DNA of 64,000 nt from Scytonema sp. RU_4_4 (GTDB lineage Bacteria > Cyanobacteriota > Cyanobacteriia > Cyanobacteriales > Nostocaceae). The notes beneath the pieces were generated by a model. The model saw only the letters and a list, made by a program, of their open reading frames with translations, was not told where the DNA came from and searched no databases. Position 1 is the stretch's first letter. Each line of letters begins with the position of its first letter. The translations under genes and the position numbers were made by a program. Where the stretch lies: assembly GCA_012031965.1 (NCBI GenBank), contig JAAUSC010000008.1, positions 1 to 64,000 on the forward strand, read 5' to 3'. Below, in pieces: positions 1 through 64,000 of the stretch.

Positions 1-452
1 CTGAATCTTGAAAAGAGTTACAAGATTCTACTGCTACACCAGGTAAGTTGAGTAAATGTGTTAAACCTACGTTCATCAGAAAAGCCCCTTACTCTATGTT
101 ATATTTAGCACAATAAATGATTGACTCACTGGTTCAGTCTTTACACAGCAGGAGTCGAATCAAGATTTTTTTTTGGCGACGCATAGGTAGCAATGATTTA
201 TAAATAGGCTTTTCTCCTCATAGGAGATGCACAAAGCCATTTACACCCCTTATTTTTGTGCATCCCTGGTAAATTAAGTCTAAATTTTTTTAGCAAGAAT
301 ATGTTTGTCGCCACACTAAAACAAGTTCTACCACATAGTAGGGCAAAATCTCTCTTCAATAAAAAATAATCATAAATAAAATAATTATTACTATGCAGCT
401 AAAATGCAGCTAAAAACTTCGTGTACCAAGTAAAAAGTAACCCTGCTCCAAG
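1..452. other. intergenic region with a stem-loop, no gene seen
   Basis: No credible coding sequence on either strand. The notable structure is a perfect 10-bp inverted repeat, GATGCACAAA at 226-235 and its complement at 255-264, separated by 19 bases. A smaller hairpin (TCTCCT at 213-218 with AGGAGA at 222-227) overlaps its left arm by two bases. These could be alternative folds of one RNA or simply a repeat remnant. The region lies downstream of the minus-strand multicopper oxidase, so a transcription end is possible. Confidence 0.4.
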
Positions 453-1490
453 TCAAAAGTTATAGGATGTCATCTTCTGATTGCTCTGGGCAATAACATC
501 AAATTGACCCATACACCCATTTTCTGCGATCGCATCCTGATGAGGGTGAAACATATACTTACCCGGATAGCGAAAGGCAAATTCCAAGATGTGTCGTTCG
601 GCTGTCCCCATTGTGATGACATCAGTTTCAAAAGACGGTTTGGTCGTCATTCCTGTAGGATAGACCTTAAAAAAGTTGGCATGTAGGTGAAATGTTACTG
701 CTGGGTCGTATTCAATGATGTTAAGGACATACAGTCGAATCAACTGATTTTGGTAAATGCGGATAGGATTATCCATGTAGTAGTGGGGCAGACCATTGAA
801 GGCATAATGTTCATTACGACTATCATCATTCACGTCATACCCAGCCATAATGAGTACGATCTCATCTGCTGGAGGACGTGGAGTGGGGGGATCGATGATA
901 AACATTCCATATAGCCCTTTGGCAATATGGCGAGTGACTGGTTCAATGTGACAGTGGTACAAATGAACGCCATAAGGTTCCGCGTCAAATTCATAGATAG
1001 TTGCTGTACCGTGGCGAACTGGACGAACGCCATCCATCTCCGACGGATGAACACCATGAAAATGTAGAGAGTGGGAATGTCCCGCCTGGTTGAAGAACAA
1101 CACCCGCACGCGATCGCCTTGTTTAACTCTGAGTGTTGGTCCTGGTATACGACCATTTAAATCCCAAATATTGAAAGAAACAGCACTATTGAGCCGAATC
1201 GGGGAAGTACCAGCAGTCAATCGAAATTCTCGAATGACACGTCCATTTTCTCGTTTGAGTATACCATACTCAAATTCTCGTACCATCTTGGAGGGGGTAG
1301 CTAAATCAGAAGTTGTTTGCATCTCCATAGGAGGCACTTTTACCCGTGACTGGCTTCGAGAATTCAGTATTTGCCATAATGCCGCACCAGCCACACCAGT
1401 ACCTGCTAAGCCCAGCATCAACAGATTACGGCGGCTCCATAGTCTTTCTTGCTCTAAAACAGAATTGTTAGGCATGATTCTATAAGTCAT
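453..1490 (-). CDS. Tat-exported two-domain multicopper oxidase
   Basis: Predicted copper oxidase acting outside the cytoplasmic membrane. The N-terminus (about residues 18-45) has a twin-arginine signal, SRRNLLMLG followed by a hydrophobic stretch. Copper-ligand motifs are HSLHFHG, HLYHCHIEP with a following His and GLYGM, and, in the second domain, FHLHANFF and MFHPHQDAIAENG. The type-1 copper cysteine (the C of HCH) is in domain 1, whereas the matching domain-2 position reads HPH. That is the arrangement of two-domain laccases with the blue copper in the first cupredoxin domain. At 345 residues it is the right size for a two-domain rather than three-domain enzyme. It is divergent from the cobalt-transport operon. 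The substrate (phenolic compound, Cu(I), Fe(II) or Mn(II)) cannot be read from sequence. A copper nitrite reductase is less likely because HCH is a multicopper-oxidase trinuclear-centre motif. Confidence 0.88.
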   Translation of the reverse strand: MTYRIMPNNSVLEQERLWSRRNLLMLGLAGTGVAGAALWQILNSRSQSRVKVPPMEMQTTSDLATPSKMVREFEYGILKRENGRVIREFRLTAGTSPIRLNSAVSFNIWDLNGRIPGPTLRVKQGDRVRVLFFNQAGHSHSLHFHGVHPSEMDGVRPVRHGTATIYEFDAEPYGVHLYHCHIEPVTRHIAKGLYGMFIIDPPTPRPPADEIVLIMAGYDVNDDSRNEHYAFNGLPHYYMDNPIRIYQNQLIRLYVLNIIEYDPAVTFHLHANFFKVYPTGMTTKPSFETDVITMGTAERHILEFAFRYPGKYMFHPHQDAIAENGCMGQFDVIAQSNQKMTSYNF

Positions 1491-1961
1491 CTAGCGGCAA
1501 TATGAAATTACTAATGAAATTGCTAAAAGTTTTCAATTATTTCCTTATGGGATACTAAAACAATCAATAATAATTGTCAATATTCTCAAAATATCACAAT
1601 TAATGTGATAATGATTATCAATATAAATTATTTAATGTCTTAAAGAAACTGAGTTTCTTGTCTTAACGTTGCAAGTTCGCTCGTATAACCCTGAAAAGTC
1701 TCGTGAAAGAATTTTAACGTTTTCTTTATTGCGTACCGTAGTCACATGGATGTAATTGTTTTAAAAACTACAAATAAAAAAGAGGTATATGATGCATATT
1801 TCCTAGTAACTGAAGGCAAAATGGTAGCTAAGACCTTTTTGCGATGGGACATCTCCCTATGTTTAACTAAAAAAGCGGGAACCTTCTGTGAGAAGGATAT
1901 TTCTTAAGTCAAGACGTCCACTGATTGACACGAAAAGCTTTAGCATCTGCAGGTACTTATT
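1491..1961. other. divergent promoter region, multicopper oxidase / cbiM
   Basis: This 471-bp AT-rich gap separates two divergent transcription units and should hold both promoters. It contains the Fur-family-like palindrome described separately and two small hairpins: AAGAAAC-TGA-GTTTCTT near 1643-1660, and CCTTCT-GTG-AGAAGG near 1880. I looked for the B12 box of a cobalamin riboswitch before cbiM and found none. No open reading frame looks real. Confidence 0.5.
1606..1620. promoter_or_regulatory. putative Fur/Zur-family operator
   Basis: TGATAATGATTATCA is a perfect 6-3-6 palindrome and closely resembles the GATAAT/ATTATC repeats bound by Fur-family metalloregulators, including cyanobacterial FurA and Zur (FurB). 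It lies 116 bp upstream of the multicopper oxidase start and about 340 bp upstream of cbiM, so control of the oxidase is more likely. The match is direct; binding and the metal sensed are inference. Confidence 0.5.
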
Positions 1962-2738
1962 GTGTTGAAAATTATTCCCAAGTCACAAGTTATATCAAGG
2001 TTAGTGAGTCTAATCTTGATGGGTGTGGTCAGTTTTTACTTCATTGTGTGCTTACCCAAACCAGCCTATGCCATGCATATTATGGAAGGTTTTTTACCAC
2101 CTAGCTGGGCAGTTTTTTGGTGGATTGTCGCATTACCGTTTTTCATTTTAGGATTGCGATCGCTCACTCGTATTACCAAAGCCAATCCTGAACTAAAATT
2201 ACTTCTAGCATTGGCAGGAGCGTTTACTTTTGTGCTGTCAGCATTAAAAATGCCTTCTGTGACAGGTAGTTCTTCTCATCCAACAGGAACAGGGTTAGGA
2301 GCAGTGCTATTTGGACCTTTCGCCATGTCAGTGCTAGGTAGTTTGGTATTGCTATTTCAAGCACTACTACTAGCGCATGGCGGGTTGACAACACTGGGGG
2401 CAAATGCTTTTTCGATGGCAATTGTAGGACCATTTGTAGCCTTCTGGTTATACCGCTTGGTTATGCAAAGTGGCAAGCAAAGATTAGCGATATTTCTAGC
2501 ATCTGCTGTTGCAGATTTGACAACCTATCTTGTCACTTCTGTGCAATTGGCTCTTGCTTTTCCCGCAGCCACGGGTGGTTTTATGGCATCATTTATTAAA
2601 TTTGCGGGAATCTTTGCCGTAACACAAGTGCCATTAGCAATTAGTGAAGGGTTGTTGACAGTCTTGGTTTGGAATTGGCTTTCTAACTATGGTCATCAAG
2701 AATTAGAAATGTTAAATCTCATGAAACCAAAGACCTAA
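1962..2738 (+). CDS. cbiM: cobalt ECF transporter substrate-binding membrane subunit CbiM
   Basis: Substrate-capture (S) component of an energy-coupling-factor cobalt importer. The start is GTG at 1962. Residues 1-37 form a signal peptide ending in AYA, and cleavage would expose Met-His-Ile-Met-Glu-Gly. The exposed N-terminus with His at position 2 is the metal-chelating end known in CbiM/NikM proteins, so the long leader fits export of the amino terminus. The rest has about six membrane segments and the family motif [15 protein letters not shown] near residues 132-148. cbiN, cbiQ and cbiO follow on the same strand. No B12 riboswitch is visible upstream. Nickel rather than cobalt cannot be excluded from sequence, but the separate CbiN gene favours cobalt. 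Confidence 0.93.
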
Positions 2739-2837
2739 TAGATGGTAGAGAGTAGTGAGTGGTTAGTTGAGTTATCTTTTTTGGTAATTAACAACTAACT
2801 ATTAACAAATATCAAATAACTACTAAACGAGTGACTC

Positions 2838-3152
2838 ATGACTCAGCAAAATCAAAAATGGAATAACTGGCTGTTGTTGTTAGCAGTCGTCATATTAACT
2901 GTCAGTCCACTTATGCTAAGAAAAGGTGCAGAATTTGGTGGTGCAGATGGTGAAGCTGAAGAGGAAATCAAAAAAATACAGCCTCAATATGAACCTTGGT
3001 TTAATTCATTAATTGAATTGCCTAGTGGGGAAGTTGAAAGTCTAATGTTTAGTGTGCAAGCAGCAATAGGTGCTGGTGTCATTGGCTATGTCATTGGGTT
3101 ATACAAGGGGCGCTCTGAACAAAGCAAGAAACAAAATGAAAATTCAGATTGA
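2838..3152 (+). CDS. cbiN: cobalt transport accessory protein CbiN
   Basis: Small membrane partner of CbiM needed for metal insertion into the S component in CbiMNQO systems. It has 104 residues with a membrane helix near the N-terminus (about 11-26) and a second near residues 75-90. Between them is an acidic extracytoplasmic loop with EFGGADGEAEEEI and YEPWF, characteristic of CbiN. It lies 99 bp after cbiM, the gap containing short direct and inverted repeats of TTAGT/ACTAA type. Its last 17 bases overlap the start of cbiQ, indicating one transcript and probable translational coupling. Confidence 0.93.
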   Translation: MTQQNQKWNNWLLLLAVVILTVSPLMLRKGAEFGGADGEAEEEIKKIQPQYEPWFNSLIELPSGEVESLMFSVQAAIGAGVIGYVIGLYKGRSEQSKKQNENSD

Positions 3153-3948
3153 TACCTTAGCTTACACGAATCGCTTACGGTGGTTACCACCAGAACAAAA
3201 ATTGCTATTTGCCACTGCTGTGCTACTCATCACTGCCTTTGCTCATCCTTTTGTTCAAGTCTTGATTGCAGTTTGGATAAGTGTTTGGACTGTTCTTTAT
3301 GCAGGGATTTCTGCTAAAACTTATATGAAATTAATTTATATGGCTACTCTCTTTTGGTTAACGAGTTTACCAGCTTTAGTCATTAATGGAGTAGACCTTT
3401 CCCAAATGCATTTAGTGCCAAAGGATTCAATCATTGGACTGAATTTTGGAGTTTATTATGTTTATATAAGTCACAGCGGGATTGAGCAGGGATTGACTAT
3501 TTTAACGCGAGCAATCGCCTCTTTATCCTGCCTATACTTTATCATGCTAACTATCCCCTTTTCAGAACTTTTGCAGATATTGCGTCGCATTGGGGTTCCA
3601 GTGCTTTTAACAGAGCTTTTATTGCTAATGTACCGCTTTATTTTCGTTCTTCTCAATACCACAGCTGAGTTATGGACTGCTCAACAATCTCGTGGTGGCT
3701 ATCGCACTTTTACGACTGGAATGAAAAGTTTAGCACTGTTGATTGGACAATTACTAAAGCGAACAATAGAAAATTATCGTCAAGTCTCCTTAAGTTTAGC
3801 AGCACGAGGTTTTAATGGAGAACTGCGGGTTTGGCATCCTCATCGCTATCACCCATCCAAGCGCTATGCTATAGAAGCGATTGTTGGGTGTGTAGTGTTA
3901 ATAGGATTGGAATTTTGTCAGCATGCAGGAATGGTTACTCGAATTTGA
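3136..3948 (+). CDS. cbiQ: cobalt ECF transporter transmembrane subunit CbiQ
   Basis: T component linking the S component to the ATPase in an ECF metal importer. I chose ATG 3136 (protein starting MKIQIDTLAY, 270 aa). The reading frame extends upstream to a GTG at 3070, but that would overlap most of the C-terminus of cbiN and CbiQ proteins normally begin near this point. It has four to six hydrophobic segments. The two cytoplasmic coupling motifs of the family are present: a QQSRGGYR-like signature near residue 185 and SLAARGFNGELR near residue 222, matching the Ala-Arg-Gly coupling helices. It overlaps cbiN by 17 bp and the next ATPase gene by 26 bp, so the four genes form a tight operon. 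Confidence 0.92.
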   Translation: MKIQIDTLAYTNRLRWLPPEQKLLFATAVLLITAFAHPFVQVLIAVWISVWTVLYAGISAKTYMKLIYMATLFWLTSLPALVINGVDLSQMHLVPKDSIIGLNFGVYYVYISHSGIEQGLTILTRAIASLSCLYFIMLTIPFSELLQILRRIGVPVLLTELLLLMYRFIFVLLNTTAELWTAQQSRGGYRTFTTGMKSLALLIGQLLKRTIENYRQVSLSLAARGFNGELRVWHPHRYHPSKRYAIEAIVGCVVLIGLEFCQHAGMVTRI

Positions 3949-4753
3949 GCAGGTACATTATACCTACCCAGGTACACAACAGTCGGCTCTGAATGGTCTA
4001 AATCTACGAATTCCTGCTCATAAAAGATGTGCATTAATAGGTCAAAACGGATGTGGTAAAACCACATTATTTTTGTTAGCTAATGGTCTATACAAACCTC
4101 ATAAAGGAACTATTTTATGGCAGGGTAAGCCACTGCAATATAACCGTGACTACCTCATGAAGTTACGCCAAAAAGTTGGGTTAATTTTTCAAGATCCAGA
4201 GCAACAATTGGTAGCCTCTACTGTTGAAGAAGATATTTCTTATGGCTTATGTAATTTGGGGTTACCAGAAGTAGAAATTCAACAGCGAGTTGAACAGGCT
4301 TTAGTAGAGTTTGGATTAACTGAACTTGCCCAAAGACCAGTGCATCATCTCAGCTTGGGGCAAAAAAAGCGAGTTTCCATAGCAGATGTGATGGTGTTAC
4401 GACCAGAATTATTGTTGCTAGATGAACCCACTGCTTATCTGGATAGATTACACACGCGTAACTTAATGGCAACTCTGAAAAAGATTCATGCATCTGGAAC
4501 AACAATATTGATGGCAACACATGACCTCGATTTAGTCTATCGCTGGGCAGATTGGATATTAGTCATGGATAGAGGAAGACTCTTGTTAGAAGGAAAGCCA
4601 CAGGATGTGTTTACTCAACGTGAGCTTTTAGAAGAGTTACACTTAGGAGTGCCACTGATATATGAAATGTTATTTGCGGATGGAGTTACCGAAGAAGGAC
4701 CTGTTTTGGAACGGTTACGACAAAGAATATTGAGTTTATTTCGTTATTTTTAA
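3923..4753 (+). CDS. cbiO: cobalt ECF transporter ATPase CbiO
   Basis: ATP-hydrolysing subunit of the CbiMNQO cobalt importer. It has all ABC-ATPase motifs: Walker A GQNGCGKTT near residues 39-47, Q-loop FQDPEQQ, signature LSLGQKKR near residue 140, Walker B LLLLDEPT and the switch His in ATHDLD. The C-terminal 50 residues are the usual ECF-ATPase extension. The start overlaps the end of cbiQ by 26 bp. The signature has LSLGQ instead of the common LSGGQ; this substitution still fits an active ECF ATPase. It is last in the first transport operon; a palindromic repeat follows within 45 bp. Confidence 0.93.
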   Translation: MQEWLLEFEQVHYTYPGTQQSALNGLNLRIPAHKRCALIGQNGCGKTTLFLLANGLYKPHKGTILWQGKPLQYNRDYLMKLRQKVGLIFQDPEQQLVASTVEEDISYGLCNLGLPEVEIQQRVEQALVEFGLTELAQRPVHHLSLGQKKRVSIADVMVLRPELLLLDEPTAYLDRLHTRNLMATLKKIHASGTTILMATHDLDLVYRWADWILVMDRGRLLLEGKPQDVFTQRELLEELHLGVPLIYEMLFADGVTEEGPVLERLRQRILSLFRYF

Positions 4754-4795
4754 TAATTATGACTCCTCTTGCAAAAATCAAGAGTAATGAAAATG

Positions 4796-4852
4796 AAACC
4801 ACAGATGAACGCGGATAAACGCAGATAATTTCTCTGCATTCATCTGCGGTTT
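4796..4852. repeat. palindromic repeat downstream of cbiO, possible terminator
   Basis: AAACCACAGATGAA at 4796-4809 pairs with TTCATCTGCGGTTT at 4839-4852 with one mismatch. The inner sequence GCGGATAAACGCAGAT adds further pairing. The element resembles short dispersed palindromes common in cyanobacterial intergenic DNA. It lies between the two metal-transport operons and may end transcription of the first, although no clear T-run follows. Confidence 0.5.
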
Positions 4853-5085
4853 GAAAAAATATAAATTTTGCAATAAGTCTATTCTTTTTTTTCAAAAATT
4901 ACGATTCAAAAAATAAGTCAACTAAAAGATATAAATGTTATTGTCAATAATCCCTAAGTAACACTATGAAATCCCCCAAGAGGGCATTGCAAAGAAGGGG
5001 GAAAATTTGGTTTTGTTATTAATGTTATGCCGTAGTTATAGAAATAACTTTGTGTCATAAAGAACACAAAAAATAAGGGTACATT
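4853..5085. other. upstream region of the second metal-transport operon
   Basis: AT-rich and without a gene. A weak CCCCC/GGGGG pairing (near 4975 and 5000) may form a hairpin in the leader. A Shine-Dalgarno-like AAGG lies a few bases before ATG 5086. No nickel/cobalt (NiCo) or cobalamin riboswitch core could be recognised by eye. Confidence 0.35.
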
Positions 5086-6039
5086 ATGCATATTCCTGAC
5101 GGGTTTGTATCTCCTCCAGTGGCTGCTGCTACCGGGTTAATCAGTGTGGTAGGGCTAGGAATTGCGATGGGGCGATGGCGCAAAGCGCCGCTCCCGAAGG
5201 GAGCATCGCAAAACGCTTTTGATATCCGTCGTGCTCCCGTTCTTGGTTTAACTACCGCGTTTATTTTTGCCGCGCAGATGATTAACTTTCCCGTCGCAGG
5301 TGGGACAAGTGGTCACTTATTAGGGGGTACCTTAGCAGCTATTATTTTGGGTAGCCCTTGGGCGGGTATGTTGTGCATTGCTACCGTTTTAATTATTCAA
5401 GCTGTTCTATTTGCTGATGGTGGGATTACAGCCTTAGGAGCAAATGTCTTTAACATGGGACTGATTGGAGTTTGGGTTGGCTGGAGTTTAACCCAAACTT
5501 TACAGCGGTTGCTTGGAGGATACAAGGGGCGTTTACCCCTAGCGGCTGGTGTTGCAGCTGGTATTAGTGTCGTAGTCGCAGCCATAGCTTGTGCAATAGA
5601 GTTAGCTCTTTCTGGGACTGCACCAATCAATATCGTTTTACCAGCGATGACTGGCGTACATATTCTCATTGGTATTGGTGAAGGTTTGATTACTGGAGGT
5701 GTGTTAACTTATCTCATGACAGCACGACCAGACCTTTTACCTGGAAACCAGCAGGAATTTAAAGGGTGGATTGTACCTGTGGTTAGCATTCTTCTCATTG
5801 CGGGAGTCCTCTCACTGCTAGCCTCAGCATGGCCAGATGGTTTAGAAAGAGTCGCTGAAAACTTAGGTTTCATTAAGTTAGGAGAAAATGTACGAGTGTC
5901 AGTACCCACGCCATTTGCTGACTACACTGTTAACGGTAATGAAGGTATAGGAACAAGTATTGCTGGAATTATCGGGTCTATTGTTTGTTTTGGGGTCGCC
6001 TTTGGTATTGCAAAATTAGTCAAACCGAATAATGCTTAG
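5086..6039 (+). CDS. CbiM/NikM-type metal ECF subunit fused to a PDGLE domain
   Basis: Substrate-binding membrane component of a second ECF metal importer, likely for nickel or cobalt. The protein starts directly with MHIPDGF, so His2 needed for metal capture is available without signal cleavage, unlike the first CbiM. Residues about 1-215 are a CbiM/NikM domain (MINFPVAGGTSGHLLGG, FADGGITALGANVFNMG). The C-terminal part has the PDGLE domain, with AWPDGLERVAENLGF near residue 248 and a last membrane helix. This fusion replaces a separate N/L subunit. Residues 30-42 (RWRKAPLPKGASQ) are encoded by a 38-bp double-hairpin repeat and interrupt the usual CbiM spacing between helices 1 and 2. It is followed after 5 bp by a second CbiQ. 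Confidence 0.9.
   Translation: MHIPDGFVSPPVAAATGLISVVGLGIAMGRWRKAPLPKGASQNAFDIRRAPVLGLTTAFIFAAQMINFPVAGGTSGHLLGGTLAAIILGSPWAGMLCIATVLIIQAVLFADGGITALGANVFNMGLIGVWVGWSLTQTLQRLLGGYKGRLPLAAGVAAGISVVVAAIACAIELALSGTAPINIVLPAMTGVHILIGIGEGLITGGVLTYLMTARPDLLPGNQQEFKGWIVPVVSILLIAGVLSLLASAWPDGLERVAENLGFIKLGENVRVSVPTPFADYTVNGNEGIGTSIAGIIGSIVCFGVAFGIAKLVKPNNA
5172..5209. repeat. double-hairpin palindromic repeat inside a coding region
   Basis: The outer arms GCGATG and CATCGC enclose two hairpins, GGCGC-AAA-GCGCC and GCTCCC-GAA-GGGAGC, giving a three-way-junction shape in 38 bp. The element is GC-rich, unlike its host gene, and keeps the reading frame. It belongs by appearance to the short dispersed palindromic repeats of Nostocales genomes. 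Related GC-rich modules occur at 16930-17234, 19165-19227 and 56870-56935. Confidence 0.7.
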
Positions 6040-6044
6040 AATGA

Positions 6045-6707
6045 ATGCTTAGAATTTCTTTACCATTACGCTTGCAACTGTCCTTAGTGATTGTCGTGGG
6101 ATGTGCTTTCCTCAAGCCCAACACATGGTACTGGCTAGGTGCGTATGGGGCGATCGCCCTACTATGGGCTTTTCTGTTGCGCGTACCCATTCGTAAACTC
6201 ACAGGATTACTCGGTGCAGAACTTATCTTTCTCTCGTTGCTGTCGTTACCTTTGGGATGGGAGCGAGCCAGTTTTTTACTCGTTCGTTCTCTCATTTGTC
6301 TGATAACGATGAATAGTTTTTTGTTAACTTTACCGCCTCACAGTTTTGGCATCGCCCTCAAAAGCTTACCTGTACCAAGAGCATTAAAAGAAAGTTTATT
6401 GTTAGCTGGACAATATATAGAAATTTTGCTCGCAGAAGTAACGCGAATGCAGCGTGGTGCTCAACTACGGGGTTTGAACGGTTCTGCTGGGTGGCTACGC
6501 TACGCCAGTGCATCTATGATAGGAGCCTTATATCTCCGGACTTTGGAACGAGCAGAAAGAGTCTACGCAGCAATGGAAGTTCGTGGTTACAACGGACAAC
6601 TACCAACAGACGCCGCATTAAGACCAAAAGAGCGTTTTGCAGTGGCGATGATGTGTGCTATTGCTCTTTGTTTGACCATAGCTTCCTATACCAATTTTGG
6701 ATTTTAG
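6045..6707 (+). CDS. cbiQ: ECF metal transporter transmembrane subunit, CbiQ family (second copy)
   Basis: T component of the second ECF importer, 220 residues and so shorter than the upstream CbiQ. It is hydrophobic with about four to five helices and carries the coupling motifs RGAQLRGLNG near residue 133 and AMEVRGYNGQLP near residue 178, equivalent to the two Ala-Arg-Gly sites. Start ATG 6045 is inside a 13-bp tandem duplication (6031-6055). The upstream copy supplies an out-of-frame ATG that quickly meets a stop, so 6045 is the usable start. It lies 5 bp after the CbiM-PDGLE gene and 126 bp before its ATPase gene. Confidence 0.88.
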   Translation: MLRISLPLRLQLSLVIVVGCAFLKPNTWYWLGAYGAIALLWAFLLRVPIRKLTGLLGAELIFLSLLSLPLGWERASFLLVRSLICLITMNSFLLTLPPHSFGIALKSLPVPRALKESLLLAGQYIEILLAEVTRMQRGAQLRGLNGSAGWLRYASASMIGALYLRTLERAERVYAAMEVRGYNGQLPTDAALRPKERFAVAMMCAIALCLTIASYTNFGF

Positions 6708-6833
6708 TCCTCAGTAGTCTTCAATAGAATGAACAACACCTACTCATTTTTTTCGCGTTCTTCTGGTGCGCCTCTGTGGCTCTGCGCGAAATAAATAAAC
6801 CTGGAAACTAAAATAATTTATCAACAAAATAGA

Positions 6834-7556
6834 ATGTCACAAACAGGGGTCGCGGTTCAAAACCTAGTGTATGCCTATTCAAATCAACAACCAGTTTTAC
6901 AAGACATTTCCTTTACCTTAAAAGTAGGCGATCGCGTTGCACTCATGGGACCGACTGGTTCTGGTAAAAGTACCTTGCTAGAGAACCTCATCGGCTTAAA
7001 ACAACCCCTATCAGGAAAAATTTGGATCAATGATATTCCGGTAGAACCGAAAACCCTACCGCAAATACGCCGTAACATCGGGTTTAGCTTCCAAGACGCC
7101 AACGACCAACTCTTTATGCCAACTATCTTAGAAGATGTGACCTTTGGACCCCGCAACTACGGTGTACCACCAGCAATCGCAATTGATAAAGCAAGACACC
7201 TGTTAGCTGAATTTGGACTAGAAGCTTACGCCAACCGTTCTGCTCACGAACTTTCCGGTGGACAAAGGCGTCTCGCCGCCTTAGCAGCGATTTTAGCGTT
7301 AGAGCCGACAATTTTGATTTTGGACGAACCCACAAATGGTCTCGACCCAGCATGGCGGCGTCACCTCGCTCAAGTTTTGTTAAAGTTGCCAGTGCAGGTG
7401 ATATTAATCGCCTCTCACGACCTAAACTGGCTCAGTAAGGTGACTCAACGCGCCCTAGTGCTTTCTGGTGGTCGGATTGCAATAGATAGTGATATTCAGC
7501 CATTATTGCAAGATACTGATACCCTGGATAAGCTGGGCTTACCTGTGGGTTGGTAA
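6834..7556 (+). CDS. cbiO: ECF metal transporter ATPase, CbiO family (second copy)
   Basis: ABC ATPase energising the second metal importer. At 240 residues it lacks the longer tail of the first CbiO. Motifs: Walker A GPTGSGKST near residues 39-47, Q-loop FQDANDQ, signature LSGGQRRL near residue 139, Walker B ILILDEPT, and switch His in ASHDLNW. ATG 6834 was chosen because it gives the canonical start close to the first beta strand. The 126-bp gap from cbiQ contains no clear terminator. The protein is more similar in layout to NikO/CbiO than to general ABC importers, consistent with its neighbours. Confidence 0.9.
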   Translation: MSQTGVAVQNLVYAYSNQQPVLQDISFTLKVGDRVALMGPTGSGKSTLLENLIGLKQPLSGKIWINDIPVEPKTLPQIRRNIGFSFQDANDQLFMPTILEDVTFGPRNYGVPPAIAIDKARHLLAEFGLEAYANRSAHELSGGQRRLAALAAILALEPTILILDEPTNGLDPAWRRHLAQVLLKLPVQVILIASHDLNWLSKVTQRALVLSGGRIAIDSDIQPLLQDTDTLDKLGLPVGW

Positions 7557-7562
7557 TCGAAT

Positions 7563-7720
7563 CAGTACACAGTACACAGTACACAGTAAACAGTACACAG
7601 TAAACAGGGAAGGAGTCAGGAGTCAGGAGTCAGAAGTCGCAATTCTTTATTTCTTCCTTCTGAATCAAGAATTGCAGAATTGCTGAATTCTTCTTCAAAC
7701 TGATAACTGATAACCGATAA
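7563..7720. repeat. heptameric tandem repeat arrays (STRR type)
   Basis: Three different 7-bp arrays stand in a row: six CAGTACA/CAGTAAA units at 7563-7604, three GGAGTCA units at 7612-7632, and three CTGATAA-like units at 7700-7720. Short tandemly repeated repetitive sequences of this kind are typical of heterocystous cyanobacteria. They occupy the gap between the second metal-transport operon and a lipoprotein gene. Confidence 0.8.
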
Positions 7721-7795
7721 CTGGTTGAAATACCAACAAAATGACTGAATCATTAGGTTAGTATTATTTGGGTTTTATTTTGTGGTAGAGTATTA

Positions 7796-8272
7796 ATGTC
7801 TATTTTAAGTAAATATACTGTCATTCTTCCTGTTAGCTTAAGCATGGCTTTGTTCGTGAGTGCTTGCAATGACAGCAGAGCTTCTCAATGTCAGCGACTG
7901 ATTAACGTCGTTAACAAAGGAACTGACTTAATTGAAAACAATAAAGGTCAGCAGGTAATAACAAGCTTGCAACTATCCAAGGATTTGGAAGCTGTTACCA
8001 AAGAACTCAAGGAGCTGAAGTTCAAAGACTCCAAGCTTCAAGAATTTCAGAGCCGTTTTGTCAAGGTATTTGAGACTTTTAGTCAATCGATTGCTAAAGC
8101 AGGTAACGCTCTTGGTTCCGCTAAGACAGCTAAAGCCTCGATAGAAGGTAGAGTCAGAATTCAAAAGGCAAGAGGAGATATCGATACGGCTCTGACAGCA
8201 GCTGCAAATACTGCCAAGCAGTCTGATGTCCTCGCATCTGAGGTGAACAAGTACTGTAGCCAATCAAAATGA
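7796..8272 (+). CDS. putative lipoprotein of unknown function
   Basis: A 158-residue protein with an N-terminal hydrophobic signal and a lipobox-like end, FVSAC at about residues 20-24, so probably lipid-anchored outside the cytoplasmic membrane. The mature part is polar and strongly helical, with charged coiled-coil character (VTKELKELKFKDSKLQEF) and alanine-rich helices later (IDTALTAAANTAKQ). Two further cysteines (in ASQCQRL and near the C-terminus) could form a disulfide. Start ATG 7796 gives a standard signal. I do not recognise a named family. Flanked on both sides by heptameric repeats. Confidence 0.75.
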   Translation: MSILSKYTVILPVSLSMALFVSACNDSRASQCQRLINVVNKGTDLIENNKGQQVITSLQLSKDLEAVTKELKELKFKDSKLQEFQSRFVKVFETFSQSIAKAGNALGSAKTAKASIEGRVRIQKARGDIDTALTAAANTAKQSDVLASEVNKYCSQSK

Positions 8273-8280
8273 GGTCAACC

Positions 8281-8338
8281 AGTTATCAGTTATCAGTTGC
8301 TTGATAATTGATAATTGATAACTGATAACTGATAACTG
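8281..8338. repeat. heptameric repeats forming an inverted repeat
   Basis: AGTTATC units at the left are followed by TGATAAT and TGATAAC units, their complements, so the block can fold as a long hairpin. It follows the lipoprotein gene directly and may act as its 3' boundary. Similar units recur at 7700-7720 and 16823-16925. Confidence 0.75.
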
Positions 8339-8488
8339 AATATTGGCTATACTAGTGGCTTAGCACGCTTGATTGACCATTTCATCAGTAGCCATTTTTA
8401 CTACCAAATGCAGTTTTCATAGTCAATCAGCTAGCTTATAACTATACGGAGAAACCAGAATCATTTACACATATTCAAGGAAGCACCT

Positions 8489-9160
8489 ATGAAAGCGGAA
8501 CTCACTGAATTGATAGCCAGAGTCATGCAAGTCCTACAAATCAATATGCGTTGGATGACTTGGAACTTATTTCTAGCTTTTATACCTTTGGCTTTGAGTG
8601 TTTGGTTGTTTCGCAGTAGGCGCGGACAGTCTTGGGTTTGGTGGTTGGGTTTTGTAGTTTTCTATACTTTTCTACCAAATGCGCCTTACCTGCTGACTGA
8701 TATCATTCACCTGATAGATGATATCCGTACAATTCAGTCTGTGTGGATGATAACTCTTGTCCTTATTCCATTGTATGTGCTAGTTATTTTTGCTGGATTT
8801 GAAGCTTACGTTATATCTTTAATTAATTTAGGTTATTACTTACATCGCATTGGTAAAAGCAAATGGATTTTGTGGGTCGAGTTAATTACCCATGCTCTGT
8901 GTGCTGTGGGTATTTATTGGGGACGTTTCTTACGTTTTAACAGCTGGGATTTTGTGACTCAACCGGATGCTTTGCTCACTAAAGGTATAGAAGAAATTCT
9001 TGGTAAACAGCCTCTGGTGATTATTACGATTACTTTTGGCATACTTGTTGCTCTGCATTGGATTATGAAACGAGTGACTTTGGGTTTTATTAAACAAGGA
9101 CCAAACAATATAAATAGCAATTCAAAACGTGTTAACTCAAATACGCCTAATGTTGGATAA
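8489..9160 (+). CDS. DUF1361 membrane protein
   Basis: A 223-residue integral membrane protein of unknown function. It has about six hydrophobic segments. The family-typical block FLPNAPYLLTDIIHL near residues 61-75 and GRFLRFNSWD near residue 147 place it in DUF1361. Start ATG 8489 follows AAGGAAGCACC, a plausible ribosome binding site. The gene stands alone between a repeat block and the convergent PEP-synthase-like gene, with only 18 bp between their stop codons. Confidence 0.85.
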   Translation: MKAELTELIARVMQVLQINMRWMTWNLFLAFIPLALSVWLFRSRRGQSWVWWLGFVVFYTFLPNAPYLLTDIIHLIDDIRTIQSVWMITLVLIPLYVLVIFAGFEAYVISLINLGYYLHRIGKSKWILWVELITHALCAVGIYWGRFLRFNSWDFVTQPDALLTKGIEEILGKQPLVIITITFGILVALHWIMKRVTLGFIKQGPNNINSNSKRVNSNTPNVG

Positions 9161-9178
9161 GGAAATCTTCCCAACAGT

Positions 9179-11641
9179 TCACTGATGGAATTGACGTCGC
9201 GCCGCTTCTAAAATTATCTGTTGTTCAGCGCGGGCGATCGCCAAATATGTCCGCTCAACAGCTTCTGGTTCAACGGAAATGGAAGTGATGCCCCATTGCA
9301 CCAGTTGCTCAATGATTTCAGGATACAGCGCTGGTGCCTGACCGCAGATAGAACAAGGAATTCCTGCACTTTTTGCCATTAGAATGAGTTGGGAAACAGC
9401 ACTCATCACAACTGGATGACGTTCATTAAACACTTGTGCAAGTTGTCCTTGCTCTCTATCGACTCCTAAGAGGAGTTGAGTCAAGTCGTTGGTACCAATT
9501 GAAATTCCCTGTACACCTGCTTTGACAAATTCTGGAAGTAAGAATAGCACGCTTGGCACTTCTGCCATTATCCACAATTGAAATTGCGGTACTTCGGTTA
9601 ACCTTGCTTGCTCAACTTTTTGACGACAAAAGGAAAACTCTTCTACTGTGCGAACAAAAGGTAACAGTAGATGAATATTGCTGTATCCTGCCTTTTGTAC
9701 ATCTGCTAAAGCTGTCAGTTCTAACTCAAAAACTGCGGGATTTTTTAAATAGCTGAAGGTCCCACGTTCCCCTAGCATCGACTGCGTTGAAGATTGCACA
9801 TTGTGATTCAAAGATACTAATTCATGAGAACGCCAATCCAAAGACCGATAAAAAACAGGTCTTGGTGCAAAGGCGTGGGCGAACTGCATAATCTGCTCAT
9901 ACCAACGCTCTAATAATTGTGTTTGGCGTCCTTCCTGCAGCCAAGTCATGGGGTGTTGTCCTTCCAGTATATTCAGAGCCATCAACTCTGAGCGCAATAA
10001 TCCCACACCATCCACCGGTAAGCTTTGTACTTGCTCTATCAAGCGAGACTGGCTCAAATTAACCAGCAGTTGTGTCGCAATCATCGGGAGACTCAGCCGT
10101 GATGGGGAGATGGGGAGGTGGGGAGGTTGGGTGATAGGGAGGTGGGGCGATGGGGTGATGGGGTGAGATTCCAAATTTTGAATGAGATGTTTCGCTTCGG
10201 GAAGAACGCTACCCTTCAAGAAGCCTTCTGGCGGGCGTCTACGCGATTTTGAATTTTGAATTGACTTGTCCCCTTGTCCTATCTCCCTGGTTTCTCCAGC
10301 TTCTCTTGTGAGACGATAAACTTCTCCTTTGTCACCATCAATCAATAATTTTTCGCCTGTTTGAAGGATGGCTGTAGCAGATACTACACTCACGACTGCT
10401 GGTATTCCTAATTCTCTTGCAAGAATAGCAGCATGACTAGTGACACCTCCTTGCTCAGTAATAATACCACCAACTTGTTGCAGTAGCGGCAACCAATCCG
10501 GTGCTATTGTTGTTGCAACTAAAATGACTCCCTTGGGTAATTGTTCTGGTTTGTGTTGCGAATTGACAATCACATGAGCAGTTGCTGTCACACGTCCCAC
10601 AGATGCTCCCAATCCTTTAATCAGGTGGAAATGAGAAACTGTCAGGGGTGTACTCATTTGCGTTAGGGAAAGCGTCCTGGTTGGGTCACAACAGATGGTC
10701 CACTCAAGAGTAAAATTGACATCAGTTTCTTTGACAATTTGGCTTGCTAGTTGAATGAGTTCTTGCAGATATTCCTCTGGCAAAGCGTACTGTTTTTGTT
10801 GGTCTTCTTCCAGCAGGTAGGTAACAAGACTTGAGTCATTTGAGGCAAGTGCTGAGGTAGGCGCGGTTTGTAAAGCAGCAACAGGCGCTCCATCATTAAG
10901 ACGGTAAGCAAGCATCTGATTGCCCAGTTGCCGTTCTCTAACAGTACCAGTTTCTGGATCGATGTAATAAACATCTGGTAAGACTTCACCTTGAGTCATT
11001 GCTACTCCTAATCCCCATGTCGCTAAAATTTCCCATTCAGAGGAGTTAGCATTGAGTGAGCCACTGGCGATCGCATTCCTAAAAGGTTGTACCAAAACGC
11101 CTAAATGAATTTGTTGCAGGTTAATTCCTGCCCATTGCCAGTACAGTAAACTTTTAGCACGAAACATCTGGCTCCAGGTGCGCTTCAGTGCTAGAGCGAT
11201 CGCTTCTTCATGACATTGACAGATTTGAGACTCTAGCAATCCAGATGTCTTACCTATTCCGTGCTTTGTAGTAGGTACTACAAAAGTTGGTCGAAAAATG
11301 AGATATGCAGATTCCAATTCTTGAGCTGCATTGACAATTTGACTAAGTAGGTGTGATGGCAAATCAGCAGAACTTATTTCTTGGCGCAAGCGCCCAGCAA
11401 CCTGCTGAAGTTGACGCCAATTATTGACATCTAAGTGTAGCGAAGAGTGGGGTAAGTCAGCGACTAACGCCTCCGAACTGTTGAGAGTTTCTAAAAATTC
11501 TTGCAAAACTTCTGCTGAAATGACAAAACCAGGCACCACAGGATAACCGCGCTGCATCATTCTGCTTAAATAAAATGCTTTGTCACCAACTTTGGCGCGG
11601 TCTTGCTGTTTAATTTGATCAAGCCAGTAGAGTTTGTCCAC
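9179..11641 (-). CDS. PEP-synthase-like (PEP-utilizing) protein with divergent ATP-grasp domain
   Basis: Domain order follows phosphoenolpyruvate synthase: an N-terminal nucleotide-binding part (about 1-330), a swivelling phosphohistidine domain (GGVTSHAAILARELGIPAVV, catalytic His403) and a C-terminal PEP-binding barrel (about 520-810) with catalytic Cys in SICGQAP (Cys766). The N-terminal part keeps KVGDKAFYLSRM and PVVPGFVIS, but the usual RSSATAED motif reads FRPTFVV and the family's GVMF-type motif is not recognisable, so classical ATP-dependent PEP synthesis is uncertain. Residues about 447-517 are a low-complexity linker translated from repeat DNA (see repeat entry), which brings the length to 820 compared with about 790 for E. 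coli PpsA. The gene is convergent with the DUF1361 gene. Alternative: a PEP-linked phosphotransfer or regulatory protein. Confidence 0.8.
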   Translation of the reverse strand: MDKLYWLDQIKQQDRAKVGDKAFYLSRMMQRGYPVVPGFVISAEVLQEFLETLNSSEALVADLPHSSLHLDVNNWRQLQQVAGRLRQEISSADLPSHLLSQIVNAAQELESAYLIFRPTFVVPTTKHGIGKTSGLLESQICQCHEEAIALALKRTWSQMFRAKSLLYWQWAGINLQQIHLGVLVQPFRNAIASGSLNANSSEWEILATWGLGVAMTQGEVLPDVYYIDPETGTVRERQLGNQMLAYRLNDGAPVAALQTAPTSALASNDSSLVTYLLEEDQQKQYALPEEYLQELIQLASQIVKETDVNFTLEWTICCDPTRTLSLTQMSTPLTVSHFHLIKGLGASVGRVTATAHVIVNSQHKPEQLPKGVILVATTIAPDWLPLLQQVGGIITEQGGVTSHAAILARELGIPAVVSVVSATAILQTGEKLLIDGDKGEVYRLTREAGETREIGQGDKSIQNSKSRRRPPEGFLKGSVLPEAKHLIQNLESHPITPSPHLPITQPPHLPISPSRLSLPMIATQLLVNLSQSRLIEQVQSLPVDGVGLLRSELMALNILEGQHPMTWLQEGRQTQLLERWYEQIMQFAHAFAPRPVFYRSLDWRSHELVSLNHNVQSSTQSMLGERGTFSYLKNPAVFELELTALADVQKAGYSNIHLLLPFVRTVEEFSFCRQKVEQARLTEVPQFQLWIMAEVPSVLFLLPEFVKAGVQGISIGTNDLTQLLLGVDREQGQLAQVFNERHPVVMSAVSQLILMAKSAGIPCSICGQAPALYPEIIEQLVQWGITSISVEPEAVERTYLAIARAEQQIILEAARRQFHQ
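10083..10310. repeat. repeat-derived segment inside the PEP-synthase-like gene
   Basis: On the plus strand, 10083-10170 is a run of GGGGAGGT/GATGGGGT-like 7-8-bp units. It is followed by a GC-rich module with CTTCGGGAAG and CTTCTGGCGGGCG and then AT-rich DNA with TTTTGAATTTTGAATT. On the coding strand this becomes a Pro/His/Ser-rich stretch (SPHLPITQPPHLPIS) and a basic stretch (SKSRRRPPEGFLKG). The reading frame is maintained throughout. Confidence 0.75.
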
Positions 11642-12084
11642 TCAATTACTTTGTTATCTGTTGTCTGTTGCTAAGGTAACGGAATGACCGTGATTGTAAC
11701 CGTAATTATATAAGTAACCACGGCTTCATAAATGATAAACACTTCAGTTGTCAACCACTGAAAAACAACTACAACGAGGTTATACCATTTGTCTACCATC
11801 TATGTTTTATTGTGCTAACTTACCTTATGGTTATGGCAGTTAAGAATTTAGAGAATTAAGTCAATCTTATAAAACGTAATATCTTTTGTCACAAGGCTGA
11901 TGACAAAAGGGAAGAAAGTTTTTGAGCTACTTTTCGTATTTTACGTGCAATTCTGTTTATTTACTTAAAATACAATGATGGAAAGAAATGAGTTTTCGAT
12001 GTAATAAATACTTATCAAGTACTACAATTAAGGACAGCAGTGATTGTATATTGATTTCCATGAGAAATTGACAAGGATTGAGCA
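11642..12084. other. divergent intergenic region, no gene seen
   Basis: This 443-bp AT-rich gap separates the minus-strand PEP-synthase-like gene and the plus-strand MgtC-like gene and must contain both promoters. I see no recognisable operator, hairpin or open frame worth naming. Confidence 0.4.
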
Positions 12085-12537
12085 TTGCCTAGCATCTACT
12101 ATCTTGCGGCTAATGATTGGTTAAATATCACCTTTAGACTGTGCCTTGCTTTACTCGTTGGGGCAATAATTGGCATAGAGCGCGAAATGAGACACAAACC
12201 CGCTGGTTTGCGAACTCATATGCTAGTGAGTTTTGGTGCAGCCCTGTTTACCATTGTATCCTTGGCAACAGGTTCAGAGCGACCAGATACTGATGCTTTG
12301 TCGCGAGTGATTCAGGGTATTGCGGCTGGTGTAGGGTTTCTTGGTGCAGGGGAGATTGTACGTCAATCTTCCCAAGAATCAACGCGAACTGAAGTTCGGG
12401 GACTAACCTCAGCAGCAGCCATTTGGGTTTCAGCGGCTTTGGGAATTGCTGCTGGGTGTGGTTTGTGGCAGTTAGGATTAATTGCTGCTTTGTTGTCTTT
12501 GTTGGTTTTAAGTATTTTTAAACGGTTTGAAAGTTGA
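12085..12537 (+). CDS. MgtC/SapB family membrane protein
   Basis: A 150-residue inner-membrane protein with four hydrophobic segments. The MgtC/SapB signature is clear: GAIIGIEREMRHKPAGLRTHMLVSFGAALF near residues 26-55 and GIAAGVGFLGAGEIVR near residues 78-93. The C-terminal ACT-like extension of full-length MgtC is absent, as in many SapB-like members. The start is TTG at 12085: an in-frame stop lies two codons upstream and no ATG is available before the first helix. Role in magnesium homeostasis or acid/pH response is inferred from the family. Convergent with recF (9 bp between stops). Confidence 0.87.
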   Translation: MPSIYYLAANDWLNITFRLCLALLVGAIIGIEREMRHKPAGLRTHMLVSFGAALFTIVSLATGSERPDTDALSRVIQGIAAGVGFLGAGEIVRQSSQESTRTEVRGLTSAAAIWVSAALGIAAGCGLWQLGLIAALLSLLVLSIFKRFES

Positions 12538-12546
12538 GATGAATGA

Positions 12547-13746
12547 CTAATAATCAATGATTGCTTTTGATATTTTACCAGAAAGAACGGAAAGAATTTG
12601 AGAGGAATTCAGCCACTGGGAATCAAAAGAACTTAGATGAGTTGTGGTGATCAGAGTTTGAAAGCGGTCTTGAATGGCATCAAGTAGCTGATTTTGTCGG
12701 GATGGATCAAGTTCAGCTAAGACATCATCAAGTAATAGTAGGGGTGGCTCGCCAATAACTTCTTCTATGAGTTGCAATTCTGCTAGTTTTAAGGCTAGTA
12801 CCAGGGTTCGTTGCTGACCTTGGGAACCGTATTGACGAGCAGGTGTTTGATTAATTGTCAATTCTATTTCGTCGCGATGGGGACCGACAAGGGTTGTGCC
12901 TTGGTGTAACTCCGCAACAGTACGCTGCTCTATTTTTTCTAAAAAAGCTTGCTGTACTTGTTCTGGATGGTTCTGCTCTAATGAGATACTAGATAAGTAC
13001 TTGAGTTCTAGAATTTCTGTACGACCACTGATACTAGCGTGCCAAGCGCTGGCAATAGGGGCTAGTCGCTGTAGAGCGCGATCGCGTCGTCGAATCACCC
13101 GTGTCCCCATAGTAGCTAACTGTGCATTCCAAATATCTAACTCAGAATGCTGTGGAGTTTGAGTTCTTGAGATTTGGGAGTGCGGGGATTTCTCTTGTAG
13201 ACGCGTACTGGCTTCTGGTAAAGGTGGCGATTGACGTTGCAAAAGACTTTTCAAGAAGGCATTGCGCTGTCGCAAAACCTGATTATATTGCTGCAAAATG
13301 TGAGCATAGACAGGTTCGAGTTGGATTAAGAGAGTATCAAGCCAGTTTCGCCGACCTTCAGGACCACCGCGCACGAGATCTAAATCTAAACTAGAAAATT
13401 GTACTGCATTGAGAACACCAAGAAAATCCATTTGACGCCGCAGAGTCTCACTATTGAGCGCGACGGTACGGCGACCGTTTCGACGTAAGGTGAGAGTGAG
13501 GTCACTGACGCCAGTTTGTCGCTCTATAGTGGCAAAAAGCATGGCTGCGGTTTCTCCATCTTGGATTAAATCGCGATCGCGTGCCATTCTGTGCGATCGC
13601 AATGTCGCCAGCAATTCCACCGCCTCCAATAAATTGGATTTGCCCTGAGCATTGTTGCCTACCAATATTGTTTTGGGAGCAGTAAACTCGACCTGCTGCT
13701 CTTTGTAGTTGCGAAATTGTCGGAGGTGAAGGGTTTTGAGGTACAT
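12547..13746 (-). CDS. recF: DNA replication and repair protein RecF
   Basis: SMC-like ATPase that helps load RecA at gaps through RecOR. It begins [14 protein letters not shown], with Walker A GNNAQGKS at about residue 30, signature SQGQQRT near 308 and Walker [13 protein letters not shown] near 336. I chose ATG 13746; a second in-frame ATG at 13758 would add four residues and overlap the end of the LysR gene. The protein is about 399 residues, some 25 longer than typical RecF. The excess falls in a polar linker (about 170-203, rich in Gln/Ser/Pro) between the DNA-binding helices. HIP1 octamers occur within the gene near 13575 and 13595. Downstream of and near-overlapping with the LysR gene, so possibly cotranscribed. 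Confidence 0.95.
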
Positions 13747-13747
13747 A

Positions 13748-14689
13748 TTACCTTCCACTTTCCAGCGTCGTAGTGTGGAAGCAGAAACATTTTTCTAGCC
13801 AAACACCACTCGTCTGAAGAAATTCCTGTACGACTTGCAAAAATGAGCTAACAAAAACAGAGGAATCATCCCGTCGCCATGCAACTGCGTGTTCCAAAGT
13901 TGGTGCGTCACCTGCAATAGGAAGACAGAGAATCCCCGGATTTTTGGCGTTTTGCATACTTGATGTCATAAAGCAAACACCCATGTTCGCGGTTACCAAT
14001 CCCAGAAAAGACCTGTCTGTGTCTCGATGAATGACTGTCGGCGAAAATCCTCCTTGCTGACACAGGTGGAGAATATGATCATACAACACAGGTCCATGTT
14101 CACGGTGAGGTAAAATTAATGTTTCATTCTTTAAGTCTGCAAACACAATCTCTGTTTGCAATGCCAACGGATGATTGAGTGGTAGGGCTATCATGAAGCG
14201 TTCTTGATATATTGATATCAAGTTGAGAAAATCGGCTCGCAGTGGTGGATGGAGAAAAGCAAGATCGACTTTTGCACTCTTGAGGGTTTCCACAAGTTCT
14301 TCAGTACAGTTTTCAAGAATATCAAGCTGCACTTGCCCATAGCGATTGCGAAACACGGATAAAATTTTTGGTAGCACACAATGCCGTGCCATTTCTGTAA
14401 ATCCTATCCTCAATCGTCCTGTGTTGGTAGCAGCCAATTGTCGCATCGTCTGTATTGCTTGTTCTACCCTTGCTAGGACTGCTTGCGCTTCCACCAGAAA
14501 CTTTTCTCCAGCATCCGTCAGGGTTATTCGACGAGTCGTGCGTCGCACAAGAGTCACACCTAATTCTTTTTCAATTTGATTAACGATACGAGTCAGATGT
14601 GGTTGTGATAGGTGCAGGCGTTCCGCTGCACGGGTGAAATGTAACTCTTGGGCTAAAACGATAAAACAGCGGAAATGCTGAATTTCCAT
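13748..14689 (-). CDS. LysR-family transcriptional regulator
   Basis: DNA-binding regulator with an N-terminal winged helix-turn-helix (residues 1-60: [27 protein letters not shown]) and a C-terminal effector-binding domain (about 90-295). Start ATG 14689 (MEIQHFRCF) matches the usual LysR N-terminus; the frame is open upstream to 14749 but the extra 20 residues are not family-like. The sequence looks like the BenM/CatM-type group rather than CmpR or RbcR, which begin differently. It is divergent from the beta-propeller gene across a 242-bp gap, the classic position for a LysR target. The effector is unknown. Confidence 0.88.
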
Positions 14690-14931
14690 AAAGACAGCTA
14701 ATAGCGAACTGTTAAGTACTTTCTTTGATTGATTCCTCCAGTGTATCAATCCACTAGCAAGACGTATGAATATTTCCCAAAAGCCAGACTAGGATCAAGG
14801 AAATTCAGAAATTCAGAAATGACCACAAAACAAAGATGATATGTGAGTTGGCGAAACAGGTGGTGTTCGTTGACTTTGTTCTGCCTAATTAGACAACAGA
14901 ATTTAGAACTTCCATTTGTCGTTGAGTAAAC

Positions 14932-16353
14932 ATGACAATGAAACTACTAAAGTCAAAGTGGCTGAAGCGGTTGGCTCTGGGTGTTACAGGGTGTGTTCTC
15001 GCACTTTTTATCTACGTATTATTACAACTGCTCGATCCAGTGCCAATTGCACCAATTGTACAAGCTTCCCAGCCTCGGTTTACAGGACGAGCACTGCTTG
15101 TGGCATCAGATGCAGATATGGTAGCAACAGCTTATATTGATGGTATCCCAGATAAAGTTCCTAGTATTGAGGACAACTTGAGCGTCATCAGCCTACCTCT
15201 AAATCCTGCGAATCCAACTGTTGCGACTGTTCCAGTTTCCAATTCTGTAACAGCTTGGCCCCAGATTATCGCAACTTCTCCTGATGGAACAAAAGCATAT
15301 GTAGTTGAGCTTCGAGGTAAACTTCCAGAAGGTGTTCAAAAGTTAAACCCAAGTCTACCAGGTATTGGAGTACCAAATGGCTCACTGCTGACTGTGGTGG
15401 ATATCACGAATCCTAATCAACCTTCTGTGGTTGAGTCTGTATCTATTGGTCGGGTTCCATCTCATATCGGCGCAAGTCCTGATGGAAGGTTCTTAGCAAT
15501 CACTTTAGGTGGAGAGAAAGGCAGAGAACTGCTCATTGTGTCTACTAAAAACGGTAAACTAGGCGAACGGCGCTACTTCAACTTTAGAAATTCTGCTGGT
15601 CAGGCTGTCAATTCAGTGAATTCTGTCAGTTGGCATCCTTCGGGACGCTTCCTAGCACTGAATTTTGATAATCAAGAAGTTGCATTTTATGAAGTTGTGT
15701 CAAATGCATCAGGTAGTGTTGAACTAAGACCCTACGGTCACCCTGTGAACATTGGTAACACACTCAGCATCGGACGATTTACACCAGACGGTCGTTATTT
15801 CTTAATCACTGAGGTGAACTGGAGAACTTGGGGTCAATTTAGAGGAGGACTGTTTGGATTCCTCAACTACTTTATGAACCCGAAAGGTGAATTAGTCTCA
15901 ATTCACTTTGATGGTACTTCTAAACAAGTGGTACAGCCGGAAGTGGTTTCTAGAACAGCAGTCGGTGTCAGTCCTGAAGGCTTTGCTCTCAGTCCGGATG
16001 GTTCATTAGCTGTTAGTGTGAATATGCGGCGCACCTACATTCCCACAAACTGGCTTCCGTGGCGTGGTAAGTCTCACTGTTCTTTGTCGCTTGTGAAAGT
16101 GAACCCAAAGACGGGCGAACTAGCGACTGTAGGTCAGGAGTATGGATTTGAAGGATTATTACCAGAAAATGCAGCGTTTGATGCGGAAGGAAAAGCTGTG
16201 GCTGTGGTCATTTTTCATGACCGCCAGCAAAGTCCCCGTACAGGCGCAGTCGAATTTTGGAATGTGATTCCAGCAGAGCAACCAAGATTAGAGCGAACTG
16301 GTTTTAAGATTGATGTGACTCGCGGTCCTCACGACATCATGTTGGTTAGATAA
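14932..16353 (+). CDS. membrane-anchored beta-propeller protein (YncE/lactonase-like)
   Basis: A 473-residue protein with an N-terminal membrane anchor or signal (about residues 14-35, LALGVTGCVLALFIYVLLQLL). A repeated beta-propeller pattern follows: blades containing SPDGTKAYVVE, SPDGRFLAITLGG, HPSGRFLALNFD, TPDGRYFLI and SPDGSLAVSVN. This is the YncE/cytochrome-cd1-like/lactonase fold. No catalytic residues can be assigned. It is predicted to act outside the cytoplasm. The divergent LysR gene suggests inducible expression. Start ATG 14932; a second ATG at 14938 is equally possible. Confidence 0.75.
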   Translation: MTMKLLKSKWLKRLALGVTGCVLALFIYVLLQLLDPVPIAPIVQASQPRFTGRALLVASDADMVATAYIDGIPDKVPSIEDNLSVISLPLNPANPTVATVPVSNSVTAWPQIIATSPDGTKAYVVELRGKLPEGVQKLNPSLPGIGVPNGSLLTVVDITNPNQPSVVESVSIGRVPSHIGASPDGRFLAITLGGEKGRELLIVSTKNGKLGERRYFNFRNSAGQAVNSVNSVSWHPSGRFLALNFDNQEVAFYEVVSNASGSVELRPYGHPVNIGNTLSIGRFTPDGRYFLITEVNWRTWGQFRGGLFGFLNYFMNPKGELVSIHFDGTSKQVVQPEVVSRTAVGVSPEGFALSPDGSLAVSVNMRRTYIPTNWLPWRGKSHCSLSLVKVNPKTGELATVGQEYGFEGLLPENAAFDAEGKAVAVVIFHDRQQSPRTGAVEFWNVIPAEQPRLERTGFKIDVTRGPHDIMLVR

Positions 16354-16367
16354 TCAAATGCAATATT

Positions 16368-16401
16368 TAGGTAGGGCGTATACCGTTTCTTACCCTACCT
16401 A
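16368..16401. terminator. bidirectional hairpin between convergent genes
   Basis: TAGGTAGGG at 16368-16376 pairs perfectly with CCCTACCTA at 16393-16401, with a 16-base loop. It sits between the stop codons of the plus-strand beta-propeller gene and the minus-strand atpC, where a shared terminator is expected. T-runs are weak. Confidence 0.55.
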
Positions 16402-16408
16402 GAAGCAG

Positions 16409-16822
16409 CTACACCATACCACCAGCGGCTTGAAAACGAGCGCGGGCGCGTTTGTATGCTTGATTTGCTTGGATTTGAGCTTGGCGCTCTCCTGCTTGTA
16501 CTTGATTCAAACGGGTTTCTGCTTCATTAAAAGCAGCACGGGCTTCATCTAAATTAATTGCGTCACCCCGCTCAGCACTGTTTACCAGAATTGTGACTTC
16601 ATCTTGTTCGACTTCGGCAAAGCCACCTAACAGCGCAATAGCGACCCAAGGCTGATTTTTACTAGAACGTACTCGCATGACACCCGTATCTAGGGCGGTT
16701 AAAAGTGGCGCGTGTCCGCGGAGGATACCGAGTTGACCAGTGGTGCTGGGCAAAATGATTTCTTCTGCTGGAGCATCCCACACTGTTTTATCTGGGGAAA
16801 TTACACGAACAGTCAATGTCAT
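16409..16822 (-). CDS. atpC: F1 ATP synthase epsilon subunit
   Basis: Regulatory epsilon subunit of thylakoid/plasma-membrane F1F0 ATP synthase (also named atpE in older cyanobacterial usage). It has 137 residues. The N-terminal beta-barrel ([35 protein letters not shown]) is followed by a C-terminal helical hairpin ([30 protein letters not shown]). The length is normal for the family. It follows atpD in the same direction, but a 432-bp block of repeats separates them, which is unusually long for a pair normally in one operon. Confidence 0.96.
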
Positions 16823-17254
16823 ATGTCACTTATCAGTTATCAATTATCAGTTATCGGTCATCAAGTGTCAGTAAACAGTTATCATACTTATCCTGATAAC
16901 TGTTCACTGATAACTGTTCACTGATGACCCTTCGGGGAGAACCTCCGGTTCCGCTAGCCCCGTAGGGGGCGCTGCGCAAACGCTAACGCCAGTTACCTAC
17001 GGAGGAGCCAGTGCGGACGCCACATGCTTCAAGCCGGGAAACCCGTCCAACGCAGTGGCTCGTCTTGGGGAGCCACTGCGTTGCGGAGCCAGTACTTGAT
17101 GAGGGTTTCCCTCACGCTTGTTCTGGCGTTGAGGTTCCCCGGAGGCGGAGCGTCTCCGGCTCCGCTCCGTTGTAGCATCTGGCGTGTCTCCCCAAGTAGA
17201 GCATCTGGCGTTGGAAACCCTCATCAAGTACTGGTCTCACTGTTCACGCTCGTA
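16823..17254. repeat. composite repeat block between atpD and atpC
   Basis: The first part (about 16823-16925) consists of 7-bp TTATCAG/CTGATAA-type units in both orientations. The second part (about 16926-17234) is GC-rich and contains a perfect 11-bp hairpin (17051-17061 with 17070-17080) and a perfect 22-bp inverted repeat (17089-17110 with 17213-17234) enclosing about 102 bp of GGAGCGG/CCGCTCC-type palindromes. Part of it recurs at 49583-49630 (GGAGCCACTGCGTTGCGGAG). There is no open frame I would call a gene. Confidence 0.8.
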
Positions 17255-19439
<2,185 letters not shown>

Positions 19440-19620
19440 GTCATCAACGAGCGGGCTAAAGCCACGCTCGCTTGTCCGAAACAAGTCGGGTGACGTAAGT
19501 GATGACTAGCCCAACAGACACAACTTGGTACACACTACCGAAGACTTCTCCAGTTCGGATTATCTGTAAGACCTCTTGTTAGGTCGTGGTTAAAGACCAG
19601 TCATCTTAGTTGTGTTGGGC
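19440..19620 (+). ncRNA. candidate structured RNA upstream of infC
   Basis: Two consecutive domains of paired sequence. Domain 1: GTCATCA (19440-19446) pairs with TGATGAC (19500-19506), enclosing GAGCG/CGCTC with GGCT/AGCC and a CTTGT/ACAAG hairpin. Domain 2: GCCCAA (19509-19514) pairs with TTGGGC (19615-19620) and CACAAC (19519-19524) with GTTGTG (19609-19614), enclosing CCGAA/TTCGG and GACCT/AGGTC hairpins. Nested pairing over 180 bases is more than chance would readily give. It does not match 6S, tmRNA, RNase P, SRP or glutamine-riboswitch sequences as I know them. It lies 279 bp before infC, so it could be a leader or an independent RNA. The strand is inferred from infC. Confidence 0.4.
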
Positions 19621-19898
19621 GAGGAGATTTAAACAGGTTTACTAGTTCCTGGGATTATATCCAATCAAAAACTACTCCCTTTTACAAGGACTAAAGTCCC
19701 TCGTGTCGTGTTTCCTCCTGTTTCTCGCGGCGACGGGTTTCCACACTTTCCGCAAGGTTTTATGAAACTGCTCTATGGATTAGTTACCCTAGAACTATAG
19801 TTTCCTTTTCTAGTCCTCAGTCATTTTAGTATTTTGCTTCTGAGGCATACAACAAACAACCAAGCCACTTTCTTAACAAACAGCTCCCACAAATCATA

Positions 19899-20432
19899 AT
19901 GTCAGTGATTGAAAGAAAAAGAAATCGCGACCTGCCCCAAATTAACGAACGAATTCGCTTCCCGAAAATTCGGGTTATTGATACCGATGGTTCTCAGTTG
20001 GGAATCCTGACCCCACCAGAAGCACTACAACTAGCGGAAGAAAAAGAACTTGACTTAGTGCTGCTGAGTGACAAGGCGGATCCACCGGTTTGTCGGATTA
20101 TGGACTATGGGAAATACAAGTTTGAGCAAGAGAAAAAGGCACGGGAAGCCCGGAAAAAGCAGCACACCGCTGATGTCAAAGAAGTGAAGATGCGTTATAA
20201 GATTGAAGAACACGACTACAATGTACGAGTCAAGCAAGCAGAGCGTTTTCTCAAAGACGGGGATAAAGTTAAAGCAACTGTGATGTTCCGGGGTCGAGAA
20301 ATCCAACACAGCGACATGGCAGAACAATTGCTCAAGCGAATGGCGACAGATTTAGAAGCATTTGGTGAAGTTCAGCAAATGCCCAAAAAAGAAGGGCGAA
20401 ACATGATGATGCTCATCTCACCCAAAAAGTAA
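19899..20432 (+). CDS. infC: translation initiation factor IF-3
   Basis: Binds the 30S subunit, prevents premature subunit joining and proofreads initiator tRNA. It has 177 residues with the N-terminal domain ([22 protein letters not shown]), the family signature [20 protein letters not shown] near residues 69-88 and the C-terminal domain ending MMMLISPKK. The start taken is ATG 19899; a GTG in frame two codons later also exists. IF-3 genes elsewhere often use rare start codons, which is not seen here. No rpmI or rplT follows, so it is outside the classic infC-rpmI-rplT operon. The long structured leader suggests post-transcriptional control. Confidence 0.97.
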
Positions 20433-20461
20433 TCAAGAAATAAGCCAACTTAGCGAATGAG

Positions 20462-20504
20462 ACAAAGGGGGGATACTTCCGTTCGGGGGTTTCCCCCACT
20501 TTGT
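20462..20504. terminator. G/C-rich hairpin after infC
   Basis: ACAAAGGGGGG at 20462-20472 pairs with CCCCCACTTTGT at 20493-20504 with one bulged base, loop about 20 bases. It lies about 30 bp after the infC stop, fitting a transcription terminator, although no strong T-run follows. Confidence 0.55.
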
Positions 20505-20560
20505 ATTAGCCATCCTTAACTTTTAAGAGAAAATTGAACTTAGCTTAAACTTGATATTGC

Positions 20561-21736
20561 ATGAAATCTCTTATCTCTCGGATGCTGGCGGTACAGTCGC
20601 CTATTATTCCTGTCGTTGGGGAACTGATTAAAAGCTGTCCTGGTACAATCTCTCTAGGTCAGGGTGTTGTTTCCTATAGTCCACCACCCGAAGCAATAGA
20701 ACTTTTGCCGAAGTTCCTTGCCGAACCAACTAATCATTTATACCAAGCTGTTGAGGGAATTCCCTCACTACAAACTGCACTAGCTGCAAAATTACAAGTT
20801 TTTAACAGTATTGAAATCAATGAGGAAAACTGCATCGTTGTGACTGCAGGTAGCAATATGGCGTTTATGAACGCTGTTCTTGCCATCACTTCGGTGGGAG
20901 ATGAAATTATTCTTAATACGCCTTACTATTTCAACCATGAAATGGCGATTACTATGGCGGGTTGTCGTCCAGTGCTAGCCAAATGTGATGAAAATTACCA
21001 ACTGCGTCCAGAGGCGATCGCCCAAGCTATCACTTCCAAAACACGAGCAGTGGTGACGATTTCCCCGAATAATCCTACTGGAGCAGTGTATTCAGAACAA
21101 GCGTTGCGGGAAGTGAATCAAATTTGTCGCGATCATGGTATCTACCACATCAGCGATGAAGCTTATGAATACTTTACCTACAACGGAGCGAAGCATATTT
21201 CTCCCGGTGCATTCGTTGGAAGTCGCAATTACACGATTTCTCTTTATAGCCTTTCCAAAGCTTATGGTTTTGCAAGCTGGCGTATTGGCTACATGGTTAT
21301 CCCTAAACACCTGCTTGTCCCCGTCAAAAAAGTTCAAGACACGATTCTCATTTGTCCGCCTGTGATTTCCCAGTATGCAGCTTTAGGGGCGTTGCAAGCA
21401 AAAGAGGACTATTTGAAGAATCATATTGCGGCGATCGCCCAAGTCAGACTTGTCGTACTTGATTCCCTCAACAGTTTACAAGACTTGTGTACTATTGCTC
21501 CTGCTGAGGGTGCTTTCTATTTTTTCCTTAAAGTTCATACTCAATTGGATAGCTTTGAGCTAGTCGAGCGACTCATCCGCGAACATCAAGTCGCAGTGAT
21601 TCCTGGTACAACCTTTGGGATGGATGATGGATGCTATCTCCGCGTCGCCTACGGTGCGCTACAAAAAGAAACCGCAAAAGAAGGAATTGAGCGCTTGGTG
21701 AGGGGTTTGCAAAAAATAATTGACAAGGTGCATTAA
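20561..21736 (+). CDS. pyridoxal-phosphate-dependent aminotransferase, class I/II
   Basis: Cytoplasmic fold-type I aminotransferase of 391 residues. The PLP lysine is Lys233 in SLSKAYGFASWRIGY. Other family markers are PNNPTGAVYSEQALRE near residue 169, DEAYEYF near residue 199, and the C-terminal LRVAYG with the substrate-carboxylate Arg. The N-terminus, LGQGVVSYSPPPEA, resembles aspartate/aromatic aminotransferases of the I-gamma type. The substrate is not resolvable by eye. A monocistronic gene 128 bp after infC. Confidence 0.9.
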   Translation: MKSLISRMLAVQSPIIPVVGELIKSCPGTISLGQGVVSYSPPPEAIELLPKFLAEPTNHLYQAVEGIPSLQTALAAKLQVFNSIEINEENCIVVTAGSNMAFMNAVLAITSVGDEIILNTPYYFNHEMAITMAGCRPVLAKCDENYQLRPEAIAQAITSKTRAVVTISPNNPTGAVYSEQALREVNQICRDHGIYHISDEAYEYFTYNGAKHISPGAFVGSRNYTISLYSLSKAYGFASWRIGYMVIPKHLLVPVKKVQDTILICPPVISQYAALGALQAKEDYLKNHIAAIAQVRLVVLDSLNSLQDLCTIAPAEGAFYFFLKVHTQLDSFELVERLIREHQVAVIPGTTFGMDDGCYLRVAYGALQKETAKEGIERLVRGLQKIIDKVH

Positions 21737-21963
21737 ACTAGAAATTTAGTCAAAAAATAGGTTTGACTCACCATATAGCAATCCTATCTGATTTGTGAAA
21801 AAGGCTTTGTGAAAAAGGCTTTTATTAAATAAACCGCACCAGACAAGAGAGAACGCAGAGTAGGAGAAAAGAGAATTTAACGAATGATTTAAGACTGCTA
21901 TATTTATATTTAGTATTTTTTTTATTTTAGAAACTGCAAAATTAAAAACCCACAATTAACTGT

Positions 21964-22407
21964 ATGCCAATTCTTAATATTTTAATAGAAATCGAAACAA
22001 AACAAGGAATCAATATTCATAATATTACATCACAACTTCAAGATTTGATAGAATCAACCTCGATTAAAAATGGTCAGGCTTTAGTTTTTTCTCGCCACAC
22101 AACCACGGCATTAGCTATTAATGAGTATGAAGAAAGATTGTTAGAAGATGTCACAGTTTATTTGCAAAAACTGGCACCAGAATCAGACCGATACTTACAT
22201 AATGATTTACACTTAAGAAAAAATATCCCTCCAGATGAACCAATGAATGCCCATTCTCATTTAATGGCAATGACTCTAAGTACGAGTGAAGTGATTCCAA
22301 TTGTGGATGGGAAATTAGCTTTGGGAACTTATCAATCTGTTTTATTTTTTGAGTTAGACGGACCACGCAAAAGAACTGTATTTTGTCAAATTTCTGGCGA
22401 GTCGTGA
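21964..22407 (+). CDS. YjbQ family protein (UPF0047, secondary thiamine-phosphate synthase type)
   Basis: A 147-residue single-domain protein. Family marks: FSRHTTTALAINEYE near residues 44-58, the His-rich HLRKNIPPDEPMNAHSHLMAM segment (about 81-101), and LGTYQSVLFFELDGPRKR near the C-terminus. Members of this family can complement thiamine-phosphate synthase mutants, but their physiological role is unsettled. The next gene begins 3-4 bp after the stop, so the two are probably cotranscribed. Confidence 0.9.
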   Translation: MPILNILIEIETKQGINIHNITSQLQDLIESTSIKNGQALVFSRHTTTALAINEYEERLLEDVTVYLQKLAPESDRYLHNDLHLRKNIPPDEPMNAHSHLMAMTLSTSEVIPIVDGKLALGTYQSVLFFELDGPRKRTVFCQISGES

Positions 22408-22410
22408 GTG

Positions 22411-23832
22411 ATGAGAACGAAAATGACAAACAATCATGCAATTGTCATCGGTGGTAGTATGGCTGGGTTGGTAGTCGCTCGCATTATGAGCGATCGCTTT
22501 GAGCAAGTCACGCTTATTGAACGAGACCAATTTCCTTCAGGCGCTATTCCACGCAAGGGAATCCCTCAATCTCGCCACATTCATGTGCTATTACAGCAAG
22601 GTCAGCTCATACTCGAACAACTTTTCCCTGGACTTGGCGACGAAATGATTGCTGCTGGTGCTCATCCAATAGATGTAGCAGCAGATATGATGTGGCTTAC
22701 CCCTGCTGGATGGGGAGTTCGCTTTCCCTCCCATCTTTCTATGTTGGGATTCAGTCGCGATTTACTAGATTGGATCATTCGTCGTCGTCTAGCTACCATC
22801 AACAACATCCGCTTTGTGGAAGGATGTGATGTTATGGGACTTTTGTCGAATACTGATGGCACTTGTGTAGCTGGTGTATCCGTTCGCTCTCATCAACAAT
22901 CTCATTCAGGAATCTGCGAAGAAGAGCAAATACAAGCTGATTTAGTCGTTGATGCAAGTGGACGCACCTCCAAAGCTCCTCAATGGCTTAGAGCTTTGGA
23001 TTATCAACCTCCACAGGAAACCGTGCTCAATGCCTTTTTAGGTTACACTAGTCGCCTTTACCGACTCCCCACTGATTTTCAGAGTGATTGGAAAGTCGTG
23101 TATTTGCAAGCAGCACCCCCAACACGCACACGTGCTGCTGCATTTATGCCATTGGAAGAGAATCGTTGGATACTAACGGTTTATGGAGGCGATCACGATT
23201 ATCCACCTACTGATGAAGCAGGCTTGCTGGAATTTGTTCGTAGTATGCCTTGTCCTGCAATTTATAACGCAATCAAAGATGCAGAACCACTCTCCGAAAT
23301 CTACAGTTATCGTGGCACTGAAAATCGCTGGCGTCACTACGAGCGACTACCCCGTTATCTCGAAGGGTTCTTGGTTTTAGGTGATGCAGCCTGTACTTTT
23401 AATCCTGTCTATGGTCAAGGGATGACAACTGCGGTTTTAGGTGCTTCGACCTTGGATGAGTGTCTGCATCAACAACAGCAATACCGACCTGACGGCGATC
23501 TGACAGGTCTAGCAAAGCGCTTCCAGAAAAAACTAGCTAAAATCAATGCCATACCTTGGCTATTGGCAACAAGTGAGGACTATCGTTATCGAGGAACCGA
23601 GGGTGAACCACCCAGTCTGCTCACCCAACTCATGCACCGATACATGGATAGAGTTGTGCAGTTGACGACAAATCATACTGATGTACGCTTGGCACTGCTG
23701 GAAGTGATGCATATGCTCAAACCACCTGCTACACTGTTTCAACCGAGAATAGTTATTCCAGTCCTCAAGCAATTGTTCAAGTTCAATTCTGCGTTTTTGG
23801 CAAGAACCTCACATAGTGAGCAAGCAGGATAG
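22411..23832 (+). CDS. FAD-dependent monooxygenase-like oxidoreductase
   Basis: About 473 residues. The N-terminal FAD-binding motif is VIGGSMAGLVVARIMSDRF near residues 11-29. Residues near 170 read VVDASGRTSKAP (the DG motif region) and LVLGDAACTFNPVYGQGMT near 320 is the GD motif contacting FAD ribose and phosphate. This pattern fits the class A flavoprotein / geranylgeranyl-reductase-like group. Two ATGs are available (22411 and 22423) plus GTG 22408. The substrate is unknown. Its tight spacing to the YjbQ gene suggests an operon, although no common pathway is evident. Confidence 0.85.
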   Translation: MRTKMTNNHAIVIGGSMAGLVVARIMSDRFEQVTLIERDQFPSGAIPRKGIPQSRHIHVLLQQGQLILEQLFPGLGDEMIAAGAHPIDVAADMMWLTPAGWGVRFPSHLSMLGFSRDLLDWIIRRRLATINNIRFVEGCDVMGLLSNTDGTCVAGVSVRSHQQSHSGICEEEQIQADLVVDASGRTSKAPQWLRALDYQPPQETVLNAFLGYTSRLYRLPTDFQSDWKVVYLQAAPPTRTRAAAFMPLEENRWILTVYGGDHDYPPTDEAGLLEFVRSMPCPAIYNAIKDAEPLSEIYSYRGTENRWRHYERLPRYLEGFLVLGDAACTFNPVYGQGMTTAVLGASTLDECLHQQQQYRPDGDLTGLAKRFQKKLAKINAIPWLLATSEDYRYRGTEGEPPSLLTQLMHRYMDRVVQLTTNHTDVRLALLEVMHMLKPPATLFQPRIVIPVLKQLFKFNSAFLARTSHSEQAG

Positions 23833-23923
23833 AGACTGCATATCCTAACAAAATTGGCTCCTACATCTAGATTAGAACTTAACGCATTCTACAAATAGGT
23901 TCTGTAGATGCAAGGAGACAATG

Positions 23924-24622
23924 ATGCTTGAGTTCTTTTCTACAGGATTGATATTATTGATTATTTTTCTGCCCGCTATGGCAATTGCATACGCAATTTC
24001 CTACCGCACAATCGGGCATCAAGCCGCTCAAAGGCGCTTGGGTCGCAGTGCTTTGTTGATACTGCTTGCTTTCTTCGTTGGCTTCGGGCTTCATTTCCTA
24101 GGTAAATATGGATCGATAAGCATTTGTTTTCTATTTGCAGCTTATGTGGTTTTATGGCTCCTAACTTGGAACTGGCGAAAGAAAAAGGCTGGTGCTTTAC
24201 TATTTGATGTCGGACGGTTTTCACGAAGCAAATTAATGCTTTGGGTTGGTGTATTGGAAGCACTGCTCGCAGTCTTCAATACTTGGTCGGCGATTAATAC
24301 AATCTCAACAGGGCTTGGGAATGACACTGAACTGGTGCAAGTTATATCGCAACTGGTTTTCTTTTGGTCGTTAGCCATCTATTTCCTCTCAAGCGGATTG
24401 AGCAGATTGGAGTTTCGAGAAAACGGCATCTGCTATATGCTTTCAGTAGTGAAGTGGGAGAAGCTGACATCCTACAGGTGGAACCAAGAGAAACCCAGCA
24501 TCGTGACGATTGAGTTTAAACAACCACCCTATCTCCTATCAACAGGATTCTGGAGTGTGCCCATTCCATCAGCACATCGGGATACAGTGGAGCAGATTCT
24601 GGCTGAGCATGTAAACAATTAA
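23924..24622 (+). CDS. membrane protein of unknown function with PH-like C-terminus
   Basis: About 232 residues with four to five hydrophobic segments (near 5-25, 43-60, 66-84, 107-125 and 145-160), then a soluble C-terminal part with LEFRENGICYMLSVVKWEKLTSYRW. That part resembles the small PH-like domains (DUF5673-type) at the end of some cyanobacterial and plant membrane proteins. AAGGAG at 23912-23917 is 6 bases from ATG 23924 but only 3 from ATG 23921, so I prefer the second. No function can be assigned. Confidence 0.72.
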   Translation: MLEFFSTGLILLIIFLPAMAIAYAISYRTIGHQAAQRRLGRSALLILLAFFVGFGLHFLGKYGSISICFLFAAYVVLWLLTWNWRKKKAGALLFDVGRFSRSKLMLWVGVLEALLAVFNTWSAINTISTGLGNDTELVQVISQLVFFWSLAIYFLSSGLSRLEFRENGICYMLSVVKWEKLTSYRWNQEKPSIVTIEFKQPPYLLSTGFWSVPIPSAHRDTVEQILAEHVNN

Positions 24623-24711
24623 TGATATTCCTGAAATTAAACAGGAATGTAACTTAAGATAGATGCCGAGACAGCAGTTTACTGGCTAATAACCTCACAC
24701 ACGCGAGAAGT

Positions 24712-27700
24712 ATGAGTATCACCATTAGCGGTTACAACCTCATCGAAGTCATTTATGACGGTACCACTACGTGTATTTATCGTGCTTTGAGGGAAACAGA
24801 GCAAACCTCGGTGATTATTAAAACTCTTAAAACTGAATATCCCACTATAGAACAGCTTACCCGATTAAGACACGAATATAAAATACTCCAACCTTTAGAG
24901 ATAGAAGGAATTGTTAAACCCTTAGCTTTAGAAAGCTATCAAAATGGTCTGGCGCTCATTTTGTCAGATTTTGGGGGAGAACCCCTAAAAAATTTTATCA
25001 ATGCTCAAAATTTAAACTTAAGCGATTTTTTGCAAATTGCAATTCAATTATCTTCAACGCTTGCTCAATTACATCAAAACAATATTCTTCATAAAGATAT
25101 TAAACCCCATAATATCCTCGTCAACGCGAAAACAGGTCAAGTTGAAATTATAGACTTTAGCATTTCATCATGCCTATCAAGGGAGAATCAGATCATCAGT
25201 AATCCCAATTTGCTGGAAGGCACCCTCCCCTATATGTCACCAGAACAAACTGGTAGGATGAACCGTTCAATTGACTACCGAACTGACTTTTACTCTCTAG
25301 GCGTCACGTTCTATGAAATGCTCACAGGACAACTGCCTTTTCAAGCGACTGATCCTTTGGAATTAGTTCATTGCCATATTGCTCAAACAGCAGTGACACC
25401 TAAAGAACTCAATCCAGAAATTCCGCAAGCGGTTTCTGATATTGTCATGAAATTATTGGCAAAAACTGCTGAAGAGAGATATCAAAGTGCTTTGGGATTA
25501 AAAGTCGATTTAGAAGAATGTCTAAGAAAACTGCAAGCGACTGGGAAAATTGAAGATTTCATTGTCGGTCAGCTTGATTTATACAGTCAATTTCTCATTC
25601 CACAAAAACTTTATGGTCGCGAAAAAGAAGTTGCCACTCTCATGAATGCCTTTGAGCGAGTGAGCCTTGGGGCAACCGAAATGATGTTAGTCAGTGGTTA
25701 CTCAGGTATTGGCAAATCTTCTTTAGTCAATGAAATTCATAAACCTATTGTGCGCCAACGGGGTTATTTTATTTCTGGTAAGTTTGACCAATTTAAGCGG
25801 AATATTCCTTATGCTTCCTTGATTCAGGCTTTTCAGGAACTCATCCAGCAGTTACTAACAGAAAATACTGACAAGATAGCTGTTTGGAAAGCAAAACTTT
25901 TAGAAGCTTTTGGTTCTAATGGTCAGATTATTATTGATGTGATTCCCGAAGTTGAACGGATTGTTGGTGTTCAGCCAGATGTTCCTCAATTAGCACCAAC
26001 TGAATCCCAAAACAGATTTAATCGGGTGTTTCAACAATTCATGAGTGTATTTTGTAAACCGGAGCATCCACTGGTACTCTTTCTAGATGACTTACAGTGG
26101 GCAGATTTAGCTTCATTGAAGTTGATTCAGCTGCTCTTGAGTGATTCAGGTAGCAAATATCTATTACTTATTGGTGCATATCGAGATAACGAAGTCAGCG
26201 CAACTCATCCATTAATGTTGACTTTGAAGGAAATTCAAAAATCTAGTCCTATTATCAACAATATTGTCCTCCAATCTTTGCAGAACACTCATGTCAACCA
26301 ATTAGTCAGCAACACTCTTCACAGTGATACTTTAAAGACAAACTCGCTAGCTGAATTAGTTTTTAGCAAAACCTTGGGTAACCCCTTTTTCTTAACTCAG
26401 CTACTCAAATCTCTTTATCAGGAAAAGTTGTTATCTTTTCATTTCATTGAAGGTTGCTGGCAGTGGGATATCGAGTTGCTGAAAGACATTGAAATCACCG
26501 ATAATGTCGTTGAATTGATGAGCAACCAGATTCAAAAGCTATCACCAACGACGCAGAATGTCTTAAAGTTAGCTGCCTGTATTGGGGACAAATTTACCTT
26601 AGATGTTCTGAGTATTGTTAATCAAAAATCTTTCTCAGAAACAGCAAAAGATTTGTGGGAATCTTTGCAAGCTGGTCTAGTTCTGCCTCTCAGTCAGTAC
26701 TATAAGATTCCTCTGGTTATGACTGGTCAGCAAAACGAACTATTAACAGATGACCTAGACGCACAAGCGGCTTCCCACAGGGTAGAACAACTGACTATTG
26801 CTTACAAGTTTTTACATGACCGAGTGCAGCAAGCAGCTTATTCTCTCATTGCAGATTCACAAAAAAAAGAAACTCATCTAAAAATTGGTCGATTGCTACT
26901 ACACAAAACGACATTTGAAGAACGAAAAGAAAATATCTTTGCTTTAGTTAATCAATTAAATTATGGCATCGACTTACTTGTGTCTGAGTCGGAAAAATAT
27001 GAGGTAGCTAAACTGAATCTCATAGCAGCTCAGAAAGCGAAAGCCGCAACGGCGTATGAGTCTGCTATCCGATATCTAAAGCTGGGTTTGGGGTTATTGG
27101 CAGCAAATAGCTGGCAAAATCAATACGAGCTAACACTGGGACTTTATGACTCAGCGATAGAAACAGCGTACCTTAACGGCGACTTTGAGCAGATGGAGAG
27201 ATGGGCAACAGTTGTCTTGCAACAGGCAAAAACCCCTATTGACAAAATGAAAGTCTATGAGGTTAAAATCCAAGCCTGCATGGCGCAAGTCAAACAACTC
27301 GAAGCAATCAAGATTGGGTTACAAGCGCTGGAACTGCTGGGGGTGAAGTTACCAGAGTCGCCGACTCCCTTGGATATTCAACAAACATTGACTCAAACAG
27401 CGACAAATTTGACCGGAAAGAATATAGAAAATTTGATTAACCTACCGTTAATGACAGAGGTAGATAAGCTAGCAACCATACGTATGCTCACAAGTATGGG
27501 TTCTGCGACCTATCAAGCTGCACCTGCACTGTTTCCGTTAGTTTTCTGCGAACAGGTGGATTTATCTCTCAAATATGGAAATGCGCCCTTCTCTGCATAC
27601 GGTTTTGTTGGTTACGGTGTCATTTTAAACAGCATAGTTCAAGACATTGAGTCGGCTTATAAATTTGGTCAGTTGGCCTTAAGTCTAATCGAACGGTTCA

Positions 27701-30700
27701 ACGCTTTAGAACTTAAAACAAGTGTATTCTTCGGAGCAGCAGCATGTACAATGCATGGGAAAGTTCATGTTAAAGAAACTTTGCCACTTTTCCAGGATGC
27801 TTACTCTAACGGACTAGAAAACGGTCATTTTGAATATGGTGGCTATGCTGCCATGCAAAAATGCCAATATTCATATTTCATCGGTCAGGAACTGATAAAG
27901 CTTGAACAAGAAATGGCAACAATCAGTCATACTCTTGCTCAACTCAAGCAAGAACATGCCTTGAATTGGAATCAAATATTTCAACAGTCAGTCCTTACCT
28001 TGCTAGAACCATCAAAAAATCCATGCAGTTTCTTAGGTGAAGTATACAACGAGGAGAAATCATTACCAGTTCTTAGGGAAGCTAATGACAGAACAGGACT
28101 CCACTATTTTTATTTAAACAAACTTATCATCTGTTATCTGTTTGGTGAGTACAATCAAGCATTGGAAAATGCAGTTCAAGCCGAACAATATTTAGATGGA
28201 GTGAAAGCATTTCTGGTTGTACCAGTGTTCTACTTCTACGATTCTCTAGCACAACTAGCGATATATCCATCAGTACCACACTCACAACAAGAACACCTCT
28301 TGAGCAAGGTGACAAAGAACCAGGAAAAAATGCGAAAATGGGCAGACCATGCCCCAATGAATTTTCAGCATAAATATGACTTGGTAGAGGCAGAAAAAGC
28401 GCAGATCTTAGGACAACCGGAGCAAGCGATCGCACTTTATGACCAAGCCATTGCTGGAGCTCAAGAACAAGGATATACTCAGGAAGAAGCACTGGCTAAT
28501 GAACTAGCAGCAGAGTTTTATTTTGAGCATGCTAGAGAAAAGGTGGCTCAAACCTATTTGACTGATGCTTACTATGGATATATTCGCTGGGGTGCGACGG
28601 CAAAAGTCAAAGATTTAGAAGCAAGATACCCTCACATCTTCTCTTGGAGACAGAAGGAAAAAACCAGAGTTCTGGAGATGAATCGAACAATTAACTCTAC
28701 GACTATAGGTAGTTCTCAAGTTTTGGATTTCGCCGCAGTGATGAAAGCATCTCTTGCTCTTTCTGGCGAAATCGTTTTGGACAAGTTGCTAGCTAAATTG
28801 ATGCGAATTGTCATTGAAAATGCGGGAGCGGAAACAGCATTTTTAATTTTAGAAAAAGCAGGACAGTTACTTATAGAAGCCTCAGAAAGTGTCGGGCAAG
28901 ATGAGATAACCGTGCAGCCATCGACACCTGTAGAATTCAGTCAGCAGCTACCAATATCTGTCATTAATTATGTGCGAAGCACTCAAGGGCATGTCGTACT
29001 GAACGATGCTAGCTCGGAGCAAGTCTTTGCAACAGATAGCTATATTATCAACCACAAACCAAAATCTATTTTATGTACGCCAATTGTGAATCAAGGGAAA
29101 CTCATTGGCATTCTTTATTTAGAAAATAACTTGATAATTGGAGCATTTACACAAGAGCGATTGGAAGTTTTACAACTTTTATCTTCTCAAGCAGCAATCT
29201 CGATTGAGAATGCACGTCTTTACAATGATTTAGAAGAATATAATCGGACATTGGCAGCGAAAGTCGAAGAGCGAACGTTGGAGTTACAAGATAAAAATTT
29301 GCAACTACAACAGGAAATTAAAGAACGCCAGCGAGCAGAAGAAACAGCCAAAACTGCCAACCGTGCCAAGAGCGAATTCTTGGCTAACATGAGTCATGAA
29401 CTCCGTACCCCGCTCAATGGTATTTTGGGTTATACTCAAATTTTTCAGAAAGATAAAGCTTTAACTGCTCAACAAAAGAATGGTATAGATATTATTCATC
29501 AGTGCGGCGAACACCTACTGACACTCATCAACGATATTTTAGATCTGTCCAAAATTGAAGCTCGGAGAATGGAACTTTATCCAAAAGAGTTTCATTTGCC
29601 TGAATTTCTTGAGAGTATTGCTGAAATTTGCCGCATCCATGCCGAACAAAAGGGAATTTCGTTAATTTACAAAACGCTTTCTCCACTACCAAGACTCATT
29701 CGAGCAGATGGAAAACGGTTGCGTCAAGTCTTGATTAATTTACTTAGCAATGCAGTGAAATTTACAGAAAAAGGTAGTATAACTTTCACAGTGGGTTATC
29801 AAGAGGAGAAACTTCGGTTTCAAGTAGAAGATACAGGGATTGGCATTGCACAGGAGCAACTAGAAGAAATATTTTTGCCATTCCAGCAGGTGTGTGAGGA
29901 GAGTCGTAAGACTGAAGGAACAGGATTGGGATTGGCAATTAGCCGTCAATTAGTTCAGATGATGGGTAGCGAACTAAAAGTGAAGAGTACTTTAGGTCAA
30001 GGCAGCGTTTTTTGGCTCGATTTGGATTTGCCTGAGGTTTTTCAACAAAGTGATGTTCAAAGCCTTGATAAAGGTAATATCATTGGTTTTATAGGACCTG
30101 CGCGGAAAGTTTTGGTGGTAGATGATAAATGGGCAAATCGCTCTGTTTTAGTGAATCTACTACAGCCATTGGGGTTTGAAGTCACAGAAGCAACAAATGG
30201 TTTAGACGCTCTTGATAAAGCGCGTGAATTTAAACCAGATGTGATTTTTATGGACTTAGTTATGAGCGTAATGGACGGCTTTGAAGCCACCCGTCGCCTC
30301 AGGATGTTACCAGACTTCAAAGAAGTGATAGTCATTGCCATTTCAGCTAGCGTTTTTGAGTTGGATCAAAAACAAAGTCGAGAGGTCGGTTGCAATGATT
30401 TTCTGCCCAAACCGATCCAAAAAGCGGAGCTTTTAGAAAAATTACAGGTGCATTTGGGGTTGGAATGGATTTATGAGCAGCAGGAAAATCAAGTCAGGGC
30501 GCAAAGTATTTTCCCTGTAAAGACTCAAGACTCACTTGTGGCTCCACCAGCAGAAGAACTTGCTGTCTTGCTTGATTTGGCGATGAGGGGCGACCTAAGA
30601 AGCATTGCACAACGAGCTGCAAAACTAGAGGAATTGGATGAACAATGGGCACCGTTTGCTACCCATTTGCGTCAACTGGCTAAAGGTTTTAAAGGAAAAC

Positions 30701-30729
30701 AAATCTTGGAGTTTCTCAAACAATATTAA
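24712..30729 (+). CDS. giant Ser/Thr kinase - AAA - GAF - histidine kinase - receiver protein (HstK type)
   Basis: A 2005-residue dual-specificity signalling protein. In order: Ser/Thr kinase (about 5-270; ILHKDIKPHNILVN with catalytic Asp near 128, DFSIS at the DFG position, GTLPYMSPEQTGRMN), AAA/NTPase with Walker A GYSGIGKSS near 331, a long TPR-like helical region (about 600-1300), GAF domain (about 1345-1505), coiled coil, HisKA with phospho-acceptor His1562 ([12 protein letters not shown]), HATPase with DTGIGI and GTGLGL, and a receiver (VLVVDDKWAN, phospho-Asp1848). This architecture is well known in filamentous cyanobacteria (HstK family of Anabaena). DFG is replaced by DFS, so phosphotransfer by the first kinase is not certain. 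It lies 34 bp before the displaced start of a hybrid kinase, a probable partner. Confidence 0.93.
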   Translation: MSITISGYNLIEVIYDGTTTCIYRALRETEQTSVIIKTLKTEYPTIEQLTRLRHEYKILQPLEIEGIVKPLALESYQNGLALILSDFGGEPLKNFINAQNLNLSDFLQIAIQLSSTLAQLHQNNILHKDIKPHNILVNAKTGQVEIIDFSISSCLSRENQIISNPNLLEGTLPYMSPEQTGRMNRSIDYRTDFYSLGVTFYEMLTGQLPFQATDPLELVHCHIAQTAVTPKELNPEIPQAVSDIVMKLLAKTAEERYQSALGLKVDLEECLRKLQATGKIEDFIVGQLDLYSQFLIPQKLYGREKEVATLMNAFERVSLGATEMMLVSGYSGIGKSSLVNEIHKPIVRQRGYFISGKFDQFKRNIPYASLIQAFQELIQQLLTENTDKIAVWKAKLLEAFGSNGQIIIDVIPEVERIVGVQPDVPQLAPTESQNRFNRVFQQFMSVFCKPEHPLVLFLDDLQWADLASLKLIQLLLSDSGSKYLLLIGAYRDNEVSATHPLMLTLKEIQKSSPIINNIVLQSLQNTHVNQLVSNTLHSDTLKTNSLAELVFSKTLGNPFFLTQLLKSLYQEKLLSFHFIEGCWQWDIELLKDIEITDNVVELMSNQIQKLSPTTQNVLKLAACIGDKFTLDVLSIVNQKSFSETAKDLWESLQAGLVLPLSQYYKIPLVMTGQQNELLTDDLDAQAASHRVEQLTIAYKFLHDRVQQAAYSLIADSQKKETHLKIGRLLLHKTTFEERKENIFALVNQLNYGIDLLVSESEKYEVAKLNLIAAQKAKAATAYESAIRYLKLGLGLLAANSWQNQYELTLGLYDSAIETAYLNGDFEQMERWATVVLQQAKTPIDKMKVYEVKIQACMAQVKQLEAIKIGLQALELLGVKLPESPTPLDIQQTLTQTATNLTGKNIENLINLPLMTEVDKLATIRMLTSMGSATYQAAPALFPLVFCEQVDLSLKYGNAPFSAYGFVGYGVILNSIVQDIESAYKFGQLALSLIERFNALELKTSVFFGAAACTMHGKVHVKETLPLFQDAYSNGLENGHFEYGGYAAMQKCQYSYFIGQELIKLEQEMATISHTLAQLKQEHALNWNQIFQQSVLTLLEPSKNPCSFLGEVYNEEKSLPVLREANDRTGLHYFYLNKLIICYLFGEYNQALENAVQAEQYLDGVKAFLVVPVFYFYDSLAQLAIYPSVPHSQQEHLLSKVTKNQEKMRKWADHAPMNFQHKYDLVEAEKAQILGQPEQAIALYDQAIAGAQEQGYTQEEALANELAAEFYFEHAREKVAQTYLTDAYYGYIRWGATAKVKDLEARYPHIFSWRQKEKTRVLEMNRTINSTTIGSSQVLDFAAVMKASLALSGEIVLDKLLAKLMRIVIENAGAETAFLILEKAGQLLIEASESVGQDEITVQPSTPVEFSQQLPISVINYVRSTQGHVVLNDASSEQVFATDSYIINHKPKSILCTPIVNQGKLIGILYLENNLIIGAFTQERLEVLQLLSSQAAISIENARLYNDLEEYNRTLAAKVEERTLELQDKNLQLQQEIKERQRAEETAKTANRAKSEFLANMSHELRTPLNGILGYTQIFQKDKALTAQQKNGIDIIHQCGEHLLTLINDILDLSKIEARRMELYPKEFHLPEFLESIAEICRIHAEQKGISLIYKTLSPLPRLIRADGKRLRQVLINLLSNAVKFTEKGSITFTVGYQEEKLRFQVEDTGIGIAQEQLEEIFLPFQQVCEESRKTEGTGLGLAISRQLVQMMGSELKVKSTLGQGSVFWLDLDLPEVFQQSDVQSLDKGNIIGFIGPARKVLVVDDKWANRSVLVNLLQPLGFEVTEATNGLDALDKAREFKPDVIFMDLVMSVMDGFEATRRLRMLPDFKEVIVIAISASVFELDQKQSREVGCNDFLPKPIQKAELLEKLQVHLGLEWIYEQQENQVRAQSIFPVKTQDSLVAPPAEELAVLLDLAMRGDLRSIAQRAAKLEELDEQWAPFATHLRQLAKGFKGKQILEFLKQY

Positions 30730-30763
30730 TAAATTAATCATAAAAAATTAAATAAGAGGTTTT

Positions 30764-30828
30764 ATGAATATTGACCCTACTAAAAAGGTGTCATCTTAAT
30801 TGTCGATGACACTCCCACTAATTTAGAA
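30764..30828 (+). other. original start of the hybrid kinase, displaced by a 1-nt frameshift
   Basis: ATG 30764, preceded by AAGAGG, opens a frame that reads MNIDPTKKVSS and stops at 30797. One base over, from 30787, the DNA reads on as GVILIVDDTPTNLEV, the normal first strand and acidic pocket of a receiver domain, in frame with the kinase. Adding one A to the AAAAA run at 30782-30786 would give MNIDPTKKGVILIVDD without a break. So the gene has a one-base deletion just after its start, or uses slippage at the A-run, or the base is a sequencing/assembly error. Confidence 0.75.
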
Positions 30829-32835
30829 GTGTTGTTCGATTTTTTAGCCGCCTCTGGATTTACAGTCTTGGTTGCTGAAGATGGGGAAAGTGCGATTTCC
30901 ATTCTGGAACGCTTCGCGGACGCCAGAGCGCAATATGCCCCACCTGACCTCATCCTGTTGGACATACTCATGCCAGGAATGGACGGTTTTGAAACCTGCA
31001 GCCGTCTGAAAGCTAATGAGTTAACAAAAGACATTCCGATAATTTTCATGACTGCACTTTCCGAAACAGTGGATAAGGTCAAAGGATTAAATCTTGGTGC
31101 AGTCGATTACATCACCAAACCGCTTCAGCATGAAGAAGTTTTAGCCCGGATCGAACTTCATCTGAGGCTGCGGAACCTAACAAAGACACTTCAGGAGCAA
31201 AATCAGCAAATCCGTGAACAAGCTGCTCTGCTCGATATCACCACAGATGCCATTCTTGTTAAAGATTTGGATAACCGACTCCGTTTTTGGAACAAAGGGG
31301 CTGAAGATTTGTATGGATGGAAAGCAACAGAAGCAATTGGTAAAAATGCCAATCAGCTTCTGTATCCAGTAGAAACACAATCTCAACTCCAAAACCTCCA
31401 GGAAAGTTTAGCTCTTAGTGGCTCATGGCAGGGTGAGTTACATCAAGTGACCAAAGAAGGCAAGGAAATCATTGTTGCTAGCCGCTGGACTTTGATGGGT
31501 GAGCAAGATGGGCAACCGAAATCGATTCTTACGGTCAACACTGATATTACAGAGAAAAAACAACTCGAAGCGCAGTTTCTCCGTGCCCAGCGACTGGAGA
31601 GCATTGGTACACTTGCAAGCGGCATTGCCCATGACCTAAACAATATACTGACTCCAATTCTGACGGCAGCGCAACTGTTACATCTAAAACTTCCAAATAT
31701 TGATGAGCGAAGTCAGCAAATGTTTAGCACAATAGAAACTAACGCAAAACGTGGGGCGGCTTTGGTCAAGCAAGTGCTACAGTTTGCACGTGGAGTCGAA
31801 GGCAAGAAGCGCACGATTGTGCAAGTGAACCACCTGTTCTCAGAAATAGAGCAGATTGTCCAAGAGACATTTCCCAAATCCATTGGATTTTCCATAAATA
31901 TAAAATCAGACCTTTGGGCTATTGTTGGCGATGCTACACACCTGCACCAAGTCCTCATGAACTTAGTTGTCAACGCTCGCGATGCCATGCCCGATGGCGG
32001 GACTTTGAAGATTTCTGCCGAAAATGTGTTCATTGACGAACACTATGCCCGCATGAATATTGAGGCAAGTGTCGGTCCCTACATTAGGATCACTGTTGCA
32101 GATACGGGTATCGGTATGTCGCCAGAAGTCGTGGATAGAATATTTGAGCCGTTTTTCACCACTAAAGAGTTTGGCAAAGGTACAGGGTTAGGTCTTTCAA
32201 CCGTGAGGGGCATTATCACAACCCACGGCGGTTTTGTAAACGTATCCAGCAACATTGGCAGAGGAACTGAATTTCAAGTGTTCTTGCCAGCAGTAGAAGC
32301 AACAGCAACGCCGCTCGCAGAAAACCTCGAACTGCCAAAAGGCAACGGAGAATTGGTTCTGGTTGTGGATGACGAAGCCCCAATTTTAGAAACTATCAAA
32401 ATCTCGTTAGAAACTTACAATTACAAAGTCTTAACAGCCAGCGATGGAATTGAGGCGATCGCCTTATATGCCCAGTACAAAGATGAAATCAGCGTGGTAT
32501 TGGTGGATATGATGATGCCGTCAATGGACGGAGCATTAACCATTCGCGCCTTGCAAAAAATGAATCCGCATGTCTTGATTATTGGTGTCAGCGGTTTGGT
32601 AGCTGGCGACAAACTGATGGAGGCTGCACGAGTCAAAGCATTTCTTTCTAAGCCCTATACGACAAAGGAATTATTGCAAACTTTACACAGTATTCTTTTT
32701 CGGGATGTGAGAAACACTAAGAGTATAAAAAATTGGGAAAGATGGGACAGGGAGAGAACAAAATCTATCATTTGTTCCCCTGAAAGTACCCCAAATAACC
32801 ATCATTTTGTGCAATCAAGTCAAAGTGAAGGTTAG
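30829..32835 (+). CDS. hybrid histidine kinase, REC-PAS-HisKA-HATPase-REC
   Basis: As it stands the longest frame begins at GTG 30829 and encodes 668 residues. The first receiver lacks its first strand and Asp pair, which lie upstream in frame but behind a frameshift (see previous entry); it keeps phospho-Asp45 in LLDILMPGMDG and the Lys of TKPLQ. Then come a PAS domain (about 140-245, DAILVKDLDNRLRFWN), HisKA with His268 (SGIAHDLNNILTPIL), HATPase (DTGIGMS, GTGLGLS) and a second receiver with Asp560 (VLVDMMMPSMDG). The C-terminal 45 residues are low in family character. Residues near 27 (RFADARA) may come from a short repeat insertion. Likely a partner of the preceding giant kinase. Confidence 0.85.
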   Translation: MLFDFLAASGFTVLVAEDGESAISILERFADARAQYAPPDLILLDILMPGMDGFETCSRLKANELTKDIPIIFMTALSETVDKVKGLNLGAVDYITKPLQHEEVLARIELHLRLRNLTKTLQEQNQQIREQAALLDITTDAILVKDLDNRLRFWNKGAEDLYGWKATEAIGKNANQLLYPVETQSQLQNLQESLALSGSWQGELHQVTKEGKEIIVASRWTLMGEQDGQPKSILTVNTDITEKKQLEAQFLRAQRLESIGTLASGIAHDLNNILTPILTAAQLLHLKLPNIDERSQQMFSTIETNAKRGAALVKQVLQFARGVEGKKRTIVQVNHLFSEIEQIVQETFPKSIGFSINIKSDLWAIVGDATHLHQVLMNLVVNARDAMPDGGTLKISAENVFIDEHYARMNIEASVGPYIRITVADTGIGMSPEVVDRIFEPFFTTKEFGKGTGLGLSTVRGIITTHGGFVNVSSNIGRGTEFQVFLPAVEATATPLAENLELPKGNGELVLVVDDEAPILETIKISLETYNYKVLTASDGIEAIALYAQYKDEISVVLVDMMMPSMDGALTIRALQKMNPHVLIIGVSGLVAGDKLMEAARVKAFLSKPYTTKELLQTLHSILFRDVRNTKSIKNWERWDRERTKSIICSPESTPNNHHFVQSSQSEG

Positions 32836-33065
32836 TAGCTGTATCAAGAGATACGATATTGAGCAGTAAAGATTTTGTCCAATTCCCGTAAAGTTACTGA
32901 ATCAATGAAATTTTAACTATTACAAAACAAGTCGTCAGGAACTACTTGTCACAGCAGTGTGTTAATAATTGCATGTACAAACAACTGACTAACACTCTGT
33001 GTGACAGTGAAATTCACAACACACAACAGGGGAATTATCTAAGATAACAAACCTAAATAGCTACT

Positions 33066-34505
33066 ATGGAAAGAATTGGTTATCTTCAGCTTGCATCAGC
33101 AAACGAGACATCAACAAGAAATGAGCATACTCCTCCTGTGCAGTTTAATTTTCATCTTTTTGCTGAGTTGAATTGGAGAAAACTGTCTAGTTGTGCAACG
33201 ATACATCTATTATCTGTAGCGCTGACTTTGGTAGTATCGAGTACAGCGGAGCGTGCATTAGCAATCCAGCAAGTAGGAAGTACTGGAGCTCAAGTCTCAA
33301 GTATCCAAAGGTGTCTAAGCAAGTTGGGCTATTATAACGGTCCGGTAACAGGCAAGTTTGCTTCCTTAACCCGAGATGCTGTCATTCGGTTCCAGCGAGC
33401 AAATAGACTACCAACTGTTGGATTTGTTGGTGTAAGAACTCAACAACTGCTGCAATCTCAATGTCAAAGTAGAAGATCTGGTGGAAGTGTGAGCAGTGGG
33501 CTGCAACCAGGTAGCAGAGGTCAAGCAGTTACTAGATTACAACAGGATTTGCAGCGTTTAGGTTATTTTAATGGTCCGATAACAGGCAACTTTGGTCCAG
33601 AAACTCAGCGAGCAGTCATCAGATTCCAGGAATCACGTGGAATACGTGCTGATGGTATTGTCGGTGCGAGAACAGAAGAAGCAATACGTGTTGTTCTTCG
33701 CAGAAATAATTCTTCTGTTGGTGTCGATGCAGATAGATTACCCAATGCTTTGAATTTGGGAGACTCAGGTACTCAGGTAAGAGATTTGCAACAGGATTTG
33801 CAGCAGTTGGGCTATTTTAGGCTGAATCCAACTGGTTATTTTGGTCCAACAACCCAGGACGCCGTAGCACGTTTTCAGCAAGATTATGGAATAGCACCCA
33901 ATGGTGTTGCTGATTCACAAACCTTAAGGACAATGACGACAGCTTTAGAAAGGCAAAATTATGGACAAAATTCTGGACAAAGTTATGAACAAAACTCTGA
34001 ACAAAACTCTGAACAAAGTTATGGACAAAACTCTGGACAAAGTTATGGTTGTTCGACAGCCACCGGAGATATTTGTCAAGGTGAGAGAAGTCAGCGAGTG
34101 ACACTCGTACAACAGCGTTTGCAAAATTTGGGATTTTTTAGAGGTGATATCACTGGTTATTACGGTCCAGCAACTAGAGATGCTATCGTTCAATTTCAGC
34201 AATACAATGGCTTAGCAACGACAGGATCTGTCAATTTTCAAACTTGGCAAGCATTAGGGTTGAGCAACAACGCTAACAACTCTACAGGATTAAATCCTAA
34301 GGAAAATCGTTATGTTGTCATCATCCCGATTTCTAGGAACGACACTTTAGATCAAGTGCGTCAGTATATTCCAGAAGCTTTCCGCGCTGAATCTAAATTA
34401 GGTCCCTATGTCAATGCTGGACAATTTAGAGAACGCTCACAAGCGGAAGATTTATCTAAGTGGTTACGCTCACGTGGGTTAGATGCACGGGTAGAATACT
34501 TCTAA
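33066..34505 (+). CDS. peptidoglycan-binding-domain protein with SPOR-like C-terminus
   Basis: A predicted cell-wall-binding protein of 479 residues. A hydrophobic segment near residues 42-60 probably acts as signal or anchor. Four PG_binding_1 repeats follow (near 75-135, 150-210, 235-295 and 345-400), each with the pattern VxxLQxxLxxLGYFxGPxTGxFGPxTxxAVxxFQ. Between the third and fourth is a Gln/Ser/Asn linker of 4-residue units encoded by a 12-bp tandem repeat. The last 65 residues (YVVIIPISRND, then AESKLGPYVNAGQFRERSQAEDLSKWLRSRGLDARV) look like a SPOR-type domain. No catalytic domain is present, so it is likely structural or a targeting module. Confidence 0.85.
   Translation: MERIGYLQLASANETSTRNEHTPPVQFNFHLFAELNWRKLSSCATIHLLSVALTLVVSSTAERALAIQQVGSTGAQVSSIQRCLSKLGYYNGPVTGKFASLTRDAVIRFQRANRLPTVGFVGVRTQQLLQSQCQSRRSGGSVSSGLQPGSRGQAVTRLQQDLQRLGYFNGPITGNFGPETQRAVIRFQESRGIRADGIVGARTEEAIRVVLRRNNSSVGVDADRLPNALNLGDSGTQVRDLQQDLQQLGYFRLNPTGYFGPTTQDAVARFQQDYGIAPNGVADSQTLRTMTTALERQNYGQNSGQSYEQNSEQNSEQSYGQNSGQSYGCSTATGDICQGERSQRVTLVQQRLQNLGFFRGDITGYYGPATRDAIVQFQQYNGLATTGSVNFQTWQALGLSNNANNSTGLNPKENRYVVIIPISRNDTLDQVRQYIPEAFRAESKLGPYVNAGQFRERSQAEDLSKWLRSRGLDARVEYF
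33959..34042. repeat. seven 12-bp tandem repeats in coding DNA
   Basis: Seven units of the form TTATGGACAAAA / CTCTGAACAAAG lie end to end within the peptidoglycan-binding protein gene. They encode Tyr/Ser-Gly/Glu-Gln-Asn/Ser tetrapeptides that join the third and fourth binding domains. A 12-bp unit keeps the frame, so copy number can change without breaking the gene. Confidence 0.85.
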
Positions 34506-34527
34506 AAGTCAAGAGCTATGAGCTAAG

Positions 34528-34558
34528 AGTGAGGAGTTATGAGTTATGACTCCTCACT
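34528..34558. terminator. hairpin after the peptidoglycan-binding protein gene
   Basis: AGTGAGGAGT at 34528-34537 pairs perfectly with ACTCCTCACT at 34549-34558 (loop 11), followed by TT. It lies about 25 bp after the stop codon at 34505 and 49 bp before mtnP. Confidence 0.6.
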
Positions 34559-34606
34559 TTTGACTGTGTAACTTGATTTTTCACTTGTTTTGGAAATCTA
34601 AAAATA

Positions 34607-35479
34607 ATGGCAGAAACTCGTATTGGGATTATTGGTGGCAGTGGTTTATACAAAATGGATGCCCTCAAAAATATCGAAGAGGTGCAAGTTCAGACACCCT
34701 TTGGTTCACCATCTGATGCTTTGATACTAGGGACTTTAGAGGGTACACGAGTTGCTTTTTTAGCACGTCATGGTCGCAATCATACGCTGTTGCCTTCTGA
34801 GTTGCCATTTCGCGCTAATATCTATGCAATGAAACAACTGGGTGTAGAGTATCTCATCTCTGCTTCCGCTGTAGGCTCTTTGAAAGAAGAAGTCAAACCA
34901 CTGGATATGGTGGTTCCCGATCAATTTATTGATAGAACGAAAAATCGGGTTTCAACGTTTTTCGGTGAGGGAATTGTTGCTCATATCGCTTTTGGCGACC
35001 CGATTTGTAAAAATTTGGCACTTGTTGTTGCAGAGGCGATTGCCTCCCTAAACTTACCAGATGTGACTGTACATCGTGGCGGTACCTATGTATGTATGGA
35101 GGGACCAGCATTTTCAACAAAAGCGGAATCAAATCTTTACCGCAGTTGGGGTGCAACGGTGATTGGGATGACTAATTTACCAGAAGCGAAGCTAGCGCGG
35201 GAAGCAGAGATTGCATATGCGACCTTAGCTTTGGTGACAGATTATGATTGTTGGCATCCAGATCACGATAGTGTGACAGTGGAAATGGTGGTTGCTAATT
35301 TGCAGCGAAATGCAGTCAACGCTCAGAAAGTGATTCAAGAAACAGTGCGGCGTTTGACCGAAAACCCACCCTCAAGCGATGCACATTCAGCACTTAAGTA
35401 TGCGATTTTGACAAACTTAGATAAGGCTCCCGCAGCAACGAAGGAGAAGTTAGGGTTGTTGTTGAAAAAGTATATGTAG
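34607..35479 (+). CDS. mtnP: S-methyl-5'-thioadenosine phosphorylase
   Basis: Cleaves methylthioadenosine with phosphate to adenine and methylthioribose-1-phosphate, the first step of methionine salvage in the cytoplasm. It has 290 residues. Phosphate- and substrate-site motifs: [11 protein letters not shown] near residues 6-16, [22 protein letters not shown] near 53-74, [17 protein letters not shown] near 160, [20 protein letters not shown] near 185, and VTDYDCWH near 207. It matches MTAP more than purine nucleoside phosphorylase. ATG 34607. It lies alone, with an inverted-repeat element after it. Confidence 0.95.
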
Positions 35480-35498
35480 AGACGAAAGCATTATAGTC

Positions 35499-35600
35499 AG
35501 GACTTACGCAAAAGTTACCCGGTTTCTACCAAAAATCGTCTGTTTTGCAACCAAATACGAACGAAGAAACCGGGTTTCTAGCAGATGGTGCGTAAGTCCT
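35499..35600. mobile_element. 102-bp MITE-like inverted-repeat element, copy 1
   Basis: Terminal inverted repeats AGGACTTACGCA (35499-35510) and TGCGTAAGTCCT (35589-35600) enclose a sub-terminal palindrome (ACCCGGTTTCT ... GAAACCGGGTTTCT). It has no coding capacity. A second copy in opposite orientation lies at 56730-56831. Size, terminal repeats and copy number fit a non-autonomous miniature transposable element. The parent transposase is not in the window. Confidence 0.7.
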
Positions 35601-35615
35601 AATAGTGAGTGTCAA

Positions 35616-36470
35616 TTATTCGTCGTGAGCGAAACGGTGATAGAGGAAGTCCAAGGCTTGATTTCGCAGATTGTAGTATAGAGGGTCTTCCATAATCCGG
35701 ACGCGATCGCGCGGACGTGGAAATGGAATCTGCATGACCTCACCGATGCTTGCTGCAGGACCATTGGTCATCATCACCAGTCGATCTGCTAAGAACAGCG
35801 CTTCATCAATGTCGTGGGTAATCATGAGAACAGTGCAGCGGTGGTCGTTCCAGATTTTCAGCAGTTCTTCCTGTAACTCTTCTTTAGTAATCGCATCCAA
35901 AGCACCGAACGGCTCATCCAGAATCAAGACTTGGGGACGAATTGCTAAAGCCCTTGCAATAGAAACCCGTTGTCTCATACCGCCGGAAAGTTGAGGCGGC
36001 TTTTTATCAGCGGCTTCCAACAGACCCACCATCGCGAGATTTTCCCGCACAATCGCCCTTTTTTCAGCTTGTGGCTTATTCGGATAAACAGCGTGAACTG
36101 CTAGGTAGATATTTTCAAAAGCTGTTCGCCAAGGTAAGAGAGCATAGTTTTGAAATACGACCATGCGGTCTGGTCCCGGCTCGGTAATCTGCTTTCCTTG
36201 CAGGCGTACTTCTCCGCTTGTGGGATGAGCAAAACCCGATACCATATTTAGCAGCGTCGATTTGCCACAGCCAGAGTGACCAATAACGCAGATAAACTCG
36301 CCTTGTCCTACAGTCAAATTAACGTTTTGGAGTACCGTGTAAGGACCTTTCTTGGTGGGATAAACCTTAGAAACATCCTCAATTGCTAAAAATGCTTCGC
36401 GTCTTGTAGTCGTTGCTGTTGATTTTTGAGTTGCTTCGGTAGCTGAAAAATTCAAAGGACGGTTGCGCAT
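35616..36470 (-). CDS. cmpD: nitrate/bicarbonate-family ABC transporter ATPase (CmpD-like)
   Basis: The shorter ATPase of a four-gene NrtABCD/CmpABCD-type importer. I chose ATG 36470 (MRNRPLNFS, 284 aa); the frame is open upstream to 36545 but those residues are not family-like. Walker A GHSGCGKST, Q-loop FQNYALLPW, signature LSGGMRQRVSIARAL, Walker B VLILDEPFGALD, switch THDIDEAL. It is last in the operon, about 86 bp after the previous ATPase gene. The D subunit does not by itself separate bicarbonate from nitrate transport; the assignment follows the binding protein. Confidence 0.85.
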   Translation of the reverse strand: MRNRPLNFSATEATQKSTATTTRREAFLAIEDVSKVYPTKKGPYTVLQNVNLTVGQGEFICVIGHSGCGKSTLLNMVSGFAHPTSGEVRLQGKQITEPGPDRMVVFQNYALLPWRTAFENIYLAVHAVYPNKPQAEKRAIVRENLAMVGLLEAADKKPPQLSGGMRQRVSIARALAIRPQVLILDEPFGALDAITKEELQEELLKIWNDHRCTVLMITHDIDEALFLADRLVMMTNGPAASIGEVMQIPFPRPRDRVRIMEDPLYYNLRNQALDFLYHRFAHDE

Positions 36471-36556
36471 TGGTTTGGTTGTGAGTATGAGTGAAATGGA
36501 CAAGCAACAAGAGTTGAAAGTGAGAAGGTTGGAAAAAGCTACCAACCTTCTGGTCT

Positions 36557-38563
36557 CTAAGCGGCGATCGCCACACGAGGTGCATCAAGGATGACTTCCG
36601 CGATGCTAAAATCACGTTTAATCTCTAAACTGTTGAGATAGCCAATGGGATCTTCAGCAGTAAATGTCGTGCCATCAAACATGGCGATCGCACCGCTGGT
36701 ATACTTCACATCCAACACGCCTAGTTCTCGTGCGGCTGTGCTAAATACACTCACTCGACACACCCGTTCCATAATTTCTACCCAATTCCGGGGGAAGGGC
36801 GTGTGACCCCAACGCGCCAACTGAGTCATGTGCCAAAGGTGTTCGGTTCGGCTGGGGCGGTTAGCGCCATCCCCAAAGAAGATGTGATGAGCATACTCAC
36901 GCATCGGTTGATCCAGTGAACAGAAAACTTCGTTGGGGTTTCCCAAATGGATATAAGCGACATCTGTATTGACATACTCTCGCTGGGCGACAATCTGACG
37001 CACCTCTTGGTCGTTGTTGGGGTCAGCACAATACTGCGCTGCTTCTAACAACGCCTTGACTAAAGCAATATGGGTGTTGGGATAAGCGTTTGCCCAGTCT
37101 TCGCGAACACCAAGGACTTTTCCTGGGTGTCCGGGCCAAATCTCCAAATCTGTCGCGACGGTAAAGCCAACTCCTTCCATAGCTGCTCGCGTATTCCACG
37201 GTTCCCCAACACAGAATCCGTCGATGGTTCCCTTTTGCAAATCGACAATCATCTGAGCGGGAGGGATGCTCTTGAGTGACAAATCATGGTCGGGGTCAAG
37301 ACCACCAGCAGCCAGCCAGTAACGCAGCAGCAAATTATGCATTGAAGAGGGATGCACTAATCCCATCCGGTGCAGGCGTTGCGGGGAGTTGAGCAGCATC
37401 TGCTTAAAATCGGCTAAAGTATGTATCCCTTGGTCGTAAAAGCGTTTATCTAGGGTGATACCATTGCCGTTACGAGTCATAGTCATGGCAGTGACGACGG
37501 ACAAAGGTTGGTCTTGATGTCCTCCCAATGTTAACCAGAGGGGCATACCCGAAGGCATTTGAGCCGCGTCTAAGTAACCGCCAACTATACCATCGACAAT
37601 ACCACGCCAGCTGGTTTCGCGTATGAGGTTAACTTCGTCTAAGCCATGTTTCGCAAAGAAACCTTTTTCTTTAGCAACAGCAAGGGGAGCGCAGGCGCTT
37701 AGGGGAACAAAACCGATATCGAGGTTAACTTTTTCCAAACCATGACGTGCAACGACCGCTGTTTTCCTCGCTCGCATTTTCTTGATGCGCTTTTGCTGAT
37801 TGAGGAAGTAAATCATCTCACTCCGCAAGCTGTAGTAGCTGGGATGTTCTACCACTTCCATCCGCTTACGAGGTCGGGGAATATCCACCTCTAAAATTTG
37901 ACCGATTTTGGAACCTGGTCCATTTGTCAGCATAACAATTCGGTCAGATAAGAGCACCGCTTCATCGACATCATGGGTCACCATGATTGCTGTCACTTGG
38001 TTCTCTTGACAGATTTTCATCAGCTGCTCTTGCAAATTACCCCGCGTCAGAGCATCCAGCGCCCCAAAGGGTTCATCGAGGAGGAGCAATTTAGGACGGA
38101 TAGCAAGAGCACGGGCGATCGCAACTCGCTGTTTTTGTCCACCCGATAACATTGCAGGAGCTTTGTCAGCATGAGGGCGTAACCCAACCATGTCAATGTG
38201 TTGCTCCACAATGGCTTTGCGGTCACCCCCAGGCGCATCTTTCATAACTGCGTTCACAGCAAGAGCAATATTTTCTCGCACTGTCCGCCAAGGTAAAAGG
38301 GAATAATTCTGAAACACCACCATTCGGTCTGGTCCTGGTTGTTTGATTCGTTGACCTTCCAAGGTCACGACTCCCTCAGTTGGCAAATCCAAACCTGCAA
38401 TCATGTTCAATAGAGTGGACTTACCACAACCAGAGTGACCGATAAACGAGATAAACTCTCCTTTCTTAATCTGAAGGTCAATCCCTTTGAGAGCGATGTA
38501 TTCGCCGCCTCCGGTGAGCGAAAAAACTTTATCAACTTGGTCAACAGCAACAAAAACAGACAT
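36557..38563 (-). CDS. cmpC: bicarbonate-type ABC transporter ATPase fused to a binding-protein-like domain (CmpC-like)
   Basis: A 668-residue fusion seen only in NrtC and CmpC. Residues 1-255 are an ABC ATPase (Walker A GHSGCGKST near 42-50, signature LSGGQKQRVAIARAL, Walker B LLLLDEPFGALD). About residues 275-660 resemble the solute-binding protein ([61 protein letters not shown]). This cytoplasmic domain is thought to sense substrate and gate the transporter. The junction VARHGLEKVNLDIGF resembles CmpC as I recall it. The gene lies 130 bp after the permease gene and 11 bp before the end of the open frame carrying the D subunit. Confidence 0.85.
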   Translation of the reverse strand: MSVFVAVDQVDKVFSLTGGGEYIALKGIDLQIKKGEFISFIGHSGCGKSTLLNMIAGLDLPTEGVVTLEGQRIKQPGPDRMVVFQNYSLLPWRTVRENIALAVNAVMKDAPGGDRKAIVEQHIDMVGLRPHADKAPAMLSGGQKQRVAIARALAIRPKLLLLDEPFGALDALTRGNLQEQLMKICQENQVTAIMVTHDVDEAVLLSDRIVMLTNGPGSKIGQILEVDIPRPRKRMEVVEHPSYYSLRSEMIYFLNQQKRIKKMRARKTAVVARHGLEKVNLDIGFVPLSACAPLAVAKEKGFFAKHGLDEVNLIRETSWRGIVDGIVGGYLDAAQMPSGMPLWLTLGGHQDQPLSVVTAMTMTRNGNGITLDKRFYDQGIHTLADFKQMLLNSPQRLHRMGLVHPSSMHNLLLRYWLAAGGLDPDHDLSLKSIPPAQMIVDLQKGTIDGFCVGEPWNTRAAMEGVGFTVATDLEIWPGHPGKVLGVREDWANAYPNTHIALVKALLEAAQYCADPNNDQEVRQIVAQREYVNTDVAYIHLGNPNEVFCSLDQPMREYAHHIFFGDGANRPSRTEHLWHMTQLARWGHTPFPRNWVEIMERVCRVSVFSTAARELGVLDVKYTSGAIAMFDGTTFTAEDPIGYLNSLEIKRDFSIAEVILDAPRVAIAA

Positions 38564-38693
38564 GGCAATACAAAGTATGAAGTTTCAAAAGTGTAGAAGC
38601 CTGTGAACTATTCAAATCAACGAAGAGATATCTGTGTGTATCTGTGGTTTTAAATCGGTTTTAAATCTCTTAAACCTACAAAGAATTAGGTTG

Positions 38694-39533
38694 TTATCGC
38701 TGTTCTGTGGGCAGAATTAACGTCTGAACCCAAGCCATTAACTTATCTAAAACCAAACCAACCACGCCAATATAAACCAGGGCTAAGATAACTTCACTAA
38801 CTTTGTTAGCCTGATAAGCATCCCAGATAAAGAAGCCAATTCCGACAATACCAGACATCACAATTTCTGCCGCGATAATTGCCAACCAAGCTAGACCAAT
38901 TGCAATCCTCAAACCTGTAAAAATGTAGGGAAGAGCAGCAGGAATTAGGATGTTAAAGAAATATTCTCGCTTTGTTAGTTGCAGAACTTTGGCGACGTTG
39001 TTGTAATCTTGAGGAATTTGTTTCACTCCCACTGCTGTATTGATAAGAATTGGCCAAATTGCTGTAATAAAAATCACGAAAAGTGCGGCAGGTTCGTTTT
39101 TTTGCAAAGCGGCTAAGGCAATCGGCACCCAAGCCAGAGGCGGTACGGTTCGCAGTAACTGAAAGATGGGGTCTAAAGCCTTGGACATCATTTTATTCGT
39201 ACCAATCAAAATACCCAAGGCGATACCAACAATCGCTGCAAGTGTGTAACTAATAGCGACTCGCTGCAAACTGGCAAGAATCTGCCAAAACAAACCCTTA
39301 TCCGTTCCACCTCGATCATAGAAAGGCCAGCCAATCAGTATCCAGGTGTCTTGAATAACCTGTATCGGACCTGGTAGTGTTGCTCCTGGAGTCCAGGAAA
39401 AGAGCTGCCACACAAGCAGAAAAATCGCGATCGCCACAAGCGGTGGTACAAGTTCGCTTAATTGCTTTGTCAGTCGCGACACCCAAGCGTTTGAGAAACT
39501 ACGAGTTGAAGCGCGTCTTTGGAGTGTTGTCAT
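38694..39533 (-). CDS. cmpB: nitrate/bicarbonate-family ABC transporter permease (CmpB-like)
   Basis: Integral membrane permease of 279 residues with about six helices. The ABC-permease coupling (EAA) loop is visible in LRTVPPLAWVPIALAALQKNEPAALFVIF, and VLQLTKREYFFNILIPAALPYIFTGLRIAIGLAW matches the BPD_transp_1 domain of taurine/nitrate/bicarbonate importers. The N-terminal 25 residues are polar and cytoplasmic. It lies 82 bp after the binding-protein gene in the same direction. Confidence 0.9.
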   Translation of the reverse strand: MTTLQRRASTRSFSNAWVSRLTKQLSELVPPLVAIAIFLLVWQLFSWTPGATLPGPIQVIQDTWILIGWPFYDRGGTDKGLFWQILASLQRVAISYTLAAIVGIALGILIGTNKMMSKALDPIFQLLRTVPPLAWVPIALAALQKNEPAALFVIFITAIWPILINTAVGVKQIPQDYNNVAKVLQLTKREYFFNILIPAALPYIFTGLRIAIGLAWLAIIAAEIVMSGIVGIGFFIWDAYQANKVSEVILALVYIGVVGLVLDKLMAWVQTLILPTEQR

Positions 39534-39615
39534 GATTTGATTCTTCCTAAATGTTGATTATGAATTGTTGATTAATGCTTATTGGCAAACGACAAACAAC
39601 AGAGAACTAAACTCA

Positions 39616-40971
39616 CTAAACTTTGACTTTCTTGATTTTCAGGCTCTTCAAGTAAGCTTCTGGGTTTTCTGGATCAAATTTGACGCCATCAAAAAATTCT
39701 TCAATACCACGAGATGTACTCTTAGGAATATCAGCTTCGGGTATCCCTGCTTCTTTAGCAGCTTGTTTCCAAAGGTCTTCTCGGTTGACTTTATCGATGA
39801 GAGTTTTAGCATTTGCTAATGTCTCTTTAGGCAAAAAGCCCCAACGAACACATTCTGTCAAGAACCAAAGGTCGTGACTCTTGTAGGGATAAGAAACGCT
39901 ACCTTTTTCATCCTTCCAGTAATAGGCTGCCATTGATTTATCATCAATAACACGTTCTCCCATGTTGTACTTGCCCATGAAGGGGTTGAGAAGAACTTCT
40001 TTTGGAACGTTAAGGTAATCACGCCGAGCGAGAATTTCTGCTAACTCTTTACGGTTGTCAAAGTTATCGCACCATTGCTGGGCTTCCATTATTGCTTTTA
40101 AGAGTGCTTTAGTTGCTTTAGGATTTTGGTCAACCCAATCTGCTCTCATTGCCAAGTATTCTTCGGGATGGTTTTTCCAAATTTCTGCGGTTAATGCAGC
40201 GACAAAGCCAATTTTATCGGCGACAATTCGATAAGGCCAAGGGTCGCCTGTACTGAAAGCATCCATCGATCCTGTCTTCATATTGGCAACAGTTTGAGCG
40301 GCTGGAACTGTCAGTAGTGAGAGATCATTATCTGGATCAATACCTCCTGCTGCTGCCCAGTAACGAATCCATAACTCCTGGTTCGCTTGCGGAAATGTGT
40401 AAGCAACTTTGAACTTATTGCCTGATGATTTGAGTCCATCAAAAAGGGACTTTGTACCATCAAGTTTTAAACTAATATTTTTATTGAGATGCTTATTCGC
40501 AACTGCAATTCCATTCCCGTGAGTATTCAACTGAGCCAACACATACATGGGAATTTTTTTGTTTCCTTTGGTGATTAAACCTTCAGAAATTTGATAGGGC
40601 ATAGGCATTTGCCATTGACCCCCATCAATACCACCGCCAGCAGCTCCAATTTCTACATTGTCTCTTGCGGAACCCCAGTTTGCTTGCTTGGAGACTTCAA
40701 CTTCAGTCATGCCGTACTTAGCAAAGAAGCCCTTTTCTTTAGCAATAATCAAAGGAGCAGACTCTATGATTGCAATATATCCCAGCTTGACTTTAGGTGT
40801 TTCCGGTTTTTGTTCTGGTGTCAGGTTAACAGGACTACTTATTTGTGCTTGAGTGTTGCTACCAAAATCTGGTGGGTTTCCCAAGCAGCCTTTGAGTAAT
40901 ATTGAACCTGCTGCTGACGCTCCTGCAGTTAACAGAAATCTCCGGCGGGAAAACTTTGAAAAATCGGTCAT
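39616..40971 (-). CDS. cmpA: bicarbonate-binding lipoprotein CmpA (NrtA family)
   Basis: Substrate-binding protein of the operon, 451 residues from ATG 40971, preceded by CAGGAGA at good spacing; the frame extends to 41022 but has no signal there. It has a Tat motif SRRRFLL (residues 8-14) and a lipobox ending at Cys29 (ILLKGC). Substrate-site segments are [14 protein letters not shown] (about 112-125) and [10 protein letters not shown] (about 240-249), and the site after HPE is Glu271 ([14 protein letters not shown]). In nitrate-binding NrtA the corresponding segments read GGIDGAHILTPMP, VGEPWP and HPEK; a Glu at the last site is the reported bicarbonate signature. I therefore favour CmpA, with NrtA as the alternative. 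Confidence 0.8.
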
Positions 40972-41022
40972 AGTATGTATCTCCTGACAACTAACTAAAC
41001 TAATCCTTATGAAAACTAGCAA

Positions 41023-41531
41023 CCTTACTTGGATGCATTTTGTTCAAGCTCAGCCGATTCAATCAGCCATGAAATTATGGTTGATTGAATTGCTAAAATT
41101 GAAAATCATTTAAATTCTCATTATTATTTGAGTGAATATCCCCTAAAATGACTTCACTGTGTCTGATGTAATAAGTAGAAAACAGAAAATAAAAGGCTTT
41201 GTATCTCTGCTTTTTTGTGAGCGCAGTTTTACATTGAATTCTGTCCAGCCACTTATTACATTATTTTATTGAATTTCAACTTAGTATTAGATTACCACTT
41301 ATATTTAGTGATTAATTAGCGAAAAAATTAAAAAATCAACAAAATATTAAATGATTACTATAAAAATTTTATTAGTTATTCATATTTGAGATAGTGGAAA
41401 GTATATTTAATATATTTCAATCTATAGTAATCATCTAACTCCTCTATAGAGAGTAGAATCATTCAATTTTTTTAATCACCTAATCAAGTTTTTATGATTT
41501 CAGTACAACTTTGCAAAAGGGAGAACCATAA
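41023..41531. other. cmp promoter region, no gene seen
   Basis: Very AT-rich DNA upstream of the minus-strand transporter operon. An 11-bp perfect inverted repeat, ATGTAATAAGT (41166-41176) and ACTTATTACAT (41251-41261), is the only obvious structure. TTA/TAA half-sites like those bound by CmpR-type LysR proteins are frequent but uninformative in DNA this AT-rich. I scanned for the NtcA site GTA-N8-TAC and found none. Confidence 0.4.
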
Positions 41532-41607
41532 AAATAAATCGACCGCTGTCAAACCCAGATCCGGGCGTTCCAACCCGTTAACTTAACACACGGCGGTCAA
41601 TTTATTT
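41532..41607. repeat. strong 18-bp stem hairpin with GC-rich loop
   Basis: Arms 41532-41549 (AAATAAATCGACCGCTGT) and 41590-41607 pair over 18 positions with one mismatch and one G-U. The 40-base loop contains a further CGGG/CCCG pairing and stands out as GC-rich in AT-rich surroundings. It could be a small RNA or bidirectional attenuator, or a palindromic mobile remnant. Confidence 0.6.
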
Positions 41608-41926
41608 ACGCGCTATGTGCCTAAGCAACCTTTCGGAGCAATTTACGTCTCATAGCAGATATCAATGAATACCCAATGGCAGAATTTTCCACTGAAACCA
41701 GATGTTATTGTTGTTTCCAGTGGTGGTAACATCGGGTGCATTCAGTTACCAGTCATTTACAGCGATAAAAACTTGATTAACCATCAATCACAGATCAATC
41801 ACAGAAAAACTGACGAACATCACAGATAACTTATGTTGCCAATCTGTCATTAGAAACGGCAATAAGGGTGATAATAGAACTGTGAGGAGAAAACGGAAGC
41901 TACTTGTATCAAAAGGGGGAAATCAT
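41608..41926 (+). other. leader of the pentapeptide-repeat gene with alternative hairpins
   Basis: Two mutually exclusive stems are possible: CCACTGAAAC (41689-41698) with GTTTCCAGTGG (41713-41723, one bulge), or GATGTTA (41701-41707) with TAACATC (41727-41733). No gene is present. AAGGGGG at 41913-41919 is the ribosome binding site of the next gene. Confidence 0.4.
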
Positions 41927-42382
41927 ATGAAATTCAAGCTTCTAACAGCTCTAACCTTAGTCGCTCCCCTATTTTTAGCTACTTCAGTCAACGCAGCGAA
42001 TCCGCAGCATGTGAAAAAGCTACTTTCTACTGGGGAATGTACTGGGTGTGATTTATCGAAAGCAAACCTCAGTGGCGCACATTTAATTGGTGCTGACTTG
42101 AGAGATGCAAATCTTCAAGGAGCAAACCTGACAAAGGCAAATCTTGAAGGTGCTGACCTTACAGGTGCTAACTTAGCAGGCGCTAACTTAACGTCAGCTT
42201 TCGCCACGAATGTTAATTTCAAGAAAGCCAATCTTAATAAGGTGAATTTCACTCGTGCTACGGTCCACGATTCTAATGTGTATGGGGCATCGATGAATGA
42301 CCTCAACATTACCAATGCTGAAATATTTAACACAGGTATCGGTGTTGGTGGTGAAGACGCAGAAATTCCTGATTGGAAATAG
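41927..42382 (+). CDS. exported pentapeptide-repeat protein
   Basis: A 151-residue protein with a cleavable signal peptide (MKFKLLTALTLVAPLFLATSVNA, cleavage after residue 23). About 13-15 pentapeptide repeats of the A(D/N)LxX form follow (CDLSKANLSGAHLIGADL, ANLQGANLTKANLEGADL), giving a right-handed quadrilateral beta helix. Start ATG 41927 follows AAGGGGG; upstream in-frame codons lack signal character. Two cysteines (in GECTGCDL) may form a disulfide after export. The function of such periplasmic or thylakoid-lumen pentapeptide proteins is generally unknown. It diverges from cmpABCD. Confidence 0.85.
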   Translation: MKFKLLTALTLVAPLFLATSVNAANPQHVKKLLSTGECTGCDLSKANLSGAHLIGADLRDANLQGANLTKANLEGADLTGANLAGANLTSAFATNVNFKKANLNKVNFTRATVHDSNVYGASMNDLNITNAEIFNTGIGVGGEDAEIPDWK

Positions 42383-43213
42383 CAGCTTAGCATAGCATCG
42401 ATTGCGGGAAGTCGGGAATTGGGATTGGTAAATTCCTTGCACACAAAATTTGTGATGATTTTATTAGTTTTGCTTATCAGTCATTTCCGAAATCAAGGCT
42501 GTCTGAGAAATAGGTTGACTATGGTGACGATCCCTAGATCCGCTTCCCTAACTGAAAAATGTTTGTTTCGCTTCTGTATTAGGCGTACTAAGAAGCGAAA
42601 ATTTTTTTTTGCAATAACGATAAAAGTGTAGAGAATGTTTGCTTCACTTTCATAAGTCAATGTACAATACAAAGTGCCGTGTCTTTGACTAGTTATGATA
42701 ATTTTTATAAAAAAATATAAAACTTTTTAAGTTATTATTAGCTATTTCTAGTATCAATTCAGTATAATCGATTACTTCAATAAAGTATGAATATTCAGTT
42801 AAATATCTTCATCAAAAATGACAGCTTAAGATAGCTTAAATATCGGATAAAATCGGCATTTAGACTTGTATAAATAAAAGGTGGACTGATTTTTGCATGA
42901 TTTGTACTTTAGACGAGTACCATGATTAGCAACTGACACAGCGTAGGATAACCCTACATTCAAGACTGTGGTCCATAAAAAATGAACTTAGAACACTACT
43001 TCTCAGCCATGCTGCTAGGTTATAGCTATTACCTTTTTAGTAGTTTTCTACCTTGTAGTTGATGAAGTAGTGATCGAGGGACAATTATGGTTATAGTCAA
43101 CTAGAACCTAGTTATCCCTCAAAGTCAGTTGTGTTGATGCATCGGTGCATCGCCTAGTCAACAGCCTTGTTGGTTGTAACTGTCCGGGTTAAAGTAACTT
43201 AAGTTTGAAAATA
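42383..43213. other. long intergenic region, no convincing gene
   Basis: About 830 bp of AT-rich DNA. Features seen: a palindromic GTACT/AGTAC pair near 42904-42920, and GATGCATCGGTGCATCG near 43136 as a small hairpin shortly before the CAAD gene. A 26-codon frame at 42982-43062 (MNLEHYFSAMLLGYSYYLF...) has no visible ribosome binding site and no family I know. The promoter of the CAAD gene must lie in the right part. Confidence 0.4.
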
Positions 43214-43663
43214 ATGGAAGCCCAAATGCAAGAACCGGAAATTGTGGAAACTAAGTCTCCAGAGGCTACAATGCCAAATATCAACAACCAAACAGGAACC
43301 ATAACCAAACTCCAGCCAAACGCGCAGTCTCAAGAGCAATGGCTAAAATACGGAGAACAAGTTTCTGGCTTTTTAGCGACACTGCCCGAATATCTGGGAA
43401 GCTTCTTTAATAGATACAAACAGCCCTTGGTTAGCATTGGTTTAATTGTGGGAGCAATTGTCGCTGTGAAGGTAGTCTTAGCGATATTGGATGCTTTGAA
43501 TGACATTCCTTTGGTAGCACCTACCTTTGAATTGATTGGTATTGGTTACTCTGCATGGTTTATTTACCGCTATCTACTCAAAGCCTCAACTCGGCAAGAG
43601 TTAACCAGTGAGATTACAACGCTCAAATCACAAGTGGTTGGTAAGCAAGTTCCAGAAAGCTAA
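43214..43663 (+). CDS. CAAD-domain (CURT1-like) thylakoid membrane protein
   Basis: A 149-residue protein. The N-terminal 60 residues are polar and Gln/Thr-rich. The CAAD domain follows (about 60-135), with an amphipathic helix (LPEYLGSFFNRYKQPL), two membrane helices (VSIGLIVGAIVAVKVVLAILDAL and FELIGIGYSAWFIYRYLL) and a C-terminal amphipathic helix. This domain is shared with plant CURT1 proteins, which curve thylakoid membranes, and with some cyanobacterial aminoacyl-tRNA synthetases. Here it stands alone, so a membrane-shaping role is the best inference. Start ATG 43214 is preferred over TTG 43205. Confidence 0.85.
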   Translation: MEAQMQEPEIVETKSPEATMPNINNQTGTITKLQPNAQSQEQWLKYGEQVSGFLATLPEYLGSFFNRYKQPLVSIGLIVGAIVAVKVVLAILDALNDIPLVAPTFELIGIGYSAWFIYRYLLKASTRQELTSEITTLKSQVVGKQVPES

Positions 43664-43776
43664 ATAGCTGCTATTAACGCAGTGCTAAGCCATTCTGGCT
43701 GATGCGCTATCTATCACTACTGGAGTATTGTCTTCCAAATTTAACATCTTCGGATTTAGTCTGAAGTTAGCAAAAC

Positions 43777-43799
43777 AAAGCCTGCATAAGCAGGCTTTT
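43777..43799. terminator. bidirectional terminator between CAAD and SLH genes
   Basis: AAAGCCTGC (43777-43785) pairs with GCAGGCTTT (43790-43798) around an ATAA loop, with T's to the right and A's to the left. It lies between convergent genes and can serve both strands. Confidence 0.75.
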
Positions 43800-43866
43800 A
43801 GCTTATAAATCTGTGTAGTGGGAGTCGGTTAATTTCGGTTCGGTACGACTTGCACTGCAAACCCTC

Positions 43867-44889
43867 TCAAGGTACCGTCACAATGCTCTGAGATTGAACG
43901 GGTTGCAATTTTCCCATTCGCACTAAAGCTTGATGAACCATAGCAGCAACCTCAGCACGGGTGGCTTCTTGATTTGGAGCCAAAACTTGTAAGTCCGGGT
44001 GGTTAACCACAAGACGATTTTCTGTAGCTGCTGCTATCTTATCAATGGCGTATTTAGGAATATCTTTGGCATCTTTATAGATGCTTAAAACTTTTTCAGG
44101 GGAAGAAGGTATTTTGAGATTCAGCCCACTAGCAAGAGCAACTAAAACTTGCACTCGCGGAATTTTTTGGTCTGGTTTGAAGGTGCTGTCTGGGTAACCT
44201 CTTAAAAATCCAGTCGTGATGGATTGGTTAATTGCTGGAATTGCCCAGAAGTTTGCTGGTGTATCTTTAAAAGTTGTTGAATTTCCACCATCTCTTTTGT
44301 CAAAAGCTTGTTGCAAAATGGCAGCAAATTCAGCACGGTTTACAGGTTGGTTTGGTCTAAAAGAGTAATCAGGAAAGCCTTTGATGATTCCACGAGATGA
44401 AAGAATATCAATGAAACGCCGTCCCCAAAACTCAGCAGGTACATCTGTAAAAGCAAGTGGTGGGGGAATTGTTGGCAATTTTTCACTCTTAGTGACGACA
44501 CGAGATTGTTCTGTCGTCGTGATGGGAAAAGAGGATAATGGGTCTTGTGCTTGTGATGGTTCGTTTGGAGCTAGGTTCAAACCTGGAAGTAACTCATCTT
44601 GTAGGGTCTTTTCGTCAGTTGGGGATGGACTGACTGTTGGTTTTACACTAGGAAGAATAAATGGAATTGCTTGTTGTTCAGGAATACCAGGAATCGCAGG
44701 AATCACAGAAGGAGAAGCAGAGGAAGTCGGGGAAGGGGATATCAACCCTGTTATATTCCAACTAGAATTTTTACGGGAGAATGACCAAAACAGAATGACC
44801 CCGATAGTCGCAAAAGCAACAAGAATACCGATAAATTCATCAAAGCCAAGAGTATTGTTTGGAGATGACTCCTGATCTGAGGGATGCAT
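43867..44889 (-). CDS. membrane-anchored SLH-domain protein
   Basis: About 340 residues. One membrane helix near the N-terminus (FIGILVAFATIGVILFWSF) precedes a Pro/Ser-rich spacer (about 45-140) and three S-layer homology repeats (FTDVPAEFWGRRFIDILSSRGIIKGFPDYSFRPNQPVNRAEFAAIL; TTFKDTPANFWAIPAINQS...GYPDSTFKPDQ; a weaker third to the C-terminus). The SLH repeats probably bind cell-wall polysaccharide. Start ATG 44889 (MHPSDQ) is preferred, with 44919 as alternative. No porin domain follows, unlike cyanobacterial SLH-OprB proteins. Confidence 0.82.
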   Translation of the reverse strand: MHPSDQESSPNNTLGFDEFIGILVAFATIGVILFWSFSRKNSSWNITGLISPSPTSSASPSVIPAIPGIPEQQAIPFILPSVKPTVSPSPTDEKTLQDELLPGLNLAPNEPSQAQDPLSSFPITTTEQSRVVTKSEKLPTIPPPLAFTDVPAEFWGRRFIDILSSRGIIKGFPDYSFRPNQPVNRAEFAAILQQAFDKRDGGNSTTFKDTPANFWAIPAINQSITTGFLRGYPDSTFKPDQKIPRVQVLVALASGLNLKIPSSPEKVLSIYKDAKDIPKYAIDKIAAATENRLVVNHPDLQVLAPNQEATRAEVAAMVHQALVRMGKLQPVQSQSIVTVP

Positions 44890-45010
44890 ATTTGTTATCT
44901 TATTAGAAATAAGGGACAAAGCACAGGATTAGGGTTATTAGATAATAGATTACTATTTTCAGGTTACGGATCAGGTTACGGATTCGTTAAAACCTTCATA
45001 ACCATCATTT

Positions 45011-46336
45011 TCAAAGCACTCGCAGCAAGCTAGGAATGCTATCTACTGCTGCAAAGGTATGAATTTCTGTTAATGCTTGGCGAAAATCGCCTTCTCGAAC
45101 ATCGTGAGTGACAACAACAATTTCTGCAAGTTCTCCCTGAAAGCCTGTTTGGACGACTGACTCCAAGCTCACTCCGTGATCGCCAAAGCAAGTTCCCAAT
45201 TTGCCAATCACTCCAGGTTGATCTTTGGTCAGAAAACGAGCGTAAAATCGGGTGACAAGTTCTGTCATCGGCACAATTTGGCAGTAGTCTTGATGTCCGC
45301 ACTGAAGCAGCGGATTTGGTGCTTTTGTACTATTTTGGAGTGCTGCTACGAGGTTCAAAATATCTGAGGATACAGCACTAGCAGTTGCCCCAGCACCAGC
45401 ACCAGGACCAAAAAGCATAACCTGTCCTATAGGTTCACCTTCGATAAGAATAGCGTTATTTACGCCGTTAATACTAGCTAGGGGGTGCGTTTTAGGGACT
45501 AAGGTTGGATGAACTCTGACTGAGATGGGGGATAAGGAAGATGTTAGCGGAGCGAGACGTAGGCTGGGGGATGAGAGGGTGATTCTATTGGCAATGGCAA
45601 GCAGTTTGATAACAAATCCTAATTTCTCAGCATAGGCAATATCCGTCTTGCTGACTTGCCGAATTCCCTCGCAGTAGACATCTTCTAGCTTGATACGTCC
45701 ACCAAAGGCTAATGATGCGAGGATGGCGATTTTATCTGCGGCATCTAAGCCATCGACATCAGCAGTTGGGTCAGCTTCAGCATAACCTAACCGCTGGGCA
45801 TCAGGTAAGACATCACTGAAGTTGCTGCCTTCGGTTTGCATCCGCGAGAGGATGTAGTTAGTCGTGCCATTAACAATGCCTGTGATGGTATGAATGCGGT
45901 TAACACTTAAAGATTGCTTTAAAGGTTGAATCACTGGAATACCACCACCCACAGCGGCTTCCAGCATAACGTAGACCCCAGCTTGATTAGCAGCGCTAAA
46001 GATTTCATCACCAAAACGGGATATTGCTGCTTTGTTAGCAGTCACCACGTGCTTACCATTTTGAATAGCCTTAAGGATCAGCGATCGCGCTGGTTCTAAT
46101 CCTCCCATCACCTCGACCACAATATCTACCTCTGGATCGATGACAATTGCCTCTAAATCTGTGGTCAAGACATTCTCTGGCAGTGTGACTGCGCGGGATT
46201 TGTCGAGCGATCGCACTCCCACACGATAGATTTCTATGGACTGCAACAACGGATGACGAAAACCATTATTTTGTAACAGCTGCACTGTACCCGTCCCTAC
46301 AGTGCCTAATCCCAAGATTCCCAGCTTTACACCCAC
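45011..46336 (-). CDS. hom: homoserine dehydrogenase
   Basis: NAD(P)H-dependent reduction of aspartate semialdehyde to homoserine, for threonine and methionine synthesis. The N-terminal Rossmann motif is GILGLGTVGTGTVQLL (residues 6-21). The catalytic domain has ANKAAIS near 103, the signature GYAEADPTADVDGLDAADK near 188-206 and catalytic Lys in that segment. The C-terminal ACT domain (about 350-441) gives threonine feedback. At 441 residues it is slightly long; a Ser/Leu-rich stretch (SSPSLRLAPLTSSLSPI, about 255-271) before SVRVHPTLVPK looks inserted. The two genes downstream in the window (petH) and upstream are not related to it. Confidence 0.95.
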   Translation of the reverse strand: MGVKLGILGLGTVGTGTVQLLQNNGFRHPLLQSIEIYRVGVRSLDKSRAVTLPENVLTTDLEAIVIDPEVDIVVEVMGGLEPARSLILKAIQNGKHVVTANKAAISRFGDEIFSAANQAGVYVMLEAAVGGGIPVIQPLKQSLSVNRIHTITGIVNGTTNYILSRMQTEGSNFSDVLPDAQRLGYAEADPTADVDGLDAADKIAILASLAFGGRIKLEDVYCEGIRQVSKTDIAYAEKLGFVIKLLAIANRITLSSPSLRLAPLTSSLSPISVRVHPTLVPKTHPLASINGVNNAILIEGEPIGQVMLFGPGAGAGATASAVSSDILNLVAALQNSTKAPNPLLQCGHQDYCQIVPMTELVTRFYARFLTKDQPGVIGKLGTCFGDHGVSLESVVQTGFQGELAEIVVVTHDVREGDFRQALTEIHTFAAVDSIPSLLRVL

Positions 46337-46410
46337 AAGCTTTACACCAATTTTAGATTTTTAATTTTAGATTATTTTGTTAAATACACAACAAAATACA
46401 CAACAACAAT

Positions 46411-46437
46411 TGTAGGGTGGGCATTGCCCACCCTACA
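46411..46437. repeat. palindrome between hom and petH
   Basis: TGTAGGGTGGGC (46411-46422) and GCCCACCCTACA (46426-46437) form a perfect 12-bp stem with a 3-base loop. This palindrome type is dispersed in cyanobacterial genomes. It lies about 70 bp after the petH stop on the minus strand and may terminate it. Confidence 0.65.
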
Positions 46438-46506
46438 GATTATCTTTCTTACTTACAGTCTATAGCCTTTTGTCAAAAGCCTAATGACTCATGACTCATG
46501 ACTAAA

Positions 46507-47898
<1,392 letters not shown>

Positions 47899-48475
47899 TT
47901 TTTGGAAAGCGGCATCACTAGCCAATGCCTTCTACGTACACTCACCAAAGACATGTAGGAGTCGTAAACACACACACCTGTTCACCTTCTAAAGTAGAGG
48001 ATAAGTCTTTTGGAGAATGTTAATAATGAATCAATTTAATCTTTTTTTTAAAGCATCACAGATATTGGTTTTCTTCTGCAAAAGAATTGAAAAGAAATCA
48101 AAATACCGTATAAGCTTATAAGTAGAGTCAAAAGTTAAATCTTTCACATTACCACGCCGCTTAAAGGTGGTTGTAAAAATTTTCTTCGCTTTCTACTTAC
48201 TGCAAAACGAATTGAAAGGAAATACCAGCAAGCCTTGTATGGAGTACTTCCTTCTGTTACAATCCAATATAACACTAGGATTAAATACTTACCAGCAACA
48301 AATTCAGACTAGTCAAACAGGTATCTGCTACCACGGTGTTGTGTACCCCTCTAGTCTGTCATGAAGCTGTTGGGGGCGAGAACGCAGGATAAACCATTGG
48401 GGTAAACTCCTGGCTTGAAAATTGCTGTAAGAAAAATAATTGATTGACTCATTTTTTAGTATCTAGAGGAGATTT
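47899..48475. other. region between petH and prk, no gene seen
   Basis: Contains the divergent promoters of petH and prk. An imperfect direct repeat of about 24 bp (CTGCAAAAGAATTGAAAAG at 48076 and CTGCAAAACGAATTGAAAGG at 48200) lies 124 bp apart. A 31-codon frame at 48027 is A/T-driven and not convincing. A GTA-N8-AAA sequence at 47955-47968 only half matches the NtcA site. AGGAGA at 48467-48472 is the prk ribosome binding site. Confidence 0.45.
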
Positions 48476-49480
48476 ATGACTAGTAAGCCGGAACACGTGG
48501 TATTGATTGGAGTAGCCGGAGACTCCGGATGCGGTAAGTCTACTTTTTTGCGTCGCCTGATAGATTTATTCGGTGAAGATTTAATGACAGTCATTTGCTT
48601 AGATGACTATCACTCATTAGACCGTAAGCAGCGCAAAGAAACGGGAATAACTGCACTTGACCCAAGAGCAAATAATTTTGACCTCATGTATGAGCAAATC
48701 AAAGCGCTCAAAGAAGGTCAAGCAATTGATAAGCCGATTTACAACCACGAGACCGGCATGATCGACCCACCAGAAAGAATAGAGCCAAATCACATTATCG
48801 TGGTTGAGGGATTACATCCTTTATATGATGAGCGGGTGCGCGAACTCATTGACTTCAGTGTCTATTTTGACATCAGCGATGAAGTCAAAATAGCTTGGAA
48901 AATCCAGCGAGACATGGCAGAGCGTGGTCACCGCTATGAAGATGTCTTAGCTCAAATCAATTCTCGTAAACCTGATTTTACAAAATACATTGAACCGCAA
49001 AGAGAATTTGCTGATGTCGTTCTCCAGGTATTGCCTACAAATTTAATCAAAGACGATAAAGAGCGCAAAGTCCTGCGGGTTCGTATGCTCCAGCGGGAAG
49101 GAAAAGAAGGGTTTGACCCAGTCTACCTCTTTGATGAAGGGTCAACAATTCAGTGGACTCCCTGCGGACGTAAACTGACTTGTTCTTATCCTGGTATGCA
49201 ACTGTACTACGGTTCAGATGTGTACTACGGTCGTTACGTCTCTATGTTAGAGGTAGATGGTCAATTTGACAACCTCGAAGAGGTCATTTACATAGAAACA
49301 CATCTGAGCAAAACATCTACCAAGTATAAAGGCGAGATGACTCACTTGTTACTCCAACACCGCGAGTATCCTGGTTCTAACAATGGTACTGGTTTATTCC
49401 AAGTACTGACAGGTTTAAAAATGCGTGCTGCTTATGAGCGGTTGACATCTAAGGAAGCAAAACTAGCTGCTAAGGTTTAG
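48476..49480 (+). CDS. prk: phosphoribulokinase
   Basis: Phosphorylates ribulose-5-phosphate to ribulose-1,5-bisphosphate, the Calvin-cycle step before Rubisco. It has 334 residues. P-loop GDSGCGKST (15-23). Redox-active Cys19 (in the P-loop) and Cys41 (VICLDDY) match the thioredoxin-regulated pair of cyanobacterial enzymes, so light/dark control through CP12/GAPDH and thioredoxin is expected. DDYHSLDRKQRKETGITALDP contains the catalytic Asp and substrate-binding residues, and VEGLHPLYDERVREL follows near 122. ATG 48476 has AGGAGA in front. It stands alone, with a hairpin after the stop. Confidence 0.97.
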   Translation: MTSKPEHVVLIGVAGDSGCGKSTFLRRLIDLFGEDLMTVICLDDYHSLDRKQRKETGITALDPRANNFDLMYEQIKALKEGQAIDKPIYNHETGMIDPPERIEPNHIIVVEGLHPLYDERVRELIDFSVYFDISDEVKIAWKIQRDMAERGHRYEDVLAQINSRKPDFTKYIEPQREFADVVLQVLPTNLIKDDKERKVLRVRMLQREGKEGFDPVYLFDEGSTIQWTPCGRKLTCSYPGMQLYYGSDVYYGRYVSMLEVDGQFDNLEEVIYIETHLSKTSTKYKGEMTHLLLQHREYPGSNNGTGLFQVLTGLKMRAAYERLTSKEAKLAAKV

Positions 49481-49510
49481 TTCAGGTAGTTGTGTTTATG
49501 TGCAAGCTGT

Positions 49511-49542
49511 TGGGGGTGCTCACGGGTTTCCCCCGATTTTTT
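49511..49542 (+). terminator. terminator after prk
   Basis: GGGGG (49512-49516) and CCCCC (49530-49534) form a short stem with possible inner pairing, followed by GATTTTTTG. It lies about 30 bp after the prk stop codon and fits an intrinsic terminator. Confidence 0.6.
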
Positions 49543-49919
49543 GTCATGAGGAGCAGGTCAAACAATTTTGAATTTTAGATTTTGGAGCCACTGCGTTGCG
49601 GAGGTTCCCTCCGTTGTAGCATGTGGCGTGATAATGGAATTGATTCCACAGATAAGTCTGGGGGCTTGTACCATCAAGGAATTCTTGGTAACATTTTCAT
49701 CTTACCGTTTACCTGGTCTCCCATTCCCCGTTTTTTCTTTTGTAAACAACTATAAACAAGTAGGATAACTTTTATCTATCTTTAAAATAATCAGTCTTAG
49801 GTCATAATTTTCATGAAGGTAACATGATTTACGAACTGCGATTGTAAAAATATTGTTATGATTGCAGATTAAAGTGGCTGAACTAGACACTTTCGTTTAG
49901 TCAGTAAGAGAAACCTTCT
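49543..49919. other. region between prk and metK with a dispersed repeat
   Basis: 49583-49630 carries the GGAGCCACTGCGTTGCGGAG and CTCCGTTGTAGCAT(G/C)TGGCGTG modules also found at 17069-17182, so it is a dispersed repeat and not a gene. The rest is AT-rich. A weak stem CTGAACTA/TAGTCAG near 49877-49902 precedes metK. Confidence 0.5.
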
Positions 49920-51197
49920 ATGGAGGAATTACACTTGTCTCGTCGTTATCTATTTACCTCCGAGTCAGTGACTGAGGGACATCCAGATAAAATCTGCGAT
50001 CAGATCTCTGATACCATTCTAGATACTTTACTCTCACAAGACCCCAGTAGCCGTGTGGCGGCTGAAGTTGTGGTAAACACTGGTTTGGTACTCATCACTG
50101 GTGAAATTACGACTAAAGCTAATGTGAATTATGTGAATCTCGCTCGCAAAAAAATTGCCGAGATTGGTTACACCAACGCTGAGAATGGGTTCTGTGCAAA
50201 CAGCTGCTCGGTGATTGTCGCATTAGATGAACAATCGCCTGATATTGCCCAAGGTGTGAACACTGCTCATGAAACCCGCGAGCAAAATAGTGATGAACTA
50301 TTCGACTCAGTTGGTGCAGGTGATCAAGGAATCATGTTTGGCTTCGCTTGTAACGAAACACCAGAATTGATGCCTTTACCCATCTGTCTTGCTCACCGTA
50401 TTGCTCGACGACTGGCTGCGGTTCGTAAAACAGGTGATTTACCGTACCTGCGTCCTGATGGAAAAACGCAAGTCACCGTAGCCTATGAAGACGGACGACC
50501 TGTAGGAATTGATACTATCCTGGTTTCTACCCAGCATACAGCTACCATTGGTGACATCACCGATGAAGCCGCAGTGCAAGCCAAGATTAAAGAAGATCTA
50601 TGGTCAGCAGTGGTTGAACCTGTATTCGGAGACATTGATGTTAAGCCGGATGAGGTGACTCGCTTTTTGGTCAATCCGACGGGTAAATTTGTCATCGGTG
50701 GTCCTCAGGGAGATTCTGGTCTAACTGGACGTAAAATCATTGTTGATACCTACGGTGGTTACTCACGACATGGTGGTGGAGCCTTTTCTGGCAAAGACCC
50801 CACTAAGGTAGACCGCTCTGCAGCTTATGCTTGTCGGTATGTAGCGAAAAATATTGTCGCTGCAGGGCTCGCAGACAAATGTGAAGTTCAGCTGAGTTAT
50901 GCCATTGGTGTGGCGCGACCTGTAAGCGTTATGTTGGATACCTTTGGCACTGGTAAAGTTGATGACCAAATCTTACTGGAATTGGTCAAACAGCATTTTG
51001 AACTGCGTCCAGCAGGCATTATTCATACCTTCAATTTACGCAACCTGCCCAGTGAACGAGGCGGACGTTTTTATCAGGACGTCGCGGCTTACGGTCATCT
51101 TGGGCGGAACGATTTGGACTTACCTTGGGAGCGCACCGATAAAGCAGAATTGTTGCAGCAGGCGGCTAACAGTTTACTGTCGGCAACGATTGTATAA
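49920..51197 (+). CDS. metK: S-adenosylmethionine synthase
   Basis: Makes S-adenosylmethionine from methionine and ATP. It has 425 residues. Motifs: [20 protein letters not shown] (12-31; ATP/metal site), [12 protein letters not shown] near 137-148, GRPVGIDT, and the P-loop-like [22 protein letters not shown] near 282-303. All catalytic lysines and aspartates of the family appear present. ATG 49920 gives [12 protein letters not shown]; bacterial orthologues vary at this end, and TTG 49935 is an alternative. Not in an operon with mtnP or hom, but the three genes touch the same methionine pool. Confidence 0.97.
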
Positions 51198-51255
51198 ATT
51201 CAATCAGGAGTTGGGAGGCTGAATTAGTTTAGTTTCTAGCTCTCCTGATTTCCTT

Positions 51256-51278
51256 AACCCCCTCTTCGGGGGGGGGTT
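51256..51278 (+). terminator. hairpin after metK
   Basis: AACCCCC (51256-51262) pairs with GGGGGTT (51272-51278) around a TCTTC-type loop in a run of nine G's. It lies about 60 bp after the metK stop. T's following are few, so termination strength is uncertain. Confidence 0.5.
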
Positions 51279-52077
51279 CTCATCCTCCCGCGTTACTTTG
51301 ATAGTCAGTGATGAGTGGTGAATGGAATTTTTCTCCCTGTCTACTACTATAAAAAATAAGATTGCTATATAGCGTTTCCCGTCTAGGTGAGGTACAAGAA
51401 GAAAGAATTAACCGCATCCTCGACGCAGATAAATCTGTACCTTAGCCACATGAGAACCGCTATATATAAAATCTTTTTAGAATTCACTCTTTTAGTGACA
51501 GATACTGTGATAGTATTCTATGTTATTTATCAAAACAAACTAGATTATACAGCTTAACCGAGAAAAAACTTAGAATCATCTGTCAGAACTCATTGTGTTA
51601 ACGCAGCGTGCTCGTAGGGCATATTCTGCACGAATGGCTAACTTGTCTTGGTTACAAGCCACACTCGCTTTGCTCAAATTCAAGGTCTGCTCGGAAGTCT
51701 TAGGGCATATTTTGAATTCCCCTGTAAGCGCAGCGCGCCCACAGGGCTTAAGGGGCTGTCGGGTTCCAACTGAGTTGGTGTGTTCTGCATTCTGAATTCT
51801 TATCAACCCAAAACGTTGCTATTTGCTTAATTGTAGACACCTTTTTGAGAGTTTACTGTCATCTACAACAAGAATGCTTTATAAAAACTTCATAACTAAT
51901 CCTTTAAAACTTAGCGTTTATTTCATACTTAAAAGTCCATCCTTTAATGAAAAACCCTTTGCTCTTGTTAAAAAAGAAGATGATGATCATATAGTAAGAG
52001 TTAATGACAAATTGAACAAAATCTTAGCTTTGAAAAAAATACGGTAACCTTTGCGGGAGGGTAAGGAGATTTGAGGG
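51279..52077. other. intergenic region with GC-rich repeat patches, no gene seen
   Basis: AT-rich DNA with two GC-rich patches (near 51600-51650 and 51715-51770, containing CGCAGCG(T/C)GC and GGGCATATT(C/T)TG elements) that look like repeat debris. Open frames here are translations of those repeats or of A/T-rich DNA and show no domain. The promoter of the split histidine kinase is in the right end; AAGGAG lies at 52063-52068. Confidence 0.45.
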
Positions 52078-53801
52078 ATGCAAACTCAAGAGCCAACCGC
52101 TGTTAACAGCAATCTGGAAATAAGACAAGTGTCAGCCGATCAGCCCTCTACTGACGAACTCCCGACTATAGAATTTCCCTCGCCAGGGAAATTCAAAGCT
52201 AGTTCTTGGCGCATTCATCAGAAAATTGGCTATGGGTACTTTTTAGCAATTGGAATTGGTTTTTTAGGCTCGTTGACTGGGTTGGTTATCTCCAATTTGT
52301 ATTTGGGGATAGAAACTAAAAAATTAGGACATGCCCAGTTTCAAGCACAACTGCTTAGTAGCTACAAAGATACTTTGGTAGGGGCACAATTGCACAGCTC
52401 CAACTTGGTTGCTGTCGTGGAAGATCCAGAACTTCTTAGCAGCAAAAGAGACGAATTCTTAAGCAGTGTGAACGAAGCTAAGAAGATAAAGGAAAAGATT
52501 ACGGGATTTATAAACGACAAGCCTGGAGATTTAGCATTCGCGGAAGCCACTCTACGAACCGTATTGAAAGACTACTCCACGAACCTAGAATCTTACGTTA
52601 ATCAAATTGAGACAATCTTGCAGCCGCTTAAGGAGCAGCCACAACAGCAACAGCAGATTTCTGTAGTACGAAACCAGTTGCTAACAGTGATGAGTAGTGA
52701 AACAGCCATGCGGCTAGATGAGATACGTAAACGATTAACGAAGAGCTTGCAATCTGCTCAACAGCAAGAGCATGAAAGAATAAGACATGTGGAGGTAGCA
52801 AAAGGAGTTGAGAGGTTGATCGTTATAGTGAGTATGCTGCTGTCAGTCGCGATCGCCGCAATTGTAGCATGGCGTACTTCGCGGCGATCGCCGAACCAGT
52901 CATTCTTGTCACTCAAGTCGCTGAACAGGTTGCGAAAAAGTCTAACTTTAATTTGCGAGCTCCTATCAGTACAGAAGATGAAATAGGATCATTAGCCAAA
53001 TCCCTCAATCGTTTGATTGAGCGGGTTTCTGAGCGAACTAAAGAATTGCAGCAAGCCAAAGAATTAGCAGAAACTGCGAATCAAGCAAAAGGTCAGTTTC
53101 TGGCAAATATTAGTCACGAGTTACGCACACCGTTGAATGCCATTATTGGCTTAAGCCAACTGCTACACGATGATGCGATCGATTTTGGCATATCAAAAGA
53201 TTTTATTGATGACCTTGAATCTATCAACGGTGCAGGTAGGCATTTATTGATATTAATCAACGATATCCTCGACTTATCAAAAATTGAAGCGGGGAAAATG
53301 ACTTTTTACCCAGAGACATTTGAACTCGCCACGCTCATTAATAACGTTGTTTTCACAGTCAAGCCTTTGGTGGAGAAAAATAGCAATATTTTAGAAGTGA
53401 ATTTTGATGGGGAGCTTGGCATTATGTACACGGACCAAACTAAGCTACGACAAGTGCTGTACAATCTGCTGAGCAACGCTGCCAAGTTTACCACCAACGG
53501 TAGGGTAACATTTATGGTCAAGAGGGAAATATTAGACATTCAAGGAAGTCATGCTTCTGGAATGATTACGTTTACTGTTGAAGACACAGGGATTGGTATG
53601 TCCTATCATCAACAGCAGCAGCTGTTTAAACCCTTTTCCCAAGGGGATGCTTCGACAACGAAAAAATATGGTGGGACCGGACTGGGGTTAGCAATTAGCC
53701 GTCACTTTTGTCACATGATGGGTGGTGAGATTTTTGTCACGAGTGAACCCGGAGTCGGATCAATTTTCACCGTTCGCCTTCCACTGATCGCTCGGGATTA
53801 G
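52078..53801 (+). pseudogene. membrane sensor histidine kinase split by a 1-nt frameshift
   Basis: The N-terminal part (52078 to about 52883) encodes a cytoplasmic tail, a membrane helix (about 50-75, YFLAIGIGFLGSLTGLVISNLYLG), a helical extracytoplasmic sensor region and a second helix ([19 protein letters not shown]). At 52884 the frame must shift: the continuation [16 protein letters not shown] begins one base over and gives HAMP (about 270-325), HisKA with its His at 53115 ([12 protein letters not shown]) and HATPase (DTGIGMS, GTGLGLA) up to 53801. Without the shift translation runs to a stop at 52986. The shift point is the HIP1 octamer at 52884-52891, preceded by CG; one extra G restores a 574-residue kinase. 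No receiver domain is attached. Confidence 0.85.
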
Positions 53802-53996
53802 TTTTCTGGAATGAGCGGATTTCGATTTGTAGAATAAAAAAGTTTCTTCTTTAAACTCATGAACTGCAAGCTAAGTTGACCCTCGCTACGCTTAAAAATT
53901 CAAAATAGTTTTTGAACGAGCGAATTTTGAATTTTGAATTTTCTCGCACGGGGTATGAGGATTGATGATTAAGTTTTATGGAGCAGAGACTGAGCC

Positions 53997-55718
53997 ATGA
54001 TGGTGGTCGCCATGATTCGTCCAGGAATGTTACTTCAAGGACGCTACCGAATTATCTGTCAAATTGGTGGTGGTGGTTTTGGTAAAGTATTTGAAGTGGA
54101 TGATGGTGGCACTCCCAAAGTCTTGAAAGTTTTGAGCCTAGAGCGTTTCTATAACCCAACAATTAAACAAAAGGCGATCGCCCTATTTCAACGAGAAGCT
54201 GAATTACTAGGTCGTTTCAAGCACCCTGGTATTCCGCGCGTAGAGTTAAATGGGTATTTCACTTGGTCTGATGGCAATGGTGAGCCATTACACTGTCTAG
54301 TGATGGAGAAAATACCAGGTTCAAATTTGCAACAGTGGTTACAAGACAGAGGAAATCAACCACTCACCACAGAACAAGCTCACGCATGGTTAATCCAACT
54401 CATAGAAATACTTAACGAACTGCATCAGCATCAATATCTTCATCGAGATATTAAACTCTCTAACATCATGCTAAAACCTGATGGGCAATTGGTGTTGATT
54501 GACTTTGGTGCTGTTAGGGAAATCACAAACTCTTACTTAGAAAAACAACAAGGTAAACACACTGGAACGGTACTTGTTTCTCCTGGGTTCACCCCTCCAG
54601 AGCAAGCTGAAGGTCACGCTGTCCCACAGTCAGATTTTTTTGCGCTCGGACGAACTTTTGTCTCTTTACTGACAGGAAAATCTCCTCTCGATTTTCCTAG
54701 AAGCTCGGAAACAGGAGAACTCATTTGGCGTGATCAAGCAACTCATGTTTCCCTAGAATTAGCAAACTTAATTGACCGCCTCATCGCTCCTTTTTCTGGA
54801 CAAAGACCTCAAAATTGCCAGGAAATATTAAATTACCTTAAAGGCAATCAACAGATTGAACCACTCTCTCAAGGTGGAGCAGATACCTTACCACCAGGTA
54901 CAGATTTTGGAGTTAATACTTTAGGTTTGAACAGCTTCTTAAAAAATACAGTTTCTCTTGTCTTTAAGTCAGATAAAAAAAATGTTGATAGACAGAAAAA
55001 GACACAGGATAAACTTTCCAAAAAACGTCGTTTTCAGTTTTGGATGGCTGGCTTATTACTCTTTGGTAGTGGAGGCATAAATTTATGGAAATCGACTCCA
55101 GAAATAGCATTAAACCTCAATGATTTAGGATTTACAAAATACGAAGAGAAAAGTTTTGATACTGCCAAGATATATTATCACTTGGCTATCTTTTTTAACC
55201 CAAAAATACCAGAACCTGACTACAACTTAGGCTTGCTTTATGAAGACCAGAAGAAATTAGATCAAGCTCAGAATATGTATAAGATTGCTGTGCATAAGGG
55301 TTATGATAGAGCTTACAACAATTTAGCACGTTTAAATATTTTAAATAAACAATATACAACAGCGGTGACATTACTACGAAAAGGATTGCCATTTGCTTAT
55401 GATGATAAAGCCAAATATACAATGCTGAAAAACTTGGGTTGGGCGTATTTAGAACAAGGAAATTACCAAGAAGCGCAAAACTTTCTTCAAAAAGCAATCA
55501 ATATTAATAGCGAGCGCCCTGCTGCATATTGTCTTCAAGCCAAAGTTTTAGAAAAGCAAAATAATAAGCAAGGAGAGTTATCAGCTTTAAAAAATTGCAT
55601 TAAATATAAAAAATCAGGAACGACAGAAGAAAAACAGTGGTCTGATGAAGCAACAAAAAAAATTGGGAAAATCTCACAATCACCCTCAAATTCTAAAACT
55701 TCAAGGACTCAATCATGA
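53997..55718 (+). CDS. membrane Ser/Thr protein kinase with TPR repeats
   Basis: A 573-residue kinase. Residues about 15-270 are a Hanks-type kinase: GGGGFGKVFEV (P-loop), catalytic Asp151 in LHRDIKLSN, DFGA, and SPGFTPPEQAEG in the activation region. A linker and one membrane helix (FQFWMAGLLLFGSGGINLW, near 350) are followed by an extracytoplasmic TPR region (about 375-545). The kinase would face the cytoplasm and the TPRs the periplasm. The stop overlaps the start of the next gene (ATGA), so the pair is translationally coupled. Start ATG 53997; 54012 (MIRPG) is also plausible. Substrates are unknown. Confidence 0.92.
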   Translation: MMVVAMIRPGMLLQGRYRIICQIGGGGFGKVFEVDDGGTPKVLKVLSLERFYNPTIKQKAIALFQREAELLGRFKHPGIPRVELNGYFTWSDGNGEPLHCLVMEKIPGSNLQQWLQDRGNQPLTTEQAHAWLIQLIEILNELHQHQYLHRDIKLSNIMLKPDGQLVLIDFGAVREITNSYLEKQQGKHTGTVLVSPGFTPPEQAEGHAVPQSDFFALGRTFVSLLTGKSPLDFPRSSETGELIWRDQATHVSLELANLIDRLIAPFSGQRPQNCQEILNYLKGNQQIEPLSQGGADTLPPGTDFGVNTLGLNSFLKNTVSLVFKSDKKNVDRQKKTQDKLSKKRRFQFWMAGLLLFGSGGINLWKSTPEIALNLNDLGFTKYEEKSFDTAKIYYHLAIFFNPKIPEPDYNLGLLYEDQKKLDQAQNMYKIAVHKGYDRAYNNLARLNILNKQYTTAVTLLRKGLPFAYDDKAKYTMLKNLGWAYLEQGNYQEAQNFLQKAININSERPAAYCLQAKVLEKQNNKQGELSALKNCIKYKKSGTTEEKQWSDEATKKIGKISQSPSNSKTSRTQS

Positions 55719-56653
55719 AGTTCAGTGCGCTACCAAAAAACTGGATAGTAAAGAGTAAAAAAACTAAAATTTCTGTTTGTTTTTTTGCTATTTTCTTATT
55801 GCTTTTCATATTAATAACACCAATTTTTCCAGCAGCACAGAGTACTCAAGTCAGTCAAATTCCCCTAGCTGAATGCAGACGTGCTCGAAGTGGCGATCCT
55901 CGCAGTCCTAGCAACCCTGATATTCCCTACATTATCAGTCCTCGCCGAACATTGCTACTGACTGACAAGCCGAAGCTAAGCTGGAATCAAGTTTTGGGTG
56001 TTAAAAGCTATGATGTCAGTTTACAAAAAGGAGATTCGGTTGTTTGGCAAACAAAAGTAAATACCAATCAAGTTGTGTATCCAGGAGAACCAAGACTAGA
56101 AGCAGGTGTGGAATATTCGCTGATTGTCAAAGCTGACAACGGTAAATTATCAACAGATGAAAAACCAAATGTACAGGGTTTTAGTCTTCTGTCCCAGGAA
56201 GAAACACAAGTTGTAAAAGCAGCCATAACCCAACTGAACAATCAAAAAGTATCTGACAAAGTAAAAGCTCTACACAGTGCTTTTTTTTATATCGGTGCTG
56301 ACTTAAAATCAGAGGCGATTGAAACACTAGAAGCCTTGATTACTGGTGGTATTAAAGAAATGTCCATCTATCGAAAGCTTGGTAATCTCTACTGGCAAAC
56401 AGGAGTAAATGTGCTAGCTGAGACTCATTATTTAAATGCACATAAATTGGCAACAACTCATAAAGATATTGTACAGCAAGCACAGATTGCCGAAGCTTTG
56501 GGGAATTTATATCTAGCGGTAGACGACGAAAAAGCAGCTATGAAATGGCTGACTCAAGCACGAGATAGTTACAAAACCTTAGGTCATACGAAAAGAGTAG
56601 AAGAACTAGATGAGCAGATAAAAGAATTGAAAACAGACAAAGCTACTGTGTAA
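55715..56653 (+). CDS. anchored TPR-like protein coupled to the Ser/Thr kinase
   Basis: A 312-residue protein with an N-terminal membrane anchor or signal (about 19-42, ISVCFFAIFLLLFILITPIF). Then come a beta-rich stretch (about 70-150; KPKLSWNQVLGVKSYDVSLQKGD, LEAGVEYSLIVKAD) like an Ig/fibronectin-type fold, and a helical TPR-like C-terminus (about 190-305). I do not recognise a named family; DUF928-type proteins near cyanobacterial CHAT genes have a similar layout. It overlaps the kinase gene by 4 bp, so the two are made together and both place a TPR region outside the membrane. Confidence 0.75.
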   Translation: MKFSALPKNWIVKSKKTKISVCFFAIFLLLFILITPIFPAAQSTQVSQIPLAECRRARSGDPRSPSNPDIPYIISPRRTLLLTDKPKLSWNQVLGVKSYDVSLQKGDSVVWQTKVNTNQVVYPGEPRLEAGVEYSLIVKADNGKLSTDEKPNVQGFSLLSQEETQVVKAAITQLNNQKVSDKVKALHSAFFYIGADLKSEAIETLEALITGGIKEMSIYRKLGNLYWQTGVNVLAETHYLNAHKLATTHKDIVQQAQIAEALGNLYLAVDDEKAAMKWLTQARDSYKTLGHTKRVEELDEQIKELKTDKATV

Positions 56654-57043
56654 ATTTTCAATTAAGATACTAATACTAGTACAGCGCGGCAGAAAAAACT
56701 AAACGGTTAGGAATAGCTTAAAACCCTTTAGAACTTACGCACCACCTCCCTTGAAACCCGGTTTCTTCGTTCGTATTTGGTTGCGAAACAGACAATTTTT
56801 GGTAGAAACCGGGTTTCTTTGCGTAAGTCCTACCCTTATTTTATAGGTATTTTTCTCTCCTGAATTCTGGAGCGCGTAGCGGGGCTAGCCCGTTCTGACT
56901 CTAGCTGCGGAGCGTAGGTAGGGGGAACGCTTCTGACTTGCACTAGTATCCGGAATGGTGTGATTTCTGTTGGTATACATATATGTCTTTAACTGAAAGT
57001 GAAACGTGTTTTAGAAATCACCCAACAAGAGGAGTTTTCCCAA
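56654..57043. other. region with a MITE-like element and GC-rich repeats
   Basis: Holds the second copy of the 102-bp inverted-repeat element (separate entry), then at 56868-56940 the GGAGCGCGTAGCGGGGC-type dispersed repeat. It splits the kinase/TPR pair from the TPR-CHAT part of the cluster. Confidence 0.6.
56730..56831. mobile_element. 102-bp MITE-like inverted-repeat element, copy 2
   Basis: Reverse complement of the element at 35499-35600 with a small number of differences. Ends are AGAACTTACGCA (56730-56741) and TGCGTAAGTCCT (56820-56831). The internal palindrome GAAACCCGGTTTC/GAAACCGGGTTTC is conserved. Same length of 102 bp. Confidence 0.72.
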
Positions 57044-57334
57044 ATGAGTGACCAAAAATTATACAAAAATCAAGATATCCGTAAAGCAGAAGCCGAAGAA
57101 CTGTTAACACAAGCTAATCAACAATTAGGAGAAGCTTTACAATCTTACCAACAAGCACTGGATATCTATCAGGACATGGGCGAAGAGACTGTTGCTACTC
57201 TCATCTGGTATATTATCTCTCATAGTAAGATTCTGACTATTACTGGCACAGATAAGTTTGGTCATTCTAAAATAAACTTAAGTGCTGCCAGTGGTCTATT
57301 GTCTAAACGCTCAAGGATAAACCGTCATAAGTAA
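57044..57334 (+). CDS. short TPR-containing protein, possibly a gene remnant
   Basis: A 96-residue frame from ATG 57044 (MSDQKLYKN), preceded by AGAGGAG at somewhat long spacing. Residues about 20-45 (LTQANQQLGEALQSYQQALDIYQDMGEE) match the TPR repeats of the following TPR-CHAT protein, where QALxxYQQALxxYQKIGD recurs. The C-terminal 45 residues have no repeat character. It may be the decayed 5' end of a duplicated TPR gene or a small adaptor that pairs with the larger protein. Coding status is uncertain. Confidence 0.5.
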   Translation: MSDQKLYKNQDIRKAEAEELLTQANQQLGEALQSYQQALDIYQDMGEETVATLIWYIISHSKILTITGTDKFGHSKINLSAASGLLSKRSRINRHK

Positions 57335-57500
57335 AGTAAAACTTAGTAAATCATCTATCTCAATGCTTGAATGCGATTTCAGTAAAGTTTATTATAGGTG
57401 CATCCCAAGATTTTTCAACAAACAATTTTTCATGACGAAATGTTTCAGTTGCTTATTTTTTCAATAAGCAACTCTTCATTTTGATAAAAAAAAATTTTTC

Positions 57501-60341
57501 ATGCATTTATCTCATTTTGTTCGCTTTGGCGCGATCGCATTGATTTTGTGTTTATTAAACGCCTCAGTTTATGAGGGAAAACGACCACTTGTACGCGGTC
57601 GTTCTAACACCGTAAGTCATTCTTTTAGAACACTCTTACAAGCACAAAAACCTGAGACTCTAAAGAAAGAAGCAGAGCAACTATATAAACAAGGAGTTGA
57701 CCAATACGATAGCAGTCAGTTTCAAAAAGCTATAGAAACCTACCAACAAGCGCTAGTTCTTTACCAAAAAATAGGTGACAAAAAAGGTATTGGTGACACA
57801 CTTAATAGTCTAGGAGCAGCTTCCAAAGAGCTAGGTCAATATCCGCAAGCACTGAAATTTTATCAGCAAGCGTTGGCGAGCAGTCGAGAAGTCGGTGTTG
57901 GCAAAGTTCCCGACAAGGAAGAACAGAAAGCAACTGGAATTATCCTCGATAATATTGGGTTCGTTTATCAGTCTATGGGAGAGTCTTCCCAAGCACTGAA
58001 ATATTATCAGCAAAGCCTTAACTTAATGCAAAAAATAGAAGATAAACTAGGTGTAGGCTCTGCCCTGAATAGTATTGGTGGAATCTATTACGAAACAGGA
58101 CAATATTCCAAAGCACTTAAGTTTTTTCAACAAGCTTTGGTAAGTGTCCGAAAAGCTCAATCCTCTCTAGAAGAAGCAAATAACCTTAATGGTATTGGGC
58201 TGGTTTACAGCGAATTGGGTCAATATTCTCAAGCACTCAAATTCTATCAGCAAGCTTTAGCCATTTGGGAAAAAATTGGTGACCAAGAAGGTGAAGCCAC
58301 GACTCTTCATAACATTGGCTTTGCTTATAACCAGATGAAGAAATATTCTCAAGCTCTCAATTATTATCAGCAAGCTTTAGCAGTTTTTAGAAAAATAGAT
58401 AATCAAACAAAGATTGGTAGCACTCTCAATAATATAGGATTTGCTTATCAACAATTAGGACAGTATTCGCAAGCACTCAAATCTCTTAAGCAAGCGTTGA
58501 CAATTCTTCAACAAGTAGGAGAACGTACTGTTGTTGGGCATACTCTTGATAGTATGGGAAGCGCTTATAAAGATATGGGCAAAGATTCCCAAGCTTTAAC
58601 GTTCTATCAGCAAGCTTTAGCAGTCAGTCGAGAAGTTGGTGACCGACCTGCAGAACGAATGACACTTGGAAATATTGGGGATTTACTGGCGCGGCAAAAC
58701 AAGCCACAATTAGCAATTATTTTCTACAAGCAATCTGTTAATGTGACTGAAGCCATACGCACTGAATTGCGATCGCTTCCACAAGAACAACAGCAATCTT
58801 ACACTGCAACTATTGCTGATAATTATCGCCGTTTAGCTGACTTACTGCTGCAACAAGACAGAGTACTAGAAGCACAGCAAGTTTTAGATTTACTCAAGAT
58901 TCAAGAACTAAATGATTACCTGCGTGATGTTCGGGGGAATGAAAAAACTTCCAAAGGAGTTGAGTCACCGTCTCCAGAACAATCAATTAATCAAGGGTTG
59001 AAAGCTATAGCTGACAAACAAATTCAAATCAGCAGACAACTCAGCGAACTGCAAAAAATTCCACCAACTAACAGGAAACCTGAAGAAAAGGAAAAAATCG
59101 TCGCATTGGAGGCAAATCTTCTCACCGAATTTAACCAATTTATTGACAGCCCAGAAGTGAATGCTTGGTTAGAACAGCTTAGCCCAAAAGCATTACAACA
59201 GATTGTACCATTAGGTTTTCTAAACAGCTTGCGAGATAACTTGCAACGTCTTAACCAAAACGCTGTTCTGTTGTATCCGTTGATTTTAGAAAACCGTATA
59301 GAATTGGTATTGACAACCCCAAAGACACCACCAATTCATCGTAGTGTTTCTATAAAAAAAGAAGAACTCAATCGAGCAATCGTAGATTTCCGTAGCGCCT
59401 TAGAAACTCCTGAATCTAACGTTACAGTTCCAGCCCAAAAGCTGTATGAATTGTTAATTAAACCGATAGAAAAAGAACTGGCAAATGCAGATGCTAAAAC
59501 AATTATCTATGCACCTGATGGACCATTACGTTACATACCCCTAGCTGCTTTATATGACGGTAAACAATGGTTAGCGCAGCGCTTCCGCACTAACAATATT
59601 ACTGCTGTGAGTTTAACAGATCTTGATACTCAACCTTTACCTAAAATAAAAGTTTTAGCGGGAGCAACGACACAGCGTCATGTCGTACAAATTGAGTCTA
59701 CTTCATTACCATTTAAAGCACTAGAATATGCAGGAGCAGAGGTCAAAAATCTCGCTACCATGATGCCAGGAACCAAGACACTTTTAGATAATGAATTTAA
59801 CCGCCAAACAATCATTCCTTATCTAAATATCTACACAATTATTCATATGGCAACTCACGCCAAATTTGTCAACGGTAAGCCAGAATACTCTTTTATTTTA
59901 ATGGGCGATGGTGATTTAATCAAGCTATCTGATATTCAACAGTTATCTTTGCCAAATGTAGATTTGGTTGTGTTAAGTGCTTGCGAAACAGCAGTAGGTG
60001 ACCAAATAGGTAAAGGAGAAGAAATTTTAGGTTTTGGTTACCAAATACAGCGTACGGGAGCAAGAGCGGCGATCGCCTCTTTATGGTCTGTCAGCGATGG
60101 TGGAACAGAAGCTTTAATGAATGCCTTTTACGCCTTCTTAAGTCAAGGCAAAATGAGCAAAGCAGAAGCTTTACGTCAAGCACAAGTTGCAATGATTACA
60201 GGCGACTACTCAGGGATAACTCAAGACCAAGACAAAGGAATTCTCAAATCTACACGCGAGAAACTACCAGCAAAAGTAGCTAATCGTTTGAGTCATCCTT
60301 ATTATTGGGCACCTTTCATTTTAATTGGTAATGGTTTGTAA
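57501..60341 (+). CDS. TPR-CHAT domain protein (caspase-like peptidase), exported or anchored
   Basis: A 946-residue protein. An N-terminal hydrophobic segment (about 8-25, FGAIALILCLLNAS) suggests export or membrane anchoring. About nine to ten TPRs follow (about 45-430), most of the form YSQALKFYQQALAxxxKIGD. A helical linker (about 430-640) precedes the C-terminal CHAT domain (about 640-946). The catalytic pair of caspase-like peptidases is present: His786 in IIHMATHAKF and Cys828 in VVLSACETAVGD. GARAAIASLWSVSDGGT and AEALRQAQ near the end are also typical. CHAT proteins cleave after specific residues in signalling or cell-death systems; the substrate here is unknown. The gene lies 166 bp after the short TPR frame. 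Confidence 0.93.
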   Translation: MHLSHFVRFGAIALILCLLNASVYEGKRPLVRGRSNTVSHSFRTLLQAQKPETLKKEAEQLYKQGVDQYDSSQFQKAIETYQQALVLYQKIGDKKGIGDTLNSLGAASKELGQYPQALKFYQQALASSREVGVGKVPDKEEQKATGIILDNIGFVYQSMGESSQALKYYQQSLNLMQKIEDKLGVGSALNSIGGIYYETGQYSKALKFFQQALVSVRKAQSSLEEANNLNGIGLVYSELGQYSQALKFYQQALAIWEKIGDQEGEATTLHNIGFAYNQMKKYSQALNYYQQALAVFRKIDNQTKIGSTLNNIGFAYQQLGQYSQALKSLKQALTILQQVGERTVVGHTLDSMGSAYKDMGKDSQALTFYQQALAVSREVGDRPAERMTLGNIGDLLARQNKPQLAIIFYKQSVNVTEAIRTELRSLPQEQQQSYTATIADNYRRLADLLLQQDRVLEAQQVLDLLKIQELNDYLRDVRGNEKTSKGVESPSPEQSINQGLKAIADKQIQISRQLSELQKIPPTNRKPEEKEKIVALEANLLTEFNQFIDSPEVNAWLEQLSPKALQQIVPLGFLNSLRDNLQRLNQNAVLLYPLILENRIELVLTTPKTPPIHRSVSIKKEELNRAIVDFRSALETPESNVTVPAQKLYELLIKPIEKELANADAKTIIYAPDGPLRYIPLAALYDGKQWLAQRFRTNNITAVSLTDLDTQPLPKIKVLAGATTQRHVVQIESTSLPFKALEYAGAEVKNLATMMPGTKTLLDNEFNRQTIIPYLNIYTIIHMATHAKFVNGKPEYSFILMGDGDLIKLSDIQQLSLPNVDLVVLSACETAVGDQIGKGEEILGFGYQIQRTGARAAIASLWSVSDGGTEALMNAFYAFLSQGKMSKAEALRQAQVAMITGDYSGITQDQDKGILKSTREKLPAKVANRLSHPYYWAPFILIGNGL

Positions 60342-60348
60342 GTGTTCA

Positions 60349-61380
60349 TCAGTTTACTTTCTTAAGTATAATGCGATTGCGTCCCTCTGCTTTTGCTTGA
60401 TAAAGCGCCTTATCTGCTGCTACAACCAAAGTTGTTAAAGAAGATTCAAAACTGGGGAGTGTTGTGGCTACCCCTAAGCTCAGGGTGACGTAATGACTCA
60501 CGTTAGACTCGGAATGCTCCATTTGCAGTTCCCTCACTCCGGCTTGTATACCAGCCGCAACGTGAACCGCACCAGCAGCATGAGTGTTAGGCATAATCAC
60601 AGCAAATTCTTCACCACCGTAACGCGCCACTAAATCCTGATTTCTCTGAGCCATACGGTTTAAGACAGTAGCAACCTTTTGCAAACAAGCATCTCCAGCC
60701 GGGTGACCGTATTTATCGTTGTAAAGTTTAAAATAGTCGATATCGCATAGAATCAGTGATAAAGGCGATCGCTCTTGTACTAAGTTCAACCATTGAACAT
60801 TTAAATAGTGGTCAAAGCGGCGACGATTAGCTACTCCAGTTAATCCATCTATATTGACAAGTTCCTGCAAAGCATGGGTCGCAGCCTCAAACTGTCTGTA
60901 CAGTTGTGCTTGTTGCAGTAGCCTTCGTACACGCTGACGTAAAACAGCCCAGTGAATTGGTTTGGTAACATAGTCGCTTGCTCCTGCTTCAAAGGCGCGG
61001 TCTACTGACTCAGGGTCGTCCAAGCCAGTAATCATTAATATGGAAGTACTATTGCAAAGTATTGAAATCGCACTGTTGTTCAATGAATCTTCCGCCACTG
61101 GATTGGCGAGTGTTGAGTTACCAAAATTGTTGGATATTTTGATCAGTTGCTTACAGCAGGTAAAGCCGTCCATAATTGGCATGACAGCATCTAGCAAAAC
61201 CAAATCCGGTTTGACAGATGCGTATACATCTAGACACTGTTTCCCATTACTGACCTCGACGACTCGATAGCCTTCTTTTTCCATAGCTTCACGCAACAGC
61301 GTTCGCATAGACTTGTCGTCATCCACTACGAGAATTACAGGAGTTTCGTTGGTTATGGAGAATGGGTTTGTGCCTGACAT
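60349..61380 (-). CDS. REC-GGDEF response regulator (diguanylate cyclase)
   Basis: About 343 residues. The receiver (about 10-150) has VILVVDDDKS and phospho-Asp in VLLDAVMPIMDG. It contains an unusual 25-residue Asn/Ser-rich insertion (NNFGNSTLANPVAEDSLNNS) before the strand ILMITG. The GGDEF domain (about 180-340) has an intact active site, RYGGEEF, and RNQD five residues before it, the inhibitory I-site. It should make cyclic di-GMP when phosphorylated and be subject to product inhibition. Starts at 61416, 61389 and 61380 are possible; I chose 61380 (MSGTNPF). Convergent with the TPR-CHAT gene (7 bp between stops). Confidence 0.9.
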   Translation of the reverse strand: MSGTNPFSITNETPVILVVDDDKSMRTLLREAMEKEGYRVVEVSNGKQCLDVYASVKPDLVLLDAVMPIMDGFTCCKQLIKISNNFGNSTLANPVAEDSLNNSAISILCNSTSILMITGLDDPESVDRAFEAGASDYVTKPIHWAVLRQRVRRLLQQAQLYRQFEAATHALQELVNIDGLTGVANRRRFDHYLNVQWLNLVQERSPLSLILCDIDYFKLYNDKYGHPAGDACLQKVATVLNRMAQRNQDLVARYGGEEFAVIMPNTHAAGAVHVAAGIQAGVRELQMEHSESNVSHYVTLSLGVATTLPSFESSLTTLVVAADKALYQAKAEGRNRIILKKVN

Positions 61381-61695
61381 GAGTTGCATTCCATAGAAGG
61401 CAAAAATACTAAACAATATATACGTAATGACGTGGAATGGTTACGCAGTTACATAACACTATTACTGATACTTTTCCGAAAAAACTGACTTTCTATAATG
61501 AACACAGAATGCAAACAGTACAAATATTCCAGTATCCTATGTTACTATTAACTGCTCTTGTACCATTATTTGCTCAATTGCTATGAGCAAAACTTGTAGT
61601 AGATGACTAAGTTGCACTATTTAAAAAGCACTTAAAAAGTTATAATAAACAATCTTTTATAAAAAGAAAACCTATTTAAAGTTACGATTTTTTCT

Positions 61696-61956
61696 ATGCC
61701 AGACCCATTAATGTACCAGCAAGATTATTTTGTCGTTTTGGAAACCAACCAACCTGAACAATTTCTTTCTGCTCCAGAGTTATTAGAGAAGCTCAAGGGA
61801 ATTTTACACAAATTGAAATTTGAGGATTTGCCACTCGATTTGCGCTCTTTTGACTCCATAGAGATACAAGCAAAATATTTAATCGATACGAGTTGCGAGT
61901 TAGATGTTGGTTCTGGGCAATATTTGCAGTGGTATGCGGTTCGTTTAGAAAAGTAA
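61696..61956 (+). CDS. chlororespiratory reduction protein 7 family
   Basis: An 86-residue soluble protein of the Crr7 family, known in plants for assembly or stability of the chloroplast NDH complex and conserved in cyanobacteria. Recognised from the overall sequence (YFVVLETNQPEQFL, LPLDLRSFDSIEIQAKYLIDTSCELD, YLQWYAVRLEK) and length. ATG 61696. A small inverted repeat (ATGAGTTCTTAGT / ACTAAGGACTCAT, 61976-62012) separates it from the convergent DUF2854 gene. Confidence 0.85.
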   Translation: MPDPLMYQQDYFVVLETNQPEQFLSAPELLEKLKGILHKLKFEDLPLDLRSFDSIEIQAKYLIDTSCELDVGSGQYLQWYAVRLEK

Positions 61957-62022
61957 ATATGTCTTTATATGAGACATGAGTTCTTAGTCATTAACAAAAA
62001 ACTAAGGACTCATGAATCATAA

Positions 62023-62571
62023 CTATTTTTTAGTAACAATTAGCGTCAGTTCAATTCTTTCTGATTCTGGCTGTGTCACTTTTACCTCTACTCCAGGACC
62101 AAAAAAACTGGTCATTTTTTCCTGCTTTTTTTGCCAAACATCTATTGGTACCGATGGCGAATCAAATTCCAAAATTAAAGCATAAGCTCCATTAATTTCT
62201 GTTTCTTGTAATCCTGTGACAACTGGTATATCATCGTCTGTAGAACCAAGACCCAGGAATGAGAGCGCTTCGTATAAATGCACATCTTGACCGTAGCGAT
62301 ATCGAGTAATGTCTTGGCGAATTTTGTTTTGAGTAGGAGTTGCTTCCTGCTTTCTAAGTGTCAACACTTGTGGCGTCGTAGGTTGACTGAAGGGCACAGG
62401 CTTAAGCTCATTAGCTTTGAGTGCTAACCCTCCTAGTAGAAGAGGAATTCCATAAAAAAATCCGACAAGATTGAGTGTAGCATTATTAGCAGCGTAGGCA
62501 GCAATACCGATGATAGTCAAAACACTGCCGATACTTATGCCTAGCGTTCCCAAAGAAATTTGGCGTAACAT
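62023..62571 (-). CDS. DUF2854 membrane protein
   Basis: A 182-residue protein with two N-terminal membrane helices (ISLGTLGISIGSVLTIIGIAAYAA and LVGFFYGIPLLLGGLALKA) joined by a short loop. A soluble domain follows (about 80-182) with ITRYRYGQDVHLYEALSFLGL. This matches the DUF2854 family conserved in cyanobacteria and plastids. The function is unknown. It is convergent with the crr7 gene, with about 66 bp between stops. Confidence 0.87.
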   Translation of the reverse strand: MLRQISLGTLGISIGSVLTIIGIAAYAANNATLNLVGFFYGIPLLLGGLALKANELKPVPFSQPTTPQVLTLRKQEATPTQNKIRQDITRYRYGQDVHLYEALSFLGLGSTDDDIPVVTGLQETEINGAYALILEFDSPSVPIDVWQKKQEKMTSFFGPGVEVKVTQPESERIELTLIVTKK

Positions 62572-62810
62572 GATTTTAGTTCGTTATGAATTCCTAGTAC
62601 CTTAGTTTTTCTATCATCGGTGATAAGGAACAAGTTAGGGAAGAGCTTAAACTCTCCTTGCTTTGAAAAGCAGGGAGAATTTAAAATTTGATAACAGTAT
62701 AAAATACTACTTAATTTTGTTCTGACTCCCGAATTCTGGGTTCTGTATTCTTCTCAAAATATATTATCGTAAATTGAAGTAGAGGAGAATTCAAGATAGG
62801 AACATAAAAT

Positions 62811-62990
62811 ATGGATGCACAGATGATAAAAGAACGGGTAGTAAAAGTTCAGAGTCAACGAGAGTATTTACTGAGTCTCTTGGAACAACCAAACTTGGGA
62901 ACTTTGAGAATTGATGTCAATCAGGCTCTAGAAGAAATGGATGAACTGGTTGATGAATTTAGACGCACCTTTCCCGAAACAGAAATTTAG
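62811..62990 (+). CDS. small conserved-looking protein, 59 residues
   Basis: ATG 62811 opens 59 codons ending at TAG 62990 (MDAQMIKERVVKVQSQREY ... FPETEI). The protein is acidic and helical, with heptad-like spacing (MIKERVVKVQSQREYLLSLL and ALEEMDELVDEF), so it may be a coiled-coil adaptor. Codon use is ordinary and a hairpin terminator with TTTT follows at 63026-63067. AGAGGAG at 62781-62787 lies too far upstream to be its ribosome binding site. I believe similar small proteins occur in other cyanobacteria but cannot verify this here. Confidence 0.65.
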   Translation: MDAQMIKERVVKVQSQREYLLSLLEQPNLGTLRIDVNQALEEMDELVDEFRRTFPETEI

Positions 62991-63025
62991 CTGAATCTCA
63001 ATATGCGACAGAAATCATAAAAAAC

Positions 63026-63067
63026 AGCGTCGGTGAAACTGTAACTGACAATTTAACCGACGCTTTT
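63026..63067 (+). terminator. terminator after the small gene
   Basis: AGCGTCGGT (63026-63034) and ACCGACGCT (63056-63064) are perfect 9-bp complements followed by TTT. It lies 36 bp after the stop of the 59-codon gene. Confidence 0.7.
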
Positions 63068-63147
63068 CAAGACCTCTATATTCCCTCGTTCCAAGATACT
63101 TAGTTTTAGATTTATCAAGCTACTTTGCTGTATCATTTATCTTGTTG

Positions 63148-63555
63148 TTACCAACTATTGGCTGCACCTTGTCCTAACTTTCTAACCAGAGCAATAAGTT
63201 CGGTTGTTGGTGTGTCTTTCTTGCAAAAAGCGTCCAAACTACCCAATTCCCTCGTTTCCTGACACTTAGTGTCTTCCACAGAGGAGTAAGCAATGATTTG
63301 GGTATTTGGAGCAATAGCTTTGATATGACCAGAGGCACGCCAACCATCCATGACTGGCATATGTAAATCTAGTACGATCACGTCAGGGTTACAGCGTTTA
63401 ACCATCTCTACAGCTTCTTGACCATTGCTGGCTAAACCAACAACTTGAATATTTTTCTGCCCAGAAAAGGCTAATTTTAGGGTTAAACGGGTCAGTTCGT
63501 GATCGTCAACTACTAGAACACGCAATGTAGAAGGCTCACAAGATAACATTAACAT
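63148..63555 (-). CDS. single-domain response regulator
   Basis: A 135-residue stand-alone receiver: VLVVDDHELTRLTLKLAF (acidic pair near 17-18), phospho-Asp in VIVLDLHMPVMDGW near 64, Ser in AYSSVED, and Lys in FCKKDTP (K109-type). No output domain follows, so it acts through a partner or a phosphorelay. The sequence is of the NarL/LuxR-type receiver class. No kinase gene is adjacent. ATG 63555, with 63549 and others possible. Confidence 0.88.
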   Translation of the reverse strand: MLMLSCEPSTLRVLVVDDHELTRLTLKLAFSGQKNIQVVGLASNGQEAVEMVKRCNPDVIVLDLHMPVMDGWRASGHIKAIAPNTQIIAYSSVEDTKCQETRELGSLDAFCKKDTPTTELIALVRKLGQGAANSW

Positions 63556-64000
63556 CCACGTTAAAGAAAAACGACTTATGATAACCTTTACAGTTTATGA
63601 GAATAGTTGCTTACACTTACTCTATCTAATGGTTGAATAACTTATGTGTTTCTATGGTAATTAGTTAGATTTTAAAAAAAATTAAAGTTTTCAAGAAGAT
63701 TTAGAATCAACTAACTATCAAGCTATACAGCAGTTTTGTTTGAGTTGTGAAATCAAAGTATTAAATAAGGATGAAGAAGTATCTCCCTCACTCGCTGCTC
63801 AAAAATTCACCCATTTGCTGCCTGCGGCACGCTGCGCTAACATTCAAAGTATGCCGTACGGGCACGCTACTTTGCAATTCGCAACTCCTGTGCAAGAAGC
63901 GCAAAAAAAGTTTGAATTTATGTTGAATTTATGTTGAATTTATGCTGAATTTATAATGGGTGAATTTTGAATTGTTTATGAAGTGCCCTCATCCTTGTAT
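63556..64000. other. region at the window end, no convincing gene
   Basis: AT-rich DNA with a repeat patch at 63820-63900 (CTGCCTGCGGCACGCTGCGC, GTACGGGCACGC). A frame across it at 63740-63937 starts at TTG and consists largely of translated repeat. The tail has repeats of TTGAATTTATG. Nothing is annotated as a gene. Confidence 0.45.

Follow-up and report, generated by a model that had tools for sequence, protein, structure and literature searches.

The locus

The window, by which is meant the whole stretch of 64,000 nucleotides that was analysed, corresponds to contig 2 in a cyanobacterial genome of 7.3 Mb. It contains, on one strand, a run of genes in which a membrane receptor, a partner protein of which Brasilonema and Scytonema hold the closest named relatives (hereafter PART) and a putative protease follow one another, as set out below.

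53,997–55,718, plus strand: receptor-like protein of 573 aa, Ser/Thr kinase followed by a probable transmembrane (TM) stretch (residues 346–364) and TPRs (Pfam; HRD149/DFG169)
55,715–56,653, plus strand: PART, exported or membrane-anchored partner of 312 aa, with an FN3-like domain and TPR helices (reading frame, alignment, AlphaFold2 model of the homologue L126, PDB match)
57,044–57,334 (reading frame listed from 56,999), plus strand: small TPR-like protein of about 96 aa with a conserved start, MSDQ (conservation, dN/dS)
57,501–60,341, plus strand: predicted exported TPR-CHAT caspase-like protease of 946 aa, putative catalytic pair His786/Cys828 (Pfam, hydropathy, alignment)
52,078–53,801, plus strand: sensor histidine kinase with HAMP, HisKA and HATPase domains, its coding sequence divided between two frames; a lineage-specific neighbour, membership uncertain (Pfam, relatives)

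The start codon of PART, at 55,715, overlaps the stop codon of the kinase gene on the same strand. An earlier note, made from the letters of this DNA, had proposed a kinase-TPR protein, an anchored TPR partner and a TPR-CHAT protein with an intact His786/Cys828 pair and a hydrophobic N-terminus of its own; the reading frames and Pfam domains are as it described them, alignment gives the same catalytic pair, and the hydrophobic segment is present.

Conservation of the neighbourhood

Of 59 genomes, that of the window among them, 26 contain PART, at 38 places in all, and 31 PART regions from this set were annotated. A genome collection scanned with the PART alignment yielded 66 loci that were confirmed, of which four are in Chloroflexota and the rest in cyanobacteria, and a match to the PART profile at E 1e-10 occurs in 36 of 292 evenly sampled genomes of the phylum, nine of these 36 having weak partial matches only.

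At 63 of the 66 loci a receptor-TPR gene lies within 2.5 kb upstream of PART on the same strand (62 of the 64 with at least 1.5 kb of flank), and the two genes overlap or stand no more than four bases apart in 43 of these 63 pairs, the starts being assigned mechanically, with a gap above 500 bases in seven. The loci without a near receptor despite enough flank are L078, where a kinase lies 5 kb upstream on a contig shared with L046, and L135. A CHAT gene is found within 6 kb of PART at 44 of the 66 loci and, where both 6-kb flanks are covered, at 27 of 32, where about 9% would be expected from the 53 CHAT matches per 7.33 Mb of the window genome; the nearest CHAT is on the strand of PART in 43 of the 44 cases. 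The five fully flanked loci with no CHAT within 6 kb are L105, L109, L115, L118 and L129. Since the PART loci are related to one another, these counts are not independent, and the seeds of the local HMMs come in part from contigs which recur among the 66 loci. The gene neighbourhood is conserved nonetheless, and far above chance. In other words, the conserved neighbourhood that the earlier note had named as a check is seen in the relatives, where the receptor and the CHAT gene adjoin PART.

The CHAT genes next to PART do not descend from a single branch. In a quick tree of 40 PART-linked sequences and 26 others (L135 and CHAT domains of fewer than 230 residues being left out), the PART-linked CHATs fall into several clades and the well-supported branches force at least five changes of label, so that different exported CHATs have been recruited to PART repeatedly.

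The receptor and its exchangeable inner module

The receptor of the window carries a Hanks-type Ser/Thr kinase domain (Pkinase, E 4.6e-30) together with TPRs. Its motifs are HRD at residue 149, DFG at residue 169 and KVLKVL from residue 41, and both HRD and DFG are retained in 18 of 18 kinase-type homologues. The kinase domain also matches the PD-T4-6 kinases of PADLOC with a best E of 1e-103. This match spans residues 11–289 only, and it is accordingly read as kinase-domain similarity, not as membership of that defence system.

The TM stretch of the window kinase is weak, with a 19-mer mean hydropathy of 1.08 just after a KKRR motif; the same place is clearer in relatives, with 1.88 (L072) and 2.08 (L075). 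The kinase of L076 reaches just 0.92. Over the whole set, 47 of 63 receptors have a 19-mer with a mean of at least 1.5 directly ahead of their TPRs (12 of 18 kinase, 13 of 20 CHAT, 20 of 22 helical and two of three other receptors), as against 0 of 92 control windows taken from inside TPR regions. With the threshold at 1.0 the figures become 61 of 63 and four of 92, the exceptions being L076 and L080, an EAD4-TPR protein which has no TM stretch and whose TPRs would therefore be cytosolic.

What lies on the inner side of this stretch differs from locus to locus. Of the 63 receptors, 18 have a kinase (a class assigned by local HMM), 20 a CHAT domain, 22 a helical module, one (L080) an EAD4 domain (Pfam, E 6e-39) and two (L081 and L125) something else. 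Pfam finds CHAT in 20 of the 21 N-terminal regions of CHAT-type receptors, the 21st, L081, matching TPR alone, and His251 and Cys299 are nearly invariant columns of this inner CHAT. The helical module, marked by LD..LR and WWW motifs, precedes TM stretches (L086:8394–9656 and 21 further receptors, alignment A3); the 22 receptors share no Pfam family for it, and its AlphaFold fold is of low confidence (mean pLDDT 63.7), with no PDB match of E below 1.

When the module types are laid on the PART tree, which was built from loci with an upstream receptor (L134, with a cut PART, being left out, as L079 and L080 were from alignment A7), they need 10 changes where the minimum is four, although the strongly supported branches alone force only one or two module changes per group. 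As read from these sequences, the inner module of the receptor is interchangeable, and the kinase is one of several such modules.

The partner protein

The PART of the window has a single, weak Pfam match, to TPR_12 (E 8.1e-6, below the cut-off). Across 64 PARTs, Pfam finds fn3 in seven and TPR_12 in 48. An AlphaFold2 model of the full-length homologue L126, calculated from an alignment of 64 rows, has a pLDDT of 87 and consists of a beta domain (residues 50–118), a second beta domain (144–228) and TPR-like helices (231–358). Its best match in the PDB is the C-terminal domain of MtxA, 4z29 (E 8.4e-6), followed by FN3 pairs and TPR proteins. The first beta domain, which we presume to be FecR-like (a label with no database match behind it), is largely missing from the window protein when this is aligned with its longer homologues (alignment A1).

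A relationship of PART to DUF928, the domain found in the parallel clusters described below, was considered and set aside. The Pfam matches are weak and few (four of 64 PARTs, best E 0.0022), and hhalign gives a probability of 6.9% over 62 columns, such that PART and DUF928 are treated here as analogous.

The CHAT protein and its predicted export

The CHAT protein of the window has the architecture of a TPR-CHAT protease, in which TPR repeats are followed by the CHAT domain; Pfam gives CHAT with an E of 1.5e-61 and five stretches of TPR_12 (E 1.3e-69). The His/Cys pair is kept in all 46 full-length CHAT domains compared, these being the window and 45 of the 49 CHAT reading frames near PART, the other four being too short. 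The structural relatives listed for this protein, 60 of 87, all align to its TPR part and none to CHAT.

Export was judged by a crude test, that is, by an 11-mer with a mean hydropathy of at least 1.8 near the N-terminus. The window CHAT protein gives 2.97. The test is passed by 57 of 65 PARTs and by 41 of 51 CHAT or TPS (two-partner secretion) proteins near PART, against a background of 52 of 194 other reading frames of at least 300 aa (27%); among the receptors it is positive in three of 18 of the kinase type, two of 21 of the helical type and eight of 19 of the CHAT type. Of the 10 CHAT or TPS negatives, L106, L110, L112 and L116 have signal peptides by eye, and among the rest are short or masked sequences and some with odd starts.

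Evidence independent of this test comes from the TPS domain, which is fused to CHAT at 12 of the 44 CHAT-bearing PART loci by local HMM, with Pfam confirming the fusion in L051, L052, L053 and L096. Pfam finds no TPS domain in the window CHAT protein. The TPS-CHAT protein of L106 has a weak PADLOC match to BovA (1.2e-4). In Chloroflexota (L083, L084 and L132), the signal of PART is of the lipoprotein type, with a lipobox-like motif, and CHAT has a signal peptide; the CHAT C-termini of these three loci are G-rich and Cys-bearing with a hydrophobic stretch and a basic tail, much like a surface-sorting signal or TM anchor.

Export of both PART and the CHAT protein is thus predicted with support from signals of several kinds, and the question that the earlier note had posed of the CHAT N-terminus, namely whether it is a membrane signal, finds, as far as sequence signals go, a favourable answer in that most of the CHAT proteins have a predicted export signal or secretion domain. 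This locus does not stand alone in that respect, since signal-bearing CHATs are common in the window genome: its 7.3 Mb hold 53 CHAT and 26 TPS-domain matches, and 10 of 16 CHAT reading frames examined pass the crude test.

Neighbouring genes

Pfam identifies a histidine kinase and a GGDEF protein as the neighbours of the set in the window. The former had been described as a broken sensor kinase, and in the window it is indeed split, whether by a genuine mutation or through an error in assembly. In seven of seven relatives (L039–L045), it is one intact reading frame of 573–581 aa. It is not beside the second Brasilonema-type copies, L046 and L047. Being confined to the Brasilonema-type lineage loci L039–L045, it was rejected as a core part and is better called a lineage-specific neighbour. 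The c-di-GMP synthase (GGDEF) does follow CHAT in the window, as had been stated, but no GGDEF homologue comes directly after CHAT in the five relatives that cover the stretch (L039, L041, L042, L044 and L045; L040 and L043 end too early), so that the synthase counts as a chance neighbour and was rejected as a member.

Upstream of other receptors the neighbours are of a different kind. An NB-ARC protein is encoded there at all 10 of the kinase-type loci scanned, out of 18, these 10 having been chosen for a reading frame of 426–542 aa upstream on the same strand. The eight outside the scan are L070–L075 and L077, which have no such reading frame, and L113, which is cut by a contig end. At L070–L075 the upstream reading frame, of 573–581 aa, is the histidine kinase by comparison with L039–L044. 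The NB-ARC protein of L126 matches PDC-S27 of PADLOC (1e-8). The 33 reading frames upstream of CHAT-type receptors include DUF1822 in 16, Sigma70_r2 in one and HTH families in a few, and the DUF1822 count is compatible with one per locus. Where an upstream gene is given a name, as with MetK, the analyst assigned it from sequence.

Parallel DUF928/CHASE2 clusters

A second group of loci has the same general layout with other parts. DUF928 occurs at nine places in the window genome, with CHAT matched no more than about 3 kb away at seven of the nine. The receptors near DUF928 are CHAT-TM-CHASE2 proteins in L136 and L137 (Pfam) and in L139–L141 (local HMM), and TIR-TM-CHASE2 proteins in L142 and L145 (Pfam). 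Further CHATs and TPS proteins stand around these places, with ShlB at L138 and L142. In L142 (4455–6221, contig C277) and L145 (585–2567, contig C36), the TIR-TM-CHASE2 gene precedes DUF928 and a CHAT gene.

In other genomes, 20 DUF928 loci, picked by hand from a longer list for their spread over genomes, have a CHASE2 protein in 15 cases, an inner CHAT module in 11 of these 15 and a further CHAT in 11; in L164 and L171 the CHASE2 protein is a histidine kinase. Given these parallels, the window set is one variant, built from kinase, TPRs and PART, of a layout that recurs with other parts, namely a receptor in the membrane whose inner module can be exchanged, accompanied by a partner and a CHAT protein that are both predicted to be exported.

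Relation to known systems

To our knowledge, the known bacterial caspase-like immune proteases act in the cytoplasm; Craspase is cytoplasmic. Its component Csx29 is a TPR-CHAT protease which cleaves Csx30 in a defence pathway (PMC9729208, PMC11106740 and PMC10028731, these and the other papers cited here being represented by excerpts). The protein in the window resembles Csx29 in joining TPRs to a protease of the CHAT family. It differs in that the Craspase system is RNA-guided, whereas the window protein has a predicted export signal and adjoins a receptor kinase. A Pfam scan of the window neighbours shows neither gRAMP/Cas7-11 nor Csx30.

The receptor half has published counterparts. EACC2-caspase receptors combine an N-terminal EACC2 and caspase module with C-termini that vary and may carry CHASE2 and TM helices, and many of them have ECF sigma and DUF1822 genes as neighbours (Kaur et al. 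2021, eLife, PMC8195603, in the excerpted text). Both the CHAT-TM-TPR loci and the loci with DUF928 and CHASE2 answer to this description, although 'EACC2-like' here denotes resemblance in architecture and neighbours, not a match to a profile of the EACC2 alpha+beta domain. The window differs from it on two counts, in that its receptor carries Pkinase in place of an N-terminal caspase or CHAT domain, and in that Pfam finds neither DUF1822 nor sigma/HTH neighbours there. The excerpted text of PMC8195603 describes neither an exported partner, be it PART or DUF928, nor an exported CHAT or TPS-CHAT protein.

HetF of Anabaena, which combines CHAT, one TM helix and TPRs, is a putative protease that needs its active site and is located at midcell and cell junctions (PMC8406250, excerpt). 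It has in common with the window the CHAT, TM and TPR parts and a putative protease at the membrane. The window, unlike HetF, divides these parts between two proteins, one being signal-TPR-CHAT and the other kinase-TM-TPR. The exoproteins of two-partner secretion (PF05860) are a further point of reference, their TPS domain being fused to CHAT at the 12 of 44 related loci mentioned above, but not in the window.

An experimental link may be offered by phage-resistant mutants of Nostoc 7120, which include one in a protein with an FHA N-terminal domain (RD5) and one, RD2, in the CHAT gene all2170, RD2 carrying two mutations (PMC10811720, excerpt). A study of hypermutated sensors describes a CHAT-TIR target in a multicellular bacterium (PMC10907252, excerpt). 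The terms CHAT, hemagglutinin, FecR and two-partner are all absent from the main text, so far as excerpted, of Kaur et al. 2020 (PMC7159879). In the open-licence literature searched, no paper was found that connects the CHAT domain with two-partner secretion or with CHASE2, and DUF928 surfaces, in the excerpts concerned, only in work on WD40 proteins. Within the open-licence literature searched, therefore, the exported half looks undescribed, and the receptor half overlaps the published EACC2-caspase systems.

A proposed mechanism and its alternatives

With both the conserved neighbourhood and the CHAT N-termini as described, a kinase-linked extracytoplasmic CHAT/TPR system is well supported at the sequence level, and this much of the surface-sensing, caspase-like system envisaged in the earlier note stands. 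The direction it gave, with control from the cytoplasmic kinase, finds no support here; the interchangeable inner module argues for the reverse. Indeed, where the outer parts stay constant and the inner module changes, signalling from outside to inside is favoured.

On balance, we lean towards the reading in which the set is an envelope-spanning signalling unit, a relay that senses the surface and signals inwards, probably in defence or in the control of cell fate. The receptor would span the inner membrane with its TPRs outside and its output module, here the Ser/Thr kinase, in the cytoplasm; PART would sit on the outer face, free or anchored; and the exported CHAT cysteine protease would meet both, probably through the TPRs. 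An event at the envelope, such as surface contact, attack by a phage or competitor, or envelope damage, might then activate or release the protease, which would cleave PART or the receptor ectodomain, whereupon the receptor would switch on its output module. In the window this would mean phosphorylation of a regulator, for which the NB-ARC-HTH proteins or the histidine kinase encoded next door to receptors of this type are candidates, and in other members a cytosolic CHAT caspase, an EAD4 domain or the helical module would take the place of the kinase on the same TPR part. What the sequences show is the order of the genes, the signals for export, the intact active sites and the exchange of modules; that the proteins touch, that one cuts another, which way the signal runs and what it serves are inferred from these. 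The NB-ARC and DUF1822 genes beside related receptors are neighbours of the conflict type and speak for a role in defence. Such a role is less direct in the window lineage than at the kinase-type loci with NB-ARC, since it is the histidine kinase and not NB-ARC that lies upstream there.

If the relay from outside to inside is correct, bacterial immune-type signalling would extend to the cell surface, with a protease outside and kinase, caspase, TIR or EAD4 modules within; a function would be suggested for PART and for DUF928, for neither of which one was found; and there would be a testable handle on how cyanobacteria sense envelope attack or kin. The animal Toll pathway has a protease step outside the cell, together with a partner, then a TM receptor with TIR and a kinase downstream. 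By analogy, a bacterial design of the Toll type can be imagined, in which a caspase-like protease outside the cell and a secreted partner with FecR, FN3 and TPR parts would relay a signal from the envelope to a membrane receptor whose inner immune module (kinase, caspase, TIR or EAD4) can be exchanged, triggering defence or death in cyanobacteria and Chloroflexota. This is put forward tentatively, as something that could be so but probably is not in its full form, and as an analogy alone, with no homology claimed.

The traffic might also run the other way. The exported CHAT protein would then be an effector acting on surface or secreted proteins, such as TPS-type adhesins, a phage receptor or proteins of competitors, with the kinase and PART regulating its activity or release. 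The TPS-CHAT fusions, which would put the protease on a secreted adhesin-like carrier, are what such an arrangement would look like, as are the ShlB and TPS genes beside signal-bearing CHAT genes in the window genome (L138 and L142), and the RD5 (FHA-domain) and RD2 (CHAT) mutants of Nostoc 7120 point the same way in the excerpted account (PMC10811720). It sits uneasily, however, with an inner module that varies while TPR, PART and CHAT stay, a pattern that fits better with an output on the inside, and a cytosolic CHAT caspase, TIR or EAD4 domain would be an odd controller. Signalling from inside to outside is accordingly rather unlikely.

The set could alternatively serve, as HetF does, in the envelope, in division or in differentiation, with a membrane CHAT/TPR assembly at septa or junctions and no part in conflict. 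The shared CHAT, TM and TPR parts and the location of HetF at midcell and junctions (PMC8406250, excerpt) speak for this, as does the sensor histidine kinase that is the lineage-specific neighbour of the window set. The distribution is nonetheless patchy, the PART profile being matched in just 36 of 292 genomes of the phylum, and the modules and neighbours, TIR, EAD4 and NB-ARC, are of the conflict type. Moreover, loci are also present in Microcystis, Crocosphaera and Chloroflexota, and Microcystis and Crocosphaera are unicellular. A purely HetF-like role is, in this light, improbable. Finally, chance adjacency of very large families, for which the 53 CHAT matches of the window genome and the commonness of TPR and kinase genes in such genomes might be cited, is hardly credible in the face of a CHAT gene at 27 of 32 loci where about 9% is expected, one strand in 43 of 44, occurrence in many families and two phyla, and the repeated recruitment of different CHAT clades. 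An outside-to-inside relay thus remains the reading to which we incline.

The small reading frame between PART and CHAT

The small TPR-like reading frame had been taken for a TPR remnant. It is instead a conserved gene, present in the window and in seven of seven relatives (eight of eight loci compared) with a shared start at 57,044, and its dN/dS of 0.31–0.68 reflects a constraint weaker than that on the kinase, PART and CHAT genes (0.15–0.40); conservation and constraint in eight loci together rule out debris. Other small TPR-like reading frames are seen by eye at the equivalent place in L046, L076 and L079. Between PART and this gene, at window positions 56,753–56,817, lies an inverted repeat with AGAAACCGGGTTTCTT, a 16-mer of which the genome holds 42 copies and the reversed control none.
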